Source: Lactobacillus kefiranofaciens (GTDB lineage: Bacteria > Bacillota > Bacilli > Lactobacillales > Lactobacillaceae). From it: a stretch of 64,000 nt of DNA. The DNA is taken from assembly GCF_900103655.1 (NCBI RefSeq), contig NZ_FMXC01000002.1, positions 1 through 64,000 of the forward strand, written 5' to 3'. Below the pieces are notes generated by a model. The model saw only the letters and a program-made list of their open reading frames with translations, made no database searches and was not told the origin of the DNA. A program made the position numbers and the translations under genes. Numbering within the stretch: position 1 is the first letter of the stretch; each line of letters opens with the position of its first letter. Below are positions 1-64,000 of this stretch, in pieces.

Positions 1-167
1 AAATTAAGTTTGAATGATTGCTCATTCGATTATTTAAGATCTTTGTCTCAAATTTATTGCTTGCGAAATTGACTTCGCTTTTTGTTTGGGTTCTTACACC
101 CGCACACTTTTAGCGAAACTTTGTTCAGTTTTCAAAGTACTACCTCTGTCCGGCTAGACCGGACAGC
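1..167 (-). promoter_or_regulatory. rRNA operon leader (boxA and start-site hairpin)
   Basis: On the minus strand this reads as the transcribed leader of an rRNA operon whose 16S gene should start just beyond the left edge. Positions 123-137 give, in reverse complement, CTTTGAAAACTGAAC, very like the boxA antitermination element of Firmicute rRNA leaders. A perfect 8-bp hairpin (CTGTCCGG at 146-153 with CCGGACAG at 159-166) sits where transcription from the nearest promoter should begin. No open reading frame is present. No part of 16S rRNA itself is visible, so the assignment rests on boxA plus the promoter array. Confidence 0.8.
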
Positions 168-173
168 TTTTTC

Positions 174-202
174 ACTTTACCAAACTCTCAAAGCTCTGTC
201 AA
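174..202 (-). promoter_or_regulatory. rRNA promoter P1 (gene-proximal)
   Basis: Minus-strand -35 TTGACA (197-202) and -10 TAAAGT (174-179) are separated by 17 bp. It directly precedes the hairpin and boxA leader, so it is probably the strongest of the three tandem promoters. Confidence 0.82.
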
Positions 203-270
203 GAACTTTTTTGAATTTGTTTTCGTCGACCTGCTTGAGCTTTTCTGCTCTCGCCTGACGACATTTAAAT

Positions 271-299
271 ATGTTACCAGCTTCTCAATGCTTTTGCAA
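271..299 (-). promoter_or_regulatory. rRNA promoter P2
   Basis: Minus-strand -35 TTGCAA (294-299), 17-bp spacer, -10 TAACAT (271-276). It shares the spacer pattern ..TTGAGA..TGG with P1, which suggests the promoters arose by duplication. Confidence 0.75.
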
Positions 300-380
300 G
301 TACTTTTTTCATTTTCTTGTTTTTTCCTTGCTCAAGCTCTTTTATTGAAGCTCAGCCGCCTCTCTCGAAGCGACTTTATT

Positions 381-409
381 AATATATAATACTTGAAACT
401 CAATTGCAA
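381..409 (-). promoter_or_regulatory. rRNA promoter P3 (distal)
   Basis: Minus-strand -35 TTGCAA (404-409), 17-bp spacer, -10 TATATT (381-386). The rest of 410-540 is AT-rich with no gene. It holds the leader and upstream region between the rRNA operon and the divergent reductase gene. Confidence 0.65.
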
Positions 410-561
410 GTACTTTTTTTATTAACAAAAGTCATTTCGCAAAAACGCGACTTCAATAATATACCTTACTTTCTAAATTTACACAAGACTAAATTTTAAA
501 TGATTATCTTCCTAAATCATGTTAAAGTTGTTACATCAACACTTAGAAAGGAGTTTTTAAA

Positions 562-1515
562 ATTAAAAAATTCGATTTAGCAATTATTGGTGCAGGTCCA
601 GTAGGGTTATTTACAACCCATTTTGCACATTTGCATGGTTTAAAAACAATACTTTTTGATTCCTTATCCGAAGTTGGAGGGCAACCACAACTACTTTATC
701 CATTTAAACAAATCACTGACATCCCTACCTATGACTCAATCAAGGCATCTGAATTAATTAACAAGTTAAAACATAATTTAACTAATGAAACTAAAATCAT
801 TACTAACCATAAAGTTGAACAAGTAGAAAAAAAGTCAGATGGATTTATTATTGATAATGACTTCTTCACTCGAAGTATCATTATTGCTACTGGGGCCGGA
901 GCTTTCAAACCCAAGGAATTACCGTTAAAGATGGATCAAAATATTTCCAAAAAAGTTCATTACTTCATCAAAAATCCACAGGATTTTGCAAACCAAACCG
1001 TTGGCATTTTTGGCGGAGGTGACTCGGCACTAGACCTAGCTTTAGAGCTAGCCAAGGTCGCTAACATAAAAGTGATCCACAGACGTGATCAATTTCGCGG
1101 CTTAGAATCAAGCGTTAATCAATTAAAATCATTAAAAAACGTTGAACTTTTGACCCCATATCTTCCTAAAACCATTGAATTAAGCGATAATCAATTACAG
1201 ATCGGCCTTAAGCAAATGGGAACTACTCAAATGAGAACTGAGCACTTTGATCAAATCATTGTTGCCTACGGCTTCAGGGCTAACAACCGCTTTGTTAAAA
1301 AATGGGGTATCAATCTTAAAGGGACAAATGTTGCGGTTAATTCAACAATGGAGACTAATGTTGCAGGAATTTATGCCGTAGGTGATGTTGCAACTTATCC
1401 TGGACGCGTTCCTCTAATCGCACTTGGCTTTGGCGAAGCCCAAATTGCCATTACAACCATTATGCGGCGGCTTTTTCCTGAGAAAACTTTAACAATTCAT
1501 TCAACTAGTATATAG
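562..1515 (+). CDS. Ferredoxin--NADP(+) reductase (thioredoxin reductase-like)
   Basis: FAD- and NADPH-dependent flavoprotein that should pass electrons between NADPH and ferredoxin or flavodoxin in the cytoplasm. The N-terminus has the dinucleotide-binding GAGPVG near residues 10-15. A second fold has GGGDSALDLALELA, and the C-terminal FAD motif is AGIYAVGDVATYPG. There is no CxxC redox pair, so it belongs to the YumC-type reductases and not to thioredoxin reductase. The first ATG (631) lies inside the FAD fold. The reading frame continues upstream to ATT at 562, 8 nt after GGAG (550-553), and an in-frame stop at 544 leaves no ATG upstream. I therefore call an ATT start giving about 317 aa, the normal family length. 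Confidence 0.88.
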   Translation: MKKFDLAIIGAGPVGLFTTHFAHLHGLKTILFDSLSEVGGQPQLLYPFKQITDIPTYDSIKASELINKLKHNLTNETKIITNHKVEQVEKKSDGFIIDNDFFTRSIIIATGAGAFKPKELPLKMDQNISKKVHYFIKNPQDFANQTVGIFGGGDSALDLALELAKVANIKVIHRRDQFRGLESSVNQLKSLKNVELLTPYLPKTIELSDNQLQIGLKQMGTTQMRTEHFDQIIVAYGFRANNRFVKKWGINLKGTNVAVNSTMETNVAGIYAVGDVATYPGRVPLIALGFGEAQIAITTIMRRLFPEKTLTIHSTSI

Positions 1516-1524
1516 GGGTTTTAC

Positions 1525-2175
1525 ATGACTTTAATCGATTTTATACTTCATATCGACGACCATTTAGTCACCATCGTTAATCAATTTGGCGGCTGGTCAT
1601 ATCTTATTTTGTTTGCAATTATTTTTATCGAAACTGGCTTAGTAGTTTTTCCATTTTTGCCAGGTGATTCGCTTATCTTTGCTGCGAGTGCAATGGCTGC
1701 CAATCCAAAATATGGTTTAAATATTTGGCTTATCTACGCAGTTGTTGCTTTTGCAGCCATAATCGGTGATACAGCTAATTACAAAATTGGCGCTTGGTCA
1801 ACTAGGGCGGGAGAAAAACACAGCTGGTTCAATAAGTTAATTAATGAAAATAATCGGCTAGCTGCTGAAAAATTCTTTGAGCGCCATGGTCCAATCACGA
1901 TTGTTATAGGGAGATTTATTCCATTCATTCGTACTTTTGTGCCATTCATTTCTGGCGGAAGCAAAATGCATTACGGTAAATTCATTACCTATAATATCTT
2001 AGGTGGCCTGCTTTGGACCGGTTTGTTCACCGTAATTGGCTTCTTCTTCGGCAATATTCCATTTGTTAAAGATCATTTTTCAATGATCGTGATTGCCATT
2101 ATTTTAGTTTCAGTCGTGCCAATTGCTATCGTCGCCTTAAAGAAAAAAATGTCACTCAAAAAGGAGTTCCACTAA
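1525..2175 (+). CDS. DedA family membrane protein
   Basis: Polytopic membrane protein of the DedA (SNARE-associated, VTT) family, 216 aa. These proteins are linked to undecaprenyl-phosphate or phospholipid translocation and envelope homeostasis. Family signatures are visible: the early hydrophobic segment followed by FPFLPGDSLIFAASAMA, the central GDTANYKIGAW stretch, the re-entrant-like FFERHGPITIVIGRFIPFIRTFVPFISG with its conserved R and P residues, and two C-terminal membrane helices. It starts 9 nt after the reductase stop and is probably co-transcribed with it. The substrate cannot be told from the sequence. Confidence 0.9.
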   Translation: MTLIDFILHIDDHLVTIVNQFGGWSYLILFAIIFIETGLVVFPFLPGDSLIFAASAMAANPKYGLNIWLIYAVVAFAAIIGDTANYKIGAWSTRAGEKHSWFNKLINENNRLAAEKFFERHGPITIVIGRFIPFIRTFVPFISGGSKMHYGKFITYNILGGLLWTGLFTVIGFFFGNIPFVKDHFSMIVIAIILVSVVPIAIVALKKKMSLKKEFH

Positions 2176-2192
2176 ACGGAAACTCCTTTTTA
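2158..2192. terminator. Bidirectional terminator
   Basis: AAAAAGGAGTT and AACTCCTTTTT form a long stem overlapping the end of the DedA gene. It has T runs on both strands, serving dedA on plus and the convergent operon ending at 2190 on minus. Confidence 0.8.
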
Positions 2193-2798
2193 TTTACGTA
2201 ATAATTTTTCTGCAAAATACAATTCATAGATAATCCCAGCTACTGCAAAACAAGAAGCAAAAAATCCTTCAGTCAAAACGTTGATAATAGGATCAGTACT
2301 AGGATTAAACAACCAATTGCTATTGTTGAACAGAATATGATGGAAAACTACAAAGAAACTATCAAAATTAGTCACTGCAAATGGAAAGATCACGATTGGC
2401 AACAATAAGAAAATTAATGCTACTGATTTGTCCAAATTAAGCAGTGCTTTTTTTCTTTGTTTTTTAAAAATAAAATACATTGCCAAACAAACAATGAAAA
2501 CTATTACAGTGAAAACAAATAAATGCTTACACTCGGCAAAATGTTCCGCTGCATCTGGTGATGTAGGAAAATTATCCATTCTCAGGCGTTTTTTAAAGGG
2601 CCAGACAAGATAAAAAAGCAACTGGTTATAGTTATGCATAACTTTAAACAAAGACATGTGAACGGTCTCATACGTCTTCTGCACGAGCATAAAAATAAAG
2701 AGCAACGGCCAGCTTGCCACAATTGCCCCCACCACGCTGCTAGAAACAGCAAATAAAAAGTGATAAATAAGTGCAAAAATATTATTTTTAGTAATCAT
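2190..2798 (-). CDS. TIGR01906 / DUF1461 family membrane protein
   Basis: Integral membrane protein of 202 aa with about five hydrophobic segments (residues roughly 10-38, 93-112, 124-142, 178-196). It carries the family signature FFVVFHHILFNNSNWLFNP followed by DPIINVLTEGFF. Function is unknown. It overlaps the preceding HAD phosphatase gene by 4 nt and is the last gene of the operon 5893-2190, an arrangement common in lactobacilli. Nothing in the sequence points to an enzymatic activity. Confidence 0.75.
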   Translation of the reverse strand: MITKNNIFALIYHFLFAVSSSVVGAIVASWPLLFIFMLVQKTYETVHMSLFKVMHNYNQLLFYLVWPFKKRLRMDNFPTSPDAAEHFAECKHLFVFTVIVFIVCLAMYFIFKKQRKKALLNLDKSVALIFLLLPIVIFPFAVTNFDSFFVVFHHILFNNSNWLFNPSTDPIINVLTEGFFASCFAVAGIIYELYFAEKLLRK

Positions 2799-3565
2799 AA
2801 CTCAAATTCATCCAGGTTATTAACCAAATAAGTTGGCTGCCGTTTTTCTGCAATATCTTCTCTTTGCGTAACCCCGGTCAGTGTCAATAACTGATCAACA
2901 TTACTATTAAATCCAGCCTTGATGTCCGTATCATAGTTATCGCCAACTAAGAGGGCATCTTCTTTAGCATAGCCAGTCTTTTGCAAGGCCATATTTACAA
3001 TAATCGACTCCGGTTTACCAATATACAAAGGCTCGACGCCACTTGCTGCCGCAACAAACACACACTGCGAGCCGTTACCTGGAATCAGTTCATCCCCTAG
3101 TGGCAGATTCATGTCAGCATTAGTTCCAATAAAAGTCGCACCATTGCGAATAGCTCGGGAAGCTACCCGAACCTTGTGATAAGTTAGATCCTTATCCATC
3201 CCTACAATGACATAATCTGGATGCTGCTCACTAATTTCAAACTCAGGATGCTGCAATAATTCCTTCCACAAGCCAATTTCACCAATGATATATAAGCCAA
3301 CTTTCTTACGGTGATCCTGCTTTAGAATATAGCTTGCTGTTGCCATACTTGGCGTATAAACATGCGTTACATCTGTCTGTACGCCGTGTCCTTTTAATTT
3401 ATCTACAACCATTTGCGGCGTCCTGGTTGTATTATTGGTTAAAAATAAATAGTCTTTTTTCTGCTCAACCAAGCGATGAACAAATCTTACTCCAGATTCC
3501 ACGGTATCATCACCGCGATAGACTGTTCCATCTAAATCAATTAAAAATATCCGGTAATCTTTCAC
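2795..3565 (-). CDS. HAD-superfamily sugar/nucleotide phosphatase, NagD/AraL type (TIGR01457)
   Basis: Cytoplasmic HAD hydrolase, 256 aa, with the class IIA cap arrangement. Motif I is FLIDLDGTVYRGD (nucleophile and acid/base Asp at about residues 10 and 12), motif II is FLTNNTT, motif III is the Lys in YIGKPES, and motif IV is LLVGDNYDTDIKAG. These proteins dephosphorylate small phosphomonoesters such as sugar phosphates or nucleotides; the true substrate is not known. Its start overlaps the yutD stop by 1 nt and its end overlaps the DUF1461 gene, so translation is probably coupled. Confidence 0.88.
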   Translation of the reverse strand: MKDYRIFLIDLDGTVYRGDDTVESGVRFVHRLVEQKKDYLFLTNNTTRTPQMVVDKLKGHGVQTDVTHVYTPSMATASYILKQDHRKKVGLYIIGEIGLWKELLQHPEFEISEQHPDYVIVGMDKDLTYHKVRVASRAIRNGATFIGTNADMNLPLGDELIPGNGSQCVFVAAASGVEPLYIGKPESIIVNMALQKTGYAKEDALLVGDNYDTDIKAGFNSNVDQLLTLTGVTQREDIAEKRQPTYLVNNLDEFEL

Positions 3566-4179
3566 TATTTTCCCTTTCTCTTTTTAATTACAAAAGAATG
3601 ATGCCGGCCCAATTTTTTCTTAACCGCGACTGATTGCTTTTTCTTAAATTTGGTCTGATGAACTCGGCGTTTTTTAAATGGATTGTTGTCATTTTTATGC
3701 CGTTTATTATAACGACGACGTTGGTGAAAGCGCTCATTTCTATTATGTTCTCTTGAATATTCACGCTTGCGTTTAGGCATTTGATGCTGATAATGATGCA
3801 CTGGATCTGTCAATTCCAAAATAAAATAAGGTCCACCAGGATTACAGTATTCTGTTAGATAATCGACGATCGCCAATTCTTTTTTATCAATTGAAGTACG
3901 CACCACATCTTTATAAAAACCTTTTAACCGCAAATGGTCGCTAGAAACATCCCCTACCAAATAATCATATTGATCAAGATAAGGATCATATTTTTTGCGG
4001 AGCATTTTTAAATCCAGCGCATCCCGTTCATTCACCACAATCGTATATAGCTGATGATCAATCTTGATGCTTTTACCATCTTGGGCTACATCAGCAAGTG
4101 GATGACGTAAAGGCTGCTCTTTTTCAAATCTATTTTCTGATGATTGATTCTTGGAATTAGTCTCGTTTTTTTTAGTCAT
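3565..4179 (-). CDS. yutD: YutD family protein (DUF1027)
   Basis: Protein of 204 aa. Residues about 37-130 match the YutD/DUF1027 core (IKIDHQLYTIVVNERDALDLKMLRKKYDPYLDQYDYLVGD, then EYCNPGGPYFILEL). The core is extended at the C-terminus by roughly 70 residues that are very rich in Lys, Arg, His and Asn, a likely disordered and possibly nucleic-acid-binding tail. The family function is unknown. It overlaps yunD by 8 nt and the HAD gene by 1 nt, as in the yunD-yutD-nagD order of other Lactobacillales. Confidence 0.85.
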   Translation of the reverse strand: MTKKNETNSKNQSSENRFEKEQPLRHPLADVAQDGKSIKIDHQLYTIVVNERDALDLKMLRKKYDPYLDQYDYLVGDVSSDHLRLKGFYKDVVRTSIDKKELAIVDYLTEYCNPGGPYFILELTDPVHHYQHQMPKRKREYSREHNRNERFHQRRRYNKRHKNDNNPFKKRRVHQTKFKKKQSVAVKKKLGRHHSFVIKKRKGK

Positions 4180-5557
4180 TTACTTCACTTCTTGTTGGTA
4201 ATGGATATTTTTTAGCTAAATAATTGCCGACAACTTCACGCAAAAATTGTGGGAACAAAAATTCATTTTCACCGACAATAGCTAAAGTTGGGAAAAATGG
4301 CACTAAGACATAATGATCCAAACAGGCAATTTGATATTCTTTTTCAGGCTCAATTTCACGTCCCTTAACATAGACAATTCGCTTGCGCATATCAACTTGA
4401 ATGCCTTTATAATACATTTGCCCAAAAATTTTACCGCGAAAACTCATTCCTTGCAGATGGAAATGATCCAAATAATGACGGTTCTTTTCAATTTCCATCA
4501 CTAGCCGCCATAAATCGCTGCCTTTCAAAGTTGAACGAACGATATGCATCGGATGAGGCAAAGCATTTTGCAAATCATATTGCGTCAGAATTCCGCTCTT
4601 AAATGGTGTCAAAAATAAGCCTGAACTTAAAATTGCCAGATCAGTCTTAGCAAAATCAGCAATTGCATCAAGTGAAACCTGTACCGCTGCCACCTTATCA
4701 TCAGCAAATTTTTCTGGCAATTCAGCTACATGATGTTCTGAAAGCAATCTTTTTCCTTTATCATAATAGCCTTGAATAATCGCCTCATCTTGCGGTTCTG
4801 TCTTCATTGAAACTGTAGGTATGGTATCGGGAACAATCTTGGTCACCTGATGATCATCATTAAGTTCAACATGGATATCGCCCACATAATTACCCCATTT
4901 ACCTGTTTGAGTAATCCAAGTACCGTTTACTTTTTCGCCATGTTCGAGCAGATCATGACTATGACCACCAACTATTAGATCAATTTCTGGATAATTCTTA
5001 GCCAGCCAGCGATCCATCTTTAGTCCTACATGAGTAATCAAAATTAAAACATCATATTGTCCCTTAAGTCGATCTAATTCTTTATCCATGGTATTTCCTA
5101 GCATCTTCACGTGCCAGTGATTAGGTCCATATGTCATAGGATAAGCTGCAGTTAACCCAATTAAGGCAATGGGAGTCTTTTTCTTGGTAACTAAAATCTT
5201 ATGCGTAACTGCCCACTTAGGCAAAGATTCATCCTCTTCACGTAAATTCGCCAAAACTACTGGGAAATTCGCGTGATCAAATAAATGCTCAAGCACCCAA
5301 TGCGGATTAGAGATCCCTTCGTTATTGCCAATCGTAATTGCATCATAATGAAAACCGTTCATCAATTGAATATTGGCTTGCCCTTCTGTAGCATCAGTCA
5401 ATGGATGAGAGCGATCCATAAAATCTCCCGCATCAAAAGTATAAATCTCATCAACAGAATCATCTGCTTGTGCCTTTTTTAAATAGCGTCCAATTTTAGG
5501 AAAATGTTCAAAATGTGAATGTAGATCATTTGTATGTAAAATTCGCCATGTTTCCAT
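4172..5557 (-). CDS. yunD: Bifunctional metallophosphatase / 5'-nucleotidase, YunD type
   Basis: Two-domain protein of 461 aa. The N-terminal calcineurin-like phosphoesterase shows LHTNDLHSHFE (D-x-H), FDAGDFMDRS, IGNNEG, ITHVGLKMD and VGGHSHD, all metal ligands of 5'-nucleotidases. The C-terminal 5'-nucleotidase domain begins around residue 290 and includes AILSSGLFLTPFKSG. No signal peptide is seen, so it is cytoplasmic and presumably acts on nucleotides or a related phosphoester. It is the second gene of the operon running from 5893 down to 2190. Confidence 0.87.
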   Translation of the reverse strand: METWRILHTNDLHSHFEHFPKIGRYLKKAQADDSVDEIYTFDAGDFMDRSHPLTDATEGQANIQLMNGFHYDAITIGNNEGISNPHWVLEHLFDHANFPVVLANLREEDESLPKWAVTHKILVTKKKTPIALIGLTAAYPMTYGPNHWHVKMLGNTMDKELDRLKGQYDVLILITHVGLKMDRWLAKNYPEIDLIVGGHSHDLLEHGEKVNGTWITQTGKWGNYVGDIHVELNDDHQVTKIVPDTIPTVSMKTEPQDEAIIQGYYDKGKRLLSEHHVAELPEKFADDKVAAVQVSLDAIADFAKTDLAILSSGLFLTPFKSGILTQYDLQNALPHPMHIVRSTLKGSDLWRLVMEIEKNRHYLDHFHLQGMSFRGKIFGQMYYKGIQVDMRKRIVYVKGREIEPEKEYQIACLDHYVLVPFFPTLAIVGENEFLFPQFLREVVGNYLAKKYPLPTRSEVND

Positions 5558-5572
5558 TTCTCATACCGCTTT

Positions 5573-5893
5573 CTATCCAATTCGATTGGCTTTCAAAATC
5601 ATGTGATATGCATCCAATATTTTTCCCTTGGGTTTAGCCCATTCAACCCACTTAGGATTTTTCCAGTCATCTTCATTAGTCAAAGTCTGAAGATCATAAG
5701 TGTCATTGATATACTTTTCATATTCAATTAAGGCCTTAGTACGGGGAATATTCAGCTGCAATATTCTGACTTTTTTAATTTTGCCATGGTCTGCCGCTAA
5801 TTCAGCAATCCCGTTCTGATCGATATTGGAAATTTCATAATATTGACTGCCATCATTTCTGGTAATTTCTTCGATTAAATCCAATTGTTCCAT
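5573..5893 (-). CDS. Hypothetical protein, first gene of the yunD operon
   Basis: Small soluble acidic protein of 106 aa with no family that I recognise. It begins MEQLDLIEEITRNDGSQYYE and is mixed alpha/beta in composition, with no membrane segment and no cysteine. I chose the ATG at 5893 because AAAGGTG lies 6 nt upstream; a GTG at 5902 is also in frame. It lies 15 nt before yunD and is probably transcribed with it. No function is proposed. Confidence 0.65.
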   Translation of the reverse strand: MEQLDLIEEITRNDGSQYYEISNIDQNGIAELAADHGKIKKVRILQLNIPRTKALIEYEKYINDTYDLQTLTNEDDWKNPKWVEWAKPKGKILDAYHMILKANRIG

Positions 5894-5985
5894 TAAATTC
5901 ACCTTTACGGATTAAAAGAATAATACTATAAATAGAAAAAAATGTGTAACCATGCTATTGTAATATGCGATAGAGGTGTACACAC

Positions 5986-7356
5986 ATGAAACGTAAAAGC
6001 CAGCTCTTATGGGCTCTTTTTTTTAGCTTAGTCTTTGTAATAACTAGTGGTTTTACCGTAGTCGGACACCGCGGTGACCCAATCAAGTATCCTGAGGAAA
6101 CGATTCAAGCAGACAATTCTGCTTTCAACTCTGGTGCCGATTACGTAGAACTCGATCTCCAGCTTTCTAAAGATGGGATTCTGGTCATCTCTCATGATGA
6201 CGATCTTTATCGAGTTACTCATACACATGCAATTGTATCACAAAATAACTTTGAGACGCTGAAACAGCTAAGGTATGACAATGGTGAGCATGTTATGTCA
6301 TTAAACGAATTATTTGAACACTACAAAAACAAGCCTAATGCTAAATTTGTTTTGGAAACTAAAATTGATCATAGCCTAAACCCATCTTATGAACTAGAAG
6401 ATAAAATTGCCCAGATAGTTAAAAAATATCATATGCAAAAACGAATTATGATTCATTCTTTTTCTGCGGCCAGTCTATTTCATTTCAGAGAAATAATGCC
6501 TGATGCTTATTTAATTTTAATCGTCGGCAGCTTAAAGAGAATCAACTTCAGTATTTTACCCCAAGTAAATGCAATTAACGCATCTTCCGATATCGTCCAG
6601 GAACATCCCTTCCTGATTCATTGGCTGCATAAATTGCACAAACAACTGTATGTCTGGGCTGAAATGGATGAATCTCCTGCTCTCTGGCACTGGCTAATCA
6701 ACCGTAATGTTGATGGTGTAGTGACTAATTATCCAGCAACCGGATTTAAATATAAGTTAGCTAAAAGTGGAACCAAGAAATATGCTATTGATCGCACCGG
6801 TATTTACTTTGGCAAGACTAAAACCGCCACGATGATGAATCCCTATATCCGAATTAAAGAGAAAAAATACATCTACCCCAATCAGCGAGTAGATGTTATG
6901 TATGGTGTCCGAGTTGACGATAAGCTTTATTACCAAATTGCAGAAAAAACTTTTATTTCAGCAGAATTTGTTAATCTAGATTTACGACGAAAAGACATTG
7001 CCCCTTATCAAAATAAAAAAATTATCGCCCAGCCTAAGCAAAAAGTTGCCATCTACAGCTATCCAGACAATCAGGCTAAAACAAGCAAAATTTTACCTGC
7101 TAATCAACTATTTAAAATCCGCAATTTTAACGGTACTCCTAAAAATATGTGGCTTTATACCAAATTAGGTTGGATTAAAGCCAAAGATATTTTGTTCTAT
7201 GGCTTTTTTAATCAATCGGAGTTTAAACAATACCATCTTTTGCCTAGAGTCAGTCAGTATTCCAACTTAGTCTTACTAGCATACAATCCTAACCAATTAG
7301 TTTACAATCCTACTTTTGCGGAAGCACAAAGACAAATTCTCCAAATTATTCGATGA
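5986..7356 (+). CDS. Exported glycerophosphodiester phosphodiesterase with C-terminal extension
   Basis: GDPD family enzyme, which hydrolyses glycerophosphodiesters to glycerol-3-phosphate and an alcohol; 456 aa. Residues 1-23 form a signal peptide or anchor. The GDPD domain spans roughly residues 25-255, with catalytic HRG (about 28-30), PEETIQADNSAF, YVELDLQLSKDG and VISHDDDLYRVT. The remaining roughly 190 residues look like short beta-rich repeats (for example IYFGKTKTATMMNPYIRI), possibly wall-binding, SH3- or SLAP-like. It acts outside the cell or at the membrane. It is divergent from the yunD operon and stands alone. Confidence 0.86.
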   Translation: MKRKSQLLWALFFSLVFVITSGFTVVGHRGDPIKYPEETIQADNSAFNSGADYVELDLQLSKDGILVISHDDDLYRVTHTHAIVSQNNFETLKQLRYDNGEHVMSLNELFEHYKNKPNAKFVLETKIDHSLNPSYELEDKIAQIVKKYHMQKRIMIHSFSAASLFHFREIMPDAYLILIVGSLKRINFSILPQVNAINASSDIVQEHPFLIHWLHKLHKQLYVWAEMDESPALWHWLINRNVDGVVTNYPATGFKYKLAKSGTKKYAIDRTGIYFGKTKTATMMNPYIRIKEKKYIYPNQRVDVMYGVRVDDKLYYQIAEKTFISAEFVNLDLRRKDIAPYQNKKIIAQPKQKVAIYSYPDNQAKTSKILPANQLFKIRNFNGTPKNMWLYTKLGWIKAKDILFYGFFNQSEFKQYHLLPRVSQYSNLVLLAYNPNQLVYNPTFAEAQRQILQIIR

Positions 7357-7358
7357 AA

Positions 7359-7390
7359 AAAGATCAGCCTTCGAAAAGCTGATCTTTTTT
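7359..7390. terminator. Bidirectional terminator
   Basis: AAAGATCAGC (7359-7368) pairs with GCTGATCTTT (7378-7387), followed by T. The stem has A/T flanks on both sides and separates the convergent GDPD and ccpA genes. Confidence 0.88.
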
Positions 7391-7394
7391 GTAA

Positions 7395-8396
7395 CTATTG
7401 ATTTAATGTACTTTGCTTTTTAACTAGTTCATATGGCAACTCAATGTGCGTCTCGTTTACTTCTTCGTTGTTCATCAATTTAGTAAGCATTCGCATTGCG
7501 ACAGCCCCCATGTCATAGAGCGGCTGCTTAATCGTAGTCAACGCTGGACGAACAACTGAAGCAAGCTGAGTTGCACTAGCAGTGACAATTTCCAAATCAT
7601 CAGGAATCTTCTTGCCAGCATCAATTGCAGAATTCAAAATACCTACTGATGAAACATCACGAGTAACAATTACGCCATCAACGCCATCTTTAATCAATTG
7701 TGGGAATAAATTATAGCCATCTGAGTAATCCTTAATACCCGTGTAAACGTGTGGCTCACCTAAATCATTATTTTTAATAAAATCAAGATAAGCAGGAATT
7801 CTATTTTCACCGTTAACTACGGCATCTTGATCGCCAACTACAATGGCTAAATTCTTCTTGCCATCATGCAACATCAAATTAAGAGCTTCAGTATCGGCCT
7901 TCTTATAATCGATTGTCACTGAAGCAAATTCTTCACAATTATCCTTTGTACCAGCCAAAACCACTGGCGTATCCGTCCGCTTAAAGGCTTCTGCAGCTTC
8001 TTCAGGCAAACGATTAGACATATAAATCACGCCATCAACTTGCTTATTAAGCAAACTTTGAATAACCTGATCTTCTTTCATTAAGCGATTCTCAATACTA
8101 GTCATGATAATGTTGTATTTGTATAACAATGCAATATCATCAATTCCTTTAGATAATTCCGCAAAATATAAATTAGTCAAATCTGGAATAATCAAACCTA
8201 CTGTAGTAGTCCGCTTAGAAGCTAAACCTTGAGCTACTGCATTTGGTTGATAGTGTAATCTTTTAATTACTGCAAGTACACGATCGCGCGTTTCTTTTCT
8301 AACGTTATTATTTCCATTAACAACACGGGAAACTGTAGCCATTGAGACTTTGGCTTCTCGAGCAACATCATAAATTGTAACCTCTTGTTTATGCAT
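7395..8396 (-). CDS. ccpA: Catabolite control protein A
   Basis: LacI/GalR-type master regulator of carbon catabolite repression; with HPr-Ser-P it binds cre sites. The protein has 333 aa. The N-terminal helix-turn-helix is TIYDVAREAKVSMATVSRVVNGN, followed by the hinge LHYQPNAVAQGLASKRT. The core is a periplasmic-binding-protein fold with VGLIIPDLTNLYFAELSKGI. It is divergent from pepQ, the classic lactobacillus arrangement, with a good cre site in the shared intergenic region that implies autoregulation. Confidence 0.96.
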   Translation of the reverse strand: MHKQEVTIYDVAREAKVSMATVSRVVNGNNNVRKETRDRVLAVIKRLHYQPNAVAQGLASKRTTTVGLIIPDLTNLYFAELSKGIDDIALLYKYNIIMTSIENRLMKEDQVIQSLLNKQVDGVIYMSNRLPEEAAEAFKRTDTPVVLAGTKDNCEEFASVTIDYKKADTEALNLMLHDGKKNLAIVVGDQDAVVNGENRIPAYLDFIKNNDLGEPHVYTGIKDYSDGYNLFPQLIKDGVDGVIVTRDVSSVGILNSAIDAGKKIPDDLEIVTASATQLASVVRPALTTIKQPLYDMGAVAMRMLTKLMNNEEVNETHIELPYELVKKQSTLNQ

Positions 8397-8458
8397 CTCT
8401 AATCTCTCAGTCCTTCCAAAAAATCCTTCACTCTAATTTATCATTATGCTGTATAAAA

Positions 8459-8472
8459 TGCAAACGTTTACA
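8459..8472. promoter_or_regulatory. cre site between ccpA and pepQ
   Basis: TGCAAACGTTTACA matches the catabolite-responsive element consensus TGNAANCGNTNNCA at every fixed position. It lies between the divergent starts, about 63 bp from ccpA and 69 bp from pepQ. Confidence 0.88.
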
Positions 8473-8505
8473 GCTTTTCTTTCATTTTTTCACAGTTAAA
8501 CATGT

Positions 8506-8511
8506 TATACT
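8506..8511 (+). promoter_or_regulatory. Putative pepQ -10 box
   Basis: TATACT lies 30 bp before the pepQ start and follows TG at short distance. No convincing -35 hexamer is present at 17 bp, so activation or an extended -10 is possible. Confidence 0.5.
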
Positions 8512-8540
8512 GACAATAAACTAATGAAAAGAGGTTACAT

Positions 8541-9647
8541 ATGAACTCAGATAAATTACAACAATGGCTGCAAGATTCAAACAATGATATTGCATACATT
8601 TCTAATCCAATTACTATTTCTTACTTTACTGGCTATTCCATGGATCCTCATGAAAGGATTTTTGCTCTATTAGCCTTTAAAGATGCGGAACCTTTCATCT
8701 TCTGCCCTGCCCTAAACGTTGAAGAAGCAAAGAATTCTGAATGGAACGGCGATGTCTTTGGCTACCTTGATTCTGAAAATCCTTGGCGCTTGATTGCTGA
8801 TAATGTTCGCAAGAGAACTAATGACACGCACAGTTGGGCAATTGAAAAAACTGATTTATCAGTTTCCCATTACCAACTTTTACGCAGCGAATTCCCTAGT
8901 GCTAGTTTTACAAATGACGTTTCGCCATTTATAGAAAGATTGCGTCTCTATAAGACTCCTGAAGAAATTAAGAAATTGCAAGGGGCTGGAGCTGAAGCTG
9001 ATTTTGCCTTCAAGATTGGTTTTGATGCAATTAAAACTGGTGCAACTGAAAGAAGTATTGCCGGTCAAATTGACTACCAACTAAAAATCCAAAAAGGCGT
9101 CATGCACGAAAGCTTTGAAACTATCGTTCAAGCCGGTAAAAATGCTGCTAACCCGCACCTTGGCCCAACCATGAATACAGTTCAACCCAATGAATTAGTC
9201 TTATTCGATTTAGGAACTATGCATGATGGCTACGCATCCGATTCTAGTCGTACTGTTGCCTATGGTGAACCAAGTGCTAAGCAGCGTGAGATTTATGAAG
9301 TTGATCGCGAAGCACAACAAGCAGCTATTGAAGCAGCTAAGCCTGGTATTACCGCCGAAGAACTAGACAGCGTTGCTCGTGATATCATTACTAAGGCAGG
9401 ATACGGCGAATACTTTATCCATCGTTTAGGTCACGGGATTGGCAAAAACGTACATGAATATCCATCAATTGTTCAAGGCAATGACTTAGTTCTTGAAGAA
9501 GGCATGTGCTTCTCCATTGAACCAGGTATTTATATTCCTGGCTTTGCTGGCGTCAGAATTGAAGACTGTGGTGTTGTAACTAAAGATGGCTTCAAGACCT
9601 TTACTCACACTGACAAGGACTTAAAAGTTTTACCATTGAAAGATTAA
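8541..9647 (+). CDS. pepQ: Xaa-Pro dipeptidase (prolidase)
   Basis: Metallopeptidase of family M24 that releases the N-terminal residue from X-Pro dipeptides in the cytoplasm, part of peptide and casein utilisation; 368 aa. The creatinase-like N-domain spans residues 1-130. The pita-bread catalytic domain shows the dinuclear metal ligands [18 protein letters not shown] (two Asp), [15 protein letters not shown] (His), [10 protein letters not shown] (Glu) and VRIEDCGVV (Glu). AAAGAGG precedes the ATG. It is divergent from ccpA with a shared cre site. Confidence 0.95.
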
Positions 9648-9666
9648 TTATCGCTTTTACGTAAAA

Positions 9667-9692
9667 AAAAGCTAGAAAATTCTAGCTTTTTT
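9667..9692. terminator. Terminator after pepQ
   Basis: AAAGCTAGAA pairs with TTCTAGCTTT and is followed by T7. A/T runs on both sides allow it to serve pepQ on plus and the ytxH operon on minus. Confidence 0.85.
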
Positions 9693-9705
9693 TCTTACTT
9701 TTTAA

Positions 9706-10068
9706 TTAAGCTTCTGGCTTGTCTGAACTAGTGTCATCTTTTTCGGCGTTGCTTAAATCATCTACTGATTGCTTAGCATTGTCTTCTTCAGTAACATCGT
9801 CATCCTTATCTGAATCATCGATTACAATATCATCGAAGTCCTTTAACTCTGAATCGTCTTCAACATTCTTAGGGAATGAAGCTAATTGATTCTTAACTAC
9901 TTCAGTGCCATTATCGTATTTTTTCTTCAGATCTTGAAGCTTGTCGTTATCTTTAATCTTGTTCTTAACATCGTCAACTTGCTCATCACTAACTAGCAAT
10001 GAACCGGCAATGAATCCAGCTGCGCAGCCAGCAACCGCGCCTAATACAAAACTTGCAAATTTTTTCAT
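9706..10068 (-). CDS. YtxH domain-containing protein
   Basis: Small protein of 120 aa with an N-terminal Gly/Ala-rich membrane anchor (MKKFASFVLGAVAGCAAGFI, residues 1-25), a Lys/Asp helical segment, and a very acidic disordered tail. This is the YtxH general-stress-like architecture; molecular function is unknown. I start it at 10068 because GGAGG lies 7 nt upstream. An upstream in-frame codon at 10119 would place the membrane segment internally and lacks a ribosome site. It follows the DUF948 gene, the usual pairing. Confidence 0.8.
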   Translation of the reverse strand: MKKFASFVLGAVAGCAAGFIAGSLLVSDEQVDDVKNKIKDNDKLQDLKKKYDNGTEVVKNQLASFPKNVEDDSELKDFDDIVIDDSDKDDDVTEEDNAKQSVDDLSNAEKDDTSSDKPEA

Positions 10069-10084
10069 GGTGAATCCTCCTTTA

Positions 10085-10510
10085 TTAATTGTCACCTCTG
10101 CGACGTCTTCTTCTTGCAAAAGCTGTCGCAGCTATTGAAGAAACTAGACCCGCATGCTTTAAATGATTGCTGCTAAAGCGTTTAGCCATTCTCTTAGAAG
10201 AATCATTCAATTCAGATACGCTCTCGCCTAAATCAGCAGCAGCCTTAACTACTGGATCTAACGTCTTCATTTTACCATTAACATCAGTCATTAGGTCATT
10301 GGTTTTATCTAATAAATCACTTGTTTGATCCATTAAGCCATCCACATTGTCAGATAGCTTTTTTAGTGATTGGTTCGTGGTCTCCATTGTCTTATTAGTT
10401 TCATTTAAAACTTTTGCAGTACGCATTAACATTGGAATTGTAAACAAAACCAGAATTAAAAATGCTACTGCTGCAATTAGCCCAGCCAAAGCACCATAAG
10501 AAATTGTCAT
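10085..10510 (-). CDS. DUF948 domain-containing membrane protein
   Basis: Protein of 141 aa: one N-terminal transmembrane helix (residues about 5-28), then a long coiled coil built of Asn/Leu/Asp heptads (LNETNKTMETTNQSLKKLSD and onwards), then a basic C-terminus ending RRRRRR. DUF948 proteins resemble methyl-accepting coiled coils but have no known signalling role. It sits directly upstream of the YtxH gene, and the two are probably co-transcribed. Confidence 0.82.
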   Translation of the reverse strand: MTISYGALAGLIAAVAFLILVLFTIPMLMRTAKVLNETNKTMETTNQSLKKLSDNVDGLMDQTSDLLDKTNDLMTDVNGKMKTLDPVVKAAADLGESVSELNDSSKRMAKRFSSNHLKHAGLVSSIAATAFARRRRRRGDN

Positions 10511-10597
10511 CTTCTAACCTCCATATCTTCTAAAAAAAGTCTAGCATGAATATACTTTATTCTCAAACTATCTCTTGTTATCCTTAATTAAACCATA

Positions 10598-10639
10598 TAT
10601 TAGCAGAAAGGGCACCATTATTAGCAGAAAGGGCACCAT
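10598..10639 (+). repeat. Perfect 21-bp tandem duplication containing the mscS ribosome-binding site
   Basis: Two identical 21-bp units (10598-10618 and 10619-10639) follow each other directly and end at the mscS ATG (10640). Each contains AGAAAGGG, so the gene has two Shine-Dalgarno sequences, 6 and 27 nt before the start. Confidence 0.95.
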
Positions 10640-11482
10640 ATGAAGTTTTCTACACAATTTAAAATGCCAAAAATCCAAATAGATTGGGATAAAATTGGTC
10701 AAAATTTATTATCGATTATCTGGCAACTGGCAATCACTACTCTAATTTTTTATTTACTGTCACACTTCGGTCACAAGATCATCAATAACTATATATCTAG
10801 ACACAACACCTTAAAAAATAAACGCTCTAAAACCATTACGGCTTTAATCAACAGCATTTTCCAATATACTTTAATCTTCTTTTATCTATTTGGCATCTTG
10901 TCCATTTTGGGCGCACCAGTAGGCACGTTATTAGCTAGTGCCGGGATTTTTTCGCTGGCTTTAGGAATGGGTGCTCAAGGATTTGTCAGTGATCTAGTCA
11001 ATGGCTTTTTCATTTTAAGTGAAGATCAGTTTGACGTAGGCGACACCGTTTCCATCAATTCACAAATCGGGACAGTGGTGCAACTTGGTCTTCGAACGAC
11101 TCGCCTCAAGGCCTCAGATGGCTCGATGATTTACATCCCTAACCGTAACATCACAATTGTGCAAAATCTGGCTCATAACGCAATCGGGTTGACCATTAAC
11201 TTAGAGCTAGATGCAGATAATGACTTTGAAAAAATCGAACAAATTATCAAAGAAGTCAACGGTTCAATCAAGCCACCTAAAAAGTCCATCTCTTCTGGTC
11301 CGTCAATTATTGGCGTCACCGGACAAAATGGACAAACAATTACCTATGGCGTTTATTTTAAGGTCAAACCGGATCAGCAATCAGTCGTAAGAAATGCTTA
11401 TTTGAGCCAATATATTCAGGCTTTTAAAAAAAATGACATTAAATTTGCGGCAACTGCCAGTACAATTAAAACCAGTGCATAA
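10640..11482 (+). CDS. mscS: Small-conductance mechanosensitive channel, MscS family
   Basis: Membrane channel that opens under hypo-osmotic stretch; 280 aa. Transmembrane segments lie at about residues 23-42, 70-90 and 94-115. The pore helix TM3 shows the Gly/Ala-packed LLASAGIFSLALGMGAQGFVSDLVNGFFILSEDQFDVGD. The beta domain follows with VQLGLRTTRLKASDGSMIYIPN, then the C-terminal alpha/beta domain. A tandem 21-bp duplication carries two ribosome-binding sites immediately upstream. Confidence 0.92.
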   Translation: MKFSTQFKMPKIQIDWDKIGQNLLSIIWQLAITTLIFYLLSHFGHKIINNYISRHNTLKNKRSKTITALINSIFQYTLIFFYLFGILSILGAPVGTLLASAGIFSLALGMGAQGFVSDLVNGFFILSEDQFDVGDTVSINSQIGTVVQLGLRTTRLKASDGSMIYIPNRNITIVQNLAHNAIGLTINLELDADNDFEKIEQIIKEVNGSIKPPKKSISSGPSIIGVTGQNGQTITYGVYFKVKPDQQSVVRNAYLSQYIQAFKKNDIKFAATASTIKTSA

Positions 11483-11483
11483 G

Positions 11484-11518
11484 AAAAGTGCTTAGGATAT
11501 TAGTTCCTGAGCACTTTT
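11484..11518. terminator. Bidirectional terminator between mscS and rdgB
   Basis: AAAAGTGCT..AGGA pairs with TCCT..AGCACTTTTT in the gap between the convergent genes. Confidence 0.82.
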
Positions 11519-11521
11519 TCA

Positions 11522-12145
11522 TTAATCAAATTGTTTTAACCAATCTGGCAATTGTTTTAACAATTCACGAATTGCATTGCCGCGATGTGAGATTTCATTT
11601 TTCTCATCCGTTGTCATCTGCGCAAAGGTCTTGCCTTTATCTGGAATAAAGAACAACGGATCATAGCCAAAGCCATCCTCACCTTCTGGTGGTGCAGCCA
11701 AAATTCGACCTGCACAAGTACCAGAAACCACTAAGTCTTTATCAAATTCGCCTGGCATAGAAACAACAATCGTGGTCCAGAACTTGGCTGTTCTTTTTTC
11801 TTCCGGCACACCGCCTAAATTAGCCAACAACTTAGCATTATTTTTGGCGTCATTATGAGCCTCACCTGCATAGCGCGCACTTCTAACGCCAGGTTCACCG
11901 TCTAAGGCGTCAACCATTAAACCTGAATCATCCGCAATGGTAGGCAATTTACTAAAATCAGCTAACTCATGTGCCTTGATCTTGGCATTTGCTTCAAAAG
12001 TATGGCCACTCTCAATTGGATGCGGTGGATTGTCTAAATCCGCGTTAGTCTTGATCTCAACATCAACGCCGGCTACCTTAAAAGCCTCTTTTAATTCCTT
12101 AGCTTTGCCTTGATTACCCGTCGCAAATAAAATTTCTTTTACCAT
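11522..12145 (-). CDS. rdgB: Non-canonical purine NTP pyrophosphatase (RdgB/HAM1)
   Basis: House-cleaning enzyme that hydrolyses ITP, dITP and XTP to monophosphates and keeps deaminated purines out of nucleic acids; 207 aa. Signatures: FATGNQGKAKELKEAF at the N-terminus, the substrate loop PTIADDSGLMVDALDGEPGVRSARYAGE, and EGEDGFGYDPLFFIP followed by SHRGNAIRELL near the C-terminus. It abuts murI with a 1-nt overlap, the common murI-rdgB operon of Firmicutes. Confidence 0.94.
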   Translation of the reverse strand: MVKEILFATGNQGKAKELKEAFKVAGVDVEIKTNADLDNPPHPIESGHTFEANAKIKAHELADFSKLPTIADDSGLMVDALDGEPGVRSARYAGEAHNDAKNNAKLLANLGGVPEEKRTAKFWTTIVVSMPGEFDKDLVVSGTCAGRILAAPPEGEDGFGYDPLFFIPDKGKTFAQMTTDEKNEISHRGNAIRELLKQLPDWLKQFD

Positions 12146-12951
12146 TATTCGTTCTCCGTATCCACGTGCTTGGAAGTTAAAGTATCGTTAGCCATAAATG
12201 AACGAGCTAACTTATCAAAATTATCGACATTGCCAGTAGTGTAATATTCATGGCTGGCTTGATGATCACTTGTGCTAAATAATCCATCACGGCTCATTAC
12301 ATTGAAAGTATATTGCGCTACTTGATCAGCTGGATCCAAAATAGTCACATTCGGATTATCAATTGCTTCTTCAAATTCTCTTTGAATCAATGGATAATGC
12401 GTACATCCCAAAACCAAAGTATCAAAATCTTTTTCTTTTAAAGGAGTCAAACTTTCTTTTACCACTTTCAAGTTAGTCGCATGGTCTTTTCGAGCTTCAA
12501 CCAGCGGTGCTAACTTAGACGCAGCTAATTCAGTTACCTGAATCTCTGGATCTCTAAAGTGAATTTCCTTAGCATAAGCATGAGAATTAATGGTCACGTT
12601 AGTAGCTACTACCGCAACTTTTTTATTATTAGTTTTTCTAGCAGCATCAAGTGCACCCGATTGAATGACGCCAATAATTTGCGGTTCAACCTCTGTTTGA
12701 ATGGTGCTCATTGCCGCAGCCGTCGCCGTATTGCAGGCAAAAATAATCAGTTTAACATTTTTACTAAGCAAAAACTTCACTGACTTACGCGTTAACTCAA
12801 TTACTTCTTCCCTAGTACGATCACCATATGGCATATGGGCATTGTCCCCAATAAAAACAGTAGATTCGTTAGGCAATTTTTGAATTACTTTTTTAGCAAC
12901 AGACAGGCCGCCAACACCTGAATCTAGTAGTCCAATCGGACGATTATCCAT
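12145..12951 (-). CDS. murI: Glutamate racemase
   Basis: Converts L-glutamate to D-glutamate for peptidoglycan; 268 aa. The N-terminal signature is PIGLLDSGVGGLSVAKKV. The two catalytic cysteines lie in FACNTATAAAM (about residue 73) and LGCTHYPLI (about residue 184), and NAHMPYGDRT is also family-typical. It is the first gene of the murI-rdgB operon. Confidence 0.95.
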   Translation of the reverse strand: MDNRPIGLLDSGVGGLSVAKKVIQKLPNESTVFIGDNAHMPYGDRTREEVIELTRKSVKFLLSKNVKLIIFACNTATAAAMSTIQTEVEPQIIGVIQSGALDAARKTNNKKVAVVATNVTINSHAYAKEIHFRDPEIQVTELAASKLAPLVEARKDHATNLKVVKESLTPLKEKDFDTLVLGCTHYPLIQREFEEAIDNPNVTILDPADQVAQYTFNVMSRDGLFSTSDHQASHEYYTTGNVDNFDKLARSFMANDTLTSKHVDTENE

Positions 12952-13028
12952 GATAAAAACCTCTTATTAAGAAAAAATTTATTTTCTACTCCTACTAGTT
13001 TACGGTAAAATAAAAAAGAATAAAAGGG

Positions 13029-13451
13029 ATGAACAAGTTTATGACAGAAAACACAGAACACTCTAACGAACATGTATATTTTATTAATCAACTTTATCGC
13101 GATTTTCTTTTACCGACTATCTTAGGTGATGACAATGCTACTATCCTTTATTGGGCAGGTAAGCGGATTGCACGTCACTACGATTTGGCTGATTTGGATG
13201 ATTTAGTAGAATTCTTCAATATGGCTCAATTTGGTCAACTAGAGAAGGTCAAAGAACGCCGCTCCTCTACTACCTTCGAGATCAGCGGACAAAACGTGGA
13301 AGATCGTTTAAATAGCGACAGTAAAGAATTCTCACTAGAAAGCGGCATGATTGCCGAAGCAGTACAAAAATCTACCGGCAGAACTACCGAAAGTGAAATT
13401 CATATTCTAGATAAAGCAAAAAAAGTACAAATTATCGCTCGTTTTGGCTAA
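13029..13451 (+). CDS. DUF2507 family protein (YslB-like)
   Basis: Cytoplasmic protein of 140 aa, or 137 aa if the ATG at 13041 is used. It resembles the YslB/DUF2507 family: LLPTILGDDNATILYWAGKRIARHYDL near the N-terminus and the central F-x-L-E-x-G-x-I-AEAVQ segment. The fold is related to 4-vinyl-reductase-like (V4R) domains that bind small hydrophobic ligands. Its role is unknown. It sits between murI (divergent) and mscL. Confidence 0.78.
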   Translation: MNKFMTENTEHSNEHVYFINQLYRDFLLPTILGDDNATILYWAGKRIARHYDLADLDDLVEFFNMAQFGQLEKVKERRSSTTFEISGQNVEDRLNSDSKEFSLESGMIAEAVQKSTGRTTESEIHILDKAKKVQIIARFG

Positions 13452-13540
13452 AGCATAGTTTTTTAGATAGACTATAATTCTTTATCTATGTATACTTTGA
13501 ATAAAACTGTTAATTTAAACTTAGATATAGGAGTAATAAA

Positions 13541-13909
13541 ATGCTGAAAGAATTTAAACAATTTATTGCACGAGGAAACGTAATTGATTTAGCCGTTGGT
13601 GTAATTATCGGTGTGACTTTTACTGCAACCGTCCAATCCCTCGTTAAGAATTTAATCAATCCATTAATCGGACTTTTTGTGGGTAAAATTGATCTATCAG
13701 ATCTTACGCTTAAAGTGGGTGACGCGAACTTTAAATATGGCAGTTTCTTAAATTCAGTGATTAATTTCTTAATTATTGCCTTTGTAGTTTTTCTAATCGT
13801 AAAGGTCGTTAACAAGTTCACTAGAAAAGAAAAAGCTCCAGCCGCACCAACTGAAGTAGAATATCTAAAAGAAATTCGTGACCTGCTTAAAGAAAAAGAA
13901 GCAAAGTAA
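13541..13909 (+). CDS. mscL: Large-conductance mechanosensitive channel
   Basis: Homopentameric stretch-activated channel, 122 aa, typical length. [44 protein letters not shown] contains the N-terminal helix and TM1 with the G-V-I-I-G packing; TM2 covers about residues 70-92. A charged C-terminal helix ([14 protein letters not shown]) ends the protein. AGGAG lies upstream of the ATG. Confidence 0.95.
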
Positions 13910-13911
13910 AA

Positions 13912-13940
13912 GGCTTGAGACAAACGTCTCAGGCCCTTTT
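13912..13940. terminator. Bidirectional terminator between mscL and trxA
   Basis: GGCTTGAGAC pairs with GTCTCAGGCC around the loop AAAC, with T5 on plus and AAAAGG (T run on minus) on the other side. Confidence 0.85.
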
Positions 13941-13954
13941 TATATTCCCAATAA

Positions 13955-14266
13955 TTAATTAGCGTATTGATCCAAAATTTGGTTTAACTTCTCCTTAGGA
14001 GTGTAGCCAGTAATTCGATCAACAATGTTGCCATCTTTTTTAACAATCAAAGTTGGAATAGCCATAATACCTAAGTTCTTAGCTAGATCTTGGTTTTGGT
14101 CAACATCGATCTTGTAGAAGTTAACATCTTGACGCTCTTCTGACAATTGATCAATTACTGGTGATTGCATTTTGCATGGGCCACACCAAGTTGCCCAGAA
14201 GTCAATCAAAGCTACGCCATTATCTGTTTCTTCCGCAAAATTTTGTTCATTAATTGCATCAACCAT
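13955..14266 (-). CDS. trxA: Thioredoxin
   Basis: Thiol-disulfide carrier of 103 aa with the active site WCGPCK at about residues 28-33 and the cis-Pro segment AIPTLIV. It is complete and ordinary in every respect. It lies downstream of mutS2 on the same strand, the mutS2-trxA pairing widespread in Firmicutes. Confidence 0.95.
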   Translation of the reverse strand: MVDAINEQNFAEETDNGVALIDFWATWCGPCKMQSPVIDQLSEERQDVNFYKIDVDQNQDLAKNLGIMAIPTLIVKKDGNIVDRITGYTPKEKLNQILDQYAN

Positions 14267-14349
14267 ATTTAAATACCTCTCAAAATTATTTTTATCAAAC
14301 TTTGTATTATTAGTATATGTGGTTTACTTACTTTTTGCAAGTAGGTTGC

Positions 14350-16701
14350 TTACTTTAATTGGACAATTGTTGCACCATTACCGCCTTCATTAGCAGGAGC
14401 GTAATTAAAGGCCTTAACATGATTGCTGCTGCGTAAATATTGCCAAACACCTTTTCTAATGGCACCTGTTCCGATGCCATGAATGATCGTTACCGTATCT
14501 AATCCAGCTAATAAAACAGAGTCAATATAACGATCAAGGTTAGTCATTGCCTCATCATAACGCTGACCACGCAAATCTAGTTCACTATGAGCAGTGCTTC
14601 TTCTAATAGCACTAGTTGCTCTGACTGTATGCTTCTTAGGTTGCGTATTGCCTGAATCAACTCGTTCAATATCACGATCACTAACTTTAGCCTTAATAAT
14701 ACCCATTTGAACTTCATATTCATGCTCAGACAATTTCTTAGTAACCGTCCCTGTCTGTCCATATGAGAGGACTTTAACCTGATTGCCTACACTTACATGA
14801 TGTCTACGTTTTTCACGTTGTAGGACCTTATTATGAGCTAAATTATCAGCCTGACGCTCTAAGCTATTAAGTTCACCCTTAGCATCAATAATCTCGTTTT
14901 CTTTTACGCCCTTTTGCTTTTCAAGCCGAGCAATAATTTCATCAGCTTTTTTACGACGCTTAGCTACAATTTCATTAGCTCGCTCTTGCGCAAAATCTAA
15001 CTGCTTTTGTACTCGTTGATTATACCAATCAAGTGCTTGCTGCAATTTTTGCTCTAACTTTTGACTGCGATCTAAGCTAGTCTCCAAATGATTACGGTCA
15101 GTCGTAGCCGCCTTAGTCTGTGCATTCAGCTTCGCAATCATCTTATTAATATCGGAATCTTCATCTGACATTAAGTTCTGCGCGTTTTTAACGACATCTT
15201 CACGCATCCCTAACCGCCGCGCAATTGCAAAGGCATTACTGTGACCCGGAATACCAATTTGTAAACGGTAAGTCGGAGACAAAGTCTTTAAATCAAACTC
15301 CATCGAAGCATTGGTTGTTCGTGGTCGATTATAACCATATAATTTTAATTCAGGGTAGTGCGTAGTCACCATGATCTTAGCATCTTTTTTACGCAAAAAG
15401 TCTAGGATACTAATTGCCAAACTAGCACCCTCTTCAGGATCAGTACCAGCACCAATTTCATCAATCAAGACCAGAGTTTCCTGGTTTACATTTTTCATAA
15501 TGGCAATAATATCATTAATGTGCGACGAGAAAGTACTCAAAGATTGTTCAATTGATTGTTCATCCCCGATATCAGCATAAACCTGTTTAAACACGCCTAC
15601 TTGACTACCTTCTTCAGCTGGAATGAACAAACCTGACTGTGCCATTAGTTGAATAATTCCCGCAGTCTTTAACGTAATTGTCTTACCACCAGTATTAGGA
15701 CCAGTAATCAGCATGGTATCAAAATCGCCGCCTAAGCGAATATCATTCGGCACCACTTTTTCTGGATCAATTAATGGATGACGTGCATTACGCAAATTCA
15801 AAGAATGATCTTTCGTTAGCCTTGGTTCGCTAGCCTTCATCGCCTTAGCTAACTTAGCTTTAGCTTGCAAAAAGTCTAACTCAGTTAAACTAGCAGCAAT
15901 CTTATTTAAGCCAGTAATATCCTCTCTAGCTAAATTAGACAAGTGTTTTAACACATTGCGAATTTCTTGCTTTTCTTGAGCAATTAAATTTTGCTGTCGG
16001 TTGTTTAAATTTAAAACCGCTTCAGGTTCAACGAACAGCGTTTGTCCACTCGCACTTTGATCATGAACTACCCCGCCAAATTTGCCTCGGTATTCCTGCT
16101 TAACTGGAATAACGTAGCGATCATCACGAATCGTTACGATTTGTTCAGACAAGTATTTGCTGCTATTTCCTTTAGTATAAGCAGCCATACGGTTTTTTAT
16201 ATCTTCTTCATTGCTGCGAATATCATGCCGCAAACGAGCCAAAGTATTGGAAGCTGTATCTAACACTTCACCATCGTAATCAAGTGATTTCTCTAATTCT
16301 TTAAACAGAATATCAGGTACATCCAACTGGTCTAAAATTGGTTCAATTGCCGTTAAATCAATTTTCTCATCATCAAGATCTTCTAAAAATTCATTAATTT
16401 CATTGGCTAAGCTTAAAACTAAAAGCAAATTACCTAATTCTTGAGCATTTAAATTAGCCTTAACGCTTAACCGCTTAGTACTTGGCTTAACATCTTGAAA
16501 GTCAGTTAAAGGAAGCTGTCCTTTAATTCTCATTAAATTAGCCAAGGCTAGAGTTTGCCTTAATGCCGTTTGAACCTGATCAAAATCCCCACTAGGAATT
16601 AATTGTTCTGCTCTTTGTTTAGCTGGAGCAGTAATGGCTAAACTACTTAATCGCTTAGTAATCTCGCCAAATTCTAAGATTTTTAAGATTTTATTATTCA
16701 T
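14350..16701 (-). CDS. mutS2: Endonuclease MutS2
   Basis: MutS-family ATPase without a mismatch-recognition domain; it suppresses homologous recombination and, in Bacillus, helps rescue collided ribosomes. The length of 783 aa is typical. Core and lever helices are followed by Walker A LITGPNTGGKTITLKT, Walker B TLVLIDEIGAGTDPEEGASLA and VTTHYPELK. A long coiled coil covers about residues 510-630, then a KOW-like segment, and the C-terminal Smr nuclease domain (ELDLRGQRYDEAM and IIHGIGTGAIRKGV). Confidence 0.95.
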   Translation of the reverse strand: MNNKILKILEFGEITKRLSSLAITAPAKQRAEQLIPSGDFDQVQTALRQTLALANLMRIKGQLPLTDFQDVKPSTKRLSVKANLNAQELGNLLLVLSLANEINEFLEDLDDEKIDLTAIEPILDQLDVPDILFKELEKSLDYDGEVLDTASNTLARLRHDIRSNEEDIKNRMAAYTKGNSSKYLSEQIVTIRDDRYVIPVKQEYRGKFGGVVHDQSASGQTLFVEPEAVLNLNNRQQNLIAQEKQEIRNVLKHLSNLAREDITGLNKIAASLTELDFLQAKAKLAKAMKASEPRLTKDHSLNLRNARHPLIDPEKVVPNDIRLGGDFDTMLITGPNTGGKTITLKTAGIIQLMAQSGLFIPAEEGSQVGVFKQVYADIGDEQSIEQSLSTFSSHINDIIAIMKNVNQETLVLIDEIGAGTDPEEGASLAISILDFLRKKDAKIMVTTHYPELKLYGYNRPRTTNASMEFDLKTLSPTYRLQIGIPGHSNAFAIARRLGMREDVVKNAQNLMSDEDSDINKMIAKLNAQTKAATTDRNHLETSLDRSQKLEQKLQQALDWYNQRVQKQLDFAQERANEIVAKRRKKADEIIARLEKQKGVKENEIIDAKGELNSLERQADNLAHNKVLQREKRRHHVSVGNQVKVLSYGQTGTVTKKLSEHEYEVQMGIIKAKVSDRDIERVDSGNTQPKKHTVRATSAIRRSTAHSELDLRGQRYDEAMTNLDRYIDSVLLAGLDTVTIIHGIGTGAIRKGVWQYLRSSNHVKAFNYAPANEGGNGATIVQLK

Positions 16702-16726
16702 AACTTTTTTGTTTCTAAAACTAACA

Positions 16727-16756
16727 AAAAGGACCAGCCACAGCCAGTCCCTTTTT
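16727..16756 (-). terminator. Terminator after yrzB
   Basis: On the minus strand GGACTGGC and GCTGGTCC form an 8-bp stem with two G-U pairs around TGTG, followed by T5. It ends the alaS-ireB-ruvX-yrzB unit before mutS2. Confidence 0.75.
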
Positions 16757-17067
16757 TATTTACCACTTAAACGGTCATCGTTCAAAAATGTATTAAGCAC
16801 TCCTTGAACCATGTCCCACTCATCATCAGATTCAATCTCATGCAAGTCGCTACTAGTTACATCTCCTGCATCATCTGCATCGTAATTAAAAGCTTGTACT
16901 TCAATATCTTCATCATCGCCAACAGCTGCTGGATAAAGAAGCACGTAAGATTTGTCATAATCTTCTGAATGAAAAGTAAATAATACTTCATACAGTTCTT
17001 CATTGCCTTGATCATCGATCAAGGTAATTTGACGATCTTCATCGTCACCATTAACTTGTGCTGCCAT
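16756..17067 (-). CDS. yrzB: DUF1292 family protein (YrzB)
   Basis: Acidic protein of 103 aa with the DUF1292 pattern ITLIDDQGNEELYEVLFTFHSEDYDKSYVLLYPA. Function is unknown. It is the last gene of the conserved ireB-ruvX-yrzB cluster, separated from ruvX by 1 nt, which supports the assignment. Confidence 0.88.
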   Translation of the reverse strand: MAAQVNGDDEDRQITLIDDQGNEELYEVLFTFHSEDYDKSYVLLYPAAVGDDEDIEVQAFNYDADDAGDVTSSDLHEIESDDEWDMVQGVLNTFLNDDRLSGK

Positions 17068-17068
17068 T

Positions 17069-17497
17069 TTAATCCTTTCGGTGTAAATCTAAATAATTTT
17101 GCAAGATGAGCACCGCCGCCATTTGATCGATTACTTGCTTACGCTTTTTACGGTCATGAATACCCGCGTCCTCTACGAGCACGCGTTGTGATTCAACCGT
17201 GGTTAATCTTTCATCAGAATAATACACCGGTAACCCAAATTTTTCTTCAAGCCTCTTGCCATAAGCTTTGCTACGGGCAACCGAACCACCTGAGCTGCCA
17301 TCCATATTTTTAGGTAAGCCTAATACAAAGCCATCAATATCGTATTTTCTAACCAAGTTCTTTAATGGACGCATACCAAAATTATATTTGGTTTCATCGA
17401 TCTTAATAGTTTCTAATTTTTGCGCAGTAATCCCCAGCTCATCGCTAACGGCTACTCCCACAGTTTTAGAACCTACATCTAAACCTAATAAGCGCAT
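17069..17497 (-). CDS. ruvX: Holliday junction resolvase-like protein RuvX/YqgF
   Basis: RNase H-fold nuclease of 142 aa, implicated in pre-16S rRNA 5' maturation and formerly in Holliday junction resolution. Catalytic motifs: [16 protein letters not shown] (first Asp at about residue 6), [20 protein letters not shown] and the C-terminal [11 protein letters not shown]. It overlaps the ireB stop by 1 nt. Confidence 0.92.
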
Positions 17498-17754
17498 TAT
17501 TTATTCTTACCAAGATAACTCTTAACAAGTTCTTCGATAATTTCATCACGTTCGTGCTTAAGAATCAAATTACGGGCATCATTATGCCGTGGAATATAAG
17601 CAGGATCGCCAGAAAGTAAGTAACCTACAATCTGGTTGACAGGATTATAGCCCTTTTCTTCAAGCGCATTGTAAACATCTTGCAGAGTATCATAAACATT
17701 TTTTCCTTTATTCTGGTTAAAGTCAAAATGCATCGTCTTATCTAGCGAACTCAT
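17497..17754 (-). CDS. ireB: IreB family regulatory phosphoprotein (DUF965)
   Basis: Small protein of 85 aa, the family named for enterococcal IreB, a substrate of the Ser/Thr kinase IreK that affects cephalosporin resistance. It contains [31 protein letters not shown] and [23 protein letters not shown] start it at 17754, where GGAGGA lies 7 nt upstream; an in-frame codon at 17775 would precede the ribosome site. A threonine near the N-terminus (SSLDKTMHF) fits the reported phosphorylated region. Confidence 0.9.
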
Positions 17755-17813
17755 AATTATTCCTCCTGTCAACAATTTTACTTGAAAAAAAGCTTAAACA
17801 CAATTAATTAATT

Positions 17814-20453
17814 TTAGTTCTTAGAAATTTCGTCAATTACGGCTTTAATGGCATCGTTCAAACCTTCTGGTTTCTTACCACCGGCTTGAGCCATGTTAGG
17901 ACGACCACCGCCGCCACCGCCAAAGATTGGGGCAGCCTTCTTGATCAAGTCGCCAGCCTTAAGACCTTTATCCAAGGCCTTCTTATTCAAGCTAATGATC
18001 ATGTTGGCCTTGCCATCGTTATTAGCAGCTAATACCAAAACATCTGACTTGTTGCCGCTCTTCCAGTTATCAGCAAGTTCACGCAAGTCATTCATGTTGT
18101 TAACGTCAGCAATCGTAGCAATGACAGTTAAGTCACCAACTGATTTGACATCATCAAAGATCTTGCCAGCCTTAGCTTGGTTGATTTGCTTGTTCAAAGC
18201 TTCAACTTGCTTTTGACTGTCATGAAGATCGCTTTCGATTGAATCGATCTTTTCGATAATGTTGTCTGGCTTAGTTGCCTTAACGTCTTCTTGAATATCA
18301 TCAAGCAAGCTTGAACGTTCTGCTAAGTATTCGTAAGCCTTCTTTGAAGTTACGGCTTCGATTCTACGCATGCCGGCACCAACAGCTGATTCTGAAGTAA
18401 TCTTGAAGATACCGATTTGGTTAGTGTTGGAACAGTGAGTACCACCACAGAATTCACTGGAGAAGTCGCCCATTTGAACAACACGAACCTTGTCGCCATA
18501 CTTGCCATCAAATAATGCCAAGGCACCCATCTTTTCACCCTCTTCAGGGGTAGTGATAGTAGTCTTAACTTGAATAGCTTCCCAAATCTTTTGGTTGACT
18601 AATTCTTCAACTGACTTAATTTCACGTGGAGTCATTGGTTCCATGGCAGTGAAGTCAAATCTCAAGTAATCAGGATCAACTAATGAACCAGCTTGGTGAG
18701 TATGTTCACCTAATACTTGACGAAGTGCTGCGTGAAGAAGGTGAGTAGCAGAATGAGAGTGACGTAAGCCTTCCCGACGTTCCTTGTCGATCTTTAATAC
18801 GTATTCTTGACCCTTTTCTACTGGCAAAATCAGGTCAACAAAGTGTAAGTTTTGATCGTTTGGTGCGTGTTGAACATCAGTAACCTTAGCTACCAAATCG
18901 CCATCTTGGTTGTAAATATTACCGTGATCGGCAACTTGACCACCACGTTCTGCGTAAAATGGGGTCTTGTCAAAGACTAAGGTTGCGTGTTCACCGTCAG
19001 CCTTGTCAACTAACTTATCATCAACAACGATGTCAACTAACTTAGCATGAGGTCCTTCGTAAACGCCATATTCAAATTCTGACTTGTCTCTAATGTTCAT
19101 CAAGGTTACGTCTTGACGACCCATTGATTGCAAATCGCCACGAGCTTTACGTGCACGTTCCTTTTGGGCCTTCATTTCAGCGTCAAAGCCCTTCTTGTCA
19201 ACCTTAAGACCAGCATCTTGAGCTGATTCAAAGGTTAATTCATACGGGAAGCCATAGGTATCAAACATCTTGAAGGCATCTTTACCTGAAATAGTCTTGT
19301 CAGGTGACTTCTTAGCCTTGTCGATTAAGTCATCAAGCAAAGTCAAACCAGTAGCCAAAGTTGATTGGAATCTTTCTTCTTCGTTCTTGATTACCTTTTC
19401 GATAAAGCTGCGTTGGTCCATTACCTCTGGGTAGTGGCTTTGCATAATCTTACCAACAACTGGTACCAACTTGTAAAGGAATGCTCCCTTGATGCCTAAA
19501 CGTTGACCATTCAAATCAGCACGACGGATCAAACGACGCAATACGTATCCACGACCGGAGTTTGAAGGAAAGGCACCGTCAGCAATCGCAAAACTTACGG
19601 CACGAACGTGGTCGGCAATAATCTTAAAGGCAGTAGTGTCTTCCTTGTTAACGCCGTACTTCTTGCCTGGAGTCATTTCTTCAGTAGCATGAATGATTGG
19701 CAAGAACAAGTCAGTTTCGAAGTTGGTTGGTGCATCTTGCAAAATTGAAAGCACACGTTCAAGCCCCATACCAGTATCGATGTTCTTGTGTGGTTGATCA
19801 ACATACTTACCATTTGGCAAGTGGTTGAATTGTGATAAAACGATGTTCCAAATTTCAAGGTAACGAGCGTTTTCACCACCAGGGAAGTTTTCTGGGTCGT
19901 CTTCAGCAACGTCGTTGTTTTCTTGACCACGGTCATAGAAGATTTCAGTATCAGGACCACATGGACCTTCACCAATATCCCAGAAGTTGTCTTCCAATTT
20001 AACAATGTGGTCTGCTGGCATCCCTGCCTTTACCCAAACGTTAAATGAATCAGTATCCTTTGGATAAACGGTACAGTAAAGCTTGTCTTTAGGTAAATCG
20101 AGCCACTTAGGACTGGTTAAGAATTCCCAAGCCCAAGGAATAGCTTGATCTCTGAAGTAATCACCTACTGAGAAGTTACCCAGCATTTCAAAGAAAGTTT
20201 GGTGACGAGCAGTCTTACCAACATTTTCGATATCGTTAGTTCTGATTGACTTTTGTGAAGAAGTAATTCTGTGATTCTTTGGTACAACTGAACCATCGAA
20301 GTATTTCTTCATTGTTGCAACACCGGAGTTAATCCACAAAAGAGTTGGGTCATCTTGTGGAATCAGTGATGCACTTGGTAAAACCATGTGGCCATGTTCT
20401 TTGAAGAAGTCTAAGAACATTTGGCGAAACTCTGAACTATTTAGTTTCTTCAT
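17814..20453 (-). CDS. alaS: Alanyl-tRNA synthetase
   Basis: Class II synthetase charging tRNA-Ala, 879 aa, full family length. The catalytic core (residues 1-240) begins LNSSEFRQMFLDFFKEHGHMVLPSASLIP. The editing domain has the zinc ligands HSATHLLHAAL and FCGGTHCSNT. A C-terminal coiled coil and the Gly-rich GGGGGGRPNMAQAGG tail follow. It is regulated by an upstream T-box leader and heads the alaS-ireB-ruvX-yrzB block. Confidence 0.97.
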   Translation of the reverse strand: MKKLNSSEFRQMFLDFFKEHGHMVLPSASLIPQDDPTLLWINSGVATMKKYFDGSVVPKNHRITSSQKSIRTNDIENVGKTARHQTFFEMLGNFSVGDYFRDQAIPWAWEFLTSPKWLDLPKDKLYCTVYPKDTDSFNVWVKAGMPADHIVKLEDNFWDIGEGPCGPDTEIFYDRGQENNDVAEDDPENFPGGENARYLEIWNIVLSQFNHLPNGKYVDQPHKNIDTGMGLERVLSILQDAPTNFETDLFLPIIHATEEMTPGKKYGVNKEDTTAFKIIADHVRAVSFAIADGAFPSNSGRGYVLRRLIRRADLNGQRLGIKGAFLYKLVPVVGKIMQSHYPEVMDQRSFIEKVIKNEEERFQSTLATGLTLLDDLIDKAKKSPDKTISGKDAFKMFDTYGFPYELTFESAQDAGLKVDKKGFDAEMKAQKERARKARGDLQSMGRQDVTLMNIRDKSEFEYGVYEGPHAKLVDIVVDDKLVDKADGEHATLVFDKTPFYAERGGQVADHGNIYNQDGDLVAKVTDVQHAPNDQNLHFVDLILPVEKGQEYVLKIDKERREGLRHSHSATHLLHAALRQVLGEHTHQAGSLVDPDYLRFDFTAMEPMTPREIKSVEELVNQKIWEAIQVKTTITTPEEGEKMGALALFDGKYGDKVRVVQMGDFSSEFCGGTHCSNTNQIGIFKITSESAVGAGMRRIEAVTSKKAYEYLAERSSLLDDIQEDVKATKPDNIIEKIDSIESDLHDSQKQVEALNKQINQAKAGKIFDDVKSVGDLTVIATIADVNNMNDLRELADNWKSGNKSDVLVLAANNDGKANMIISLNKKALDKGLKAGDLIKKAAPIFGGGGGGRPNMAQAGGKKPEGLNDAIKAVIDEISKN

Positions 20454-20469
20454 TAAAATTTCTCCCTAA

Positions 20470-20674
20470 AAACAAATAAAAAACACCATTGCTTACTCAA
20501 GGACGCTCCGCGCGCGGTACCACCTTGATTGCAACAGTGTTTGTTACCTCTTGATATTCTTAATTTAAAAACTTAAAGGAGCATTCCTTAATCATTATTA
20601 AGCCTTCTCATCTAACTGGCTCTCTCTTGGAAATAATTAATCAAGCAACATATCTTAAGCTGAGAATAATTGTA
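20470..20674 (-). promoter_or_regulatory. T-box leader of alaS
   Basis: On the minus strand the universal T-box sequence AAGGTGGTACCGCG (20513-20526) lies within an antiterminator. The alternative terminator pairs AACACTGTTGC (20531-20541) with GCAATGGTGTT (20481-20491), followed by TTTTATT. A candidate specifier codon GCT (Ala) sits at 20580-20582 in a plausible stem I bulge. Uncharged tRNA-Ala should stabilise antitermination and raise alaS expression. I am confident of the T-box class; the exact specifier position is inferred. Confidence 0.93.
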
Positions 20675-20696
20675 CTACAAAATTAACGTGTGTCAA
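20669..20696 (-). promoter_or_regulatory. alaS promoter
   Basis: Minus-strand TTGACA (20691-20696), 16-bp spacer, TACAAT (20669-20674). The -35 box overlaps the last codons of the upstream helicase gene. Confidence 0.8.
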
Positions 20697-22054
20697 CGTC
20701 CTTGTTCACGCTTGCGTTTTCTTAAACGCTTAGCTTTTCTAATTTCATGACATTGTTCAAGCTTACGTTTCTGACGATTATCTTCTTGAATTGCTCGCTT
20801 AATCTTCTTCTTGTAGCCAGGCTTACGTTTTCTCTTTTCCTTTTTAACGTAACCAACTAACTTAGTATCAAGCTTGCGATTCTTACCTTGACGATTCTCA
20901 CGACTGCGGTAATGCTTACGCGGTACTAATTCACCATTCTTCATTTCAACAAAGTCGAAATGAACACCCATCTTTTCCAAGTCTTCAATCCGGTTCATTT
21001 CTTCTTCACGAATTAAAGTAATTGCATGACCTGATAAGCCATTACGGCCAGTACGACCAATCCGATGAATGACAAACTCGATATCACGTGGAATTTCATA
21101 GTTAATAACTAAACTAACGCCATCAATATCAAGACCACGTGCTGCTAAGTCGGAGGCAACAACATATTGAAATTGTCCTTGTTCAACTTGACGCAAAGTA
21201 CGTTTTCTTTCTCGTTCAGTTACCCCGCCATGAATCTTAGCTACCTTTAATCCTTGATCTTGCAAGTATCTGGTCAATTCATCGACAGTTTGCTTAGTAT
21301 TGGCAAAAACCAAAGCTAAATATGGTTGTCCCATCGTTAACAGCTTATACAAAACGCTCTTACGATTCTTAGAACCAATATCAAGCAAGTCATTTTTAAT
21401 CGTAGGTGCAATCACAGTCGGATTATCAATGACGATTTGATCCGAATGAGTCATGTACTTACGCAGGAAGTTAGACAACTTCACTGGGATGGTTGCTGAA
21501 AAGGCAGCAATTTGCACGTCTTTAGGCAACTTAGCAGCGACCTTGTCAATATCTGCCAAAAAGCCCATATCTAAGGTCATATCAGCTTCATCGATGATCA
21601 AAGTCTTCACTTGGTCAACAGCGAAAACTTTTTTCTCCACAAAATCGAGCAAACGACCTGGAGTGGCAATTACTAATTGCGGCGTATTATTTTCATACTT
21701 TTCAAGTTGACGTTCGCGGTCAGTCCCACCAGCAAGGTGCGCAATTGAAAAATGCATCCCTGAAGCGTCTCTCAACTGACGAGCTACTTGGTACAATTGA
21801 TCTGCCAATTCACGACTAGGCAAAGTGACGATAGCTTGCACATAATGTGCGTCTTCTTCAATTTCATTAAAAATTGGCACTAAGTAAGCATGCGTCTTGC
21901 CTGATCCAGTTGCGGCTTGAACAATTACGCTTAAGTCAGATAGCATCGCAGGGATAACTTTTTCCTGCACCTTAGTCGGCTTTTCAAAATGAATCTTCTT
22001 TAAGCCAATTTGAATAGCTGGTTTAATTTTAGAATCTTCAAAAATATTATTCAT
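20693..22054 (-). CDS. cshB: DEAD-box RNA helicase, CshB-like
   Basis: ATP-dependent RNA helicase of 453 aa. Q motif FEKPTKVQEKVIPAML, motif I AATGSGKT, Ia PSRELADQ, II DEAD (LIIDEADMTLDMG), III SAT (AAFSATIP), V ASDLAARGLDIDGV, and VI HRIGRTGRNG. A strongly basic C-terminal tail (KRKRKPGYKKKIKRAIQ and onwards) suits RNA binding. CshB-type helicases act in cold adaptation and RNA turnover. It overlaps nrnA by 8 nt as the last gene of the zwf-dinB-nrnA-cshB run. Confidence 0.9.
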   Translation of the reverse strand: MNNIFEDSKIKPAIQIGLKKIHFEKPTKVQEKVIPAMLSDLSVIVQAATGSGKTHAYLVPIFNEIEEDAHYVQAIVTLPSRELADQLYQVARQLRDASGMHFSIAHLAGGTDRERQLEKYENNTPQLVIATPGRLLDFVEKKVFAVDQVKTLIIDEADMTLDMGFLADIDKVAAKLPKDVQIAAFSATIPVKLSNFLRKYMTHSDQIVIDNPTVIAPTIKNDLLDIGSKNRKSVLYKLLTMGQPYLALVFANTKQTVDELTRYLQDQGLKVAKIHGGVTERERKRTLRQVEQGQFQYVVASDLAARGLDIDGVSLVINYEIPRDIEFVIHRIGRTGRNGLSGHAITLIREEEMNRIEDLEKMGVHFDFVEMKNGELVPRKHYRSRENRQGKNRKLDTKLVGYVKKEKRKRKPGYKKKIKRAIQEDNRQKRKLEQCHEIRKAKRLRKRKREQGR

Positions 22055-23003
22055 GATCTTCCTTATATTTCTTAGTTACTTCGACAACTTCGGCAAAGAC
22101 TTGCTTTACTTCGCCCATGTCCTTAGCGTTGGCACCACTAGCTAAAGCGTGGCCACCACCATCATGCTTAGCAGCTAATTCGTTAATAACTGGACCCTTT
22201 GAACGGTAATGTACCCGGAAAGTGCCATCCGGCTTTTCTACAAAGACGTTCCAAGCAAGAACATCTTCAATGCGGCCTGGTGTTGAAACGGCCACATTAG
22301 CTTGATCATCAGTTAAACCAAGCTTCTTTAAATCGCTTTGCATCAAAATAGTGTAAGCTGCACCAACTGGGTTAATTTCCATCTTATCCATGGCCATTGC
22401 TTGCAACTTAGCTTCATCAAAGGTTACATCGGCAATGTTTCTCGCAATTTCGGTAATATCGATTCCAGTTGCGGCAAGTTGGGCTGCTACCTTAAAGGTG
22501 TGTTCTGAAGTTTCTGGATACATGAAACGACCAGTATCACCCACGATACCTGCATAAAGTGGATAGGCAATTTCTTTGGTAATCTTGAAGCCTTCTTCAT
22601 TCAAGAAGTCGACAATAATTTGACTAGCTGCAGGAGCATCTGGATCGACATAGCTCATGTCTGCGTATGGATCAACATCTGGGTGGTGGTCGATCTTAAT
22701 TAAAAAGTCGCCTTGGTCATAAAGCTTGTTGGAAATTCTTGGCGTATTAGCTGTATCAGTAGTGATTACCAATGCGCCCTTGTAATCTTCCGCCTTAACT
22801 TGGTCCATATGATTAATCCAAGCTAAGTCCCCTTCGTCATTTTCACCAGCACAAAGAACACGCTTGTCTGGGAATTTTTCCATCAATGCACGAGCCAAGC
22901 CCGCTTGTGAACCAATTGCATCTGGGTCTGGACTAGTGTGACGGTGCAAGATAATTGTTGGGTATTGTAAGATTTTTTCATAAATGTCGTCAAAACTACT
23001 CAT
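22047..23003 (-). CDS. nrnA: DHH-family oligoribonuclease / PAP phosphatase (NrnA)
   Basis: Degrades short RNA oligomers and, in characterised members, 3'-phosphoadenosine 5'-phosphate; 318 aa. DHH motifs: LHRHTSPDPDAIGSQ, TTDTANTPR, IDHHPDVD and GDTGRFMYP. The C-terminal DHHA1 domain ends with GGGHALASGANAK. All metal ligands look intact. It lies 61 nt after dinB and overlaps cshB. Confidence 0.92.
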   Translation of the reverse strand: MSSFDDIYEKILQYPTIILHRHTSPDPDAIGSQAGLARALMEKFPDKRVLCAGENDEGDLAWINHMDQVKAEDYKGALVITTDTANTPRISNKLYDQGDFLIKIDHHPDVDPYADMSYVDPDAPAASQIIVDFLNEEGFKITKEIAYPLYAGIVGDTGRFMYPETSEHTFKVAAQLAATGIDITEIARNIADVTFDEAKLQAMAMDKMEINPVGAAYTILMQSDLKKLGLTDDQANVAVSTPGRIEDVLAWNVFVEKPDGTFRVHYRSKGPVINELAAKHDGGGHALASGANAKDMGEVKQVFAEVVEVTKKYKEDHE

Positions 23004-23064
23004 TTTTTATTCCTCGTCTTCTAAAAATATCTGTATCTAGTTTAACAGAAAAACATTTTATTTT

Positions 23065-24183
23065 TTACTCGAACAATTTGATCGGTTGATAATTATTTTT
23101 TTCAAAATCAGTTACGGTCACGCCTAATAAACGAATACCATCTTCTAAAAAGCCATGGACGCTGTCAAACAAATCCTTGGCAACATCAAAAAATTCAAAG
23201 CAACTATCAGAAGGATGCTTTAGTTTTCTGCGTTTGGTTACCGTCTCAAAATTGTTGTTGCGCACTTTAATAACTACCGTCCCAGCGTGAAAACCGCGCT
23301 TCTTTAGTTCTTTTTCTAAATATTCACAGTAGTTGCGCATCTTGGTCAATGCTTCATCGCGATTATAGATGGCCGGCTCATAGGTACGCTCCATTCCGAT
23401 CGATTTACGATTAGCATCGGAATCTGCCACTACCGGCCGCAAGTCAATCCCATGCGCATGTTGAGCAATAATGTAGCCCATTTTCTTAAATTTTTTAAGC
23501 AAAACAAACACTGGAACCTGCCGTAAATCCCCGCCAGTATAAACATCCATCTTGTGCAATTCTTCCTGCGTTTTTGGTCCAATCCCAGGAAACTTGGCAA
23601 TCTTTTGCATCCCTAAAAAATTCAAGGCTTCATCAGGTAAAATCACAGTTCTACCAAACGGCTTGGCATATTCTGAGCCCATTTTGGCCAAGAATTTATT
23701 ATATGAAACCCCAAATGAAGAATTCAAGCCTAATTTGCTTTTAATTTTCTTTTGCAAATCTAAGGCTAGCTGAACCGACGATTCCTGTCCTATTTTATTA
23801 TGAGTGACATCCAAATAAGCTTCGTCTAAAGCAACAGATTCTACTAAATCCGTAATCTCATGCATAAAACTGTGAACTTGCGCAGATACCCGATGATATT
23901 TTTCAAAATTAGGGCGAATAAAAACTAATTCTTCTTCCGGCACCAAGTGAACTGCCTGAATTGCTGGCATCGCTGAATGAACGCCATATTTTCTAGCATG
24001 ATAATTACAAGTTGCTACTACGCCGTGGCCACCATTATGCCGTGGATCTTGCCCTACTACTAATGCTTTATTTTTTAATTCCGGATGATCTCGCGTTTCT
24101 ACAGAAGCGTAAAAAGCATCCATGTCTAGATGAATAATCCGACGATGGATGTCATTTTGCGGTAATAGATTTTCTTTACTCAT
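23065..24183 (-). CDS. dinB: DNA polymerase IV
   Basis: Y-family translesion polymerase, 372 aa. Palm motifs are IIHLDMDAFYASVETRD (metal Asp at about 20) and SVALDEAYLDVT (Asp-Glu). The thumb helix-hairpin-helix is KFPGIGPKTQEELHKM, and the little finger extends to about residue 345. The C-terminus is short and I do not see a clear QxxLF clamp motif; the final PIKLFE may serve that role. It overlaps zwf by 8 nt. Confidence 0.93.
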   Translation of the reverse strand: MSKENLLPQNDIHRRIIHLDMDAFYASVETRDHPELKNKALVVGQDPRHNGGHGVVATCNYHARKYGVHSAMPAIQAVHLVPEEELVFIRPNFEKYHRVSAQVHSFMHEITDLVESVALDEAYLDVTHNKIGQESSVQLALDLQKKIKSKLGLNSSFGVSYNKFLAKMGSEYAKPFGRTVILPDEALNFLGMQKIAKFPGIGPKTQEELHKMDVYTGGDLRQVPVFVLLKKFKKMGYIIAQHAHGIDLRPVVADSDANRKSIGMERTYEPAIYNRDEALTKMRNYCEYLEKELKKRGFHAGTVVIKVRNNNFETVTKRRKLKHPSDSCFEFFDVAKDLFDSVHGFLEDGIRLLGVTVTDFEKNNYQPIKLFE

Positions 24184-25627
24184 AAATCCAATGTTCAGTT
24201 AGGGATTCAAAGATGTTATTAGCCTCTTTTGGTCCCATTCTGTATGGCAGATATTGGACAACCTTTGGCTTGCCCACTTCATTTTCTTTTTGCCATGCAT
24301 CTTCAATGGCATCAATGAATTCCCAGTAGCGCTTCAATTCGCTCCAATGAGTGAAGTTGGTCGAATCATTGACAAAAACATCATGCAATAATCTCTCGTA
24401 GCCATCTGGCACTTTAACCATTTCTGCTTTAGAAAAAGCATAGGTTAAATTTTCACGGCGAATCCCCGGTTGATCAATTCTCTTGCCATTGATGGTAATG
24501 TAGATCTTACTCTCTGGATCAATTTCGATAGTAATATTGTTGGAATGAGCTTGACCATATAGATTGTTGATATGCTTGAGCACAATATCGATCCGATTCT
24601 TTTTTTCTCTAAGCTCTTTACCAGTTCTGAAGTAAATTGGTACACCAGCTACTGGTCCCTTAGCAAATTTAACTTTACCGGCCACAAAAGTTTCGGTATT
24701 CGAATTTGGATCAACATTCGGTTCTTGCTTGTAAGCAAAAGTGGTGTCACTACCCAAATATTTGCCACGCACAAAGTCCTTTTTGACATCTTCGGGCGTT
24801 GGAATAATCATGCTGGCTAGCAAATCTTGCTTAGCTTGGTGCACGCTAGCAGAATCTAAATCTTTAGGTTCCGGCATCGCAAGCAAAGTAATAATCTGGA
24901 AGATATGGTTTTGGACCATGTCGCGCAAAGCACCAGAAGTATCATAGTAGCCGCCGCGGGCTTCTACACCTAAACGTTCAGCCAAAGTTACCTGAATATT
25001 TTTAATGTAGTCACCTGACCAAATATTCTTGATGAGTGGGTTGGTAAAGCGCATTGGCATGATGTTTTGCACCATTTCTTTACCTAAGTAGTGATCAATT
25101 CTGAAGATATCGTCTTCATCAAAGGATGCAGTAATTTCCTTATTAAGTTTTTCAGCTGAAGCCAGATCATGACCAAATGGCTTTTCCACTACAATTCTAT
25201 TAAAGCCGCTGCCAGTCAAATGCTGATCATTAATGTGTGTAGCAATCGTGCCGAAAAATCTTGGAGCCATTGCCATGTAGAATAACCGATTGCCACGAGC
25301 ACAATAACGATCATCTAAATCTTGAGCCAACTTTTTAAGAGTTTCATAGTGTTCAACGTTAGTAACATCGTGAGATTGGTAATAAAAATGACTAGCGAAT
25401 TCTTTTAAATCATTTTCGTCAACTGTATCATGCGTCTCATGAACTGCATCACTGACCTGTTCACGCAAATATTCATGTGACCATGGCCTGCGCGCAGTAC
25501 CAATAACGGCAAAATTATCATGAATCAAACCTTGTTCATAAAGATTAAACAAAGCCGGATAGAGTTTGCGGTGAGCTAAGTCACCACTACCACCAAAAAT
25601 AATCATCACAACAGGAATATTTTTCAT
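24176..25627 (-). CDS. zwf: Glucose-6-phosphate 1-dehydrogenase
   Basis: First enzyme of the oxidative pentose phosphate branch, producing NADPH; 483 aa. The coenzyme-binding motif is IFGGSGDLAHRKLYPALF and the active-site signature is RIDHYLGKEMVQN; VEKPFGHDL and YFRTGKEL are also family-typical. It is the first gene of a unit continuing with dinB, nrnA and cshB. Confidence 0.96.
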   Translation of the reverse strand: MKNIPVVMIIFGGSGDLAHRKLYPALFNLYEQGLIHDNFAVIGTARRPWSHEYLREQVSDAVHETHDTVDENDLKEFASHFYYQSHDVTNVEHYETLKKLAQDLDDRYCARGNRLFYMAMAPRFFGTIATHINDQHLTGSGFNRIVVEKPFGHDLASAEKLNKEITASFDEDDIFRIDHYLGKEMVQNIMPMRFTNPLIKNIWSGDYIKNIQVTLAERLGVEARGGYYDTSGALRDMVQNHIFQIITLLAMPEPKDLDSASVHQAKQDLLASMIIPTPEDVKKDFVRGKYLGSDTTFAYKQEPNVDPNSNTETFVAGKVKFAKGPVAGVPIYFRTGKELREKKNRIDIVLKHINNLYGQAHSNNITIEIDPESKIYITINGKRIDQPGIRRENLTYAFSKAEMVKVPDGYERLLHDVFVNDSTNFTHWSELKRYWEFIDAIEDAWQKENEVGKPKVVQYLPYRMGPKEANNIFESLTEHWIYE

Positions 25628-25695
25628 AGCTAAATCCTTTTCTGTAACTTGTTAACTTAATCATTTCTATTTTACAACAAGCAGTTTTAAGGCAA

Positions 25696-25724
25696 AACAA
25701 AAGCGTCACATTTGCCGCTTTTGT
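25696..25724 (-). terminator. Terminator after yajC
   Basis: AACAAAAGCG pairs with CGCTTTTGTT; on the minus strand the stem is followed by a T-rich stretch. It separates yajC from zwf. Confidence 0.7.
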
Positions 25725-25741
25725 TAATTTCGAAGTTTTAA

Positions 25742-26203
25742 TTACTTATCTTCTTTGTTTTCTTCAGTAGAAGTTGACTTAAGTTCATCAGCTGGAGCTG
25801 GCTTAATTTTTTCCTTTTCATCTGACTTATCAGTCTTAGCATCTTCTGCCTTGTCAGCTGGCTTTTCTTCAGTCTTTGCAGGCTCTGCAGGAGCAGCAGC
25901 TGGAATAATACGACGGACAGCCATTCTTTCGAAGGTTAAGTAAATGCCATCAGCGTCAACCACGATAGTATGATCTCCGTTAATCTTATCAACCTTGGCG
26001 TGCAAACCATCAACTAAGACTACTTCGTCACCCTTCTTCAACTTGTCCATCATTTGCATTCTCTTTTGTTGCTGCTTCTTTTGCGGACGAATCATACCAA
26101 AGTAAGTAAAACCGATCAAAATAATAAATAAAATGATCATCATCATATTGCCGCCAGCAGCGCCACCAGCATTTGCTAAAAATAAAGTATTCAAATTTTT
26201 CAC
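25742..26203 (-). CDS. yajC: Preprotein translocase subunit YajC
   Basis: Accessory subunit of SecDF-YajC, 153 aa. One transmembrane helix (residues about 20-38, MMMIILFIILIGFTYFGMI) is followed by RPQKKQQQKRMQMMDKLKKGDEVVLVDGLHAKVDKI, the family core. The last 50 residues are a low-complexity Lys/Glu/Asp/Pro/Ala tail, longer than in Escherichia coli. It is the last gene of the mutS-mutL-ruvA-ruvB-yajC run. Confidence 0.9.
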   Translation of the reverse strand: MKNLNTLFLANAGGAAGGNMMMIILFIILIGFTYFGMIRPQKKQQQKRMQMMDKLKKGDEVVLVDGLHAKVDKINGDHTIVVDADGIYLTFERMAVRRIIPAAAPAEPAKTEEKPADKAEDAKTDKSDEKEKIKPAPADELKSTSTEENKEDK

Positions 26204-26252
26204 CTCATAAAATTATTGTGTAATTAATATTACTATTATACAGAAAAATATA

Positions 26253-27278
26253 CTATTTATCACCTGGAATAGGCAAACCAAGTCGTAAATATGCCTTATC
26301 AGTCACCATGCGACCGCGCGGCGTCAATAAAATAAAACCATGCTGCAATAAATATGGCTCATATAGAGATTCAATCGTTTCTCGATCTTCCCCAATATTA
26401 GCAGCTAAGGTCCGAATGCCAACTGGACCACCATTATAGCCTTCAATCATTGTCCGCAGCAGCTTACGGTCAGTCTGATCCAGTCCTTCATCGTCAACTT
26501 GCAACTGCTTTAAAGCATGTTCCGTCGTCGCCCAAGAAATCGTTTGTTCACCCTTAACTTCAGCAAAGTCACGCACCCGTTTTAGTAAACGGTTAGCAAC
26601 CCGCGGCGTCCCCCGCGATCTACGAGCTAATTCGTGGGCCGCTTCCGGTGCAATCGAAGTATGGAACACATCACTGGAACGAAGCACAATCTTTTCTAGC
26701 TCATCAACCGTGTAATATTGCATGTGCTCCACAATGCCAAATCGATCACGCAAAGGAGCAGATAATTGTCCCGCTAAAGTCGTTGCACCAATCAAAGTAA
26801 ACGGTGGAAGTGGCACGTGCACAGCATGCGTCGTCTGTCCTTCACCAATTACGATATCAATATAGTAGTCTTCCATTGCCGAATAAAGCACTTCTTCAAC
26901 TGGTTTAGCCAAGCGATGAATTTCATCGATAAATAGCACATCACCGGGATCAAGGTCTGATAAAAGGGCAACCAAGTCCCCTGTCTTTTCGATTGCCGGA
27001 CCACTCGTACTCTTTAAGTGCACGCCCAGCTCATTAGCAATTACAAAAGCCAAGGTCGTCTTACCTAATCCAGGCGGACCATATAAAAGTACGTGGTCTA
27101 ACGCTTCATCACGCTGCTTAGCCGCTTTAATATAGATCGACATTTCCTTTTTAACTCGCTCTTGCCCTAAATACTGATTTAAGGTTTGCGGACGTAAAGA
27201 AAGCTCCATCTCTTCTTCTTCAGGATTTTCAATATTGCCTGAAGTTACTGCATCTTCATTTTCTGCCACTACTTTCAC
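26253..27278 (-). CDS. ruvB: Holliday junction branch migration helicase RuvB
   Basis: AAA+ motor that drives branch migration with RuvA; 341 aa. Walker [17 protein letters not shown], Walker [12 protein letters not shown], sensor 1 [21 protein letters not shown] with the arginine finger, and a winged-helix C-domain ([23 protein letters not shown]). It follows ruvA by 38 nt. Confidence 0.97.
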
Positions 27279-27316
27279 TTCCTTATGTTAATCAAGCCTT
27301 ACCATTATACCAAGTT

Positions 27317-27904
27317 CTACTTTTTAAGCAGTAATGCCAAGCCTTTTTTAATATATTGATCAGCCGTATCTGCATCAAATTTTTCTAATTTTGGCGTAAT
27401 CCGGTCGACCTCTTTTTGGGTATAACCTAGCGCAATTAGGGCTAATAACGCATCATTTAAGGCTGGTGGCACATCTTCGCCATCATCTGTTCTATCCAGC
27501 CGCGCAACATAATCGCCTAGCTTGCCTTTGAGATCGAGTACAATCTGAGAAGCTGTTTTTTTGCCCACGCCAGGAAAACGGGTTAAGTACTTTACTTCAC
27601 CTTGTTCAATTGCCTCAGCTAACGAATCACTGTCTTCCGCTGCCATAATCGCCAACGCGCTTTTAGGTCCAATGCCGCTGACACTAAGCAATTTAAGAAA
27701 CAAGCCTTTATCATCTTGGCTTTGAAAACCATATAGCGTAATTCCAGTATCACGTACAACTTGCTCAATAAAAACCTTGGCCTTTTGTCCTTGCGTATAA
27801 GCAAATGGCGTCGGGCTGTAAACTTTATAGCCAACACCACCTACATCAACCACGACATAACTTGGCGCAACTACAGTAATTATGCCATCAAAATATTCAT
27901 ACAT
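27317..27904 (-). CDS. ruvA: Holliday junction binding protein RuvA
   Basis: Tetrameric DNA junction-binding subunit, 195 aa. OB-fold N-domain [31 protein letters not shown], two helix-hairpin-helix motifs ([17 protein letters not shown] and [23 protein letters not shown]) and the small C-terminal domain that contacts RuvB. It immediately follows mutL. Confidence 0.96.
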
Positions 27905-29803
27905 TTATTCATTCCTCTTAAACATTTTTCTTAATTCATTTTGACTCATTCGAATCAAAACAATACGTCCATCAGCATCGTGATATGGATCCGTTGTTTT
28001 ACGCAAATCAAGCAAAATCTGCTTACCCTCAGCGGCAGATAACTTAATTTTACCTTTAATTTCACGCTTAGCTTGCAATGCAGCAACCCGTTTAAATAGG
28101 CTATTTGACTTTCCTTTATCAAGATTTAAGTAACTATCTAAAATCTGCCGAATTGATTCTTCAATATTATTATGAATCCAAGTAGGATATGACCGCACAA
28201 TAAAACTATTTTGACCAAACTCCTCTAAGTGAATTCCTAATGTCTTAATTTGCTCAATTCTATCTTTAATCTGTAAAAAATCAAGATTACCAAACTCTAA
28301 AACAATTGGTGTCAGTAATCCCTGCTGAACAATCTTTTTAGCCGCAATCATTTTAAAAATTTGCTCAAATTTCAATCTTCTGCGTGCAGCCACCTGATCA
28401 ACTAGAAAAAGATCGCCATTATTTTCTGAAATCAGGTAAGTATCGGTCTGCCCTATATAAGCCAGACGTGGTAAATTATTGGCTAGAGTTTCATCCCCAC
28501 TAGAGATGACTTCCTGATTATTCTGATTTGAACTAAATGGCGTTAAGGTCTGCTGGAGCGCAACATTTTTATCCCAGGTTTTGGTGATGATATATTTATC
28601 ATCTTCACGTGGAATATTTAAATTAACGTAACCAGAACTAGTTTGTTTTTCTTCAGTCGCATCCTTTTTAGGAGCAGAAAAAACCGATTCTTCTTCATGT
28701 ACTTCTGGCTCTTTTGAACGCGTAGTATTCACCACATCTTGGTTTAAATTAAATTCCAATTGATCCACAAGCGTATCACGCTGATTGTGTAAATTAGAGA
28801 AAGCACTAGTTTGCTCGACTTTTTCCACAAGTGCATTACTAATTGCACTTGTGATTAAGCGGCTTAATTCTTTTTCCTTAGATAAACGTACTTCTTGCTT
28901 AGTGGGATGCACATTAACATCAACAAGCAAAGGATCGACATGTATTGCCAAAACAACAATTGGATAATGGCGCGCAGCTAATTTTGAACCATATCCATCC
29001 ATGATTGCGGTATTCAACTGGAAGTTTTTAATGTAGCGGCCATTAAGCAAAATCGAAATAAAGTTACGCGTCGATCTAGTCAAGCTTGGCTTAGACATTA
29101 AACCATTGATTTTAAAATCACTATCTTTAGCTTGAAATTCTTCCATGCCTTCCGCGATATGGCGACCATAAACGTTAGCCACGGTTTGTTTCAAGTTGCC
29201 ATTGCCCGTCGTTCTCAAAATTACTTTACCAGTATTCGACAAGGTGAAAGACACATGTGGATAACCCAAAGACAGCCGGTTAATAATATCCACAATTTTC
29301 ATTGTTTCCGTCCGTGGACTGCGCAAATATTTTAATCGCGCTGGCGTATTGAAAAACAAATCCTTAACCGTAATCTTAGTTCCTTGACGCGCAGCAGAAT
29401 CTTCTTGCCCCTTTTTATTGCCACCGCTAAAAGTAGCGCGAACGCCGATGGCGCCTTCGGTTGCAGTTATGATCTCAACGTGACTAACCGCAGAAATTGA
29501 AGCTAAAGCTTCACCACGGAAACCCAGGGTTGCTACTTTAAACAGATCATGCTCATTATTAATTTTACTAGTCGCATGCCGTGTAAAAGCCAGATCAACT
29601 TGATCACGGGCAATCCCAGTTCCGTTATCCTGCACAACAATTTGTTTTAAACCAGCATCTATAAAATCAACTCTAATTCGTGTGGCACCTGCATCCAGCG
29701 AGTTTTCTACCAATTCTTTGACTACGCTAGCAGGACGCTCGATTACCTCACCCGCTGCGATTTGATTGGTAAGGTTTTCCGACAACTCATGAATTTTAGG
29801 CAT
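27905..29803 (-). CDS. mutL: DNA mismatch repair protein MutL (endonuclease motifs not conserved)
   Basis: Mismatch repair ATPase, 632 aa. The GHKL N-domain is intact: IAAGEVIERPASVVKELVENSLDAGA, QDNGTGI, RHATSKI, TLGFRGEALASISAVS, and NVHPTKQEVRLSKE at the end of the transducer domain. The C-terminal dimerisation domain is present, but its endonuclease sites look lost. The usual DQHAxxE is DQVAARRRLKFE (near 28366-28401), the ACR motif is QAKREIKG, and CPHGRP is replaced by DPYHDADGRI. It overlaps mutS by 1 nt. The change may be shared by relatives. Confidence 0.93.
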   Translation of the reverse strand: MPKIHELSENLTNQIAAGEVIERPASVVKELVENSLDAGATRIRVDFIDAGLKQIVVQDNGTGIARDQVDLAFTRHATSKINNEHDLFKVATLGFRGEALASISAVSHVEIITATEGAIGVRATFSGGNKKGQEDSAARQGTKITVKDLFFNTPARLKYLRSPRTETMKIVDIINRLSLGYPHVSFTLSNTGKVILRTTGNGNLKQTVANVYGRHIAEGMEEFQAKDSDFKINGLMSKPSLTRSTRNFISILLNGRYIKNFQLNTAIMDGYGSKLAARHYPIVVLAIHVDPLLVDVNVHPTKQEVRLSKEKELSRLITSAISNALVEKVEQTSAFSNLHNQRDTLVDQLEFNLNQDVVNTTRSKEPEVHEEESVFSAPKKDATEEKQTSSGYVNLNIPREDDKYIITKTWDKNVALQQTLTPFSSNQNNQEVISSGDETLANNLPRLAYIGQTDTYLISENNGDLFLVDQVAARRRLKFEQIFKMIAAKKIVQQGLLTPIVLEFGNLDFLQIKDRIEQIKTLGIHLEEFGQNSFIVRSYPTWIHNNIEESIRQILDSYLNLDKGKSNSLFKRVAALQAKREIKGKIKLSAAEGKQILLDLRKTTDPYHDADGRIVLIRMSQNELRKMFKRNE

Positions 29804-32400
29804 TAGTGATCATCCTTTAAGTCTTTCTGCCAATCGGCTACCATCTGCATAATCTGCAGCGGTGTTTTATCAGCTAAATAAAGATTAGAAATATCATCTA
29901 AAACGTCTTGCTCAGCATCGGTTATTGCAGGTTTGTCATTTTGTACTTGTTCTTCATCATTAGTGTTTTCCACAGGTTCTGCAAACAAGTCTAATTGTTG
30001 ACTAACTGGAGCAAGTTCACTACCTTGAGCTTCTAATCGCTTGAGCAATTTTGTTGCTTCACGTAAAACTGCCCGTGGCAAACCAGCAAGTTGGGCAACG
30101 TGGATACCATAACTTTGATCGGCTGGTCCTGGCAAAATTTTATGCAAAAAGATCAACTTGCCATTCTCTTCGGTTGCACCAACGTGAATATTCTTCAAAT
30201 GATCTAACGTTTCATCAAGAGCAGTCAATTCATGATAGTGAGTCGCAAACAAGGCCTTGGCGCCAACCTTATCGTGCAAATATTTAACAATCGCACCGGC
30301 TAAAGCCATCCCATCATAAGTTGCTGTGCCTCGACCAATTTCATCAAATAAAACTAAGCTGCGTTTTGTCGCGTACTGCAAAGCATCGTTAGCTTCACTC
30401 ATTTCCACCATAAAGGTACTTTGACCAGAAATAAGGTCATCAGCAGCTCCAATTCTAGTAAAGATCTGATCAAAAATTGGTAAATCAGCACTGTCTGCTG
30501 GAACAAATGAACCTACCTGCGCCATAATCGCAATTAATGCCATCTGCCTCATATAGGTACTCTTACCAGACATGTTAGGTCCAGTAATTAGGAAAATGTC
30601 AGTGGCAGAATCCATTTTGACGTCATTAGGAATATAGGAGCCAGCAGTCATGACTTTTTCCACAACGGGGTGACGACCATTAACCACATTAATATCTTGA
30701 TTATCAGTATGGAAAGTTGGCCGGCAGTAATTATTTTGTTCAGCCACAGTCGCAAAGCCGCAGTAAACATCCAGAGCGGCTAATTGATTGCCTAGTTTTT
30801 GCAAAGCTGGAATATACTTTTTAACTTCTTCACGCAATTTGACAAATAGATCATATTCCAAATCTGTCGAACGAGTTTGAGCTTCAAGAATGAGGTTCTC
30901 GTGTTCCTTTAATTCTGGCGTGATATACCGCTCGGCATTAGTCAAGGTTTGTTTACGAGTATAACGATCAAGTGGCACTTTGCTCTTATTGCCATTAGAA
31001 ACTTGAATGTAATAACCAAAAACTTTGTTATAGCCAACTTTTAGATTTTCAATGCCGGTCTTTTGCCGCTCATCTGCTTCCATCTGAGCTAGCCACTGCT
31101 TACCATTATTCATAGCATCACGATAGCGGTCCAACTGCTTATCCACACCCGGTTGAATTAATCCACCTTCAGTTGTTAACAGCGGTGGATCCTTAACTAA
31201 AGTAGTAGAGATCATTTCTGCAACGCCTTTAAGTGGATCAATGTCTTTAGCATAATCCTCCAAAACTTCACTATCTGATTGATTTAAGGCATCCAAAATC
31301 ACAGGGACGGCTTGCAGCGAACGCGACAATTGTAATAGTTCACGCGCATTCACATTGCCAAAAGCAATCCGACCAGTTAATCGTTCCAAGTCATAAACGC
31401 CTTTTAACGCATCAATCGTATTTTCTCGAGTAAAATAGCCCTCAAACAAAGCTTGAACCATTTCTTCACGATGATTGATTTGATCGACATTTAAAAGCGG
31501 ACGCGCCAGCCATTGTTTGAGTAGTCGTCCACCCATCGCGGTATGAGTTTTGTCCAAAACCCAGAAAAGCGAACCCATCTTTTTGCCAGTTTTTGCAGAG
31601 GCGATCAATTCCAAGTTGTTCTGCACCACATGCGACATCTGCAAATATTGGTTGACTTCGTAGCTTTTAGCAATCTGCAAGTGAGCCAGGCTTCTCTTTT
31701 GCGTAGACAATAAATAGCCCACTAATTGTCTAGTTGCTTCTTTTTCCGCATGATTGGTTAAATTTTGTTCAACATAAGAAATTTCCGCATGTTCACCTTC
31801 AATTGGCGTAGGACTGGAGACTGTAATATTAGCCTTGTGCATAAAGTCTTTTTTTTGCTCAGTTAACGGACCATTATACACAACTTCTCTTGTTCTTAAA
31901 GACAAAAGCTCATTAGAAACCGCGTCAAAACTCTTCAAATGCGTAGCATAAATTTCACCCGTGGATAAATCACTATAAGCTAAGCCAAAACCGCTTTTAG
32001 TAGTCACTACAGAAGTTAAATAATTAGAATCCTTGGCATCATTAGGGCCTTCATTCATCATGGTTCCGGGCGTAACCAGTTGAATAATGCCACGTTTTAC
32101 CATGCCCTTAGCTTTTTTAGGATCTTCCAGCTGCTCGCAAAGTGCAACTTTATAGCCTTTTTCTACCAAAGTATTCACATAAGTATCCACAGCTAAATGA
32201 GGAACCCCAGCCATAGGAATAGGATTCTTAGTTTTATTAGAACGATGCGTTAAAGTTAATTCAAGAATTTGTGCACCCTTTACCGCATCATCTTCAAACA
32301 ATTCATAAAAATCTCCGACGCGATAAAAAAGAAAAGCATCAGGATATTGCTTTTTAATTTCATAATATTGTTCCATCATCGGAGTCTTTTTTTCAGCCAT
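29803..32400 (-). CDS. mutS: DNA mismatch repair protein MutS
   Basis: Mismatch-recognition ATPase, 865 aa, full length. The N-terminal mismatch-binding motif is DAFLFYRVGDFYELFEDDA (Phe-x-Glu type contact in YRVGDFYELF). Walker A is FLITGPNMSGKSTYMRQ and Walker B region SLVLFDEIGRGTATYDG, followed by FATHYHELT. The C-terminus carries LDLFAEPV, a likely beta-clamp-binding motif. First gene of the mutS-mutL-ruvA-ruvB-yajC run. Confidence 0.96.
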   Translation of the reverse strand: MAEKKTPMMEQYYEIKKQYPDAFLFYRVGDFYELFEDDAVKGAQILELTLTHRSNKTKNPIPMAGVPHLAVDTYVNTLVEKGYKVALCEQLEDPKKAKGMVKRGIIQLVTPGTMMNEGPNDAKDSNYLTSVVTTKSGFGLAYSDLSTGEIYATHLKSFDAVSNELLSLRTREVVYNGPLTEQKKDFMHKANITVSSPTPIEGEHAEISYVEQNLTNHAEKEATRQLVGYLLSTQKRSLAHLQIAKSYEVNQYLQMSHVVQNNLELIASAKTGKKMGSLFWVLDKTHTAMGGRLLKQWLARPLLNVDQINHREEMVQALFEGYFTRENTIDALKGVYDLERLTGRIAFGNVNARELLQLSRSLQAVPVILDALNQSDSEVLEDYAKDIDPLKGVAEMISTTLVKDPPLLTTEGGLIQPGVDKQLDRYRDAMNNGKQWLAQMEADERQKTGIENLKVGYNKVFGYYIQVSNGNKSKVPLDRYTRKQTLTNAERYITPELKEHENLILEAQTRSTDLEYDLFVKLREEVKKYIPALQKLGNQLAALDVYCGFATVAEQNNYCRPTFHTDNQDINVVNGRHPVVEKVMTAGSYIPNDVKMDSATDIFLITGPNMSGKSTYMRQMALIAIMAQVGSFVPADSADLPIFDQIFTRIGAADDLISGQSTFMVEMSEANDALQYATKRSLVLFDEIGRGTATYDGMALAGAIVKYLHDKVGAKALFATHYHELTALDETLDHLKNIHVGATEENGKLIFLHKILPGPADQSYGIHVAQLAGLPRAVLREATKLLKRLEAQGSELAPVSQQLDLFAEPVENTNDEEQVQNDKPAITDAEQDVLDDISNLYLADKTPLQIMQMVADWQKDLKDDH

Positions 32401-32462
32401 TTAAGTCTCTTTTCTATTTTCATCTAGAGTTACTGTAAAATATTATACACTATAAAGGAAGA

Positions 32463-32509
32463 TAAAAGAAAAACTTCGAAGCTGAACTTTTTTCAACTTC
32501 GAAGTTTTT
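32463..32509. repeat. 47-bp direct repeat, copy 1, containing a terminator hairpin
   Basis: This segment is identical over 47 bp to 40034-40080. It contains AAAAACTTCGAAG and CTTCGAAGTTTTT around a 15-nt spacer, a strong terminator in both directions. It follows the PTS operon (minus strand) and precedes mutS. With copy 2 it brackets the whole PTS and sensor cassette. Confidence 0.95.
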
Positions 32510-32533
32510 ACGTCTAGAGAAGGATGGATTTAA

Positions 32534-32875
32534 TTATTTTGATCTATATTTTATTTTTTCTGTACCAATTGGATTTTGGTTAATCTTTTTGATCTTTGCT
32601 AGTTTATCTTCATAGTCTTTGATGACTAGATCGACATTCTTTCGTCCTCGCCAAGAGGCGTAGCCAAATGTCAGCATTCCTAATACACCAACGACCATCA
32701 GAATAATCCCAATGATAAAGAGGAATAAGATTGAAGAGTGGAAATAATAGATTAATACTAAACCTACTGCACTAATAGTTAGAAAGAGTTGAAACCAGTA
32801 GCTTAAGTTTCTAAGCATATGTTTTTGATAGTCTACTTCTTTTTTATAGCCATTTTGCATTTCCTCAATTGTCAT
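32534..32875 (-). CDS. Small membrane protein, last gene of the PTS operon
   Basis: Protein of 113 aa that I cannot assign to a family. Two hydrophobic helices (about residues 26-44 and 48-70) are followed by a basic, charged C-terminal segment (KDYEDKLAKIKKINQNPIG). It starts 22 nt after the IID gene and ends just before the terminator repeat, so it belongs to the PTS transcript. It does not look like ManO/DUF956, the usual small partner of mannose PTS operons. A role with the permease is possible but only suggested by position. Confidence 0.6.
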   Translation of the reverse strand: MTIEEMQNGYKKEVDYQKHMLRNLSYWFQLFLTISAVGLVLIYYFHSSILFLFIIGIILMVVGVLGMLTFGYASWRGRKNVDLVIKDYEDKLAKIKKINQNPIGTEKIKYRSK

Positions 32876-32897
32876 TCGGGATCTTCCTTTCTACAAA

Positions 32898-33740
32898 TTA
32901 GTACTTCAAACCTGGGTTGAAGAAACCAACTAATACACCGAGAAGTGCTACACCAATTAAGATAATCATGGTCCAAATAGCTGATACATGTTTCTTAGCC
33001 ATTAACCACCAGCAAAGCAAAGTTACAACAACAGTTAATAAACCTGGGAAGATACTATCTAACTGCTTTTGTAAGTTTAAGAAGACCTTACCTGTAGCAT
33101 CTTTTAATTCAAGTGAAGTAGTAACGTTTACCCAACTTGCCAAGACACCACCAACAACCATACCACCGATAATTGAGATGGCGTGACGGATAGCCTTACC
33201 TTGCTTACCAATTAAGATAGAAACGGCCTTGTCACCCAACTTGTAACCACGGAAGTAAAGGAAACGTTGACCGAAGTATGCGATGAGGTCCCAAACAACA
33301 ATGTAGAAGATCGCACCGACTGGTGAACCATTTTGTGACATCCCTAATGCCAAACCAAGCAAAATAGGAATTAAGGTACCATCGATTAATGAGTCACCGA
33401 TACCGGCGATAGGTCCCATCAAACCGGCACGCATATCGTTAATAGTTTCGCCATCAATACCCTTGCCATTAGCACGTGCCTCTTCCATTGAAGCGGTCGT
33501 ACCAATAATGACAGAACCAAGCATTGGGTTAGTATTGAAGAATGCTGTATAAGCATGAATATTCTTTTGTTGTTCGTCTTTATCTGGATAAAGCTCCTTG
33601 ATAATTGGCAACATTGAAGCTAAATATCCAAATGTCTGCATGTGTTCTTGTGAGAAACAGGTTAATGCTCCCCAGAACCATAAGTTAAAAGATTTGTTTA
33701 ATGTCTTTTTGCTAATCTTTTTTTCGTTACTTGCATCCAT
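32898..33740 (-). CDS. PTS mannose/fructose/sorbose-family permease, subunit IID
   Basis: Membrane subunit of a mannose-family phosphotransferase permease, 280 aa. IID signatures are clear: LNKSFNLWFWGALTCFSQEHMQTFGYLASMLP, FFNTNPMLGSVIIGTTASMEEARA, and MGPIAGIGDSLIDGTLIPILLGLALGM, with hydrophobic helices at the C-terminal end. Start and stop are 2 nt from IIC. Substrate within this family (mannose, fructose, sorbose, amino sugars) cannot be told from IID. Confidence 0.93.
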   Translation of the reverse strand: MDASNEKKISKKTLNKSFNLWFWGALTCFSQEHMQTFGYLASMLPIIKELYPDKDEQQKNIHAYTAFFNTNPMLGSVIIGTTASMEEARANGKGIDGETINDMRAGLMGPIAGIGDSLIDGTLIPILLGLALGMSQNGSPVGAIFYIVVWDLIAYFGQRFLYFRGYKLGDKAVSILIGKQGKAIRHAISIIGGMVVGGVLASWVNVTTSLELKDATGKVFLNLQKQLDSIFPGLLTVVVTLLCWWLMAKKHVSAIWTMIILIGVALLGVLVGFFNPGLKY

Positions 33741-33742
33741 AA

Positions 33743-34612
33743 TTAGATGTCCTCCTCTTCTTCATCGTCATCATCTGAACTTGAAGCTGAAACAGTTGAA
33801 GCAGATGAACCATTATCACTCTTAGCACCAAACATTTCAATTTCGTAGAAGATCATAGCGAAAAGCAATGAAATAATAGTAATTGAAACTAAGTTCAAGT
33901 GTAATGAAGCAGCTAAAGTAAAACCAACTAAAAATGGAATAAAGTCAACTGAAGTATTAACGATCTGACGAAGCAAGATAGCAATACCGACACATGGAAG
34001 CATAGCACCAACAGTGAACAACGTCTTCATTGGGATACCATCCATTGGTAAGGCGTTACGTAAAGCAGTAACAGCTTGAGCACCAAAGTGAGTCATTAAC
34101 ATAGTTGGCAAGAATGAGAAGCAAAGGTGTGAAAGCCATGGCCAACCAAAATCAACACCATAAAGTCTATTCAATTTGTTGTTTTCAATATCTTTCCAAC
34201 CAAAGGCCTGCCAAATCAAGTTCATAAAGGCAACTGCGTAGAACAATACTGAACCCACAGTACCTACTAAAGTACCTAATGACTTAGCCATGTTAGCAGC
34301 ATCACTACTAAATGGATTCAAACCACGTGAACTAATAGCAACCATAGCTAAAGGAATACCGATGTAAGAAATAGCACGAACATCGGCTGCTACAGTACCA
34401 CCTGGGGTTACTAAAGCGATGTAAACCAACTGAGTAGCAACACCACAAGCAATACCCAAAGGAACATTGCCCAAAATAATACCACAAACTAAGCCACCGA
34501 CAAGTGGACGTCCAATTGTATAGTTACCAACAGCCTGACCTGCCATACATGAGTTAGAACAAAGACATGCAAACAAGCCAAGGATTGCAGCTTGTAACCA
34601 ACTTATTGTCAT
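33743..34612 (-). CDS. PTS mannose/fructose/sorbose-family permease, subunit IIC
   Basis: Sugar-translocating membrane subunit, 289 aa, about eight hydrophobic segments. The family motif is NYTIGRPLVGGLVCGIILGNVPLGIACGVATQLVYIALVTPGGTVAADVRAISYIGIPLAM. The C-terminus ends in an unusual Ser-rich then purely acidic tail (SSSDDDDEEEEDI). It is the third gene of the IIA-IIB-IIC-IID operon. Confidence 0.93.
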   Translation of the reverse strand: MTISWLQAAILGLFACLCSNSCMAGQAVGNYTIGRPLVGGLVCGIILGNVPLGIACGVATQLVYIALVTPGGTVAADVRAISYIGIPLAMVAISSRGLNPFSSDAANMAKSLGTLVGTVGSVLFYAVAFMNLIWQAFGWKDIENNKLNRLYGVDFGWPWLSHLCFSFLPTMLMTHFGAQAVTALRNALPMDGIPMKTLFTVGAMLPCVGIAILLRQIVNTSVDFIPFLVGFTLAASLHLNLVSITIISLLFAMIFYEIEMFGAKSDNGSSASTVSASSSDDDDEEEEDI

Positions 34613-34650
34613 TTTTATTCCCTCTTTTTTATTTCAAGTTAACTAAGTTT

Positions 34651-35154
34651 TTAGAAACCAAACTTACTCTTGTATTTATCCCAGTAACCAATTTGTTTAT
34701 CTGGAAGAAGAGCAAAGTGAACCTTGTAGCCTTTTTCAGCTATGGCTTCAAAAGCTACACCTTCTTCTTTAGTAAATGATTGGTTATCGCCTAACTTAAT
34801 TGCACCTGGACGATCATTGCCCGGTCCTACGATAACTTCTTTAACATCGCTAGGAACAAAGCCCCAATCAACTAAAATTGTCTTCATGTCAAGTGGATTC
34901 TTAGTAATCAAGAAGTAACGGGTGTTGGAAGCTAAGACCTTATCCTTAACTTTGTTAAAGTGATCCATCGTCCAAACAAAGCACTTTTTACCTTGACCTT
35001 CAGCAGCTGACTTATAAGCCTCTTTCAAGATTGGATTGTCATGAGCTTTATCGTTAACTGCGATAATCCCATCACAAGGAACTTCCTTGGCCCAACGAGT
35101 AGTGATCAAGCCGTGAATCATACGGTCATCAATTCTAACAAGTGATACTGACAT
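34651..35154 (-). CDS. PTS mannose/fructose/sorbose-family subunit IIB
   Basis: Cytoplasmic phosphocarrier of 167 aa that passes phosphate from IIA to the incoming sugar. The phosphorylated histidine lies in SLVRIDDRMIHGLITTRWAKE (His at about residue 14), the invariant RxDDRxIHG motif. It is separate from IIA, unlike the fused IIAB of the main mannose PTS of lactobacilli, pointing to a specialised system. Confidence 0.93.
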   Translation of the reverse strand: MSVSLVRIDDRMIHGLITTRWAKEVPCDGIIAVNDKAHDNPILKEAYKSAAEGQGKKCFVWTMDHFNKVKDKVLASNTRYFLITKNPLDMKTILVDWGFVPSDVKEVIVGPGNDRPGAIKLGDNQSFTKEEGVAFEAIAEKGYKVHFALLPDKQIGYWDKYKSKFGF

Positions 35155-35172
35155 AATTTTCCCTCCTAAAAA

Positions 35173-35616
35173 TTAAATATCATTGTCATCATCATTATCA
35201 GTAGATGATGGAATTTCATATTGTTGTACAGCTGTTTTAGCTTCATTCAATGCAGTTTGAGCAATAGTTTCTTTGTCCATATTGTCTAAAGAAACAGTTG
35301 CAGTTAATGCCATGGTGAAATTCATTCCACCTAAAACTACTGCTCTATCCATATATCCCCGTGCTGAGAAAACATTCAAAAAAGTAGTTAATGGGCTGCC
35401 GCCGATAATGTCGGCCAAAACAATAAACTCATCACTTTCCTTAAAATCGTGTTGATCAAGAAAAGTTTCTACTTCTTTTTTAAAATCATCAGCAGATTTA
35501 CCATTATGCAAACATAAGGCAAATACACGATCATTTGCATCCCCTGCAAACATTTCCAAAGATGTCTTCACGCCTTCAGCAAAGCGACCGTGAGAAACCA
35601 TGATCAAATATTTCAT
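35173..35616 (-). CDS. PTS mannose-family subunit IIA
   Basis: Phosphocarrier of 147 aa. The HPr-accepting histidine is in YLIMVSHGRFAEGVKTSLEMFAG (about residue 9). VLADIIGGSPLTTFLNVF and AVVLGGMNFTMALTA are family motifs. Its C-terminal tail (SSTDNDDDNDI) is acidic like that of IIC. It is the first gene of the operon, 40 bp downstream of a promoter that overlaps a cre-like site. Confidence 0.92.
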   Translation of the reverse strand: MKYLIMVSHGRFAEGVKTSLEMFAGDANDRVFALCLHNGKSADDFKKEVETFLDQHDFKESDEFIVLADIIGGSPLTTFLNVFSARGYMDRAVVLGGMNFTMALTATVSLDNMDKETIAQTALNEAKTAVQQYEIPSSTDNDDDNDI

Positions 35617-35654
35617 ATTTCTACTCCTCTCGTTTGTTTACAGTGTAAATTTAC

Positions 35655-35683
35655 CATGTAATTAAACGCTTACATAGTGTCAA
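35655..35683 (-). promoter_or_regulatory. PTS operon promoter with embedded cre-like site
   Basis: Minus-strand TTGACA (35678-35683), 17-bp spacer, TACATG (35655-35660). The spacer holds TGTAAGCGTTTAAT (35661-35674), which matches the cre consensus except at the terminal CA. A CcpA dimer there would block the promoter. Confidence 0.62.
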
Positions 35684-35740
35684 ATGTAACTTGTTTTCCC
35701 TCTACTCTGATGACATTTGTCACATTTATGGCATTTATAA
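35678..35740. promoter_or_regulatory. Candidate operator: inverted ACATTTGWCA pair and 9-bp triple repeat
   Basis: TGTCAAATGT (35678-35687) and ACATTTGTCA (35713-35722) are inverted copies, one mismatch apart, separated by 25 bp. The first overlaps the PTS -35 box. The second begins three 9-bp direct units (CATTTGTCA, CATTTATGG, CATTTATAA; 35714-35740) that run into the -35 region of the divergent operon (-10 TATAAT at 35757-35762). This fits a binding site for the neighbouring response regulator; that link is inference. Confidence 0.5.
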
Positions 35741-35799
35741 CAATTATTATTTAGCTTATAATTGTTTTATGCAGTTTTAACATTATTAAGGAAGGTCCC

Positions 35800-36776
35800 A
35801 TGAGCAAAAGACGGTTAAACAAATACTTAGCAGTTGAATTGATCATTGCCATCGTGCTAGTAGCCCTAACATTAATCTTTTATTTCTGTCATGCAGGACA
35901 ACGAAGAATTGTCAAAATTGGCAGTAGCTATATGACAATGAATAATGAATTCATCCCATTATCAACGAACAGATTGCTAACCAAATTAATAATCGTAATG
36001 ATCACCTTTATAATCGTGATCCAGCTTTAAATCAACAAAAGCAAATAGAAGAAGTGCATTCTTTTATTAAAAAACGCGTTAATGCCATTATCATTAATCC
36101 GGTTAATGGTAATTCTCACAAGTTAAATCAAGCGCTTAAAGAAGCTAAAAAACAAGGTATCAAAATTGTAGTAATCGACAGTCCACTAAAAAACAGCAAA
36201 ATTGCTGATTGCACAATCGAGTCTGCCAACTATCACGCGGGGCAATTAGATGCTAAATATATGTTAAGCAGGCAAAAAAGCGGCAGAATTTTACTATTAG
36301 AACATAAATCTGCCATATCGGGTGTTGAACGAATTCAGGGCTTCCTCGACACAATTAAACAAAGCAAGAAAGGTAAACATTTTAAGATCGTCAAACGTCT
36401 CAATACCTATGGCCAATCAGAAATTTCACTGCCCTTAGTTAAAAAAGCCATTAAGCAAGGGACAAAATTTGACACAATTATGGGCCTAAACGATCGAGCC
36501 TCCATCGGTGCACTAGCAGCTATTGATTCAACTAATTATCCTTATCATGTATCTGTTTACAGTGTTGATGGATCCGAGAATATGAAAAAGATGTTTTCAC
36601 TTAATTCGAATGTAACAGCTACCGTAGCTCAATCTCCAATTAAAATGGCTAAAATTACTGTCAACACAACCTATTGGTTAATTAATCACCAAAAGGTTCC
36701 TAAGAAAATCACTATTCCGGTTTATTTAATCAATCAACATAATCTGGACCAACATAATATAAGTGGGTGGCAATAA
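35800..36776 (+). pseudogene. Membrane-anchored sugar-binding sensor protein (RbsB/LacI type), frameshifted
   Basis: Periplasmic-binding-protein type 1 fold, likely the extracytoplasmic ligand sensor for the kinase encoded next. An N-terminal helix (about residues 9-29) anchors it. The binding core includes VNAIIINPVNGNS, IKIVVIDSPL, GRILLLEHKSAISGVERIQGF and TIMGLNDRASIGALAAID. The frame breaks near 35959: one base is missing (probably a T in CCATT), after which the sequence continues in the next frame as INEQIANQINNRNDHLYN. Repaired, it would encode about 325 aa. The stop overlaps the kinase ATG (TAATG). No transporter permease is nearby. Confidence 0.82.
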
Positions 36777-38077
36777 TGAAATTTCATCAGATCGTTAAAT
36801 TGAAAAATCTATTGCTGGGAGTCAACTTTTTGGCTGTTTTATTCAATGCTGCTCTATATATTTTCATCAGTCGCTATATCAATGAAAATCAACTAGATTA
36901 CCAGTTGCTAACTAAGTTGAATTCTATCCCAACTAGTCCAATGGTTATCTTTTTAAGAAGTATTATTCTCTTCTTTATTCTCTCTGCAATCATTCTTTTT
37001 AGGCAAAACACGACTTTAACCAAAGCCCAAAATAATTTCATTCTTTTGCTTGAATTGATTCTTGCCTTAACTATTTTCTTTTCTCTCAACATGGCATATA
37101 ACGGCATTTTTCTATTAGTTTTCATCAATCTCTTCTTAAAAAATAAGGATGAAACCCAATTTAACAAATTTCGTTTATGGCTATTAATCGGTTTTATTCT
37201 ACTGATCCTTTTTTCTCTCTCTGATCAAAATTTAATTAATGAAGCAATCAAGGCGCCAAGTCTATCTGCATATATTGACTTTCTGCCCCAATCAACGAGA
37301 TCCATTATTTCTTTTACTCGTAATTTACTATCTCTAACCAATTTAATGCTATTTATTATTATTCTGGTTTTATACGCTCACTATTCTATTACCCGTGAAC
37401 AAGAATTAAAAAATAAAATGGCTATCAGTGAAGAATTTAAATCGATGGCTGACATTACTGAGCACGTCTCACATGATAAAGACCGTGAAAGATTAGCACG
37501 TGATATTCACGATACGATTGGTCATACTTTAACTGGTTTTGCAGTAGGCTTAGATGCCGCAATTGTTCTAATTGATGTTGATCCGGCAACTGCTAAAAAA
37601 CAATTGGGTAAGGTCTCTACTTCTGTTAAAGAAGGACTGATTAATATCCGTCAGTCGTTAAATCGAATTCGACCAGGAGCTTTAGATAATTACACCTTTA
37701 AAGCAGCACTCGAGGAACTACTGAACAAGTTTAAAAACATCTCTCATCTTAATATCACTTTAGAATATAACTGGGATGCAGAAAATCTAGAAAAATTAAC
37801 GGAAAACGTGATTTTTCACATCATCGAAGAAACTTTTACTAATTCTCTAAAACATGGACATGCTACTAAAGTATTAGTCATGTGTAATATGAAAGATAAT
37901 AATTATCAACTGATTATTCACAACAATGGTCAGAGTGCACCCCATTTCATCCCTGGCGTTGGTTTAAATTACTTAAAAGATCTAGTATCTAGTTTAGGTG
38001 GTCAAATTAAATTTAATGGCAAGGTTGGATTTACTACTATCGTAACGATCCCCAAGGAGGAAAATAATCATGATTAA
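36776..38077 (+). CDS. Sensor histidine kinase, NarL/LiaS-type (HisKA_3)
   Basis: Membrane histidine kinase, 433 aa. About six hydrophobic segments occupy residues 10-205, followed by the HisKA_3 helix DRERLARDIHDTIGHTLTGFAVGLDAA, with the phosphorylated His in RDIHD (about residue 242). The ATPase domain shows IIEETFTNSLKHGHATKV (N box) and GVGLNYLKDLVSSLGG (G box). No large sensory domain is exposed, so ligand sensing probably comes from the flanking binding proteins. I start at the ATG overlapping the upstream stop; an in-frame GTG at 36767 is an alternative. Confidence 0.88.
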   Translation: MKFHQIVKLKNLLLGVNFLAVLFNAALYIFISRYINENQLDYQLLTKLNSIPTSPMVIFLRSIILFFILSAIILFRQNTTLTKAQNNFILLLELILALTIFFSLNMAYNGIFLLVFINLFLKNKDETQFNKFRLWLLIGFILLILFSLSDQNLINEAIKAPSLSAYIDFLPQSTRSIISFTRNLLSLTNLMLFIIILVLYAHYSITREQELKNKMAISEEFKSMADITEHVSHDKDRERLARDIHDTIGHTLTGFAVGLDAAIVLIDVDPATAKKQLGKVSTSVKEGLINIRQSLNRIRPGALDNYTFKAALEELLNKFKNISHLNITLEYNWDAENLEKLTENVIFHIIEETFTNSLKHGHATKVLVMCNMKDNNYQLIIHNNGQSAPHFIPGVGLNYLKDLVSSLGGQIKFNGKVGFTTIVTIPKEENNHD

Positions 38078-38739
38078 AATTCTTATCGCTGATGACCAAG
38101 AATTAATTAAAGACTCTATCAAAATTATTCTTGAGGTTAATCCTAAATACACCATCACTGACACTGTCAAAAATGGTCAAGAAGCTCTAGAAAGCATTAA
38201 GAAGAATAAACCTGATGTAGTCCTCATGGACATCCGAATGCCAGTAATGGATGGCACGGTTTGCACCAAGTACATCAAAGAAAAATATCCTGAGATTAAA
38301 GTTATTATTTTAACTACGTTCGATGATGATGATTTTATTTTTAGCGCCTTAAAATATGGTGCATCAGGCTATTTGCTTAAAGGCGTTTCTCCCGATGAAT
38401 TATATAAAGCAATCGATACGGTTTATTCAGGTGGTGCGATGATTAATCCCGATATTGCTGGTAAGGTTTTTCGCCTATTTTCTAAAATGGCTCAATCCAA
38501 CTATTCAATTGCTGTAGATTGCGACGAAGCTAAAAATTTAAGTAAAAGCGAATGGCAAGTCATTCAACAAGTCGGCTTAGGACGCACCAACAAAGAAATT
38601 GCTCAAAAACTATTTTTATCAGAAGGAACTGTGAGAAATTATATTTCTAAAAATTCTGAGCTGCCTAGATCTTCGTGACAGAACGCAATTAGCTATTTGG
38701 GCTGTGCAAAAAGGAATTATTAACAAGGACTTTAACTAA
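38070..38739 (+). pseudogene. NarL/LuxR-family response regulator, C-terminal frameshift
   Basis: The receiver domain (residues 1-120) is complete: LIADDQELI, phosphoacceptor Asp in VVLMDIRMPVMDG (about 54), and LTTFDDDDFIF. The LuxR-type helix-turn-helix begins LSKSEWQVIQQVGLGRTNKEIAQKLFLSEGTVRNYISK. A run of five A at 38649-38653 then shifts the frame. With four A the sequence continues ILSCLDLRDRTQLAIWAVQK and ends at a TAA at 38737-38739 that overlaps the next ATG. The broken form still includes the recognition helix but has a wrong C-terminus, so it could keep partial function. Confidence 0.83.
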
Positions 38740-40031
38740 TGACCAAGGTAAAGAAAAATATTTTATTCCTTAGTATCTTGCTTCTTATAAGCATTTTAAC
38801 CGCTATCATTAAATACAATTCTTGGCAAGCAAAACATATTCTGACTGTTGGCATCTATACCGGTAGCCCCTGGGACGTACCTAACAACAACCAATATCGC
38901 GTCTTCGACTATGCCATCAAAGAATTCAAGAAAAAACATCCCAATGTACAAATTAGATATGAAAATGGTATTCAAAAATCTGATTATCGTAACTGGTTAA
39001 GCGAAAAAATGGTACAAGGAAAATCACCGGATTTAATGATCGTACCTAATAATTCATTTAATTTATTGGCTAGCAATGGTGCCTTTAAAGATTTATCTGG
39101 TCTAATGAGCACTAATAATGTATCCACTCAAAGTTTTTATCCAGTTGCACTTAAAGCTGGTGAACTAAAAGGGAAACAATATGCTCTGCCCTTTCAAGCC
39201 AATCCTAGATTTATGGTGATGAACAAAGATCTGCTTATAAAAAACAAAATATTCGCCCCATCATTTAACTGGACCCCAGCTGAATTAAAAAGGATTTGTC
39301 GGCAATTAGCTATTACTAAATATCAAGGATCAAAACTTGGCATTACTTCAGAATATAATTGTAGCGATGCTCTAATGGCATATAATTATCGGCTTAGCAA
39401 AACTAAAGATAATCCAATTCAATTAACCACCGCTGCCGCAATTAAGGGTTTTAACCTGATTGAGTATTTAAGAAATATTGGTCAATCTAAAATAGCTAAC
39501 AGAGATTTATTTGATCAAGGCAAAGTAGCTTTTACTCCCATTAGTTTAGCAAAATATCAGACTTATACTTCCTATCCTTACTATGTGACTAATGCCAATA
39601 ACTTTACTTGGAACTGCTTGCAAATGCCACATATTAAAAATGCAAAAGCAACTCAAGTAGATATTTCTATGTTTGCAATTTCCTCTAAGGCACGCAATCC
39701 TAAGCTAGCTTGGCAGTTTCTTAAGACTTTGTGCATCAACAAGAGAGTACAAGAAAAAGCAATGGAAATTAACAAGGGCTGCTCTGTCTTGCCTAAAGTA
39801 GTTTTAGATAAAAAAGTACAACAGGCTTTAAGTCATAATAGCCAGGGAAGCTTAACTTCCACCAAACTAAATGCCATTATGAATAATGGTTATACAGAAC
39901 CAAAATTTAGAAACTTTGGCGAAATCTATAGCGTATTAGACCATTCAATTACTAAAGCATTAGATACTAATACCTTAGACGATCAGATCTTTTATATTCA
40001 ACAGCAAGCTAATACCGAGCTAAAAAATTAA
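38739..40031 (+). CDS. Membrane-anchored extracellular solute-binding protein (family 1-like)
   Basis: ABC-type sugar-binding fold of 430 aa with an N-terminal membrane helix (residues about 8-26) but no lipobox cysteine. Visible features: LTVGIYTGSPWDVPNN, FKKKHPNVQIRYENG, KSPDLMIVPNNSF, LKGKQYALPFQANPRFMVMNKDLL and KARNPKLAWQFLKTL, all typical of carbohydrate-binding proteins. No permease or ATPase gene adjoins it. As the fourth gene of a coupled kinase-regulator operon, it is more likely a sensor than a transporter part. It ends 3 nt before repeat copy 2. Confidence 0.82.
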   Translation: MTKVKKNILFLSILLLISILTAIIKYNSWQAKHILTVGIYTGSPWDVPNNNQYRVFDYAIKEFKKKHPNVQIRYENGIQKSDYRNWLSEKMVQGKSPDLMIVPNNSFNLLASNGAFKDLSGLMSTNNVSTQSFYPVALKAGELKGKQYALPFQANPRFMVMNKDLLIKNKIFAPSFNWTPAELKRICRQLAITKYQGSKLGITSEYNCSDALMAYNYRLSKTKDNPIQLTTAAAIKGFNLIEYLRNIGQSKIANRDLFDQGKVAFTPISLAKYQTYTSYPYYVTNANNFTWNCLQMPHIKNAKATQVDISMFAISSKARNPKLAWQFLKTLCINKRVQEKAMEINKGCSVLPKVVLDKKVQQALSHNSQGSLTSTKLNAIMNNGYTEPKFRNFGEIYSVLDHSITKALDTNTLDDQIFYIQQQANTELKN

Positions 40032-40032
40032 G

Positions 40033-41440
40033 CTAAAAGAAAAACTTCGAAGCTGAACTTTTTTCAACTTCGAAGTTTTTGGATATATATTTATTTTTCT
40101 TTTCAAAATAGATTGCCAGTCCCAAAATCAATCCGACTAAACTGAAAATAATCCAGCTAAATCCCATTGAAAACAACGGGAAATATTCTTGCCCAAAATT
40201 AATTATGCTCTGCGCAAAAGCAGTATTTTTCAATTCAACTGGCAAGGCATTAATTAAGTCAAAAAATGCTGGGATCAAAGTTAGGTAGCAGGTAACTTTA
40301 TACACAAGTGGATTATTTTTAAAAATTGGGGGATAGCAAACCTAAAAGAATGACACTAATAGCAACTGGGTAAATAAACATCAATACCGGTGTCGACCAA
40401 GCAACGATCCGATCTAGGCCCAAGTTAGCAAAAATAAATGAAAGCAGACAGTTGCCTAGTAAAAATGTCTTGTAAGAAATCTTGGGAAAGCGCTTATGAA
40501 AATCTTCCGCAAAGGCAATTACCAAACCCATCGCTGTAGTTAAACAAGTAATTGTCGTCAGCGTTGCCAGCAAGACATTGCCGAAGACGCCCATATAGTA
40601 GTGGGAAATCTGTGATAAGGTTATTCCGCCATTAGAAGCCAGCTTGAATTGATGCAGACTGCTTGCGCCGAGCCAGATTAAACAAACATAGATGACGCCG
40701 ATTGCCAGCATCCCCCAAAGACCGCTTTTGGCTAAAGTCAATGAAACATCCTTTTGTTTAGTAATACCTAATTCCTTAATTGCGGTAATTACGGCCACGC
40801 CGAAGATCAACGCAGCTAAAGCATCCATCGTGTTATATCCTTGCAAAAATCCGTTGGTAAAACCAGCGCTTCGATAAACTGCAGTAACAGCTGTAGTGCC
40901 AGCTTTTCCTAAGGGATTTATAAACGCCATTAAAAAAATGACAAACAGCAACACAATAAAGAGCGGATTTAATACTTTACCGATCAAATCGGTGATATTG
41001 CCTTCGGTAATCGATAAGGCAAAAACCAGGATAAAGAAGATTCCCGTGAAAATTAATAACCCCCACTTTTGCATGCCAGCCGGTAAATATGGCGCAAAAC
41101 CAATCTCATACGGAACCGTGGCAGTTCTTGGCGTGGCCGCAAATGGTCCAATCGTCAAATGGATCAGCACTAACAAAATCGAAGCAAAGCTCATCCCCAC
41201 TGGTCTCGCTAGTTCATAAAGACCATTTGAGCGCGTGATACTTAAAGCCATTAAAGCTAAAAGCGGCAATAAAACACCAGAGGCCAAAAAGCCAAGCCCA
41301 GAAACCAGCCAGTTGCTCCCCGCCATTTGACCTAAATGAACAGGGAAAATTAAGTTTCCCGCCCCAAAAATCATGCCAAAGAACAAAGAAGCAATAACCA
41401 GAATTTTCTTAAATGATAAATTGTCTTTTTCCAATAACAT
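40033..41440 (-). pseudogene. brnQ: Branched-chain amino acid:cation symporter BrnQ, frameshifted
   Basis: LIVCS-family importer of Leu, Ile and Val with about 12 membrane helices. The first 373 codons are intact (MIFGAGNLIFPVHLGQMAG, family-typical N-terminus) and stop at 40319 in a wrong frame. A run of five C on the minus strand (40328-40332) explains it: with four C the frame continues SPIFKNNPLVYKVTCYLTLI into the remaining roughly 90 codons, ending at 40033. Intact length would be about 468 aa, near normal. The break removes the last two or so helices. I start at the ATG 41440, which is preceded by AAAGG. Confidence 0.88.
40034..40080. repeat. 47-bp direct repeat, copy 2, containing a terminator hairpin
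   Basis: Identical to 32463-32509. Here the hairpin ends the sensory operon on plus and overlaps the last codons of the brnQ remnant on minus. Confidence 0.95.
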
Positions 41441-41497
41441 CAATCCTTTACAAAATAACTGCTTTTTAATATACCGAAATCCAAAATTCTGGTCAAT

Positions 41498-41530
41498 AAA
41501 AAAGTCGAATCATCAACGATTCGGCTTTTT
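41498..41530 (-). terminator. Second terminator downstream of groEL
   Basis: AAAAAGCCGAATC pairs with GATTCGACTTTTTT on the minus strand. It lies between groEL and brnQ. Confidence 0.8.
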
Positions 41531-41573
41531 GAATATATTCTATATTTGAAATGGTAAGCGCTAATCAAATGAA

Positions 41574-41595
41574 CAAAAACGCTAAAGCGTTTTTG
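41574..41595 (-). terminator. Terminator of groESL
   Basis: A perfect inverted repeat CAAAAACGCT / AGCGTTTTTG lies 33 bp after the groEL stop. Confidence 0.78.
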
Positions 41596-41627
41596 AATTG
41601 AAACAGTAAGTGCTAAAGCACTAACGA

Positions 41628-43262
<1,635 letters not shown>

Positions 43263-43312
43263 TTATCTATGCTCCTTTATTTTGTATTTGATCTAACTTA
43301 ACTAAAAGCTAA

Positions 43313-43597
43313 TTACTTAGCGATTGCTAAAATGTCCTTTTCGCGAAGAACTAAGTACTTTTCGCCTTCGTATTCAACGTTGGTGCCTGAGTATCTATCG
43401 TAAATAACTACGTCGCCCTTCTTAACTGACATAGGAATCTTCTCACCGTTTGAAGCGTAAGCACCGTCACCGACAGCAACAACTTCACCTTCAGTTGGCT
43501 TCTTCTTAGCATTTGATGCTAAAACGATGCCACCAACAGTCTTTTCTTCCTCTTCTTTAACCTTTACGATTACGCGATCACCAATTGGTTCTAACAC
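43313..43597 (-). CDS. groES: Co-chaperonin GroES (Hsp10)
   Basis: Heptameric lid of GroEL, 94 aa, with [33 protein letters not shown] containing the mobile loop, and [31 protein letters not shown]. First gene of the groESL operon. Confidence 0.97.
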
Positions 43598-43656
43598 GTT
43601 AAGTACCTCCTATGTTTTTATTTTTCTTTTTAGAAATTTAAAATCATTATTAATCA

Positions 43657-43683
43657 TTAGCACTCTTATTTACTAAGTGCTAA
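43657..43683 (-). promoter_or_regulatory. CIRCE element, groES-proximal
   Basis: TTAGCACTC-N9-AAGTGCTAA, one mismatch from the perfect HrcA operator. It lies downstream of the groES -10 box. Confidence 0.93.
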
Positions 43684-43695
43684 CTTACAAATATG

Positions 43696-43724
43696 ATAAT
43701 AACCTCTTTTGTGAAAAAAAGCAA
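43696..43724 (-). promoter_or_regulatory. groESL promoter
   Basis: Minus-strand TTGCTT (43719-43724), 17-bp spacer, TATTAT (43696-43701), placed exactly between two CIRCE elements. Confidence 0.75.
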
Positions 43725-43731
43725 GAAAAAA

Positions 43732-43758
43732 TTAGCACTTTTTAGAAAAGAGTGCTAA
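43732..43758 (-). promoter_or_regulatory. CIRCE element, distal
   Basis: TTAGCACTT-N9-GAGTGCTAA, again one mismatch. It lies upstream of the -35 box, so HrcA could bind on both sides of the promoter. Confidence 0.92.
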
Positions 43759-43782
43759 TTTTGCTTTTTCTTAACTTTTTAA

Positions 43783-44295
43783 CTAAATGGCCGAAAGTAG
43801 CCCATCAATAATGCCATAGGTTAATCCCATCACATAGTATTGCTTATAGGCATCCCAAAAACTTTTACATTCTTCCTTATCTTCATCATCAATGAAATAG
43901 TACTTACCATCTTTTCTATTCCTAAAGGTTTTAACTAATGCATAGAAGATTGCCAAGATCGCCATCAAAATGAAGAGAAGGATTGGGAAGAAGTAACCAA
44001 TAATGTTTTGAAAATTATAGGCCATCCCTGCTGCAATGACGACTAGCAAGTAAATTACGGTAACTAATGGATTGCAAATTAGACGTGACGGCTTTACCTT
44101 TAAAGACAATAAGATTGAAAAAAGCAGCGGCAAAATCAAAATGATCAATAAAGTTAGTGCATACACATTATTAATTTCTTTTAGCTTAAAGACCACATTA
44201 TGCTCCAGCTTACCCCAGAACAGACTTAAGAGACCCACTACCCAATAGATAGCGGTCATGATCCAGACAGTTTTAGTCGTTTCTTTGTTTTTCAT
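43783..44295 (-). CDS. Hypothetical membrane protein
   Basis: Protein of 170 aa with four or five hydrophobic helices (about residues 10-26, 43-63, 75-93, 98-120) and a charged loop (NRKDGKYYFIDDEDKEECKSF). I do not recognise a family. I chose the ATG at 44295, 9 nt after AAGGGG; an ATG at 44304 is immediately adjacent to that site. It is a single gene upstream of groESL. The 270 bp beyond it (44305-44574) are AT-rich and hold only the antitoxin promoter. Confidence 0.65.
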   Translation of the reverse strand: MKNKETTKTVWIMTAIYWVVGLLSLFWGKLEHNVVFKLKEINNVYALTLLIILILPLLFSILLSLKVKPSRLICNPLVTVIYLLVVIAAGMAYNFQNIIGYFFPILLFILMAILAIFYALVKTFRNRKDGKYYFIDDEDKEECKSFWDAYKQYYVMGLTYGIIDGLLSAI

Positions 44296-44525
44296 TCTTA
44301 TCATCCCCTTATTTAATTAGCAAAATTATAGCATAAAAAACACCATGCTAATAACCAATCTATTACATTCTTTTACTCAATATTTGAATTTAAAAATCTA
44401 ATTAGTTGAAAAGATCTATTTAATTTAACAAAAGTATAAAGTTAATTAGATTTATAATTCTTCATATTCCAAAAAATTACTCCTCGACGTTGTGAATATC
44501 TATAATAGATTTTGTTGTTTTTGTG

Positions 44526-44541
44526 TTATAACATATTATAA
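44526..44541. promoter_or_regulatory. Putative operator of the first toxin-antitoxin module
   Basis: The near-palindrome TTATAACATATTATAA overlaps the -10 region upstream of the antitoxin gene. Antitoxins of this kind usually autorepress through such sites. The core ATAACATA recurs upstream of the second module. Confidence 0.45.
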
Positions 44542-44574
44542 TTTAATTAATTTAAACAACAAGAGGTGGCTATC

Positions 44575-44838
44575 ATGAAAGAACTTAAAGTTAGAAAAAT
44601 TGGTAATTCTCTAGGAAGTATCTTCCCTAAAGAGTGGGGCGTCGAAGATGGAGCTAAATTAGAATACAGGGTGGACCATCAACACCACAAAGTCATCATT
44701 GATTTAAGATCTACCGCTGTTAAACATGATCGTGAACTTATTGAAAAAAGCTTTGCTGAATTCGACAAAAATTCATTGACGGAACAAGATATGCAAGCCA
44801 AATTTGGAAAGTATGGCTGGGATAATGTATCAAATTAA
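44575..44838 (+). CDS. AbrB/MazE-like antitoxin
   Basis: Protein of 87 aa with a swapped-hairpin AbrB DNA-binding fold at the N-terminus (MKELKVRKIGNSLGSIFPKEW, the R-x-I-GNS-x-G pattern of MazE-type proteins). A helical C-terminal half (ELIEKSFAEFDKNSLTEQDMQAKFGKYGW) presumably wraps the toxin. I start at the ATG 44575 after AAGAGGTGG; a GTG at 44566 would lie within that site. It overlaps the toxin gene, as in toxin-antitoxin operons. Confidence 0.82.
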   Translation: MKELKVRKIGNSLGSIFPKEWGVEDGAKLEYRVDHQHHKVIIDLRSTAVKHDRELIEKSFAEFDKNSLTEQDMQAKFGKYGWDNVSN

Positions 44839-45136
44839 ATATAGCAAGAGCTTTGCTTCCTCATTATCTCAGACCATTACTTATTGGCAGCATGATTTAG
44901 AATTCTCAGATGAACAAATTAAAAATTATGTTTCATTGATTTCTAAAAATATTCACTTACTCAGTGATTTTCCTTTTATCAGCAAAGATGTAAGTTCAAT
45001 TTACCATTTTTCGGTTCCAACCTATCGGATTACTATTGGCAAGAAATATGCTATTTTTTACCGCGTAGATGAGAAAAAGAAAACTATCATGATTGATAGT
45101 CTCTTTAGCAATAAGCAAATGAAAATAGAATTCTAA
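44825..45136 (+). CDS. RelE/ParE-superfamily toxin
   Basis: Protein of 103 aa. It starts YQIKYSKSFASSLSQTITYW and ends with the typical YRITIGKKYAIFYRVDEKKKTIMIDSLFSNKQ beta-hairpin of RelE/ParE folds. The catalytic class (mRNA interferase or gyrase poison) is not clear from the residues I can see. It overlaps the antitoxin by 14 nt. Pairing with an AbrB-type antitoxin is less common than pairing with RelB or ribbon-helix-helix proteins. Confidence 0.75.
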   Translation: MYQIKYSKSFASSLSQTITYWQHDLEFSDEQIKNYVSLISKNIHLLSDFPFISKDVSSIYHFSVPTYRITIGKKYAIFYRVDEKKKTIMIDSLFSNKQMKIEF

Positions 45137-45200
45137 TTACAAAAAGACACCAAGAAATAATCTTTCTTAGTGTCTTTCTTTATCTGATTTAATTGTTTTG
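45134..45200. repeat. Direct repeat flanking the doc module, copy 1, with terminator
   Basis: About 67 bp nearly identical to 45924-45989 (one substitution in the first 48 bp, then small differences). It contains AAAGACACCAAGAAA and TTTCTTAGTGTCTTT, a terminator between two convergent toxin-antitoxin modules. Confidence 0.92.
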
Positions 45201-45224
45201 GACTTCTACTGAAACTATCACAAA

Positions 45225-45623
45225 TTAATTTATTTTTCTACTATGACTTTTCAGCCAATCCGCTACAAATTTCATAACTTCTTCCGTATCATCACTATTA
45301 GTCACAAATAGAATGAACTTTAAGCCTTCATCTTTTGTAAAATTAACTTGATAACCATTTTTAGTAAGAAAAAATGTAGTAGCAACCAGTGCAGTACGCT
45401 TATTTCCATCAGCAAAAATATGCTTTTTAGTAATCTTTTGCAAAATGAAAGCTGCTTTAAGCCAAATAGTTGGATAAAGCTCATGTCCAAAAAGCACTTG
45501 CTTAGGTTGCTTTACAATTATATCTATTCCTTCTGTATATTGAATTCCAATAGAACCTTTTCCGGCACGTTCAATCACACTTTTATTAATAGCAATAAGG
45601 GTTAGCTTGTTAAGATAATACAT
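45225..45623 (-). CDS. doc: Doc/Fic-family toxin
   Basis: Protein of 132 aa of the death-on-curing type; Doc of phage P1 phosphorylates EF-Tu. The Fic-like active site is KHIFADGNKRTALVATTFFLTKNG, matching HxFxDGNKR in Doc (here H-I-F-A-D-G-N-K-R). The N-terminus LNKLTLIAINKSVIERAGKGSIGI is also Doc-like. Start and the antitoxin stop overlap. No truncation is seen, so it should be an active toxin. Confidence 0.88.
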   Translation of the reverse strand: MYYLNKLTLIAINKSVIERAGKGSIGIQYTEGIDIIVKQPKQVLFGHELYPTIWLKAAFILQKITKKHIFADGNKRTALVATTFFLTKNGYQVNFTKDEGLKFILFVTNSDDTEEVMKFVADWLKSHSRKIN

Positions 45624-45877
45624 TACTTATCTTCTAACTCCTTCATTAAATCCCCGTGCTTTTGATAAAAATCATCCATAAATGAATCTAATGATGGATC
45701 AACGGCATCTAGTTTTTTAAAAGTAATTTTATCGCCATTAGGATCGATAATCTTTTCAAAGATAGTATCTTCGCTGGCACCTAGTGCTTTTTTATCTTTG
45801 CTTGTAACTCTAAATCCCCAGGAATTACCAGCTTTAAACATTTTAGTTTCATCTTTTAAGGCTTTAGTAGAACTCAT
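45623..45877 (-). CDS. AbrB/MazE-like antitoxin of the Doc module
   Basis: Protein of 84 aa: AbrB-type N-domain with TKMFKAGNSWGFRVTSKDKKALG, then an acidic C-terminal tail (DSFMDDFYQKHGDLMKELEDK) of the kind that neutralises toxins. The ATG at 45877 is preferred; a TTG at 45886 is in frame. Doc is more often paired with Phd-type antitoxins, but AbrB-type partners are known in Firmicutes. It stops 1 nt into the doc start codon. Confidence 0.8.
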   Translation of the reverse strand: MSSTKALKDETKMFKAGNSWGFRVTSKDKKALGASEDTIFEKIIDPNGDKITFKKLDAVDPSLDSFMDDFYQKHGDLMKELEDK

Positions 45878-45902
45878 AATTTTCAACTTCCTCTCTCAAT
45901 CG

Positions 45903-45916
45903 TCATAACATAATGA
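45903..45916. promoter_or_regulatory. Putative operator of the Doc module
   Basis: TCATAACATAATGA, an imperfect palindrome 26 bp upstream of the antitoxin, sharing ATAACATA with the operator candidate of the first module. Confidence 0.4.
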
Positions 45917-45923
45917 TAGCATG

Positions 45924-45989
45924 TAATTACAGAAAGACACCAAGAAATAATCTTTCTTAGTGTCTTTCTTTAATTATCTAATTGTTTTG
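45924..45989. repeat. Direct repeat flanking the doc module, copy 2, with terminator
   Basis: Near-identical to 45134-45200 at an offset of 790 bp. Here the hairpin serves as terminator of scrA on the minus strand. Confidence 0.92.
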
Positions 45990-46019
45990 ATTTTCTGGAT
46001 TCTAGAGGATAATCAGAGA

Positions 46020-47969
46020 TTAATTGTGAGCTGTCAAAGCAATCAGCTTATCACCATGCTTGTCGCCAGCATCAGTAATGCGTTGAACATTTGCATAGTT
46101 AGCAGTGTTGGTAATGACAACCATTACAGTAGTGTCATAGCCTGCCTTCTTGGCAGCATCAAGATCAACTGTGCCAAGCTTGTCGCCCTTGTTTACTCTT
46201 TGACCTTGCTTTACAAAACTTTCAAAGTGCTCACCCTTAAGGTTTACCGTATCAAGCCCGATGTGGATCAAAACTTCAGCACCATCATCTGACTTAATAC
46301 CATAAGCGTGCTTAGTCTCATAGGCAATCGTCACTGTACCAGTAACTGGAGCATAGATTATGCCATCACTTGGAATAACTTCAGCACCATCGCCCATCAA
46401 CTTAGCAGAGAATACTTGGTCATTAACCTTGGTTAAACTTTCTGGAGTACCGTCAACTGGTGAAGCAACAACTTCATCCTTCAAGCTTAATTGTTCTTTA
46501 GAAACCTTTTCTGCTTTTTGATTGTCTTCTGCTTGAGTAGTTGCATCGTTAACTGGAACATCTTGTCCTGCAACTTCTTCCTTCAAGTGCTTCTTACCAT
46601 AAACATAAGTAAGCGTGAAGGCAACAACGAAACTAATTAACACTGAGACAACCCACATTGGAATCGTCTTAGGATAAATTGACAAGAAGCCAAGGAAACC
46701 AGCTGAACCAAGAGCAGCAGCGGTTACGTGCATGAAGCCGGCAAATGCGGCAGCAACACCTGAACCAATCAAGGCACAGAAGAATGGAAACTTGTACTTC
46801 AAGTTAACACCGAAAAGTGCTGGTTCAGTAATCCCAAGAAGTGCTGATACACCTGATGAACTTGCCAAGCCCTTCATCTTTTCGTTCTTAGTCAAGAAGT
46901 AAACTGCGAAGGTTGCGGCACCTTGAGCAACATTAGCCATACATGCGGTAACGAAGATAAAGTCACCGGAACTTGCTGGATTCTTAGCAAAAGCTGCTAA
47001 AAGCTGAGTTTCAACAGCTGGGAAGCTTTGGTGAAGTCCAGTAGTAACAATTGCTGAATAAGTAAGACCAAAGATACCCATACCAAAGGCACCAGTAGTA
47101 TTGTAAAGCCAAACAATACCATTAGTAATCGCATCAGAAACGCCCTTGAAGACTGGCCCGATAATTACAAAAGTAAGGAAACCAGTGATCATGATTGAAA
47201 GAAGTGGCGTAAAGGTAAAGTCAACTGCAGATGGCAAGTGCTTGTGAAAGTACTTTTCCAAAATTGACAATACCCAAACGGCTACTAAAACCGGAATAAC
47301 TTGGTATTGATAGTTGGTTTGAGCAACATGCAAGCCAAAGATATCCCAGAATTTAGCGGCACCACCTAAGTTAGGCGTGGTCATAATCATACCGATTGTG
47401 GCACCCAAGAATTGGTTAGCACCAAACCGTTTAGCCGCCGACATACCAACTAGAATTGGCATGAAGATAAATGGAGCGGCTGACATGACTTGAATCATTG
47501 CTGATAAGCCGGCAATGTTAGGAGCCATTTGAACAACTGATTTAGAACCAAATAGTCCTGGTGAAGTCAAGAAGTTGTTCAAAGCCATTAACAAACCACC
47601 AGCAACTAAGGCTGGAATGATTGGAACGAAGATGTCAGACAAAAGCTTGATGAAGTCCATTACTGGATTCTTCTTTTGGCCTTCAGCTGCGACCTTCTTC
47701 AAGTCATCAGTCGATAATTCCTTTAAGCCAGTAATCTTAATGAATTCATCGTAAACATCATTAACATCCCCTGGTCCAATAATTACTTGATATTGACCAT
47801 TGGTCTTAAAAGTACCTTTAACATCTGGATCGTTGTCCAATGCTTTTTGGTCAACTTTTGAGTCATCTTTTAATACTAAACGCAGACGAGTAGCACAGTG
47901 AGCACCCGCAATAATATTATCGCGGCCCACGTCCTTAATTACTCGTTCCGCCACCTTTCTATGGTCCAT
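46020..47969 (-). CDS. scrA: Sucrose-specific PTS permease IIBCA
   Basis: Takes up sucrose and phosphorylates it to sucrose-6-phosphate; 649 aa, domains fused in the order IIB-IIC-IIA. The IIB cysteine is in [16 protein letters not shown] (about residue 25). IIC covers about residues 105-460 with many membrane helices. IIA begins near 505 and has the active histidine in [22 protein letters not shown] precedes the ATG. It is divergent from scrB with two operator-like palindromes and a cre-like site between them. Confidence 0.93.
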
Positions 47970-47981
47970 GTTAAATCCTCC

Positions 47982-47995
47982 TGTAAACGCTTTAT
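47982..47995 (-). promoter_or_regulatory. cre-like site upstream of scrA
   Basis: ATAAAGCGTTTACA on the minus strand matches the cre consensus core and right half, with two mismatches on the left. It lies just upstream of the scrA ribosome-binding site. Confidence 0.5.
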
Positions 47996-48011
47996 TCTCA
48001 TTTCACTAACT

Positions 48012-48050
48012 ATGATAACGCATTCAGATAATATGTCAATCGTTTGACAT
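48012..48050 (-). promoter_or_regulatory. scrA promoter with ScrR operator O1
   Basis: The palindrome ATGTCAATCGTTTGACAT (48033-48050) contains the minus-strand -35 TTGACA (48034-48039). A TATCAT -10 lies 16 bp on (48012-48017). The pattern suits a LacI-family repressor, presumably ScrR. Confidence 0.75.
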
Positions 48051-48113
48051 AAAATTCTTGATTTATTTTGCTTACTTATGCCCAATAAGTTATTATATTG
48101 GTAAAAGATCATA

Positions 48114-48152
48114 TGTTAAACGTTTGACACAATTTTTATTATCTACTAAAAT
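48114..48152 (+). promoter_or_regulatory. scrB promoter with ScrR operator O2
   Basis: TGTTAAACGTTTGACA (48114-48129) overlaps the -35 TTGACA (48124-48129). After a 17-bp spacer comes TAAAAT (48147-48152). Sequence and placement mirror O1. Confidence 0.78.
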
Positions 48153-48188
48153 AGATCTAAAAGATACCGCTTACATGGAGGCCGAATT

Positions 48189-49646
48189 ATGGAATGTACA
48201 AGAGAAAAACGTTACTTACCTTATAATAAATGGGATGCCGACACTTTGCTTCATTTACAAGCACAAGCTGCTAATTCCCCATATCAGTTGCATTATCATT
48301 TACACCCTATTTCCGGACTGGTAAACGACCCAAATGGATTTTCCTATTTTAATGGTGCATATCACCTGTTTTATCAATCATATCCATTTGGCGCAGTGCA
48401 CGGTTTAAAGTCATGGGTTCACTTTAAATCTCAAGATTTGGTTAATTGGACTAATTTGGGCTTAGCTGTTGAGCCTGATACAATGGCTGATTCTCACGGA
48501 GCATATTCTGGCTCAGCACGTGAAATTGACGGCAGACTTTTCTTAATGTATACCGGCAATCACCGTGATGAAAATTGGGTCCGTACCCCTTATCAAATCG
48601 GTGCTTGGATGACTAAAGATGGCAAAGTTTCAGATAAAACTATCCTATTTAAAAATCCGGATCACATTACTGAACACTTCCGTGATCCACAGATTTTAAA
48701 ACAAAATGATACTTACTATGCAATTTTAGGAGCACAAGACAAAGCCGAAAAGCATGGCCACATTGATATTTGGAAATCTCAAGACCTTAAAAATTGGGAA
48801 GAACTTGGCTTTTTAGACATGGGCACAGAGCCCATGGGCTATATGATCGAATGTCCTAATATTGTTAGAGTCGACGGCAAAGTGGTCGTCATCTTCTGTC
48901 CACAAGGATTAGATAAGAAGATCGCCGACTACGACAATGTCTACCCTGACATGTACATCATTGCCGATGACATTGATTTTGAAAATCATAAATTGATCAA
49001 TCCAGGCAAATTGCACAACTTGGATAAAGGCTTTGATGTTTACGCTACCCAAGCCTTTAACGCACCAGATGGTCATGCTTACGAAGTCAGCTGGGTTGGT
49101 TTGCCTGATACTACCTACCCAACTGATGATGAAAACTGGGCTAACTGCTTGAGTCAGGTCAAGGAACTGGTAATCAAGGATGACAAATTGATCCAAAAAC
49201 CAGTTAAAGCAATGAGGGCGCTGCGTCAAGATGAAGAACAAGTCAGCGACCCAATAATTAGTGAAAAGGCTGGACAGCAATACGAATTAAAATTAAAAAT
49301 TGCCCAAGGTCAAACCGGCAATTTACATTTAGCAGCTAATGAAGATTTAACTAACAGTCTACAAATCAAATTTGATACCCAAAACGGTAAATTAGTACTA
49401 GATCGTGCTCAAGCTGGACAAGCAGTGGCAGTTGATCATGGCACAAGTAGAGAAACTAGTTTAGTAGCTAACAAAGATTTAGAACTTGATATCTTTGTCG
49501 ACCACTCATTAATCGAAGTTTTCGTCAATGGCGGCGAAGAAGTCTTAACCGGTCGCTACTTTGCTGATCAAGCTAACCCAAAGATTGCTTTTGAGCAAAA
49601 TACTGCTTACACAGGCCAACTTTGGCAGATGAAGACAATTCTTTAA
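48189..49646 (+). CDS. scrB: Sucrose-6-phosphate hydrolase
   Basis: Glycoside hydrolase family 32, splitting sucrose-6-phosphate into glucose-6-phosphate and fructose; 485 aa. The nucleophile Asp is in HLHPISGLVNDPNGFSYFNGAYHLFYQ. The RDP motif is EHFRDPQIL and the acid/base Glu is in MIECPNIV. The C-terminal beta-sandwich ends with LDIFVDHSLIEVFVNGG. GGAGG lies 7 nt before the ATG. No signal peptide, so cytoplasmic. scrR follows 14 nt downstream. Confidence 0.95.
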   Translation: MECTREKRYLPYNKWDADTLLHLQAQAANSPYQLHYHLHPISGLVNDPNGFSYFNGAYHLFYQSYPFGAVHGLKSWVHFKSQDLVNWTNLGLAVEPDTMADSHGAYSGSAREIDGRLFLMYTGNHRDENWVRTPYQIGAWMTKDGKVSDKTILFKNPDHITEHFRDPQILKQNDTYYAILGAQDKAEKHGHIDIWKSQDLKNWEELGFLDMGTEPMGYMIECPNIVRVDGKVVVIFCPQGLDKKIADYDNVYPDMYIIADDIDFENHKLINPGKLHNLDKGFDVYATQAFNAPDGHAYEVSWVGLPDTTYPTDDENWANCLSQVKELVIKDDKLIQKPVKAMRALRQDEEQVSDPIISEKAGQQYELKLKIAQGQTGNLHLAANEDLTNSLQIKFDTQNGKLVLDRAQAGQAVAVDHGTSRETSLVANKDLELDIFVDHSLIEVFVNGGEEVLTGRYFADQANPKIAFEQNTAYTGQLWQMKTIL

Positions 49647-49660
49647 ATAAGGTGATATAA

Positions 49661-50646
49661 ATGGCAGCTAAATTAAGCGACGTTGCCAAAGAAGCAGGCT
49701 GTTCTGTGACAACTGTTTCGCGAGTGATTAATAATCATGGCTATTTAAGTCAAAAAACCAAGGACAAAGTTTTTGCGGCAATGCGAAAATTAAATTATCA
49801 GCCTAATTCCCTTGCTCGTTCCTTGCAAGGTAAAAAAATGAAATTAATTGGGTTGATCTTTCCTGGTATTACCAATCCGTTTTTTGCGGAATTAGTACAA
49901 GATGTTGAAACGACGCTCTTTAAACGGGGTTATAAAGTAATTCTTTGCAACGCAGGACAGAACAAAAAGAAAGAGCATGAATATTTACGCATGCTCCAGG
50001 CCAACCAGGTTGATGCATTATTGCAGGGGCTCACAATCTAGGGATTGAAGAATATAAGCAATTAGGTTTGCCGATTGTTTCTTTTGATCGTAAACTAGCC
50101 GAAAACGTCCCGATTGTCAGTTGCGACAACTATCAGGGGATTAAACTTGCCGTACGTGATTTAATTCAAGGCGGCTGCAAAAAGATCTACTTCTTAGGCA
50201 ACAAACATAAAAAGGGCAATCCTACCGATGAACGTCTAGATGCCTATCTCGATGAAGCTAAAAATTATGGCTTTACACCCCATATTCGCTCCGTGGCTTT
50301 TTCGGATTCGACTAACATTAAAAATATGGAAGTCCATAATATGTTGACAAACGATCAACCTGATGGGGTTGTCTGCACTGATGATTTAACCGCTATTTTG
50401 GTTTTACAGGAGGCTAAAAAGCTAGGTATCTCGATTCCCAGTGAATTAAAAGTTATTGGCTTTGATGGAACGCAACTGATGCAAACTTATCATTCGGAGC
50501 TATCTACAATTGCTCAACCTATCGAGGATATTGCAACTTTATTGGTTAATTTATTACTCAAGCGAATTGCGCATCCTGAGCAAGAATTAAAACAAAAAAA
50601 TTATGTTTTGCCAGTTAAGTTGATTAAGGGTGAAACGACAGCATAA
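49661..50646 (+). pseudogene. scrR: Sucrose operon repressor ScrR, frameshifted
   Basis: LacI-family repressor. Helix-turn-helix LSDVAKEAGCSVTTVSRVINNHG and hinge YQPNSLARSLQGKKM are intact. The frame stops at 50039 after 126 codons. A G run of four at 50026-50029, where five would restore the frame, explains it: downstream the protein resumes as AHNLGIEEYKQLGLPIVSFDR and continues to 50646 with IGFDGTQLMQTYHSELSTIAQP. The intact length would be about 328 aa. The residual peptide keeps the DNA-binding domain but not the ligand and dimer core, so regulation is probably lost. Confidence 0.9.
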
Positions 50647-50647
50647 A

Positions 50648-50680
50648 AAATAACCAGGATTTTGTCCCTGGTTATTTTTT
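50648..50680. terminator. Bidirectional terminator between scrR and rex
   Basis: AAAATAACCAGG pairs with CCTGGTTATTTT, with T6-T8 on plus and A6 on the left side for minus transcripts. Confidence 0.88.
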
Positions 50681-50685
50681 TAGCT

Positions 50686-51321
50686 TTAATTTTCTTTATC
50701 ACTATCTAGGAAATAAATCAAAGTCTGCAATTCCGTTGCTAAGTCAACGTTTTGTACACGCACACTAGCTGGAGCAGATAATCTAATCGGCGTAAAGTTC
50801 ATGATCCCCTTCACACCAGCATCGACCATGACGTCTGTCGTTTTTTGAGCAGCCGTAGAAGGAACCGTTAAAATAGCAATCGTAATCTGCTGATCATTCA
50901 ACTGCTGCTTCATGTCTTCCAAATCATAAACAGGAACGCCACTTAAGATACGACCCGTAATCTTCTTATTGATATCAAATGCACAGGAAATGCGAATATT
51001 ATTGCTTCTCTTAAAGTTATAATTAAGCAGTGCTCGCCCTAAGTTACCAACACCAACTAGGGCAACATTAGTCAAAGTATCTTGATTTAAAATCTTCTTG
51101 AAAAAGGACAGCAAGCTCTTAACGTCATAGCCATAGCCACGTTTGCCCAACGCGCCAAAGTATGAAAAGTCTCTTCTAATTGAAGCACTATCAACTTGTA
51201 CTGCTTCAGACAATTCAGTTGATGATACCTTTTCCTTACCTTCTTCATTCAAAATAATCAAATAGCGATAGTATAATGGTAATCTTTTTGCTGTTGCCTT
51301 TGGAATTTTTATTTTTTCCAT
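50686..51321 (-). CDS. rex: Redox-sensing transcriptional repressor Rex
   Basis: NADH/NAD-responsive repressor of fermentation genes, 211 aa. Winged-helix N-domain ([55 protein letters not shown]) and a Rossmann C-domain with [18 protein letters not shown] start it at [12 protein letters not shown] (51321), preceded by a G-rich stretch; an ORF extension to 51363 has no homologous look. TTGTG/CACAA half-sites lie upstream, but not with canonical Rex-operator spacing. Confidence 0.93.
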
Positions 51322-51507
51322 AATGGAAGCCCCCCAAATGTATTTTTGTTTGTGAATGCACAATCAAGCATTACTATCATAACTATAAACATGCTACTTG
51401 TGCAAGTATCTTATTCACAAGGATGCTATTTTTCACATATATAAACATAGTATTCCTCTCCAAAACCCGTTGCATCATATGGTAGAATAATGATTAGGTG
51501 AAAAATT

Positions 51508-53421
51508 ATGATTATTGCACAAGGACACGATTTAGAACAACAATTTGGGGCCAATACACTATTTAAAAATGTAACTTTTTCAATTGATTCTAATGCCAGA
51601 ATCGGTTTAGTTGGTCCTAACGGAGTTGGTAAGACCACTCTGTTAAAAATTATGACAGGTGAACAGGAACCCACCCATGGTGAGTTTACCGTTAATAAAG
51701 GCATTGATGTCGGCTATATTGCACAGGAAAATGCCTTAGACAAAAACCAAACCATTTGGGATGAAATAGAATCCGTTTTTGCCCCATTAATTAAAGAAGG
51801 CAAAAGTTTAACCGCGATGCAAGAAAGAATTGCCGATCATCCTGAAGATCAAGAACTGCTTAAGCAATATGATCAAAAGCAATTTAATTTCGAACAAAAA
51901 GGCGGTTACACTTATCAGTCTGACATTAAGAGCATTCTGAACGGCTTTAAGTTTCCAGAAGATACTTGGCAAAAAAAGATTGGCAGTCTCTCTGGCGGTG
52001 AAAAGACGCGGTTAGCTTTTGTTAAACTGCTTTTACGTAAGCCGGCCCTACTTCTTTTAGACGAACCAACCAACTATCTTGATCTAGATACATTGGATTG
52101 GCTGGAAGGCTTTTTAAGAAACTACAGTGGCGCGATTTTGGTTGTATCCCACGACCAATACTTTTTGGATCACCTGGCTACCCAAATCTTCGAATTAGAA
52201 TTCGGCAAATTGACGCCATTCAAGGGCAACTATTCTGCCTATGTCATGCAGCGCGAACAACGCGACAAGGATCAAGAAGCCGCTTATGAAAAGCAACAGG
52301 CTGAAATCAAAAAAGACGAAGAGTTCATCCAAAAGAACTTGGTTCGAGCTACGACTACCAAAAGAGCACAGAGCCGGCGTAAAAAGCTAGAAAAAATCGA
52401 CCGGATTAAACCACCAAAACATAAAAATAAGGTACGTATTCACTTCAACAGCGAACGTCCTTCTGGTAAAGAAGTGCTAATTTTCAAGGATTTAACCATT
52501 GGCTATCCTGAAAAAACAATGGTCAAAGATATCTCTTTCCAAATTAATAAAGGCGATCGCGTAGCCATCATCGGTCCAAACGGGATTGGCAAATCTACCC
52601 TGCTCAAAACAATCATGAAGCAGCTAACTCCTAAAGGCGGTTCAATCAAGTGTGGTGCCTCTTTAGATATTGGCTACTACGATCAAGAACTCCAAGGCCT
52701 TGATCCTTCTAAGACGGTTTTAGATACTGTTTGGGATCGGCATAAGACCATGCCAGAGCGTGATGTTCGCTCGATTCTTGCTAGTTTTCTGTTCACGGCT
52801 AAGGACATCGACAAGACTGTCGGGCAATTATCTGGTGGACAAAAAGCTCGTCTGACTTTAACCGTTTTATCACTTGAACACGATAATTTCTTGCTAATGG
52901 ACGAACCGACCAACCACTTGGACATTGAAGCTAAGGAAGTCTTAGAAGAAGCTTTGAAAGACTTCGACGGTACTTTGCTCTTTGTTTCTCACGACCGTTA
53001 CTTCATCAACCAACTAGCTAACAAGATTGTTTCCGTTCGCGATGGTCACGCCAAGATATATAATGGTAACTATTCTTATTATCTTGATGAAAAGGCCAAG
53101 CAAAATGCGGCAGCTGAGAGTATTGAAGAAACTACTCCGGTAAAGGAAGTCAGTGAGCAAAAACTGTCTTATCAAGAACAAAAGCAACGCAACTCACAGA
53201 AGAGAAAACTGCAACGCGCTATTGATCAAGCTGAAAAGAAAATTGAAGAACTTGAAGAGCAAGAAAAAAACGTCCAAACTGAGATGGCTAACCCAGACAT
53301 TGCCTCGAACTTTGACAAGCTCGGACCACTACAAGAAAAATTATCTAATATTCAAAAACAATTAGACGATGCAAATAACGCCTGGGAAAAAGCCATCGAA
53401 GAAATGGATAATTTTGAATAA
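51508..53421 (+). CDS. ABC-F family ATPase, Uup/EttA-like
   Basis: Soluble tandem ABC protein of 637 aa that acts on ribosomes. NBD1: GPNGVGKTT, LSGGEKTRLAF, LLLLDEPTNYLDL. Linker helices (EQRDKDQEAAYEKQQAEIKKDEEF and onwards) follow. NBD2: GPNGIGKST, LSGGQKARLTL, LLMDEPTNHLDI. The C-terminal coiled coil (about residues 560-637) is typical of Uup/YfmR. There are no membrane segments, so it is not a transporter. An antibiotic-resistance role cannot be inferred. Confidence 0.92.
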   Translation: MIIAQGHDLEQQFGANTLFKNVTFSIDSNARIGLVGPNGVGKTTLLKIMTGEQEPTHGEFTVNKGIDVGYIAQENALDKNQTIWDEIESVFAPLIKEGKSLTAMQERIADHPEDQELLKQYDQKQFNFEQKGGYTYQSDIKSILNGFKFPEDTWQKKIGSLSGGEKTRLAFVKLLLRKPALLLLDEPTNYLDLDTLDWLEGFLRNYSGAILVVSHDQYFLDHLATQIFELEFGKLTPFKGNYSAYVMQREQRDKDQEAAYEKQQAEIKKDEEFIQKNLVRATTTKRAQSRRKKLEKIDRIKPPKHKNKVRIHFNSERPSGKEVLIFKDLTIGYPEKTMVKDISFQINKGDRVAIIGPNGIGKSTLLKTIMKQLTPKGGSIKCGASLDIGYYDQELQGLDPSKTVLDTVWDRHKTMPERDVRSILASFLFTAKDIDKTVGQLSGGQKARLTLTVLSLEHDNFLLMDEPTNHLDIEAKEVLEEALKDFDGTLLFVSHDRYFINQLANKIVSVRDGHAKIYNGNYSYYLDEKAKQNAAAESIEETTPVKEVSEQKLSYQEQKQRNSQKRKLQRAIDQAEKKIEELEEQEKNVQTEMANPDIASNFDKLGPLQEKLSNIQKQLDDANNAWEKAIEEMDNFE

Positions 53422-53438
53422 CTTATAAAGAAATATAT

Positions 53439-53470
53439 GAAACACTTCCTAATATAGTGAAGTGTTTTTT
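53439..53470 (+). terminator. Terminator after the ABC-F gene
   Basis: AACACTTC pairs with GAAGTGTT and is followed by T4-T6. Confidence 0.8.
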
Positions 53471-53602
53471 GTTTTTACTTTATAAATAACTATATATTTT
53501 TTTATAAATTTTAACTTGTATCTTAATTTTAAGTGGTGTTTCTTTAACTTGAAATGCATGTCTTGTTTGCATTTTTGGGGATTATTGAAAGAAGGTATTT
53601 TC

Positions 53603-55303
53603 GTGGCTAATAATACAGAACTTACTGGTGCCGCACTTTTAGTTGATGCTTTACAAGCAAACGGCTTAAATAACATGTACGGTGTTGTCGGTATTCCAGT
53701 AACAGACTTTGCTCGTTTGGCAGAGTTAAAAGGCATGAAATTTTATGGATTTAGACGTGAAGATGCAGCTGCTGCTGCAGGTTTTATCACTGGTAAACCT
53801 GGCGTAGCTTTAACCGTATCTGCACCTGGTTTCTTAAATGGTTTAACAGCTTTAGCACAAGCTACTAAGAACTGTTTCCCATTAATCATGATCTCAGGAT
53901 CATCAGACCGTCACGTCATCGATCTAGATCGTGGAGACTACGAAGGAATTGATCAATACAACGTAGCTAAGCCTTTCTGTAAGGCAGCTTACCGTGTTGA
54001 TCGCGCACAAGACATGGGCTTAGCTGTAGCTCGTGCAGTTAGAACTGCTGTTAGTGGCCGTCCAGGCGGTGTTTACTTGGACCTTCCTGCAGCAACTGTT
54101 GCTGACACTGTTGAACAAAAGTCAGACGCCAACATTTACAAGGTAGTTGACCCTGCTCCTAAGCAATTGCCATCAGATGACGCAATTGACCGTGCAGTAG
54201 AATTATTGAAGAATGCTAAGCACCCAGTTATTTTACTTGGTAAGGGTGCTGCCTACTCAAGAAGCGAAGAGGAAATTAGAGAATTAGTCGACAAGACTAA
54301 GATTCCATTCTTACCAATGTCAATGGCCAAGGGTGTTGTACCAGACGATTCTCCATCATCCGCCGCTTCTGCTCGTTCACTTTCACTTGGTCAAGCAGAT
54401 GCTGTTCTCTTGATCGGTGCACGTCTTAACTGGATGCTTTCTAATGGTCAAGCTCCATTGTTCCGTGAAGACGCTAAGTTTATCCAAGTTGAAATTGACG
54501 CAACTGAATTTGACTCAAACAGAAAGATTGATGCTCCATTACAAGGTGACATCAAGTCTGTATTGCAAAAGTTAGTTCCAGCAATCGAAAAGGCTGGCAT
54601 TAAGGCTCCAGCAGATTGGCTTGAAGCTATTAAGAATCATTGCGATGAAAATAACGCTAAATTTGCTAAGAGAATTTCAGCTTCTGAAGCTAAATCAACT
54701 TTAGGCTACTACAGCGCAATCGAACCAATTAACGACTTAATGCAAAAGCACCCTGACGCTTACATCGTAAGTGAAGGTGCCAACACTTTGGATATTGGCC
54801 GTAACTTAATCGGTATGCAAAAGCCTCGTCACCGTCTTGACACTGGTACTTGGGGCATTATGGGTGTCGGCCTTGGCTACGCTATCGCCGCTGCTGTAGA
54901 AACTGGTAAGAAGGTTATCGCCCTTGAAGGTGACTCAGCCTTTGGTTTTGATGGTATGGAAATGGAAACCATCTGCCATTACCACTTACCTGTAACTGTA
55001 GTCATCGTTAACAACGGTGGTATCTACAATGGTGACCGTAACGTTGTTAAGGATCAATTAGGCCCTAGTATTTTGGACGCTAACGCTCACTACAGCGATA
55101 TTTCTAAGGCATTCGGCGGTGACAGCTACCGTGTAAACAACTACGCTGAAATGAAAGATGCCCTTGAAAAGGCCTACGAATCAGGCAACCCTACTATTAT
55201 TGATGCACAGATTCCTGTATCAATGGGTAAGGAATCTGGTCACATTGGTAACTTAAACCCAGAATTGGATTTATCACAACTTGAAGATAAGGAAGATAAA
55301 TAA
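53603..55303 (+). CDS. oxc: Oxalyl-CoA decarboxylase
   Basis: Thiamine-diphosphate enzyme converting oxalyl-CoA to formyl-CoA and CO2; 566 aa. The N-domain Glu-type motif is YGVVGIPVTDFARLAE and FRREDAAAAAGFITGKPGVALTVSAPG is family-typical. The C-terminal ThDP/Mg site is LEGDSAFGFDGMEMETICHYHLPVTVVIVNNGG. The ORF runs further upstream, but GTG at 53603 follows GAAGG by 7 nt and gives the family start MANNTELTGAALL. The frc start codon overlaps its stop. In lactobacilli this locus serves oxalate breakdown. Confidence 0.95.
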   Translation: MANNTELTGAALLVDALQANGLNNMYGVVGIPVTDFARLAELKGMKFYGFRREDAAAAAGFITGKPGVALTVSAPGFLNGLTALAQATKNCFPLIMISGSSDRHVIDLDRGDYEGIDQYNVAKPFCKAAYRVDRAQDMGLAVARAVRTAVSGRPGGVYLDLPAATVADTVEQKSDANIYKVVDPAPKQLPSDDAIDRAVELLKNAKHPVILLGKGAAYSRSEEEIRELVDKTKIPFLPMSMAKGVVPDDSPSSAASARSLSLGQADAVLLIGARLNWMLSNGQAPLFREDAKFIQVEIDATEFDSNRKIDAPLQGDIKSVLQKLVPAIEKAGIKAPADWLEAIKNHCDENNAKFAKRISASEAKSTLGYYSAIEPINDLMQKHPDAYIVSEGANTLDIGRNLIGMQKPRHRLDTGTWGIMGVGLGYAIAAAVETGKKVIALEGDSAFGFDGMEMETICHYHLPVTVVIVNNGGIYNGDRNVVKDQLGPSILDANAHYSDISKAFGGDSYRVNNYAEMKDALEKAYESGNPTIIDAQIPVSMGKESGHIGNLNPELDLSQLEDKEDK

Positions 55304-56643
55304 TGACTGAAGAAAATAAATATACACCTTTAAAGGGCATTAAGGTTATCGACTGGACTCAAGTCCAATCTGGTCCATCATGTACACAACTTTTAGCATG
55401 GCTTGGTGCCGACGTTATTAAGATTGAACGTACTGGTACTGGTACTGGTGACCCAACTAGAAATGAATTGCTTGATATTAAAGATTCATGGAGTCTTTAT
55501 TACTTACAATTAAACGCCAACAAGAAGTCTTTAACTGTTAACATTAAGACTGACGAAGGTAAGAAGATCATGTACGACTTAATCAAGAAGGCTGATGTTT
55601 TCGTTGAAAACATCGCTCCTGGTTCAGCTGAACGTAATGGCCTCGGCTGGGAAAAGCTGCATGAAATGAATCCTAAGTTTATTTACGCTTCATTAAAGGG
55701 CTTTAACGAAGGCTCACGTTTTGAAAACGTTAAGGCCTTTTAACCAGTTGCTCAATCTGCTGGTGGTGCTGCTTCTGCTACTGGTTGGAACGAAGGCAAG
55801 GCTAACGTTCCTACTCAATCAGCTGCTGCTTTAGGTGACTCAAACTCAGGGATGCATCTGACTATCGGTATCTTAGCTGCCCTTCTTCAACGTGAACACA
55901 CTGGTGAAGGTACTTTTGTTTACCAATCAATGCAAGACGCTGTATTGAACCTCTGCCGGATCAAGTTGCGTGACCAAATCATGTTAGACAACTTAGGTGC
56001 CCTTCCTCACTACGCTGTTTACCCTAACTACAAGTGGGGCAAGGCAGTTCCTCGTGCTGAGAACACTGAAGGTGGCCAAGTTATTGGTTGGACTTACAAA
56101 GCTAAGGGCTGGGAAACTGATCCTAATGCTTACGTATACATTGTTATCCAAAACAGTGACAAGAGCTGGGAAGCTATTGCCAACACCATGGGTCACCCAG
56201 AATGGGCTACTGATCCTCGCTTCGATGGCTGGCACAACCGTCAATTACACAAGGAAGAAATTTACCCATTAATCGAAAGCTACACTAAGCAATACGACAA
56301 GTATGAATTAACTAAGAAACTTGGTGCTGCTGGTATTCCTGTAGGTCCTGTTCTTGACTGGCACGAAATTGAAAATGACCCAGACTTGAACAAAGATGGC
56401 ACTATCGTAACTATTGACCAAGGTGGCAACCGTGGTAAGTTCAAGACTATTGGTTTGCCATTCTCACTTTCTAATTACAAGCTTGATTACAAGCGTGCTC
56501 CAGACCTTGGTGAAAACAACAAGGAAATTTTAGCTTCACTTGGTTATGATCCAGATCAAATCGAAAAATTAACTGAAGAAGGCGTAATTTCTAAGGCTCA
56601 AGGTCCTAAGAACCCACGTACTGAAGTTATCAAGGGTGAATAA
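55303..56643 (+). pseudogene. frc: Formyl-CoA:oxalate CoA-transferase, nonsense mutation
   Basis: Class III CoA-transferase that exchanges CoA between formyl-CoA and oxalate, feeding Oxc. The first 146 codons (IKVIDWTQVQSGPSCTQLLAWLGADVIKIER, NANKKSLTVNIKTDEGK) end at an in-frame TAA (55741-55743). The same frame continues without other stops as PVAQSAGGAASATGWNEGKAN to 56643. From the family pattern FENVKAFEPVAQ, the stop replaces a Glu codon (GAA to TAA). The catalytic Asp region lies after the stop. Repaired length is 446 aa. Without readthrough, the pathway is cut. Confidence 0.93.
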
Positions 56644-56660
56644 TTAATTTATTCTCAATC

Positions 56661-56688
56661 AAAAAGCTGTTCACTTCGAACGGCTTTT
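56661..56688 (+). terminator. Terminator after frc
   Basis: AAAAAGCTGTTC pairs with GAACGGCTTTTT around ACTTC. It separates frc from the second CoA-transferase. Confidence 0.82.
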
Positions 56689-56713
56689 TCTTTTTAATAG
56701 AAAGCGTACAACT

Positions 56714-57902
56714 ATGACAGAACCTAATTATGCGGAATTAGAAGCAAAAAAACAGTCATTTAGATAAAAATAAGCCCTATCCTTTAAGCGGGATGCTGGT
56801 TATTGACTTTACTCACGTCCTTTCAGGCCCTACTTGCACCAGAATGCTGGCAGATAGCGGTGCCCGGGTAATTCATATTGAAAGAAAAACAGGCGATGAT
56901 ACGCGTCATATGGGACCATACATCGCAGATGGTTCTAGCGAATACTTCAGAATTTGTAACGCAGGCAAGGAATCAATCGCCTTAGATTTGAAAGATCCTA
57001 AGGACCATGCCTTAGTAGAAAAAATGATCTCTAAAGCAGACGTAGTAGTAGAAAACTTCCGCCCTGGCGTTATGACACGTTTAGGTTTCGACCCTAAAGA
57101 AATGGTTAAAAAATATCCTAAGCTGATTTTCGCTTCCATTTCTGGTTTCGGTCAATATGGCCCATGGTCTAAACAAGCTGCTTATGACACCATTGTTCAA
57201 GCACTTTCAGGTTTAATGGATTCCACTGGAACACCCGATGGCAAACCAACCAGAGTCGGTACATCAGTATCTGACGTCGTAGCAGGAATTATCGGCTACA
57301 GTGCTATCACTACTGCATTGGTTGCACGTGAGCGCACCGGTAAAGGCACCACGGTTGATGTTTCCATGCTTGATTCTACCTTCTCACTCATGGTACAGAA
57401 TTTAATGCTCGCTCTCGGGCCACACAAGGTGCCACATCGCATTGGCAATCGTCACCCTGATATGTACCCATTTGATACGTTTGACTGCCAGGATCAGCCA
57501 ATTGCAATCTGCTGTGGCAATGATCATCTCTGGAATCTTTTATTAAATGCCCTAGGTCATCCAGAATGGATCGAGCAAGCTAACTTTAAGACCAATGACT
57601 TGCGTGAGCAAAACTGGCGCGACGTCAAGGATGCCATGCAAGCTGTCCTAAAGACTAAGAAGGCAGCCGAATGGGATGATATTTTGCATGAAGCAGGCGT
57701 TCCTGCTGGCCTTGTTCTCAACGTTGATAAGACACGTCGCCTTGATCAAATTATTGACCGCGGCATGGTTAAAACCTTAGATGACGGCAATGAAGTTTTG
57801 GGTACGCCAATGAAATATGGTACTTGGAACTCATATGGCTTGCAAAAAGATTCGCCAAAACTTGATGAAGATGGCGACAAGATTCGTAAGGAATTTGAAT
57901 AA
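56714..57902 (+). pseudogene. CaiB/BaiF (class III) CoA-transferase, N-terminal frameshift
   Basis: Family III CoA-transferase paralogous to Frc: MLVIDFTHVLSGPTCTRMLADSGARVIHIERKTGDDTRHMGPY, SGFGQYGPWSKQAAYDTIVQALSGLM, and DVSMLDSTFSLM with the catalytic Asp region. From ATG 56714 the reading MTEPNYAELEAKK runs into a stop. With six instead of seven A at 56746-56752 it becomes continuous (AKNSHLDKNKPYPLSGMLVID) with the main frame, giving about 396 aa. Translation could restart at ATG 56793 after AAGCGGG, losing about 26 residues, so partial function is possible. Substrate unknown. Confidence 0.82.
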
Positions 57903-57911
57903 ATCTAAACA

Positions 57912-57945
57912 AAAAATGTCTGGAATTTACTCCCAGGCATTTTTA
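57912..57945. terminator. Bidirectional terminator
   Basis: AAAAATGTCTGG pairs with CCAGGCATTTTT between the convergent CoA-transferase and SLAP genes. Confidence 0.8.
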
Positions 57946-57962
57946 TTTTATCTTCCAAATTA

Positions 57963-59954
57963 TTACTTTTCAGTAGCGTAGTCTTTAACATCCAAGATTT
58001 GATTCTTGTGACCCGATCTAGTCAACATAAAAACGGATTTCTTACTGCTTACCCAATTATATGAAGGATAATAACCATCTTTATGAGCCCAATGTTGATA
58101 AATACTTACAGTATCAGAAGTGTCTAACTTTCCATTAGCATTACGCATTACCTGCAGTACCTGATTAGCTTCATTCACGGTTAAATTATCAACATCTTTA
58201 ACTTTAACCTTAGCTCCATCAAGTGCAGATTGTGCCTGATCAAGATTCCAAAGAAGAACGCTAGCCTCAAAAGCAGTTGTCTTACTATCTTTAAGTGCAT
58301 TTTCTGCATCACTAACTACGCCATCATAGTTAGCTCGCTTATTGGCATTAGCAAGGCGATACTTGTCACTATTTTTGATGTTCGAAGCATCACTGATTTT
58401 ACTTTCCAATTCATTCTTTTGACTAGCAGTCAACGTTTGCTTAGCTTGTGCTTCAGCTTCACTGGCAGTGTTAAGTGTCTTCACGCTTAATCCATGAGTA
58501 TCAACATCACTTGCCTTAACAAAACTATCACCAAGATGAATTGTTTTTCTTGAATATTGATACTTTCCAGCTGCTTTACCGGCTACCGGTTGCCATTGAT
58601 TAGTCAAATGGTAATAGAGCTCTGCTTTATTTTCCTTAGCATTCCAGATATACCAGGCACCATTAATGTCAAAATTCTGTTCAGCTGATTGATTGCCATC
58701 TTCAGCTACATATAAATAGCCATCTAAATTGCGTTGCTGACCATTTGCCATATAGAGCGGCGTGGTCTTTTCATAATCTTTCTTAAAAGTGATGTAAGAG
58801 TTATAGAGATCATTGTAATTACTCTCATCACCGATCAGGAAGCGAATCTTAAAGAAGCCCTCGGTTTGAGCATCTTCTGGATATTCACTATCATCGCCCC
58901 ACCAGAGATATTCATCTTTACCTGCTAAACGGTAGTATAACTCCGCGTTATCGCCTTGACCGTTGACAGTAGCTCCATCAACTTTCACTTTTTTACCAGC
59001 ACGAACTACTTTATCCGTTGTTTGTAAATCTTTATTAAGCACGTGCATGTCGGAATTAGGTACTACATAAGTTGGCTTACTGGTGTACATTATTTCACCA
59101 TTAATATGACTGACATTATAAGCCTTAATATATTGGCCCTTGCCAATGCTGTAATACCACTCACCCTTAATTACCTTATGACTTAAGGAGTAATAGCTGC
59201 GCTTATTTTGATCGTATTTAATGTAATAAAAATCAGCCTTGTTATCACTGACTTCAATTTTGCCAGAGTAATTAATTGGCATCCCCTTCTTGAGAGTCTT
59301 TTTGCCCTTAATTCTCTTACCGTATTTATTATAAATAGCACTATTGTAATTCAAGATCATTACGCCTTTGCCATTTACTTCAGCAACATCGCTAACACGA
59401 ACGTAATTGCCATTCCCTACATTATAGTAATAATGAGGGTTATACCTATAGGCTTGGCCTTTGACCTGAACACTAGTATTTCTCTTAATTAATGCACTAC
59501 CACCACGATAGCTCTTAAGACGCTTGCCATTCTTATCGTAAATATAAGAATTAAACATTGCCTTTAGCTTGCCATCGCGAGTGCTGGAACCAATATTATG
59601 TGTTCTAATGTAGCCATTGTCGCCTAGCCAGTAATAAGACGTACCCTTGATAATCCGAATCTGAGGGAAAGTATTAGTTGAACTGACATCGTAAAGCTTA
59701 GGACCATTGAGCAAAACAGGAGTGCCGTAAATTTTTAATGTTGCACCTGATTTAGCAGTTTTGTTACGAGCAGTACCCTGAGCACTATAAAGTTGCACAC
59801 CGCCATATTCCTTTTTCACTAACTTGATTGTATTCTTTTGTGAAGTCTTAGCTGCCTGCACGACTGGAGTAGAACTACTAATTGTGCCTAAAGCAGGAGT
59901 CAGTGTCATCAAGGCAGCCACTGATACTAAAGTGATTTTTTGATTTAGTTTCAT
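57963..59954 (-). CDS. Exported surface protein with SLAP-type repeats
   Basis: Secreted protein of 663 aa with a Sec signal peptide (residues 1-35, ending PVVQAAK). Repeats in residues about 110-500 resemble bacterial SLAP (surface-layer association) domains: SYIYDKNGKRLKSYRGG, SAIYNKYGKRIKGKKTLKKG, SLSHKVIKGEWYYSIGKGQYIKAYNV and GGNY/GNYVRVSDV-type strands. They anchor proteins to the S-layer in this species group. A helical region at about 505-590 (SQKNELESKISDASNIKNSDKY and onwards) looks FIVAR-like. No catalytic motif was found. It is monocistronic, with TATAAT at 59983-59988 on the minus strand. Confidence 0.83.
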   Translation of the reverse strand: MKLNQKITLVSVAALMTLTPALGTISSSTPVVQAAKTSQKNTIKLVKKEYGGVQLYSAQGTARNKTAKSGATLKIYGTPVLLNGPKLYDVSSTNTFPQIRIIKGTSYYWLGDNGYIRTHNIGSSTRDGKLKAMFNSYIYDKNGKRLKSYRGGSALIKRNTSVQVKGQAYRYNPHYYYNVGNGNYVRVSDVAEVNGKGVMILNYNSAIYNKYGKRIKGKKTLKKGMPINYSGKIEVSDNKADFYYIKYDQNKRSYYSLSHKVIKGEWYYSIGKGQYIKAYNVSHINGEIMYTSKPTYVVPNSDMHVLNKDLQTTDKVVRAGKKVKVDGATVNGQGDNAELYYRLAGKDEYLWWGDDSEYPEDAQTEGFFKIRFLIGDESNYNDLYNSYITFKKDYEKTTPLYMANGQQRNLDGYLYVAEDGNQSAEQNFDINGAWYIWNAKENKAELYYHLTNQWQPVAGKAAGKYQYSRKTIHLGDSFVKASDVDTHGLSVKTLNTASEAEAQAKQTLTASQKNELESKISDASNIKNSDKYRLANANKRANYDGVVSDAENALKDSKTTAFEASVLLWNLDQAQSALDGAKVKVKDVDNLTVNEANQVLQVMRNANGKLDTSDTVSIYQHWAHKDGYYPSYNWVSSKKSVFMLTRSGHKNQILDVKDYATEK

Positions 59955-60034
59955 AAAAATTCTCCTTTATTCATTTATCCTAATTATATCAGATATTAGC
60001 GTAATTACCGTTGTGGCTGATCTGAGCAACAAAA

Positions 60035-60062
60035 AAATGCTTGTCTTTCAAGACGAGCATTT
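60035..60062 (-). terminator. Terminator of the tsaB-rimI-tsaD operon
   Basis: AAATGCTCGTC pairs with GACAAGCATTT on the minus strand, followed by T7. Confidence 0.78.
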
Positions 60063-60068
60063 ATTTTA

Positions 60069-61118
60069 TTAATTCAACATATTTTTAGCATATGGCAATT
60101 CCAATGATGGATCAGCATTCAAAGTTAAATCTGCAAATTGACCATCATTATACAAGTTATATGCGGCAGCACCAATCATTGCTGCGTTATCACCACAAAG
60201 CTTGATGTCTGGCAAAATTACCTTCGGTTGATCTGCCTTAGGCAGTTTGGCAATTTCTGCACTCATGCGATCACGCAAGCCATGGTTAGCAGCAACCCCA
60301 CCACCCATGATAAAGGTCTTCGGCTTATATTGCTTAATTGCACGAATCGTCTTATGTGCCAAAACATCAATCACGGCAGCTTGGAAGCTGGCAGCTAAAT
60401 CATACTTGTTCAGCTTTTCATGGATTTGATCAGCATGGTGACAAGTATTGATAAAGGCTGACTTAAGTCCTGAGAATGAGAAGTCATAGTCATCATCTTC
60501 CAGCATAGCCCGTGGGAAGTTGAAAGTATCCTTGCCTTGGTGAGCCCAAGAATCGATGGTCTTACCGGCAGGATAATTTACCCCAAGCACACGACCGATC
60601 TTGTCATAGGCTTCACCAGCAGCATCATCACGCGTATCTCCAATGATCTCAAAGTGAACCGGATCCTTTAACAAAACGATTTCGGTATGACCACCTGAAA
60701 CTTGCAAAGCCAAAGCTGGGTACTCAATTTCATCCTTTAATTGAGCAGCCATAATGTGGCCCATGATGTGATCAACGCCAATCAACGGAATTCCTGTAGC
60801 CATTGAGGCAGCCTTAGCAGCACTAACGCCAATTAAAAGTGCCCCGACTAAACCTGGACCATAGGTTACGGCAATAGCATCAATATTTTGCCAATCACAG
60901 TTAGCTTCATTTAAAGCTTCCTTAGTGATTTGACTAATTACTTCGATGTGATGACGGCTAGCGACTTCGGGGACGACACCGCCAAAACGCTGGTGACTCT
61001 TAATCTGCGTTGCCACAATCAAACTTTCAATTTCTCGACCATTTTTAATTACCGCGGTAGAAGTTTCATCACATGAACTTTCATAAGCTAAAATACGGAC
61101 ATCTTTCTTTTCACTCAA
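60069..61118 (-). CDS. tsaD: tRNA threonylcarbamoyladenosine synthase subunit TsaD
   Basis: Transfers threonylcarbamoyl to A37 of ANN-decoding tRNAs; 349 aa, ASKHA fold. Signatures: [16 protein letters not shown], the metal-binding histidines in HHIEVI and [36 protein letters not shown] and [14 protein letters not shown]. It overlaps rimI by 4 nt and follows tsaB in the same operon. Confidence 0.96.
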
Positions 61119-61687
61119 AATGTAGAATTCTTTCTGTTAATTCGATGCGGTTTTAACCATAAAACCATATTCATTGCATCAGTATGGATGGCACTATAAT
61201 AATTTTTACGAATATAATTACCCTTAAATCCCAACGAATGATATAAATTCTGGGCGATCTCATTATCTACCCGTACTTCTAGGCTAACGCAATTACTATC
61301 ATTTTCACGTGCAAGATCAATCATTAATTCCATCAAATAACGACCAATATTCTGCCCTTGAAAAGACGACGAGACCGCAATATTAGTAATATGCGTTTCC
61401 TCTGGATTAAATCTAGCACCAATAAATGCAACTAAAGTTGAAGTATGATAGACCACCAGGTAAAGCGAATTATGTCTTTTTCTTAATTCACTGGCAAAAG
61501 AGAATTTACTTCAAGGCGTGTGACCTGAATAAACTTGCTCTTCTAGAACTAACAAATCTGGAATATTATCATCTGTTGCTTGCATAACTTGCAATATCTT
61601 ACCATTCACATTAGCTATGAATGGCGTAAAATCCATATCGATTCGATTAATAGGTAAATGGAAAAATTGATTAAACTTCTTCAACAT
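61115..61687 (-). pseudogene. rimI: Ribosomal protein S18-alanine N-acetyltransferase RimI, nonsense mutation
   Basis: GNAT acetyltransferase. From the ATG at 61687, overlapping tsaB, the frame gives MLKKFNQFFHLPINRIDMDF and LLVLEEQVYSGHTP, then stops at TGA (61511-61513). The same frame continues SKFSFASELRKRHNSLYLVV and on through the acetyl-CoA site SSSFQGQNIGRYLMELM to 61115. RimI proteins have TPWS here, so TGG (Trp) has become TGA. Repaired length is 190 aa. A downstream restart (VVYHTSTLVAFIGARF) would lack the N-terminal third. Confidence 0.88.
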
Positions 61688-62405
61688 AGTGACTATCTGG
61701 TTCGAATGGCTTTCCTGTCTTCTTGTGCCAGTCCACTTCTGCTTGAGTTCTGCGCAAGTAGCGTGGCAATAACTTATCTGGATCAACTGGAATAGCATTT
61801 TCTGCTAATTGTCCAATTAAACCTGCGTGAATAACATTTTGCTCATCAGTTCCATACTCATATGGAATGCCTAATGACTTAATCTTCTCATCTTGTTTTT
61901 TAAGACCTGAACCAACAAAAACGATCTTTTTCACTTCATTTTTAGCCACATATTCTTGAATCGCCTTGATTAAAACATCAATATTATAATGTCCATCTGG
62001 GATTACGTTTTGCTGTACATCCCTACTTAAATAGCCAGCTGCAAAGTAATTATTATTGCGCGCATCCAAGCCCGTGATCACCAAGGCCTCTTCTTTAACA
62101 CCTTTAGCTAAAGCTTGCAGAGTTGAAATGCCAACTACTTCTTTGCTCAAAATGCTGGCAAACATCTTCACAGTCGTAATGCCAATCCGCAGACCAGTAT
62201 ATGAACCAGGTCCAATAGCTACGGCAAAACGATCGATATCTTTTAAGGTTAAATTATTATCTTTTAAAATTTCATCAATTAATGGATCAAGGTGTTCACT
62301 ATGATTGCGTTCATCTTGTTCGTTTTTTTCCACAATAACTTGTTGACCATCATTTAAGGCAACGCTCAAATGATTAGTAGCTGTAGAAACACTTAAGATT
62401 TTCAT
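61671..62405 (-). CDS. tsaB: tRNA threonylcarbamoyladenosine biosynthesis protein TsaB
   Basis: Scaffold partner of TsaD, 244 aa. N-terminal ASKHA signature MKILSVSTATNHLSVALNDG, and DIDRFAVAIGPGSYTGLRIGITTVKMFAS, the GPGSFTGLRIG-type motif. The C-terminal LPRYLRRTQAEVDWHKKTG is typical. The ATG at 62405 is chosen over an in-frame TTG at 62411. Its end overlaps rimI by 17 nt. Confidence 0.94.
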   Translation of the reverse strand: MKILSVSTATNHLSVALNDGQQVIVEKNEQDERNHSEHLDPLIDEILKDNNLTLKDIDRFAVAIGPGSYTGLRIGITTVKMFASILSKEVVGISTLQALAKGVKEEALVITGLDARNNNYFAAGYLSRDVQQNVIPDGHYNIDVLIKAIQEYVAKNEVKKIVFVGSGLKKQDEKIKSLGIPYEYGTDEQNVIHAGLIGQLAENAIPVDPDKLLPRYLRRTQAEVDWHKKTGKPFEPDSHYVEEV

Positions 62406-62429
62406 TATCAATTCTCTTTCCGCTTTAAA

Positions 62430-62948
62430 TTACTTTTTTATTTTAACACGAGAAACAGCTTGCAATACAAAGTAGATCACAATCATTTGAATCCAAGGCA
62501 TGATCATCTCTTTCGGTAGACGCTGCACTAGAGCCGCATTAAAATTCAGCCCATACATGATATGCAGCCAAAGCGTATTCATCCCGATATTTACAATGAT
62601 TGTAACTAAAATCGTTGAAGCAATAATTCGCCATATCTTGACCGGCTTATTATACAAAAACAGGGCATAAATTAGTGGCCCAGCCATTGCAGTCAATGTA
62701 AAACCAATAAAAAAACCACCTTGATCGCCAAAAATAGCTGAGGCAATTAGATCACTAATGCCGCCTCCAATTGTCCCCCATAACGGACCAAATAAGTAGC
62801 CTAACAAGACGCTCCCTACAAAACCTAGTCCTATTTTTACAATAGTCGGTCCAAATGAAATCTGTCCTAAAATAATCTTCATTGCGACAACCATACCCAA
62901 AAAGACCATTTGTTGCAAATCCGTTTGCAAAATCTTCCTTGTATTCAT
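62430..62948 (-). CDS. folT: ECF transporter S component, folate-type (FolT-like)
   Basis: Substrate-binding membrane subunit of an energy-coupling-factor transporter, 172 aa with six hydrophobic helices. MVFLGMVVAMKIILGQISFGPTIVKIGLGFVGSVLLGYLFGPLWGTIGGGISDLIASAIFGDQGGFFIGFTLTA carries the S-component AxxxA-type N-terminal helix and the FolT-family loop; GMNTLWLHIMYG is the strongest FolT-like motif. It needs the shared EcfA/A'/T module encoded elsewhere. I see no folate riboswitch in the 43-bp upstream gap. Confidence 0.82.
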   Translation of the reverse strand: MNTRKILQTDLQQMVFLGMVVAMKIILGQISFGPTIVKIGLGFVGSVLLGYLFGPLWGTIGGGISDLIASAIFGDQGGFFIGFTLTAMAGPLIYALFLYNKPVKIWRIIASTILVTIIVNIGMNTLWLHIMYGLNFNAALVQRLPKEMIMPWIQMIVIYFVLQAVSRVKIKK

Positions 62949-62991
62949 TCCGCCATCCCCCTATAAAAAAAGTATAACTAACGTCATGTCT

Positions 62992-63726
62992 TTATGCCTT
63001 ACGCCAACCTAGTTCACAGACAGCTTTTACGGTTCCATCCTGTGCCTTAATAACATGATATGATTTAATATTATCATCTTCTACTAAGTTAATGCAAGAA
63101 TTAATTTTCTCGCCATAATGTACTTCTTTATCAAACTTAAGATCAATCGTATCTACTACATGGCTTTTTAAGAAATCGCGTTCAAGCAAATCAATAAACC
63201 AACTAAAATAATGACTATTAGTCACATGATGATTAGTATCTAAATCATCATAGCGAGTGCGATAGCTTCGCTGGGCTTGATAATTATCTAATGGACGCAG
63301 ACGCGGAAAACGAGGCATCTTCTTAAGTAGCGGTACGCCCCAGTCTGCCATCATTTTTTGATCAGCGGGAACCATATGACGCTTTTTCAAATCAAGCATT
63401 ACCCACTGACTCTTTACCGTAACCAATGGATTGCCAGCTTGATCTGCAACACCGAAATCACGATACTCAAAAAAGCGATTATAGCCACTAGCATTAGTAC
63501 TTAAAACTACTTGATCACCTGGCTGAGGCAAAGCCTTAATATTAAAATGATATTGCGTAACGACCCAACCTAACCCTCGCTTAACTAAATCATCAGTTCC
63601 AGCGCCGCCTTCATCTAATTGATGCTCAGAAACCTGCATCATTAGATCAACTAAAGAAGTTAACTTCAGTCGACGATTCTCATCACAATCTTTAAATTCA
63701 ATTTGATAGTTTTCAGTGTATTTCAT
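62992..63726 (-). CDS. Acyl-ACP thioesterase
   Basis: Hot-dog fold thioesterase of the FatA/FatB-like bacterial family, 244 aa, hydrolysing acyl-ACP to free fatty acid. The two hot-dog halves are visible: YTENYQIEFKDCDENRRLKLTSLVDLMMQVSEHQ with GLGWVVTQYHFNIKALPQPGD, then YRTRYDDLDTNHHVTNSHYFSWFIDLL (N-x-H-V-type catalytic segment). It lies between folT and rsmI on the same strand, 2 nt after rsmI. Confidence 0.9.
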   Translation of the reverse strand: MKYTENYQIEFKDCDENRRLKLTSLVDLMMQVSEHQLDEGGAGTDDLVKRGLGWVVTQYHFNIKALPQPGDQVVLSTNASGYNRFFEYRDFGVADQAGNPLVTVKSQWVMLDLKKRHMVPADQKMMADWGVPLLKKMPRFPRLRPLDNYQAQRSYRTRYDDLDTNHHVTNSHYFSWFIDLLERDFLKSHVVDTIDLKFDKEVHYGEKINSCINLVEDDNIKSYHVIKAQDGTVKAVCELGWRKA

Positions 63727-63728
63727 GT

Positions 63729-64000
63729 TTATCCTTGGTGATATTCATCATACAATTCATTTTTAGAAACATGATGCTCCTTAGCTACTTGCTTAATTGC
63801 ATCTTTCTTAGACTCGCCTTTTTTGACTAGAGTATTGACTAAATCAATTAATTCTGCCCAAGACAGTTGCTTAGGAGCTTCCGTATTTGGTGAAATCAAG
63901 ATTACAAATTCACCCCGCGGTGCATTTTTAGCAAAATAATCCGTTACTTCCTGCACCGTGCCGCGAATAAATTCTTCATGAATTTTAGTTAATTCACGTG
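63729..64000 (-). CDS. rsmI: Ribosomal RNA small subunit methyltransferase I, C-terminal part
   Basis: Partial gene cut by the right edge; about 90 codons are visible. RELTKIHEEFIRGTVQEVTDYF followed by KNAPRGEFVILISPN is typical of the C-terminal part of RsmI, which 2'-O-methylates C1402 of 16S rRNA. The remainder (EAIKQVAKEHHVSKNELYDEYHQ-like helices, here DAIKQVAKEHHVSKNELY) is the usual small C-terminal domain. Confidence 0.88.
   Translation of the reverse strand, partial: RELTKIHEEFIRGTVQEVTDYFAKNAPRGEFVILISPNTEAPKQLSWAELIDLVNTLVKKGESKKDAIKQVAKEHHVSKNELYDEYHQG

Follow-up and report, generated by a model that had tools for sequence, protein, structure and literature searches.

The window analyzed here is a 64,000-nucleotide stretch of Lactobacillus kefiranofaciens DNA (assembly GCF_900103655.1, contig NZ_FMXC01000002.1, positions 1 to 64,000 of the forward strand), in which two divergent operons occupy positions 32534–40031. 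The minus-strand operon encodes a mannose-family PTS, four genes of which were assigned with Pfam: IIA (levD-like, 35173–35616; EIIA-man, 1.8e-16), IIB (levE-like, 34651–35154; PTSIIB_sorb, 1.1e-32), IIC (levF-like, 33743–34612; EII-Sor, 2.7e-53), and IID (levG-like, 32898–33740; EIID-AGA, 2.2e-85). The fifth gene, at the operon end (32534–32875, minus strand), encodes a 113-residue membrane protein with hydrophobic segments and no Pfam family above its cut-off; we call it levX-like, which we take to be the name for the gene in this place.

The plus-strand operon encodes the candidate sensor. A levQ-like gene for an RbsB-type binding protein is split between an N-terminal part (35800–36030), which holds a membrane helix and the start of the binding domain and is ended by a frameshift, and a remainder in another frame (35949–36776; Peripla_BP_4, 7.3e-29, profile positions 62–331 of 331). 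It is followed by a levS-like histidine kinase gene (36776–38077; HisKA_3, 1.3e-15), the orthologues of which were aligned and searched. The levS start lies within TAATG, and the same frame also contains a GTG at 36767. Next come a levR-like response regulator gene with Response_reg and GerE domains, shortened by a frameshift within the DNA-binding domain (38070–38678), its C-terminal end in another frame (38635–38739; profile positions 194–221 of 224), and a levT-like gene for a second binding protein with an N-terminal anchor (38739–40031; SBP_bac_8/SBP_bac_1, 2.5e-25 for SBP_bac_8). The Pfam results agree with an earlier note on this DNA, which had described an RbsB-type protein, a HisKA_3 kinase, a NarL-type regulator, and an unrelated second binding protein, divergent from a five-gene mannose-family PTS with separate IIA and IIB; as it also stated, there is no permease besides the PTS among the ORFs in 32534–40031. 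Its description of overlapping TAATG junctions holds for LevQ/LevS (36774–36778), but for LevR/LevT (38737–38741) only in the C-terminal levR frame 38635–38739, and the LevS and LevR reading frames instead share 8 bases.

Hydropathy analysis places one N-terminal hydrophobic helix in each binding protein, at residues 9–27 of LevQ and 8–26 of LevT. Lipoproteins are recognized by a lipobox consensus around an N-terminal Cys; LevT contains no Cys within its first 40 residues, and the single Cys among the first 60 residues of LevQ is preceded by FYF, which is not a lipobox. The kinase has approximately five membrane helices ahead of HisKA_3 and no large outside domain in a crude hydropathy scan. 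Helix anchoring without a lipobox and a kinase lacking a large sensory domain, both proposed in the earlier note, are thus borne out. In alignments, LevQ retains most positions of the ribose-binding-protein ligand site, as we presume that site to be composed.

The sensor operon, which had been taken as intact, carries two lesions. The levQ gene has no single open frame, the part starting at ATG-35800 and the frame 35949–36776 being out of phase as a result of a one-base frameshift near 35950 relative to the copies in two related genomes (G311 and G418). In levR, a one-base frameshift in the A-run 38649–38653 brings the ORF to a stop at 38678, short of the end of the DNA-binding domain. The kinase, LevT, and all five PTS-operon genes are intact. 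Among the 19 genomes of the genus with the locus, LevQ and LevR are both whole in 15, and all four sensing components are whole in 13, the present genome not being one of them. Sequencing or assembly errors in a strain whose system is intact are a possible but less likely source of these frameshifts. The position of the levR change within a run of A would fit such errors, as would the wholeness of levS, levT, and the PTS genes and the pN/pS of LevQ between the window and G311 (0.235, compared with 0.187 for LevS and 0.316 for LevT, with pS near saturation), which lies near the LevS and LevT values and so gives no sign of long neutral decay. However, the levQ lesion lies outside any long homopolymer, and mutL, mutS, and groEL of the window are all open. 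In addition, G311, the closest relative found, has a levQ interrupted by a lesion of its own (a TGA in frame), and three further genomes (G226, G421, and G433) carry breaks in other sensor genes. Provided that the two frameshifts are genuine, the sensor copy in this genome is probably inactive, with induction lost and the PTS at basal expression.

Between the operons lies an exact match to the palindrome TGACAWWTGTCA (35711–35722, assigned to neither strand), which we infer to be a putative LevR target acting on the PTS (levD-like) promoter. A second, degenerate copy, TTACATTTGACA as read on the PTS-operon strand, is found at 35678–35689, likewise with no strand assigned. By eye, a similar second site is seen in most orthologous promoters. 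The first site is the sole match in the window at up to one mismatch; as the chance mean is 1.01, this single match alone is no evidence. Among the best 80 of 562 loci retained from an alignment scan, 63 conserve the four-gene order. In 53 of these 63 the box precedes the transporter linked to the sensor or, at loci with no recognized transporter, follows levT; 59 permuted palindromes gave 0.46 such loci on average and never more than 3. Counted over the whole locus, the box occurs in 60 of the same 63 loci (permuted mean 7.05, maximum 20).

The box is less discriminating at the genome scale. Across 14 genomes, the 14-letter form with one mismatch allowed is not commoner than its reversed control (95 versus 99 sites) and is therefore unusable alone for listing a regulon. 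Ten of the 14 genomes carry an exact box at their lev locus; off the locus, exact boxes in L. jensenii (G331) and one other genome (G022) lie upstream of another kinase operon. That operon has ABC transporter ORFs, its genes having been named by eye. Two further one-mismatch sites occur in the L. kefiranofaciens genome. The site consensus given for DesR and pneumococcal RR11 in the accessible text of PMC11034029 is ATGACA-N2-TGTCAT; the box coincides with it and is thus not LevR-specific, and the off-locus exact sites are in line with this DesR/TCS11 motif. In S. mutans, LevR also controls fruA, the expression of which requires a dyad at −72 to −59 that is named as the likely LevR target (PMC9241797, in the portion available). 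The present genome has two GH32 genes, and the genome-wide one-mismatch list places no box match near either of them.

The gene content, anchors, and kinase topology point to a known system. LevQRST–levDEFG has been analyzed genetically in S. mutans, where, according to the accessible text of PMC3043104, two binding proteins of different folds and one kinase control a mannose-family PTS, all four Lev proteins are needed, LevR binds the levD promoter, and fructose and mannose are the inducers; S. sanguinis, L. johnsonii, and L. salivarius are named there as carriers. S. mutans, L. johnsonii, and L. salivarius fall outside the best 80 of 562 loci, and homology was therefore measured against other species. 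All nine genes are co-located in S. sanguinis, with identities to the window proteins of 35–66%: LevQ 41%, LevS 35%, LevR 64%, LevT 37%, IIA 48%, IIB 66%, IIC 61%, IID 64%, and 52% for the fifth protein, which occupies the same place. Homology covers most of the length of the Lev proteins in S. sanguinis, S. intermedius, and S. parasanguinis, and of the four sensing proteins in S. caballi. A single-protein scan of genome contigs with the kinase confirmed no relative and was replaced by the alignment scan. In a plasmid search, all kinases retrieved were distant and fell short of 80% query coverage.

Judged by this gene-for-gene correspondence, the four-gene operon content, the helix anchors without lipobox, the kinase topology, and the adjacent IIA/IIB/IIC/IID PTS, the locus is the Lactobacillus copy of LevQRST with levDEFG. 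We assign a probability of roughly 93% to the whole explanation, namely a LevQRST sensor with a mannose-family PTS as its target, a LevR box, and induction probably lost here. The earlier proposal that two binding proteins of different folds feed one kinase controlling a PTS therefore agrees with what is described for S. mutans and with the S. sanguinis match, but the arrangement is not undescribed, as had been supposed, Lactobacillus carriers having already been named in PMC3043104. Because the finding rediscovers the S. mutans system, its own novelty is small. The literature searched yielded no study that measured expression or binding at the lev locus of a Lactobacillus.

Within the genus, the linkage of sensor and PTS is tight: kinase orthologues, taken at E below 1e-100, occur in 19 of 75 genomes, and PTS IIC orthologues, taken at E up to 1e-40, in exactly those 19. 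Such co-occurrence could also reflect gain or loss of one physical block. In one locus (L030), the PTS has been relocated away from levQ, and both operons retain a one-mismatch box. More widely, no mannose-family PTS was seen in the fetched DNA of 28 of the 63 four-gene loci (among the best 80 of 562), some of which reach contig ends. The earlier note had stated that its reading would be refuted if the four sensory genes commonly occurred without the PTS; they do so in this wider set, but not in the genus. The PTS-less loci could mean that the sensor controls something else and that the PTS is its neighbor merely by common inheritance. We regard this as very unlikely, given that the box in those 28 loci tends to occupy other matching places, before the second RbsB-type gene in 11 of 14 and in the stretch 3′ of levT in 9 of 14, and that the rearranged PTS of L030 still has its own one-mismatch box.

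For one of the 28 PTS-less loci, a domain search identified the neighbor as an ABC importer. S. caballi, also among the 28, has the four genes but neither a PTS nor a box in the fetched stretch, which extends only ∼2 kb past levT. On balance, we favor a reading in which LevQ–LevS–LevR–LevT is a portable sugar-sensing module, mostly of Bacillota, coupled to whichever importer adjoins it through a constant promoter box. The importers would plausibly be a levDEFG-type PTS, another mannose-family PTS, or a ribose-type ABC importer, and some Lactobacillus lineages, including this one, would rather likely have kept the importer while the sensor decays. Loci of Selenomonas and Mitsuokella provide examples of another mannose-family PTS, as does one Lactobacillaceae genome with manLMN and DUF956. 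Novelty, if there is any, lies in this modular picture alone; the literature searched, which took in few subscription journals, listed no work on the ABC-linked form.

The following mechanism would accommodate these observations. LevQ, with its RbsB fold, and LevT, with its SBP_bac_1/8 fold, would each be anchored on the cell exterior by a single helix and would bind a sugar, probably fructose or mannose by analogy with S. mutans. They would signal through the membrane part of LevS to LevR phosphorylation, and LevR would then act at the TGACAWWTGTCA box between the operons to activate the PTS genes; in this strain, the levQ and levR frameshifts would probably leave the PTS basal, assembly errors aside. 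The present analysis directly shows which genes are there, their homology and co-occurrence, the conservation of the box, and the two lesions; we infer from analogy that the ligand, the direction of control, and the use of the box are the same in Lactobacillus as in S. mutans. The apparent natural sensor mutants, beside close relatives with whole copies in the same genus, would allow a test of the contribution of LevQ and LevR to PTS use, and one box before different importers could provide a simple handle on LevR-like targets in gut Clostridia and Negativicutes.

Among known systems, XylFII–LytS–YesN and HptA–HptSR similarly use an extracytoplasmic binding protein to feed a kinase, with a single binding protein and a regulator of the AraC type. 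A triad of this type that acquired a second binding protein by chance would account for the RbsB-type protein (Pfam) adjoining a kinase and regulator, and yet is highly improbable: the regulator here is NarL-type (GerE), and the order binding protein–kinase–regulator–second binding protein recurs in 63 of the best 80 of 562 loci, those of the named Streptococcus species included. This conserved order contradicts the triad as a candidate. Pneumococcal TCS11 and Bacillus subtilis DesR share the form of the regulator site, ATGACA-N2-TGTCAT (PMC11034029); unlike the system here, TCS11 is described in the accessible part of its source as an operon without binding proteins that controls itself, ABC transporter genes included. 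The closest likeness remains LevQRST of S. mutans. Its PTS operon lies downstream rather than divergent, and the present genome differs further in that no box-bearing fruA target was found and levQ and levR are frameshifted. The available text of PMC3043104 describes the same two anchored sugar-binding proteins, response regulator, and adjoining fructose/mannose PTS, a LevS that has at most 5 membrane helices and exposes little outside, and no ABC transporter alongside, and by its own statement similar operons exist in L. johnsonii and L. salivarius, of the same genus or family as the strain analyzed here.

The plus strand of the window carries a sensing operon of four genes, for an RbsB-type binding protein (LevQ), a HisKA_3 kinase (LevS), a NarL-type regulator (LevR), and an SBP_bac-type binding protein (LevT), with TAATG junctions at levQ/levS and levR/levT; the kinase and regulator genes share 8 bases. 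The minus strand encodes PTS IIA, IIB, IIC, and IID, then a 113-aa membrane protein. The 187,618-base contig that begins with the window belongs to a 2.28 Mb genome, in which a whole-genome domain search at E up to 0.001 returned a single HisKA_3 protein, the lev kinase.

Two of the sensing genes are broken in this copy. LevQ is divided over two frames near 35950, with fragments covering positions 10-63 and 62-331 of 331 in a profile built from relatives, and in levR the reading frame shifts within the A-run at 38649-38653, which removes the end of the DNA-binding domain of the regulator (positions 1-197 and 194-221 of 224, likewise). The kinase, LevT, and PTS genes are whole. The earlier note's observation of this operon was largely right, and its guess that two binding proteins feed one kinase controlling the PTS was a good one, but the copy on which it was based looks damaged. 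A gene that by eye resembles brnQ adjoins levT on the minus strand (40033-41443) and is seemingly split into ORFs of 374 and 90 aa; counting it, there may be three frameshifted genes within about 4.5 kb. groEL follows at 41628-43259 and also lies near the lev locus in three Streptococcus species (L117:15079-16665, L120:14961-16547, and L124:14962-16557), a proximity that may reflect chance or an old neighborhood.

By profile reading of one genome per species, 13 of 19 loci of the genus have an intact set of the four sensing genes (in one of these, G439, a contig end cuts the PTS), and 15 have both LevQ and LevR whole. Sensing genes are broken in five: the window, G311 (LevQ, by an in-frame TGA), G226 and G433 (LevR and LevT, and also IID in each), and G421 (LevT). 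In G419 the locus is divided between two contigs, and its kinase is disturbed where a contig ends. G311 is the closest relative found to the window, and the levQ lesions of the two differ. Between them, pN/pS is 0.235 (LevQ), 0.187 (LevS), 0.316 (LevT), and 0.08 (LevR); the PTS operon proteins and MutS range over 0.042-0.152. All are rough values, with pS near saturation. The intact pair G171 and G148 gives 0.11, 0.075, 0.13, and 0.035, respectively, so that the ratios of the window pair are about twofold higher for all four sensing proteins and not for LevQ only. Such ratios argue against a long period of neutral decay in LevQ, and if function has been lost, the loss would be recent.

Across 75 genomes of the genus, the kinase profile matches 22 at E up to 1e-20, 19 of them below 1e-100 and three at 1e-25 to 1e-32. 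PTS IIC (E up to 1e-40) is found in exactly those 19. Such co-occurrence shows coupling of the genes and not control, because linkage as one block gives the same pattern.

Of 397 family genomes, 20 carry the kinase at E up to 1e-20: in 12, the window's genome included, E is below 1e-80 and the match spans most of the length, and the remaining eight have distant kinases. We examined wider DNA around the other 11 close matches and seven of the distant ones. Among the 11, eight are from the same genus and have the identical divergent nine-gene set, with some genes broken. The other three come from a second genus, where the kinase is present in 3 of 26 genomes. There, the PTS of L030 lies tail-to-tail behind the sensor, and in L031 (7537-15244) LevQ-LevS-LevR-LevT diverges from a fused-IIAB manLMN-type PTS with DUF956 in place of levDEFG. 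The third, L032 (8559-12725), is decayed: LevQ is in two frames, the LevS frame reads into the end of IIB, with IIC, IID, and the small membrane protein after it, and LevR, LevT, and IIA were not found at the locus. A profile of the kinase membrane part has matches in 51 of 395 order genomes and 6 of 80 genera. Other ORFs adjoin some loci: a HAD-phosphatase-like one (by eye) between PTS and levQ in L. jensenii (L028:8158-8946) and, after levT, a DeoC-type aldolase and a GntR-like ORF (by eye; L025:12562-13989), with similar ORFs in L027 (12958-14424).

The PTS promoter regions have TGACAWWTGTCA in common, a palindrome of the form of the DesR/RR11 site as given in the available part of PMC11034029; a dyad is needed by S. 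mutans fruA (PMC9241797, available part). This box is present with at most one mismatch in all 20 IIA upstream regions (19 genus loci and L030) and exactly in 17; the window has an exact copy at 35711-35722 and a weaker one at 35678-35689, and L031 has a one-mismatch box in the intergenic region common to sensor and PTS. A single match in the 64 kb window is meaningless alone (chance mean 1.01), and genome-wide the one-mismatch box is no commoner than its reversed control (95 vs 99 in 14 genomes). The evidence for it as a putative LevR site is its position across many genomes. A GH32 domain lies at window 48297-49202 within a 498-aa open frame, and the genome-wide one-mismatch search gave no match near it.

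An alignment scan, from which we retained the best 80 of 562 loci, yielded 63 with the four genes together, nine with distant kinases and, at the applied thresholds, neither LevQ nor LevT, and eight in which some genes are absent or cut short. Going by record titles, Bacillota account for most of the 63, and L174 is from Sphaerochaetaceae. The stretch searched was up to 420 bases long and surrounded the start of the linked transporter or, if none was recognized, lay after levT. The box (at most one mismatch) was found in 53 of these 63 loci, which are kin by descent and hence not 63 independent trials: in 28 of 29 linked to a levDEFG-type PTS, 5 of 6 linked to another mannose-family PTS, 11 of 14 linked to a second RbsB-type gene, and 9 of 14 with no transporter recognized. 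In the same stretches, 59 permuted palindromes averaged 0.46 of 63 loci (maximum 3); over whole loci the figures are 60 of 63 for the box and a mean of 7.05 (maximum 20) for the permutations. The 135,152 bases of the nine kinase loci without LevQ and LevT contain no box site. Three of the 10 loci lacking a box in the stretch (L176, L147, L142, L144, L179, L113, L116, L127, L167, and L174) offered fewer than 300 searchable bases. Exact sites in L. jensenii G331 (L227:4984-8421) and G022 (L228:4975-7807) precede ABC transporter ORFs and another kinase, with a NarL-type regulator also in L227; by eye these sets resemble TCS11/DesKR, and cross-talk of such systems with LevR is possible where both occur.

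In L146 (3088-11249), a domain search identified an ABC ATPase and a second Peripla_BP_4 protein, then a BPD_transp_2 permease, then LevQ. These genes place the sensor directly behind a ribose-type ABC importer operon, and a one-mismatch box lies upstream of the first importer gene (position 2987). ORF translations of L151 indicate an ATPase, a permease, and a binding protein after levT; the domain search covered L146, and profile hits are the basis for assigning a second RbsB-type gene in the other such loci. A sensor coupled to whichever importer adjoins it is the part that may still be new, and we give this modular reading a probability of roughly 0.65.

LevQ can be aligned to ribose-binding proteins whose structures are known (92 distinct sequences within E 1e-5, the best at 6.8e-41); LevT aligns to SBP_bac-type sugar-binding proteins (best E 6.5e-23). 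By eye, LevQ retains Asn and Phe in the NNxF stretch, the Asp preceding the VDS Ser, the Arg ahead of the GF stretch, the DGS Asp, and the AQSP Gln, positions that we take to be the sugar site. The LND Asn is Asp in both second-genus rows, and the residue after the Asp is Ser in LevQ rows (Thr in one) vs Arg in ribose-binding proteins. This pattern fits a real sugar binder, with residues that do not name the sugar.

The system, which the earlier note had called undescribed, is already known as LevQRST. The available part of PMC3043104 gives fructose and mannose as inducers in S. mutans, reports binding of LevR to both promoters in vitro, and lists similar operons in S. gordonii, S. sanguinis, L. 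johnsonii, L. salivarius, C. acetobutylicum, and D. longicatena. The four sensing genes are also present in S. caballi, where no PTS was seen in the 8 kb preceding them or in the 2 kb that remain beyond them before the contig ends. The S. sanguinis locus has the identical nine genes, and each window protein matches its counterpart there; this match settles the membership of the window locus in the LevQRST kind.
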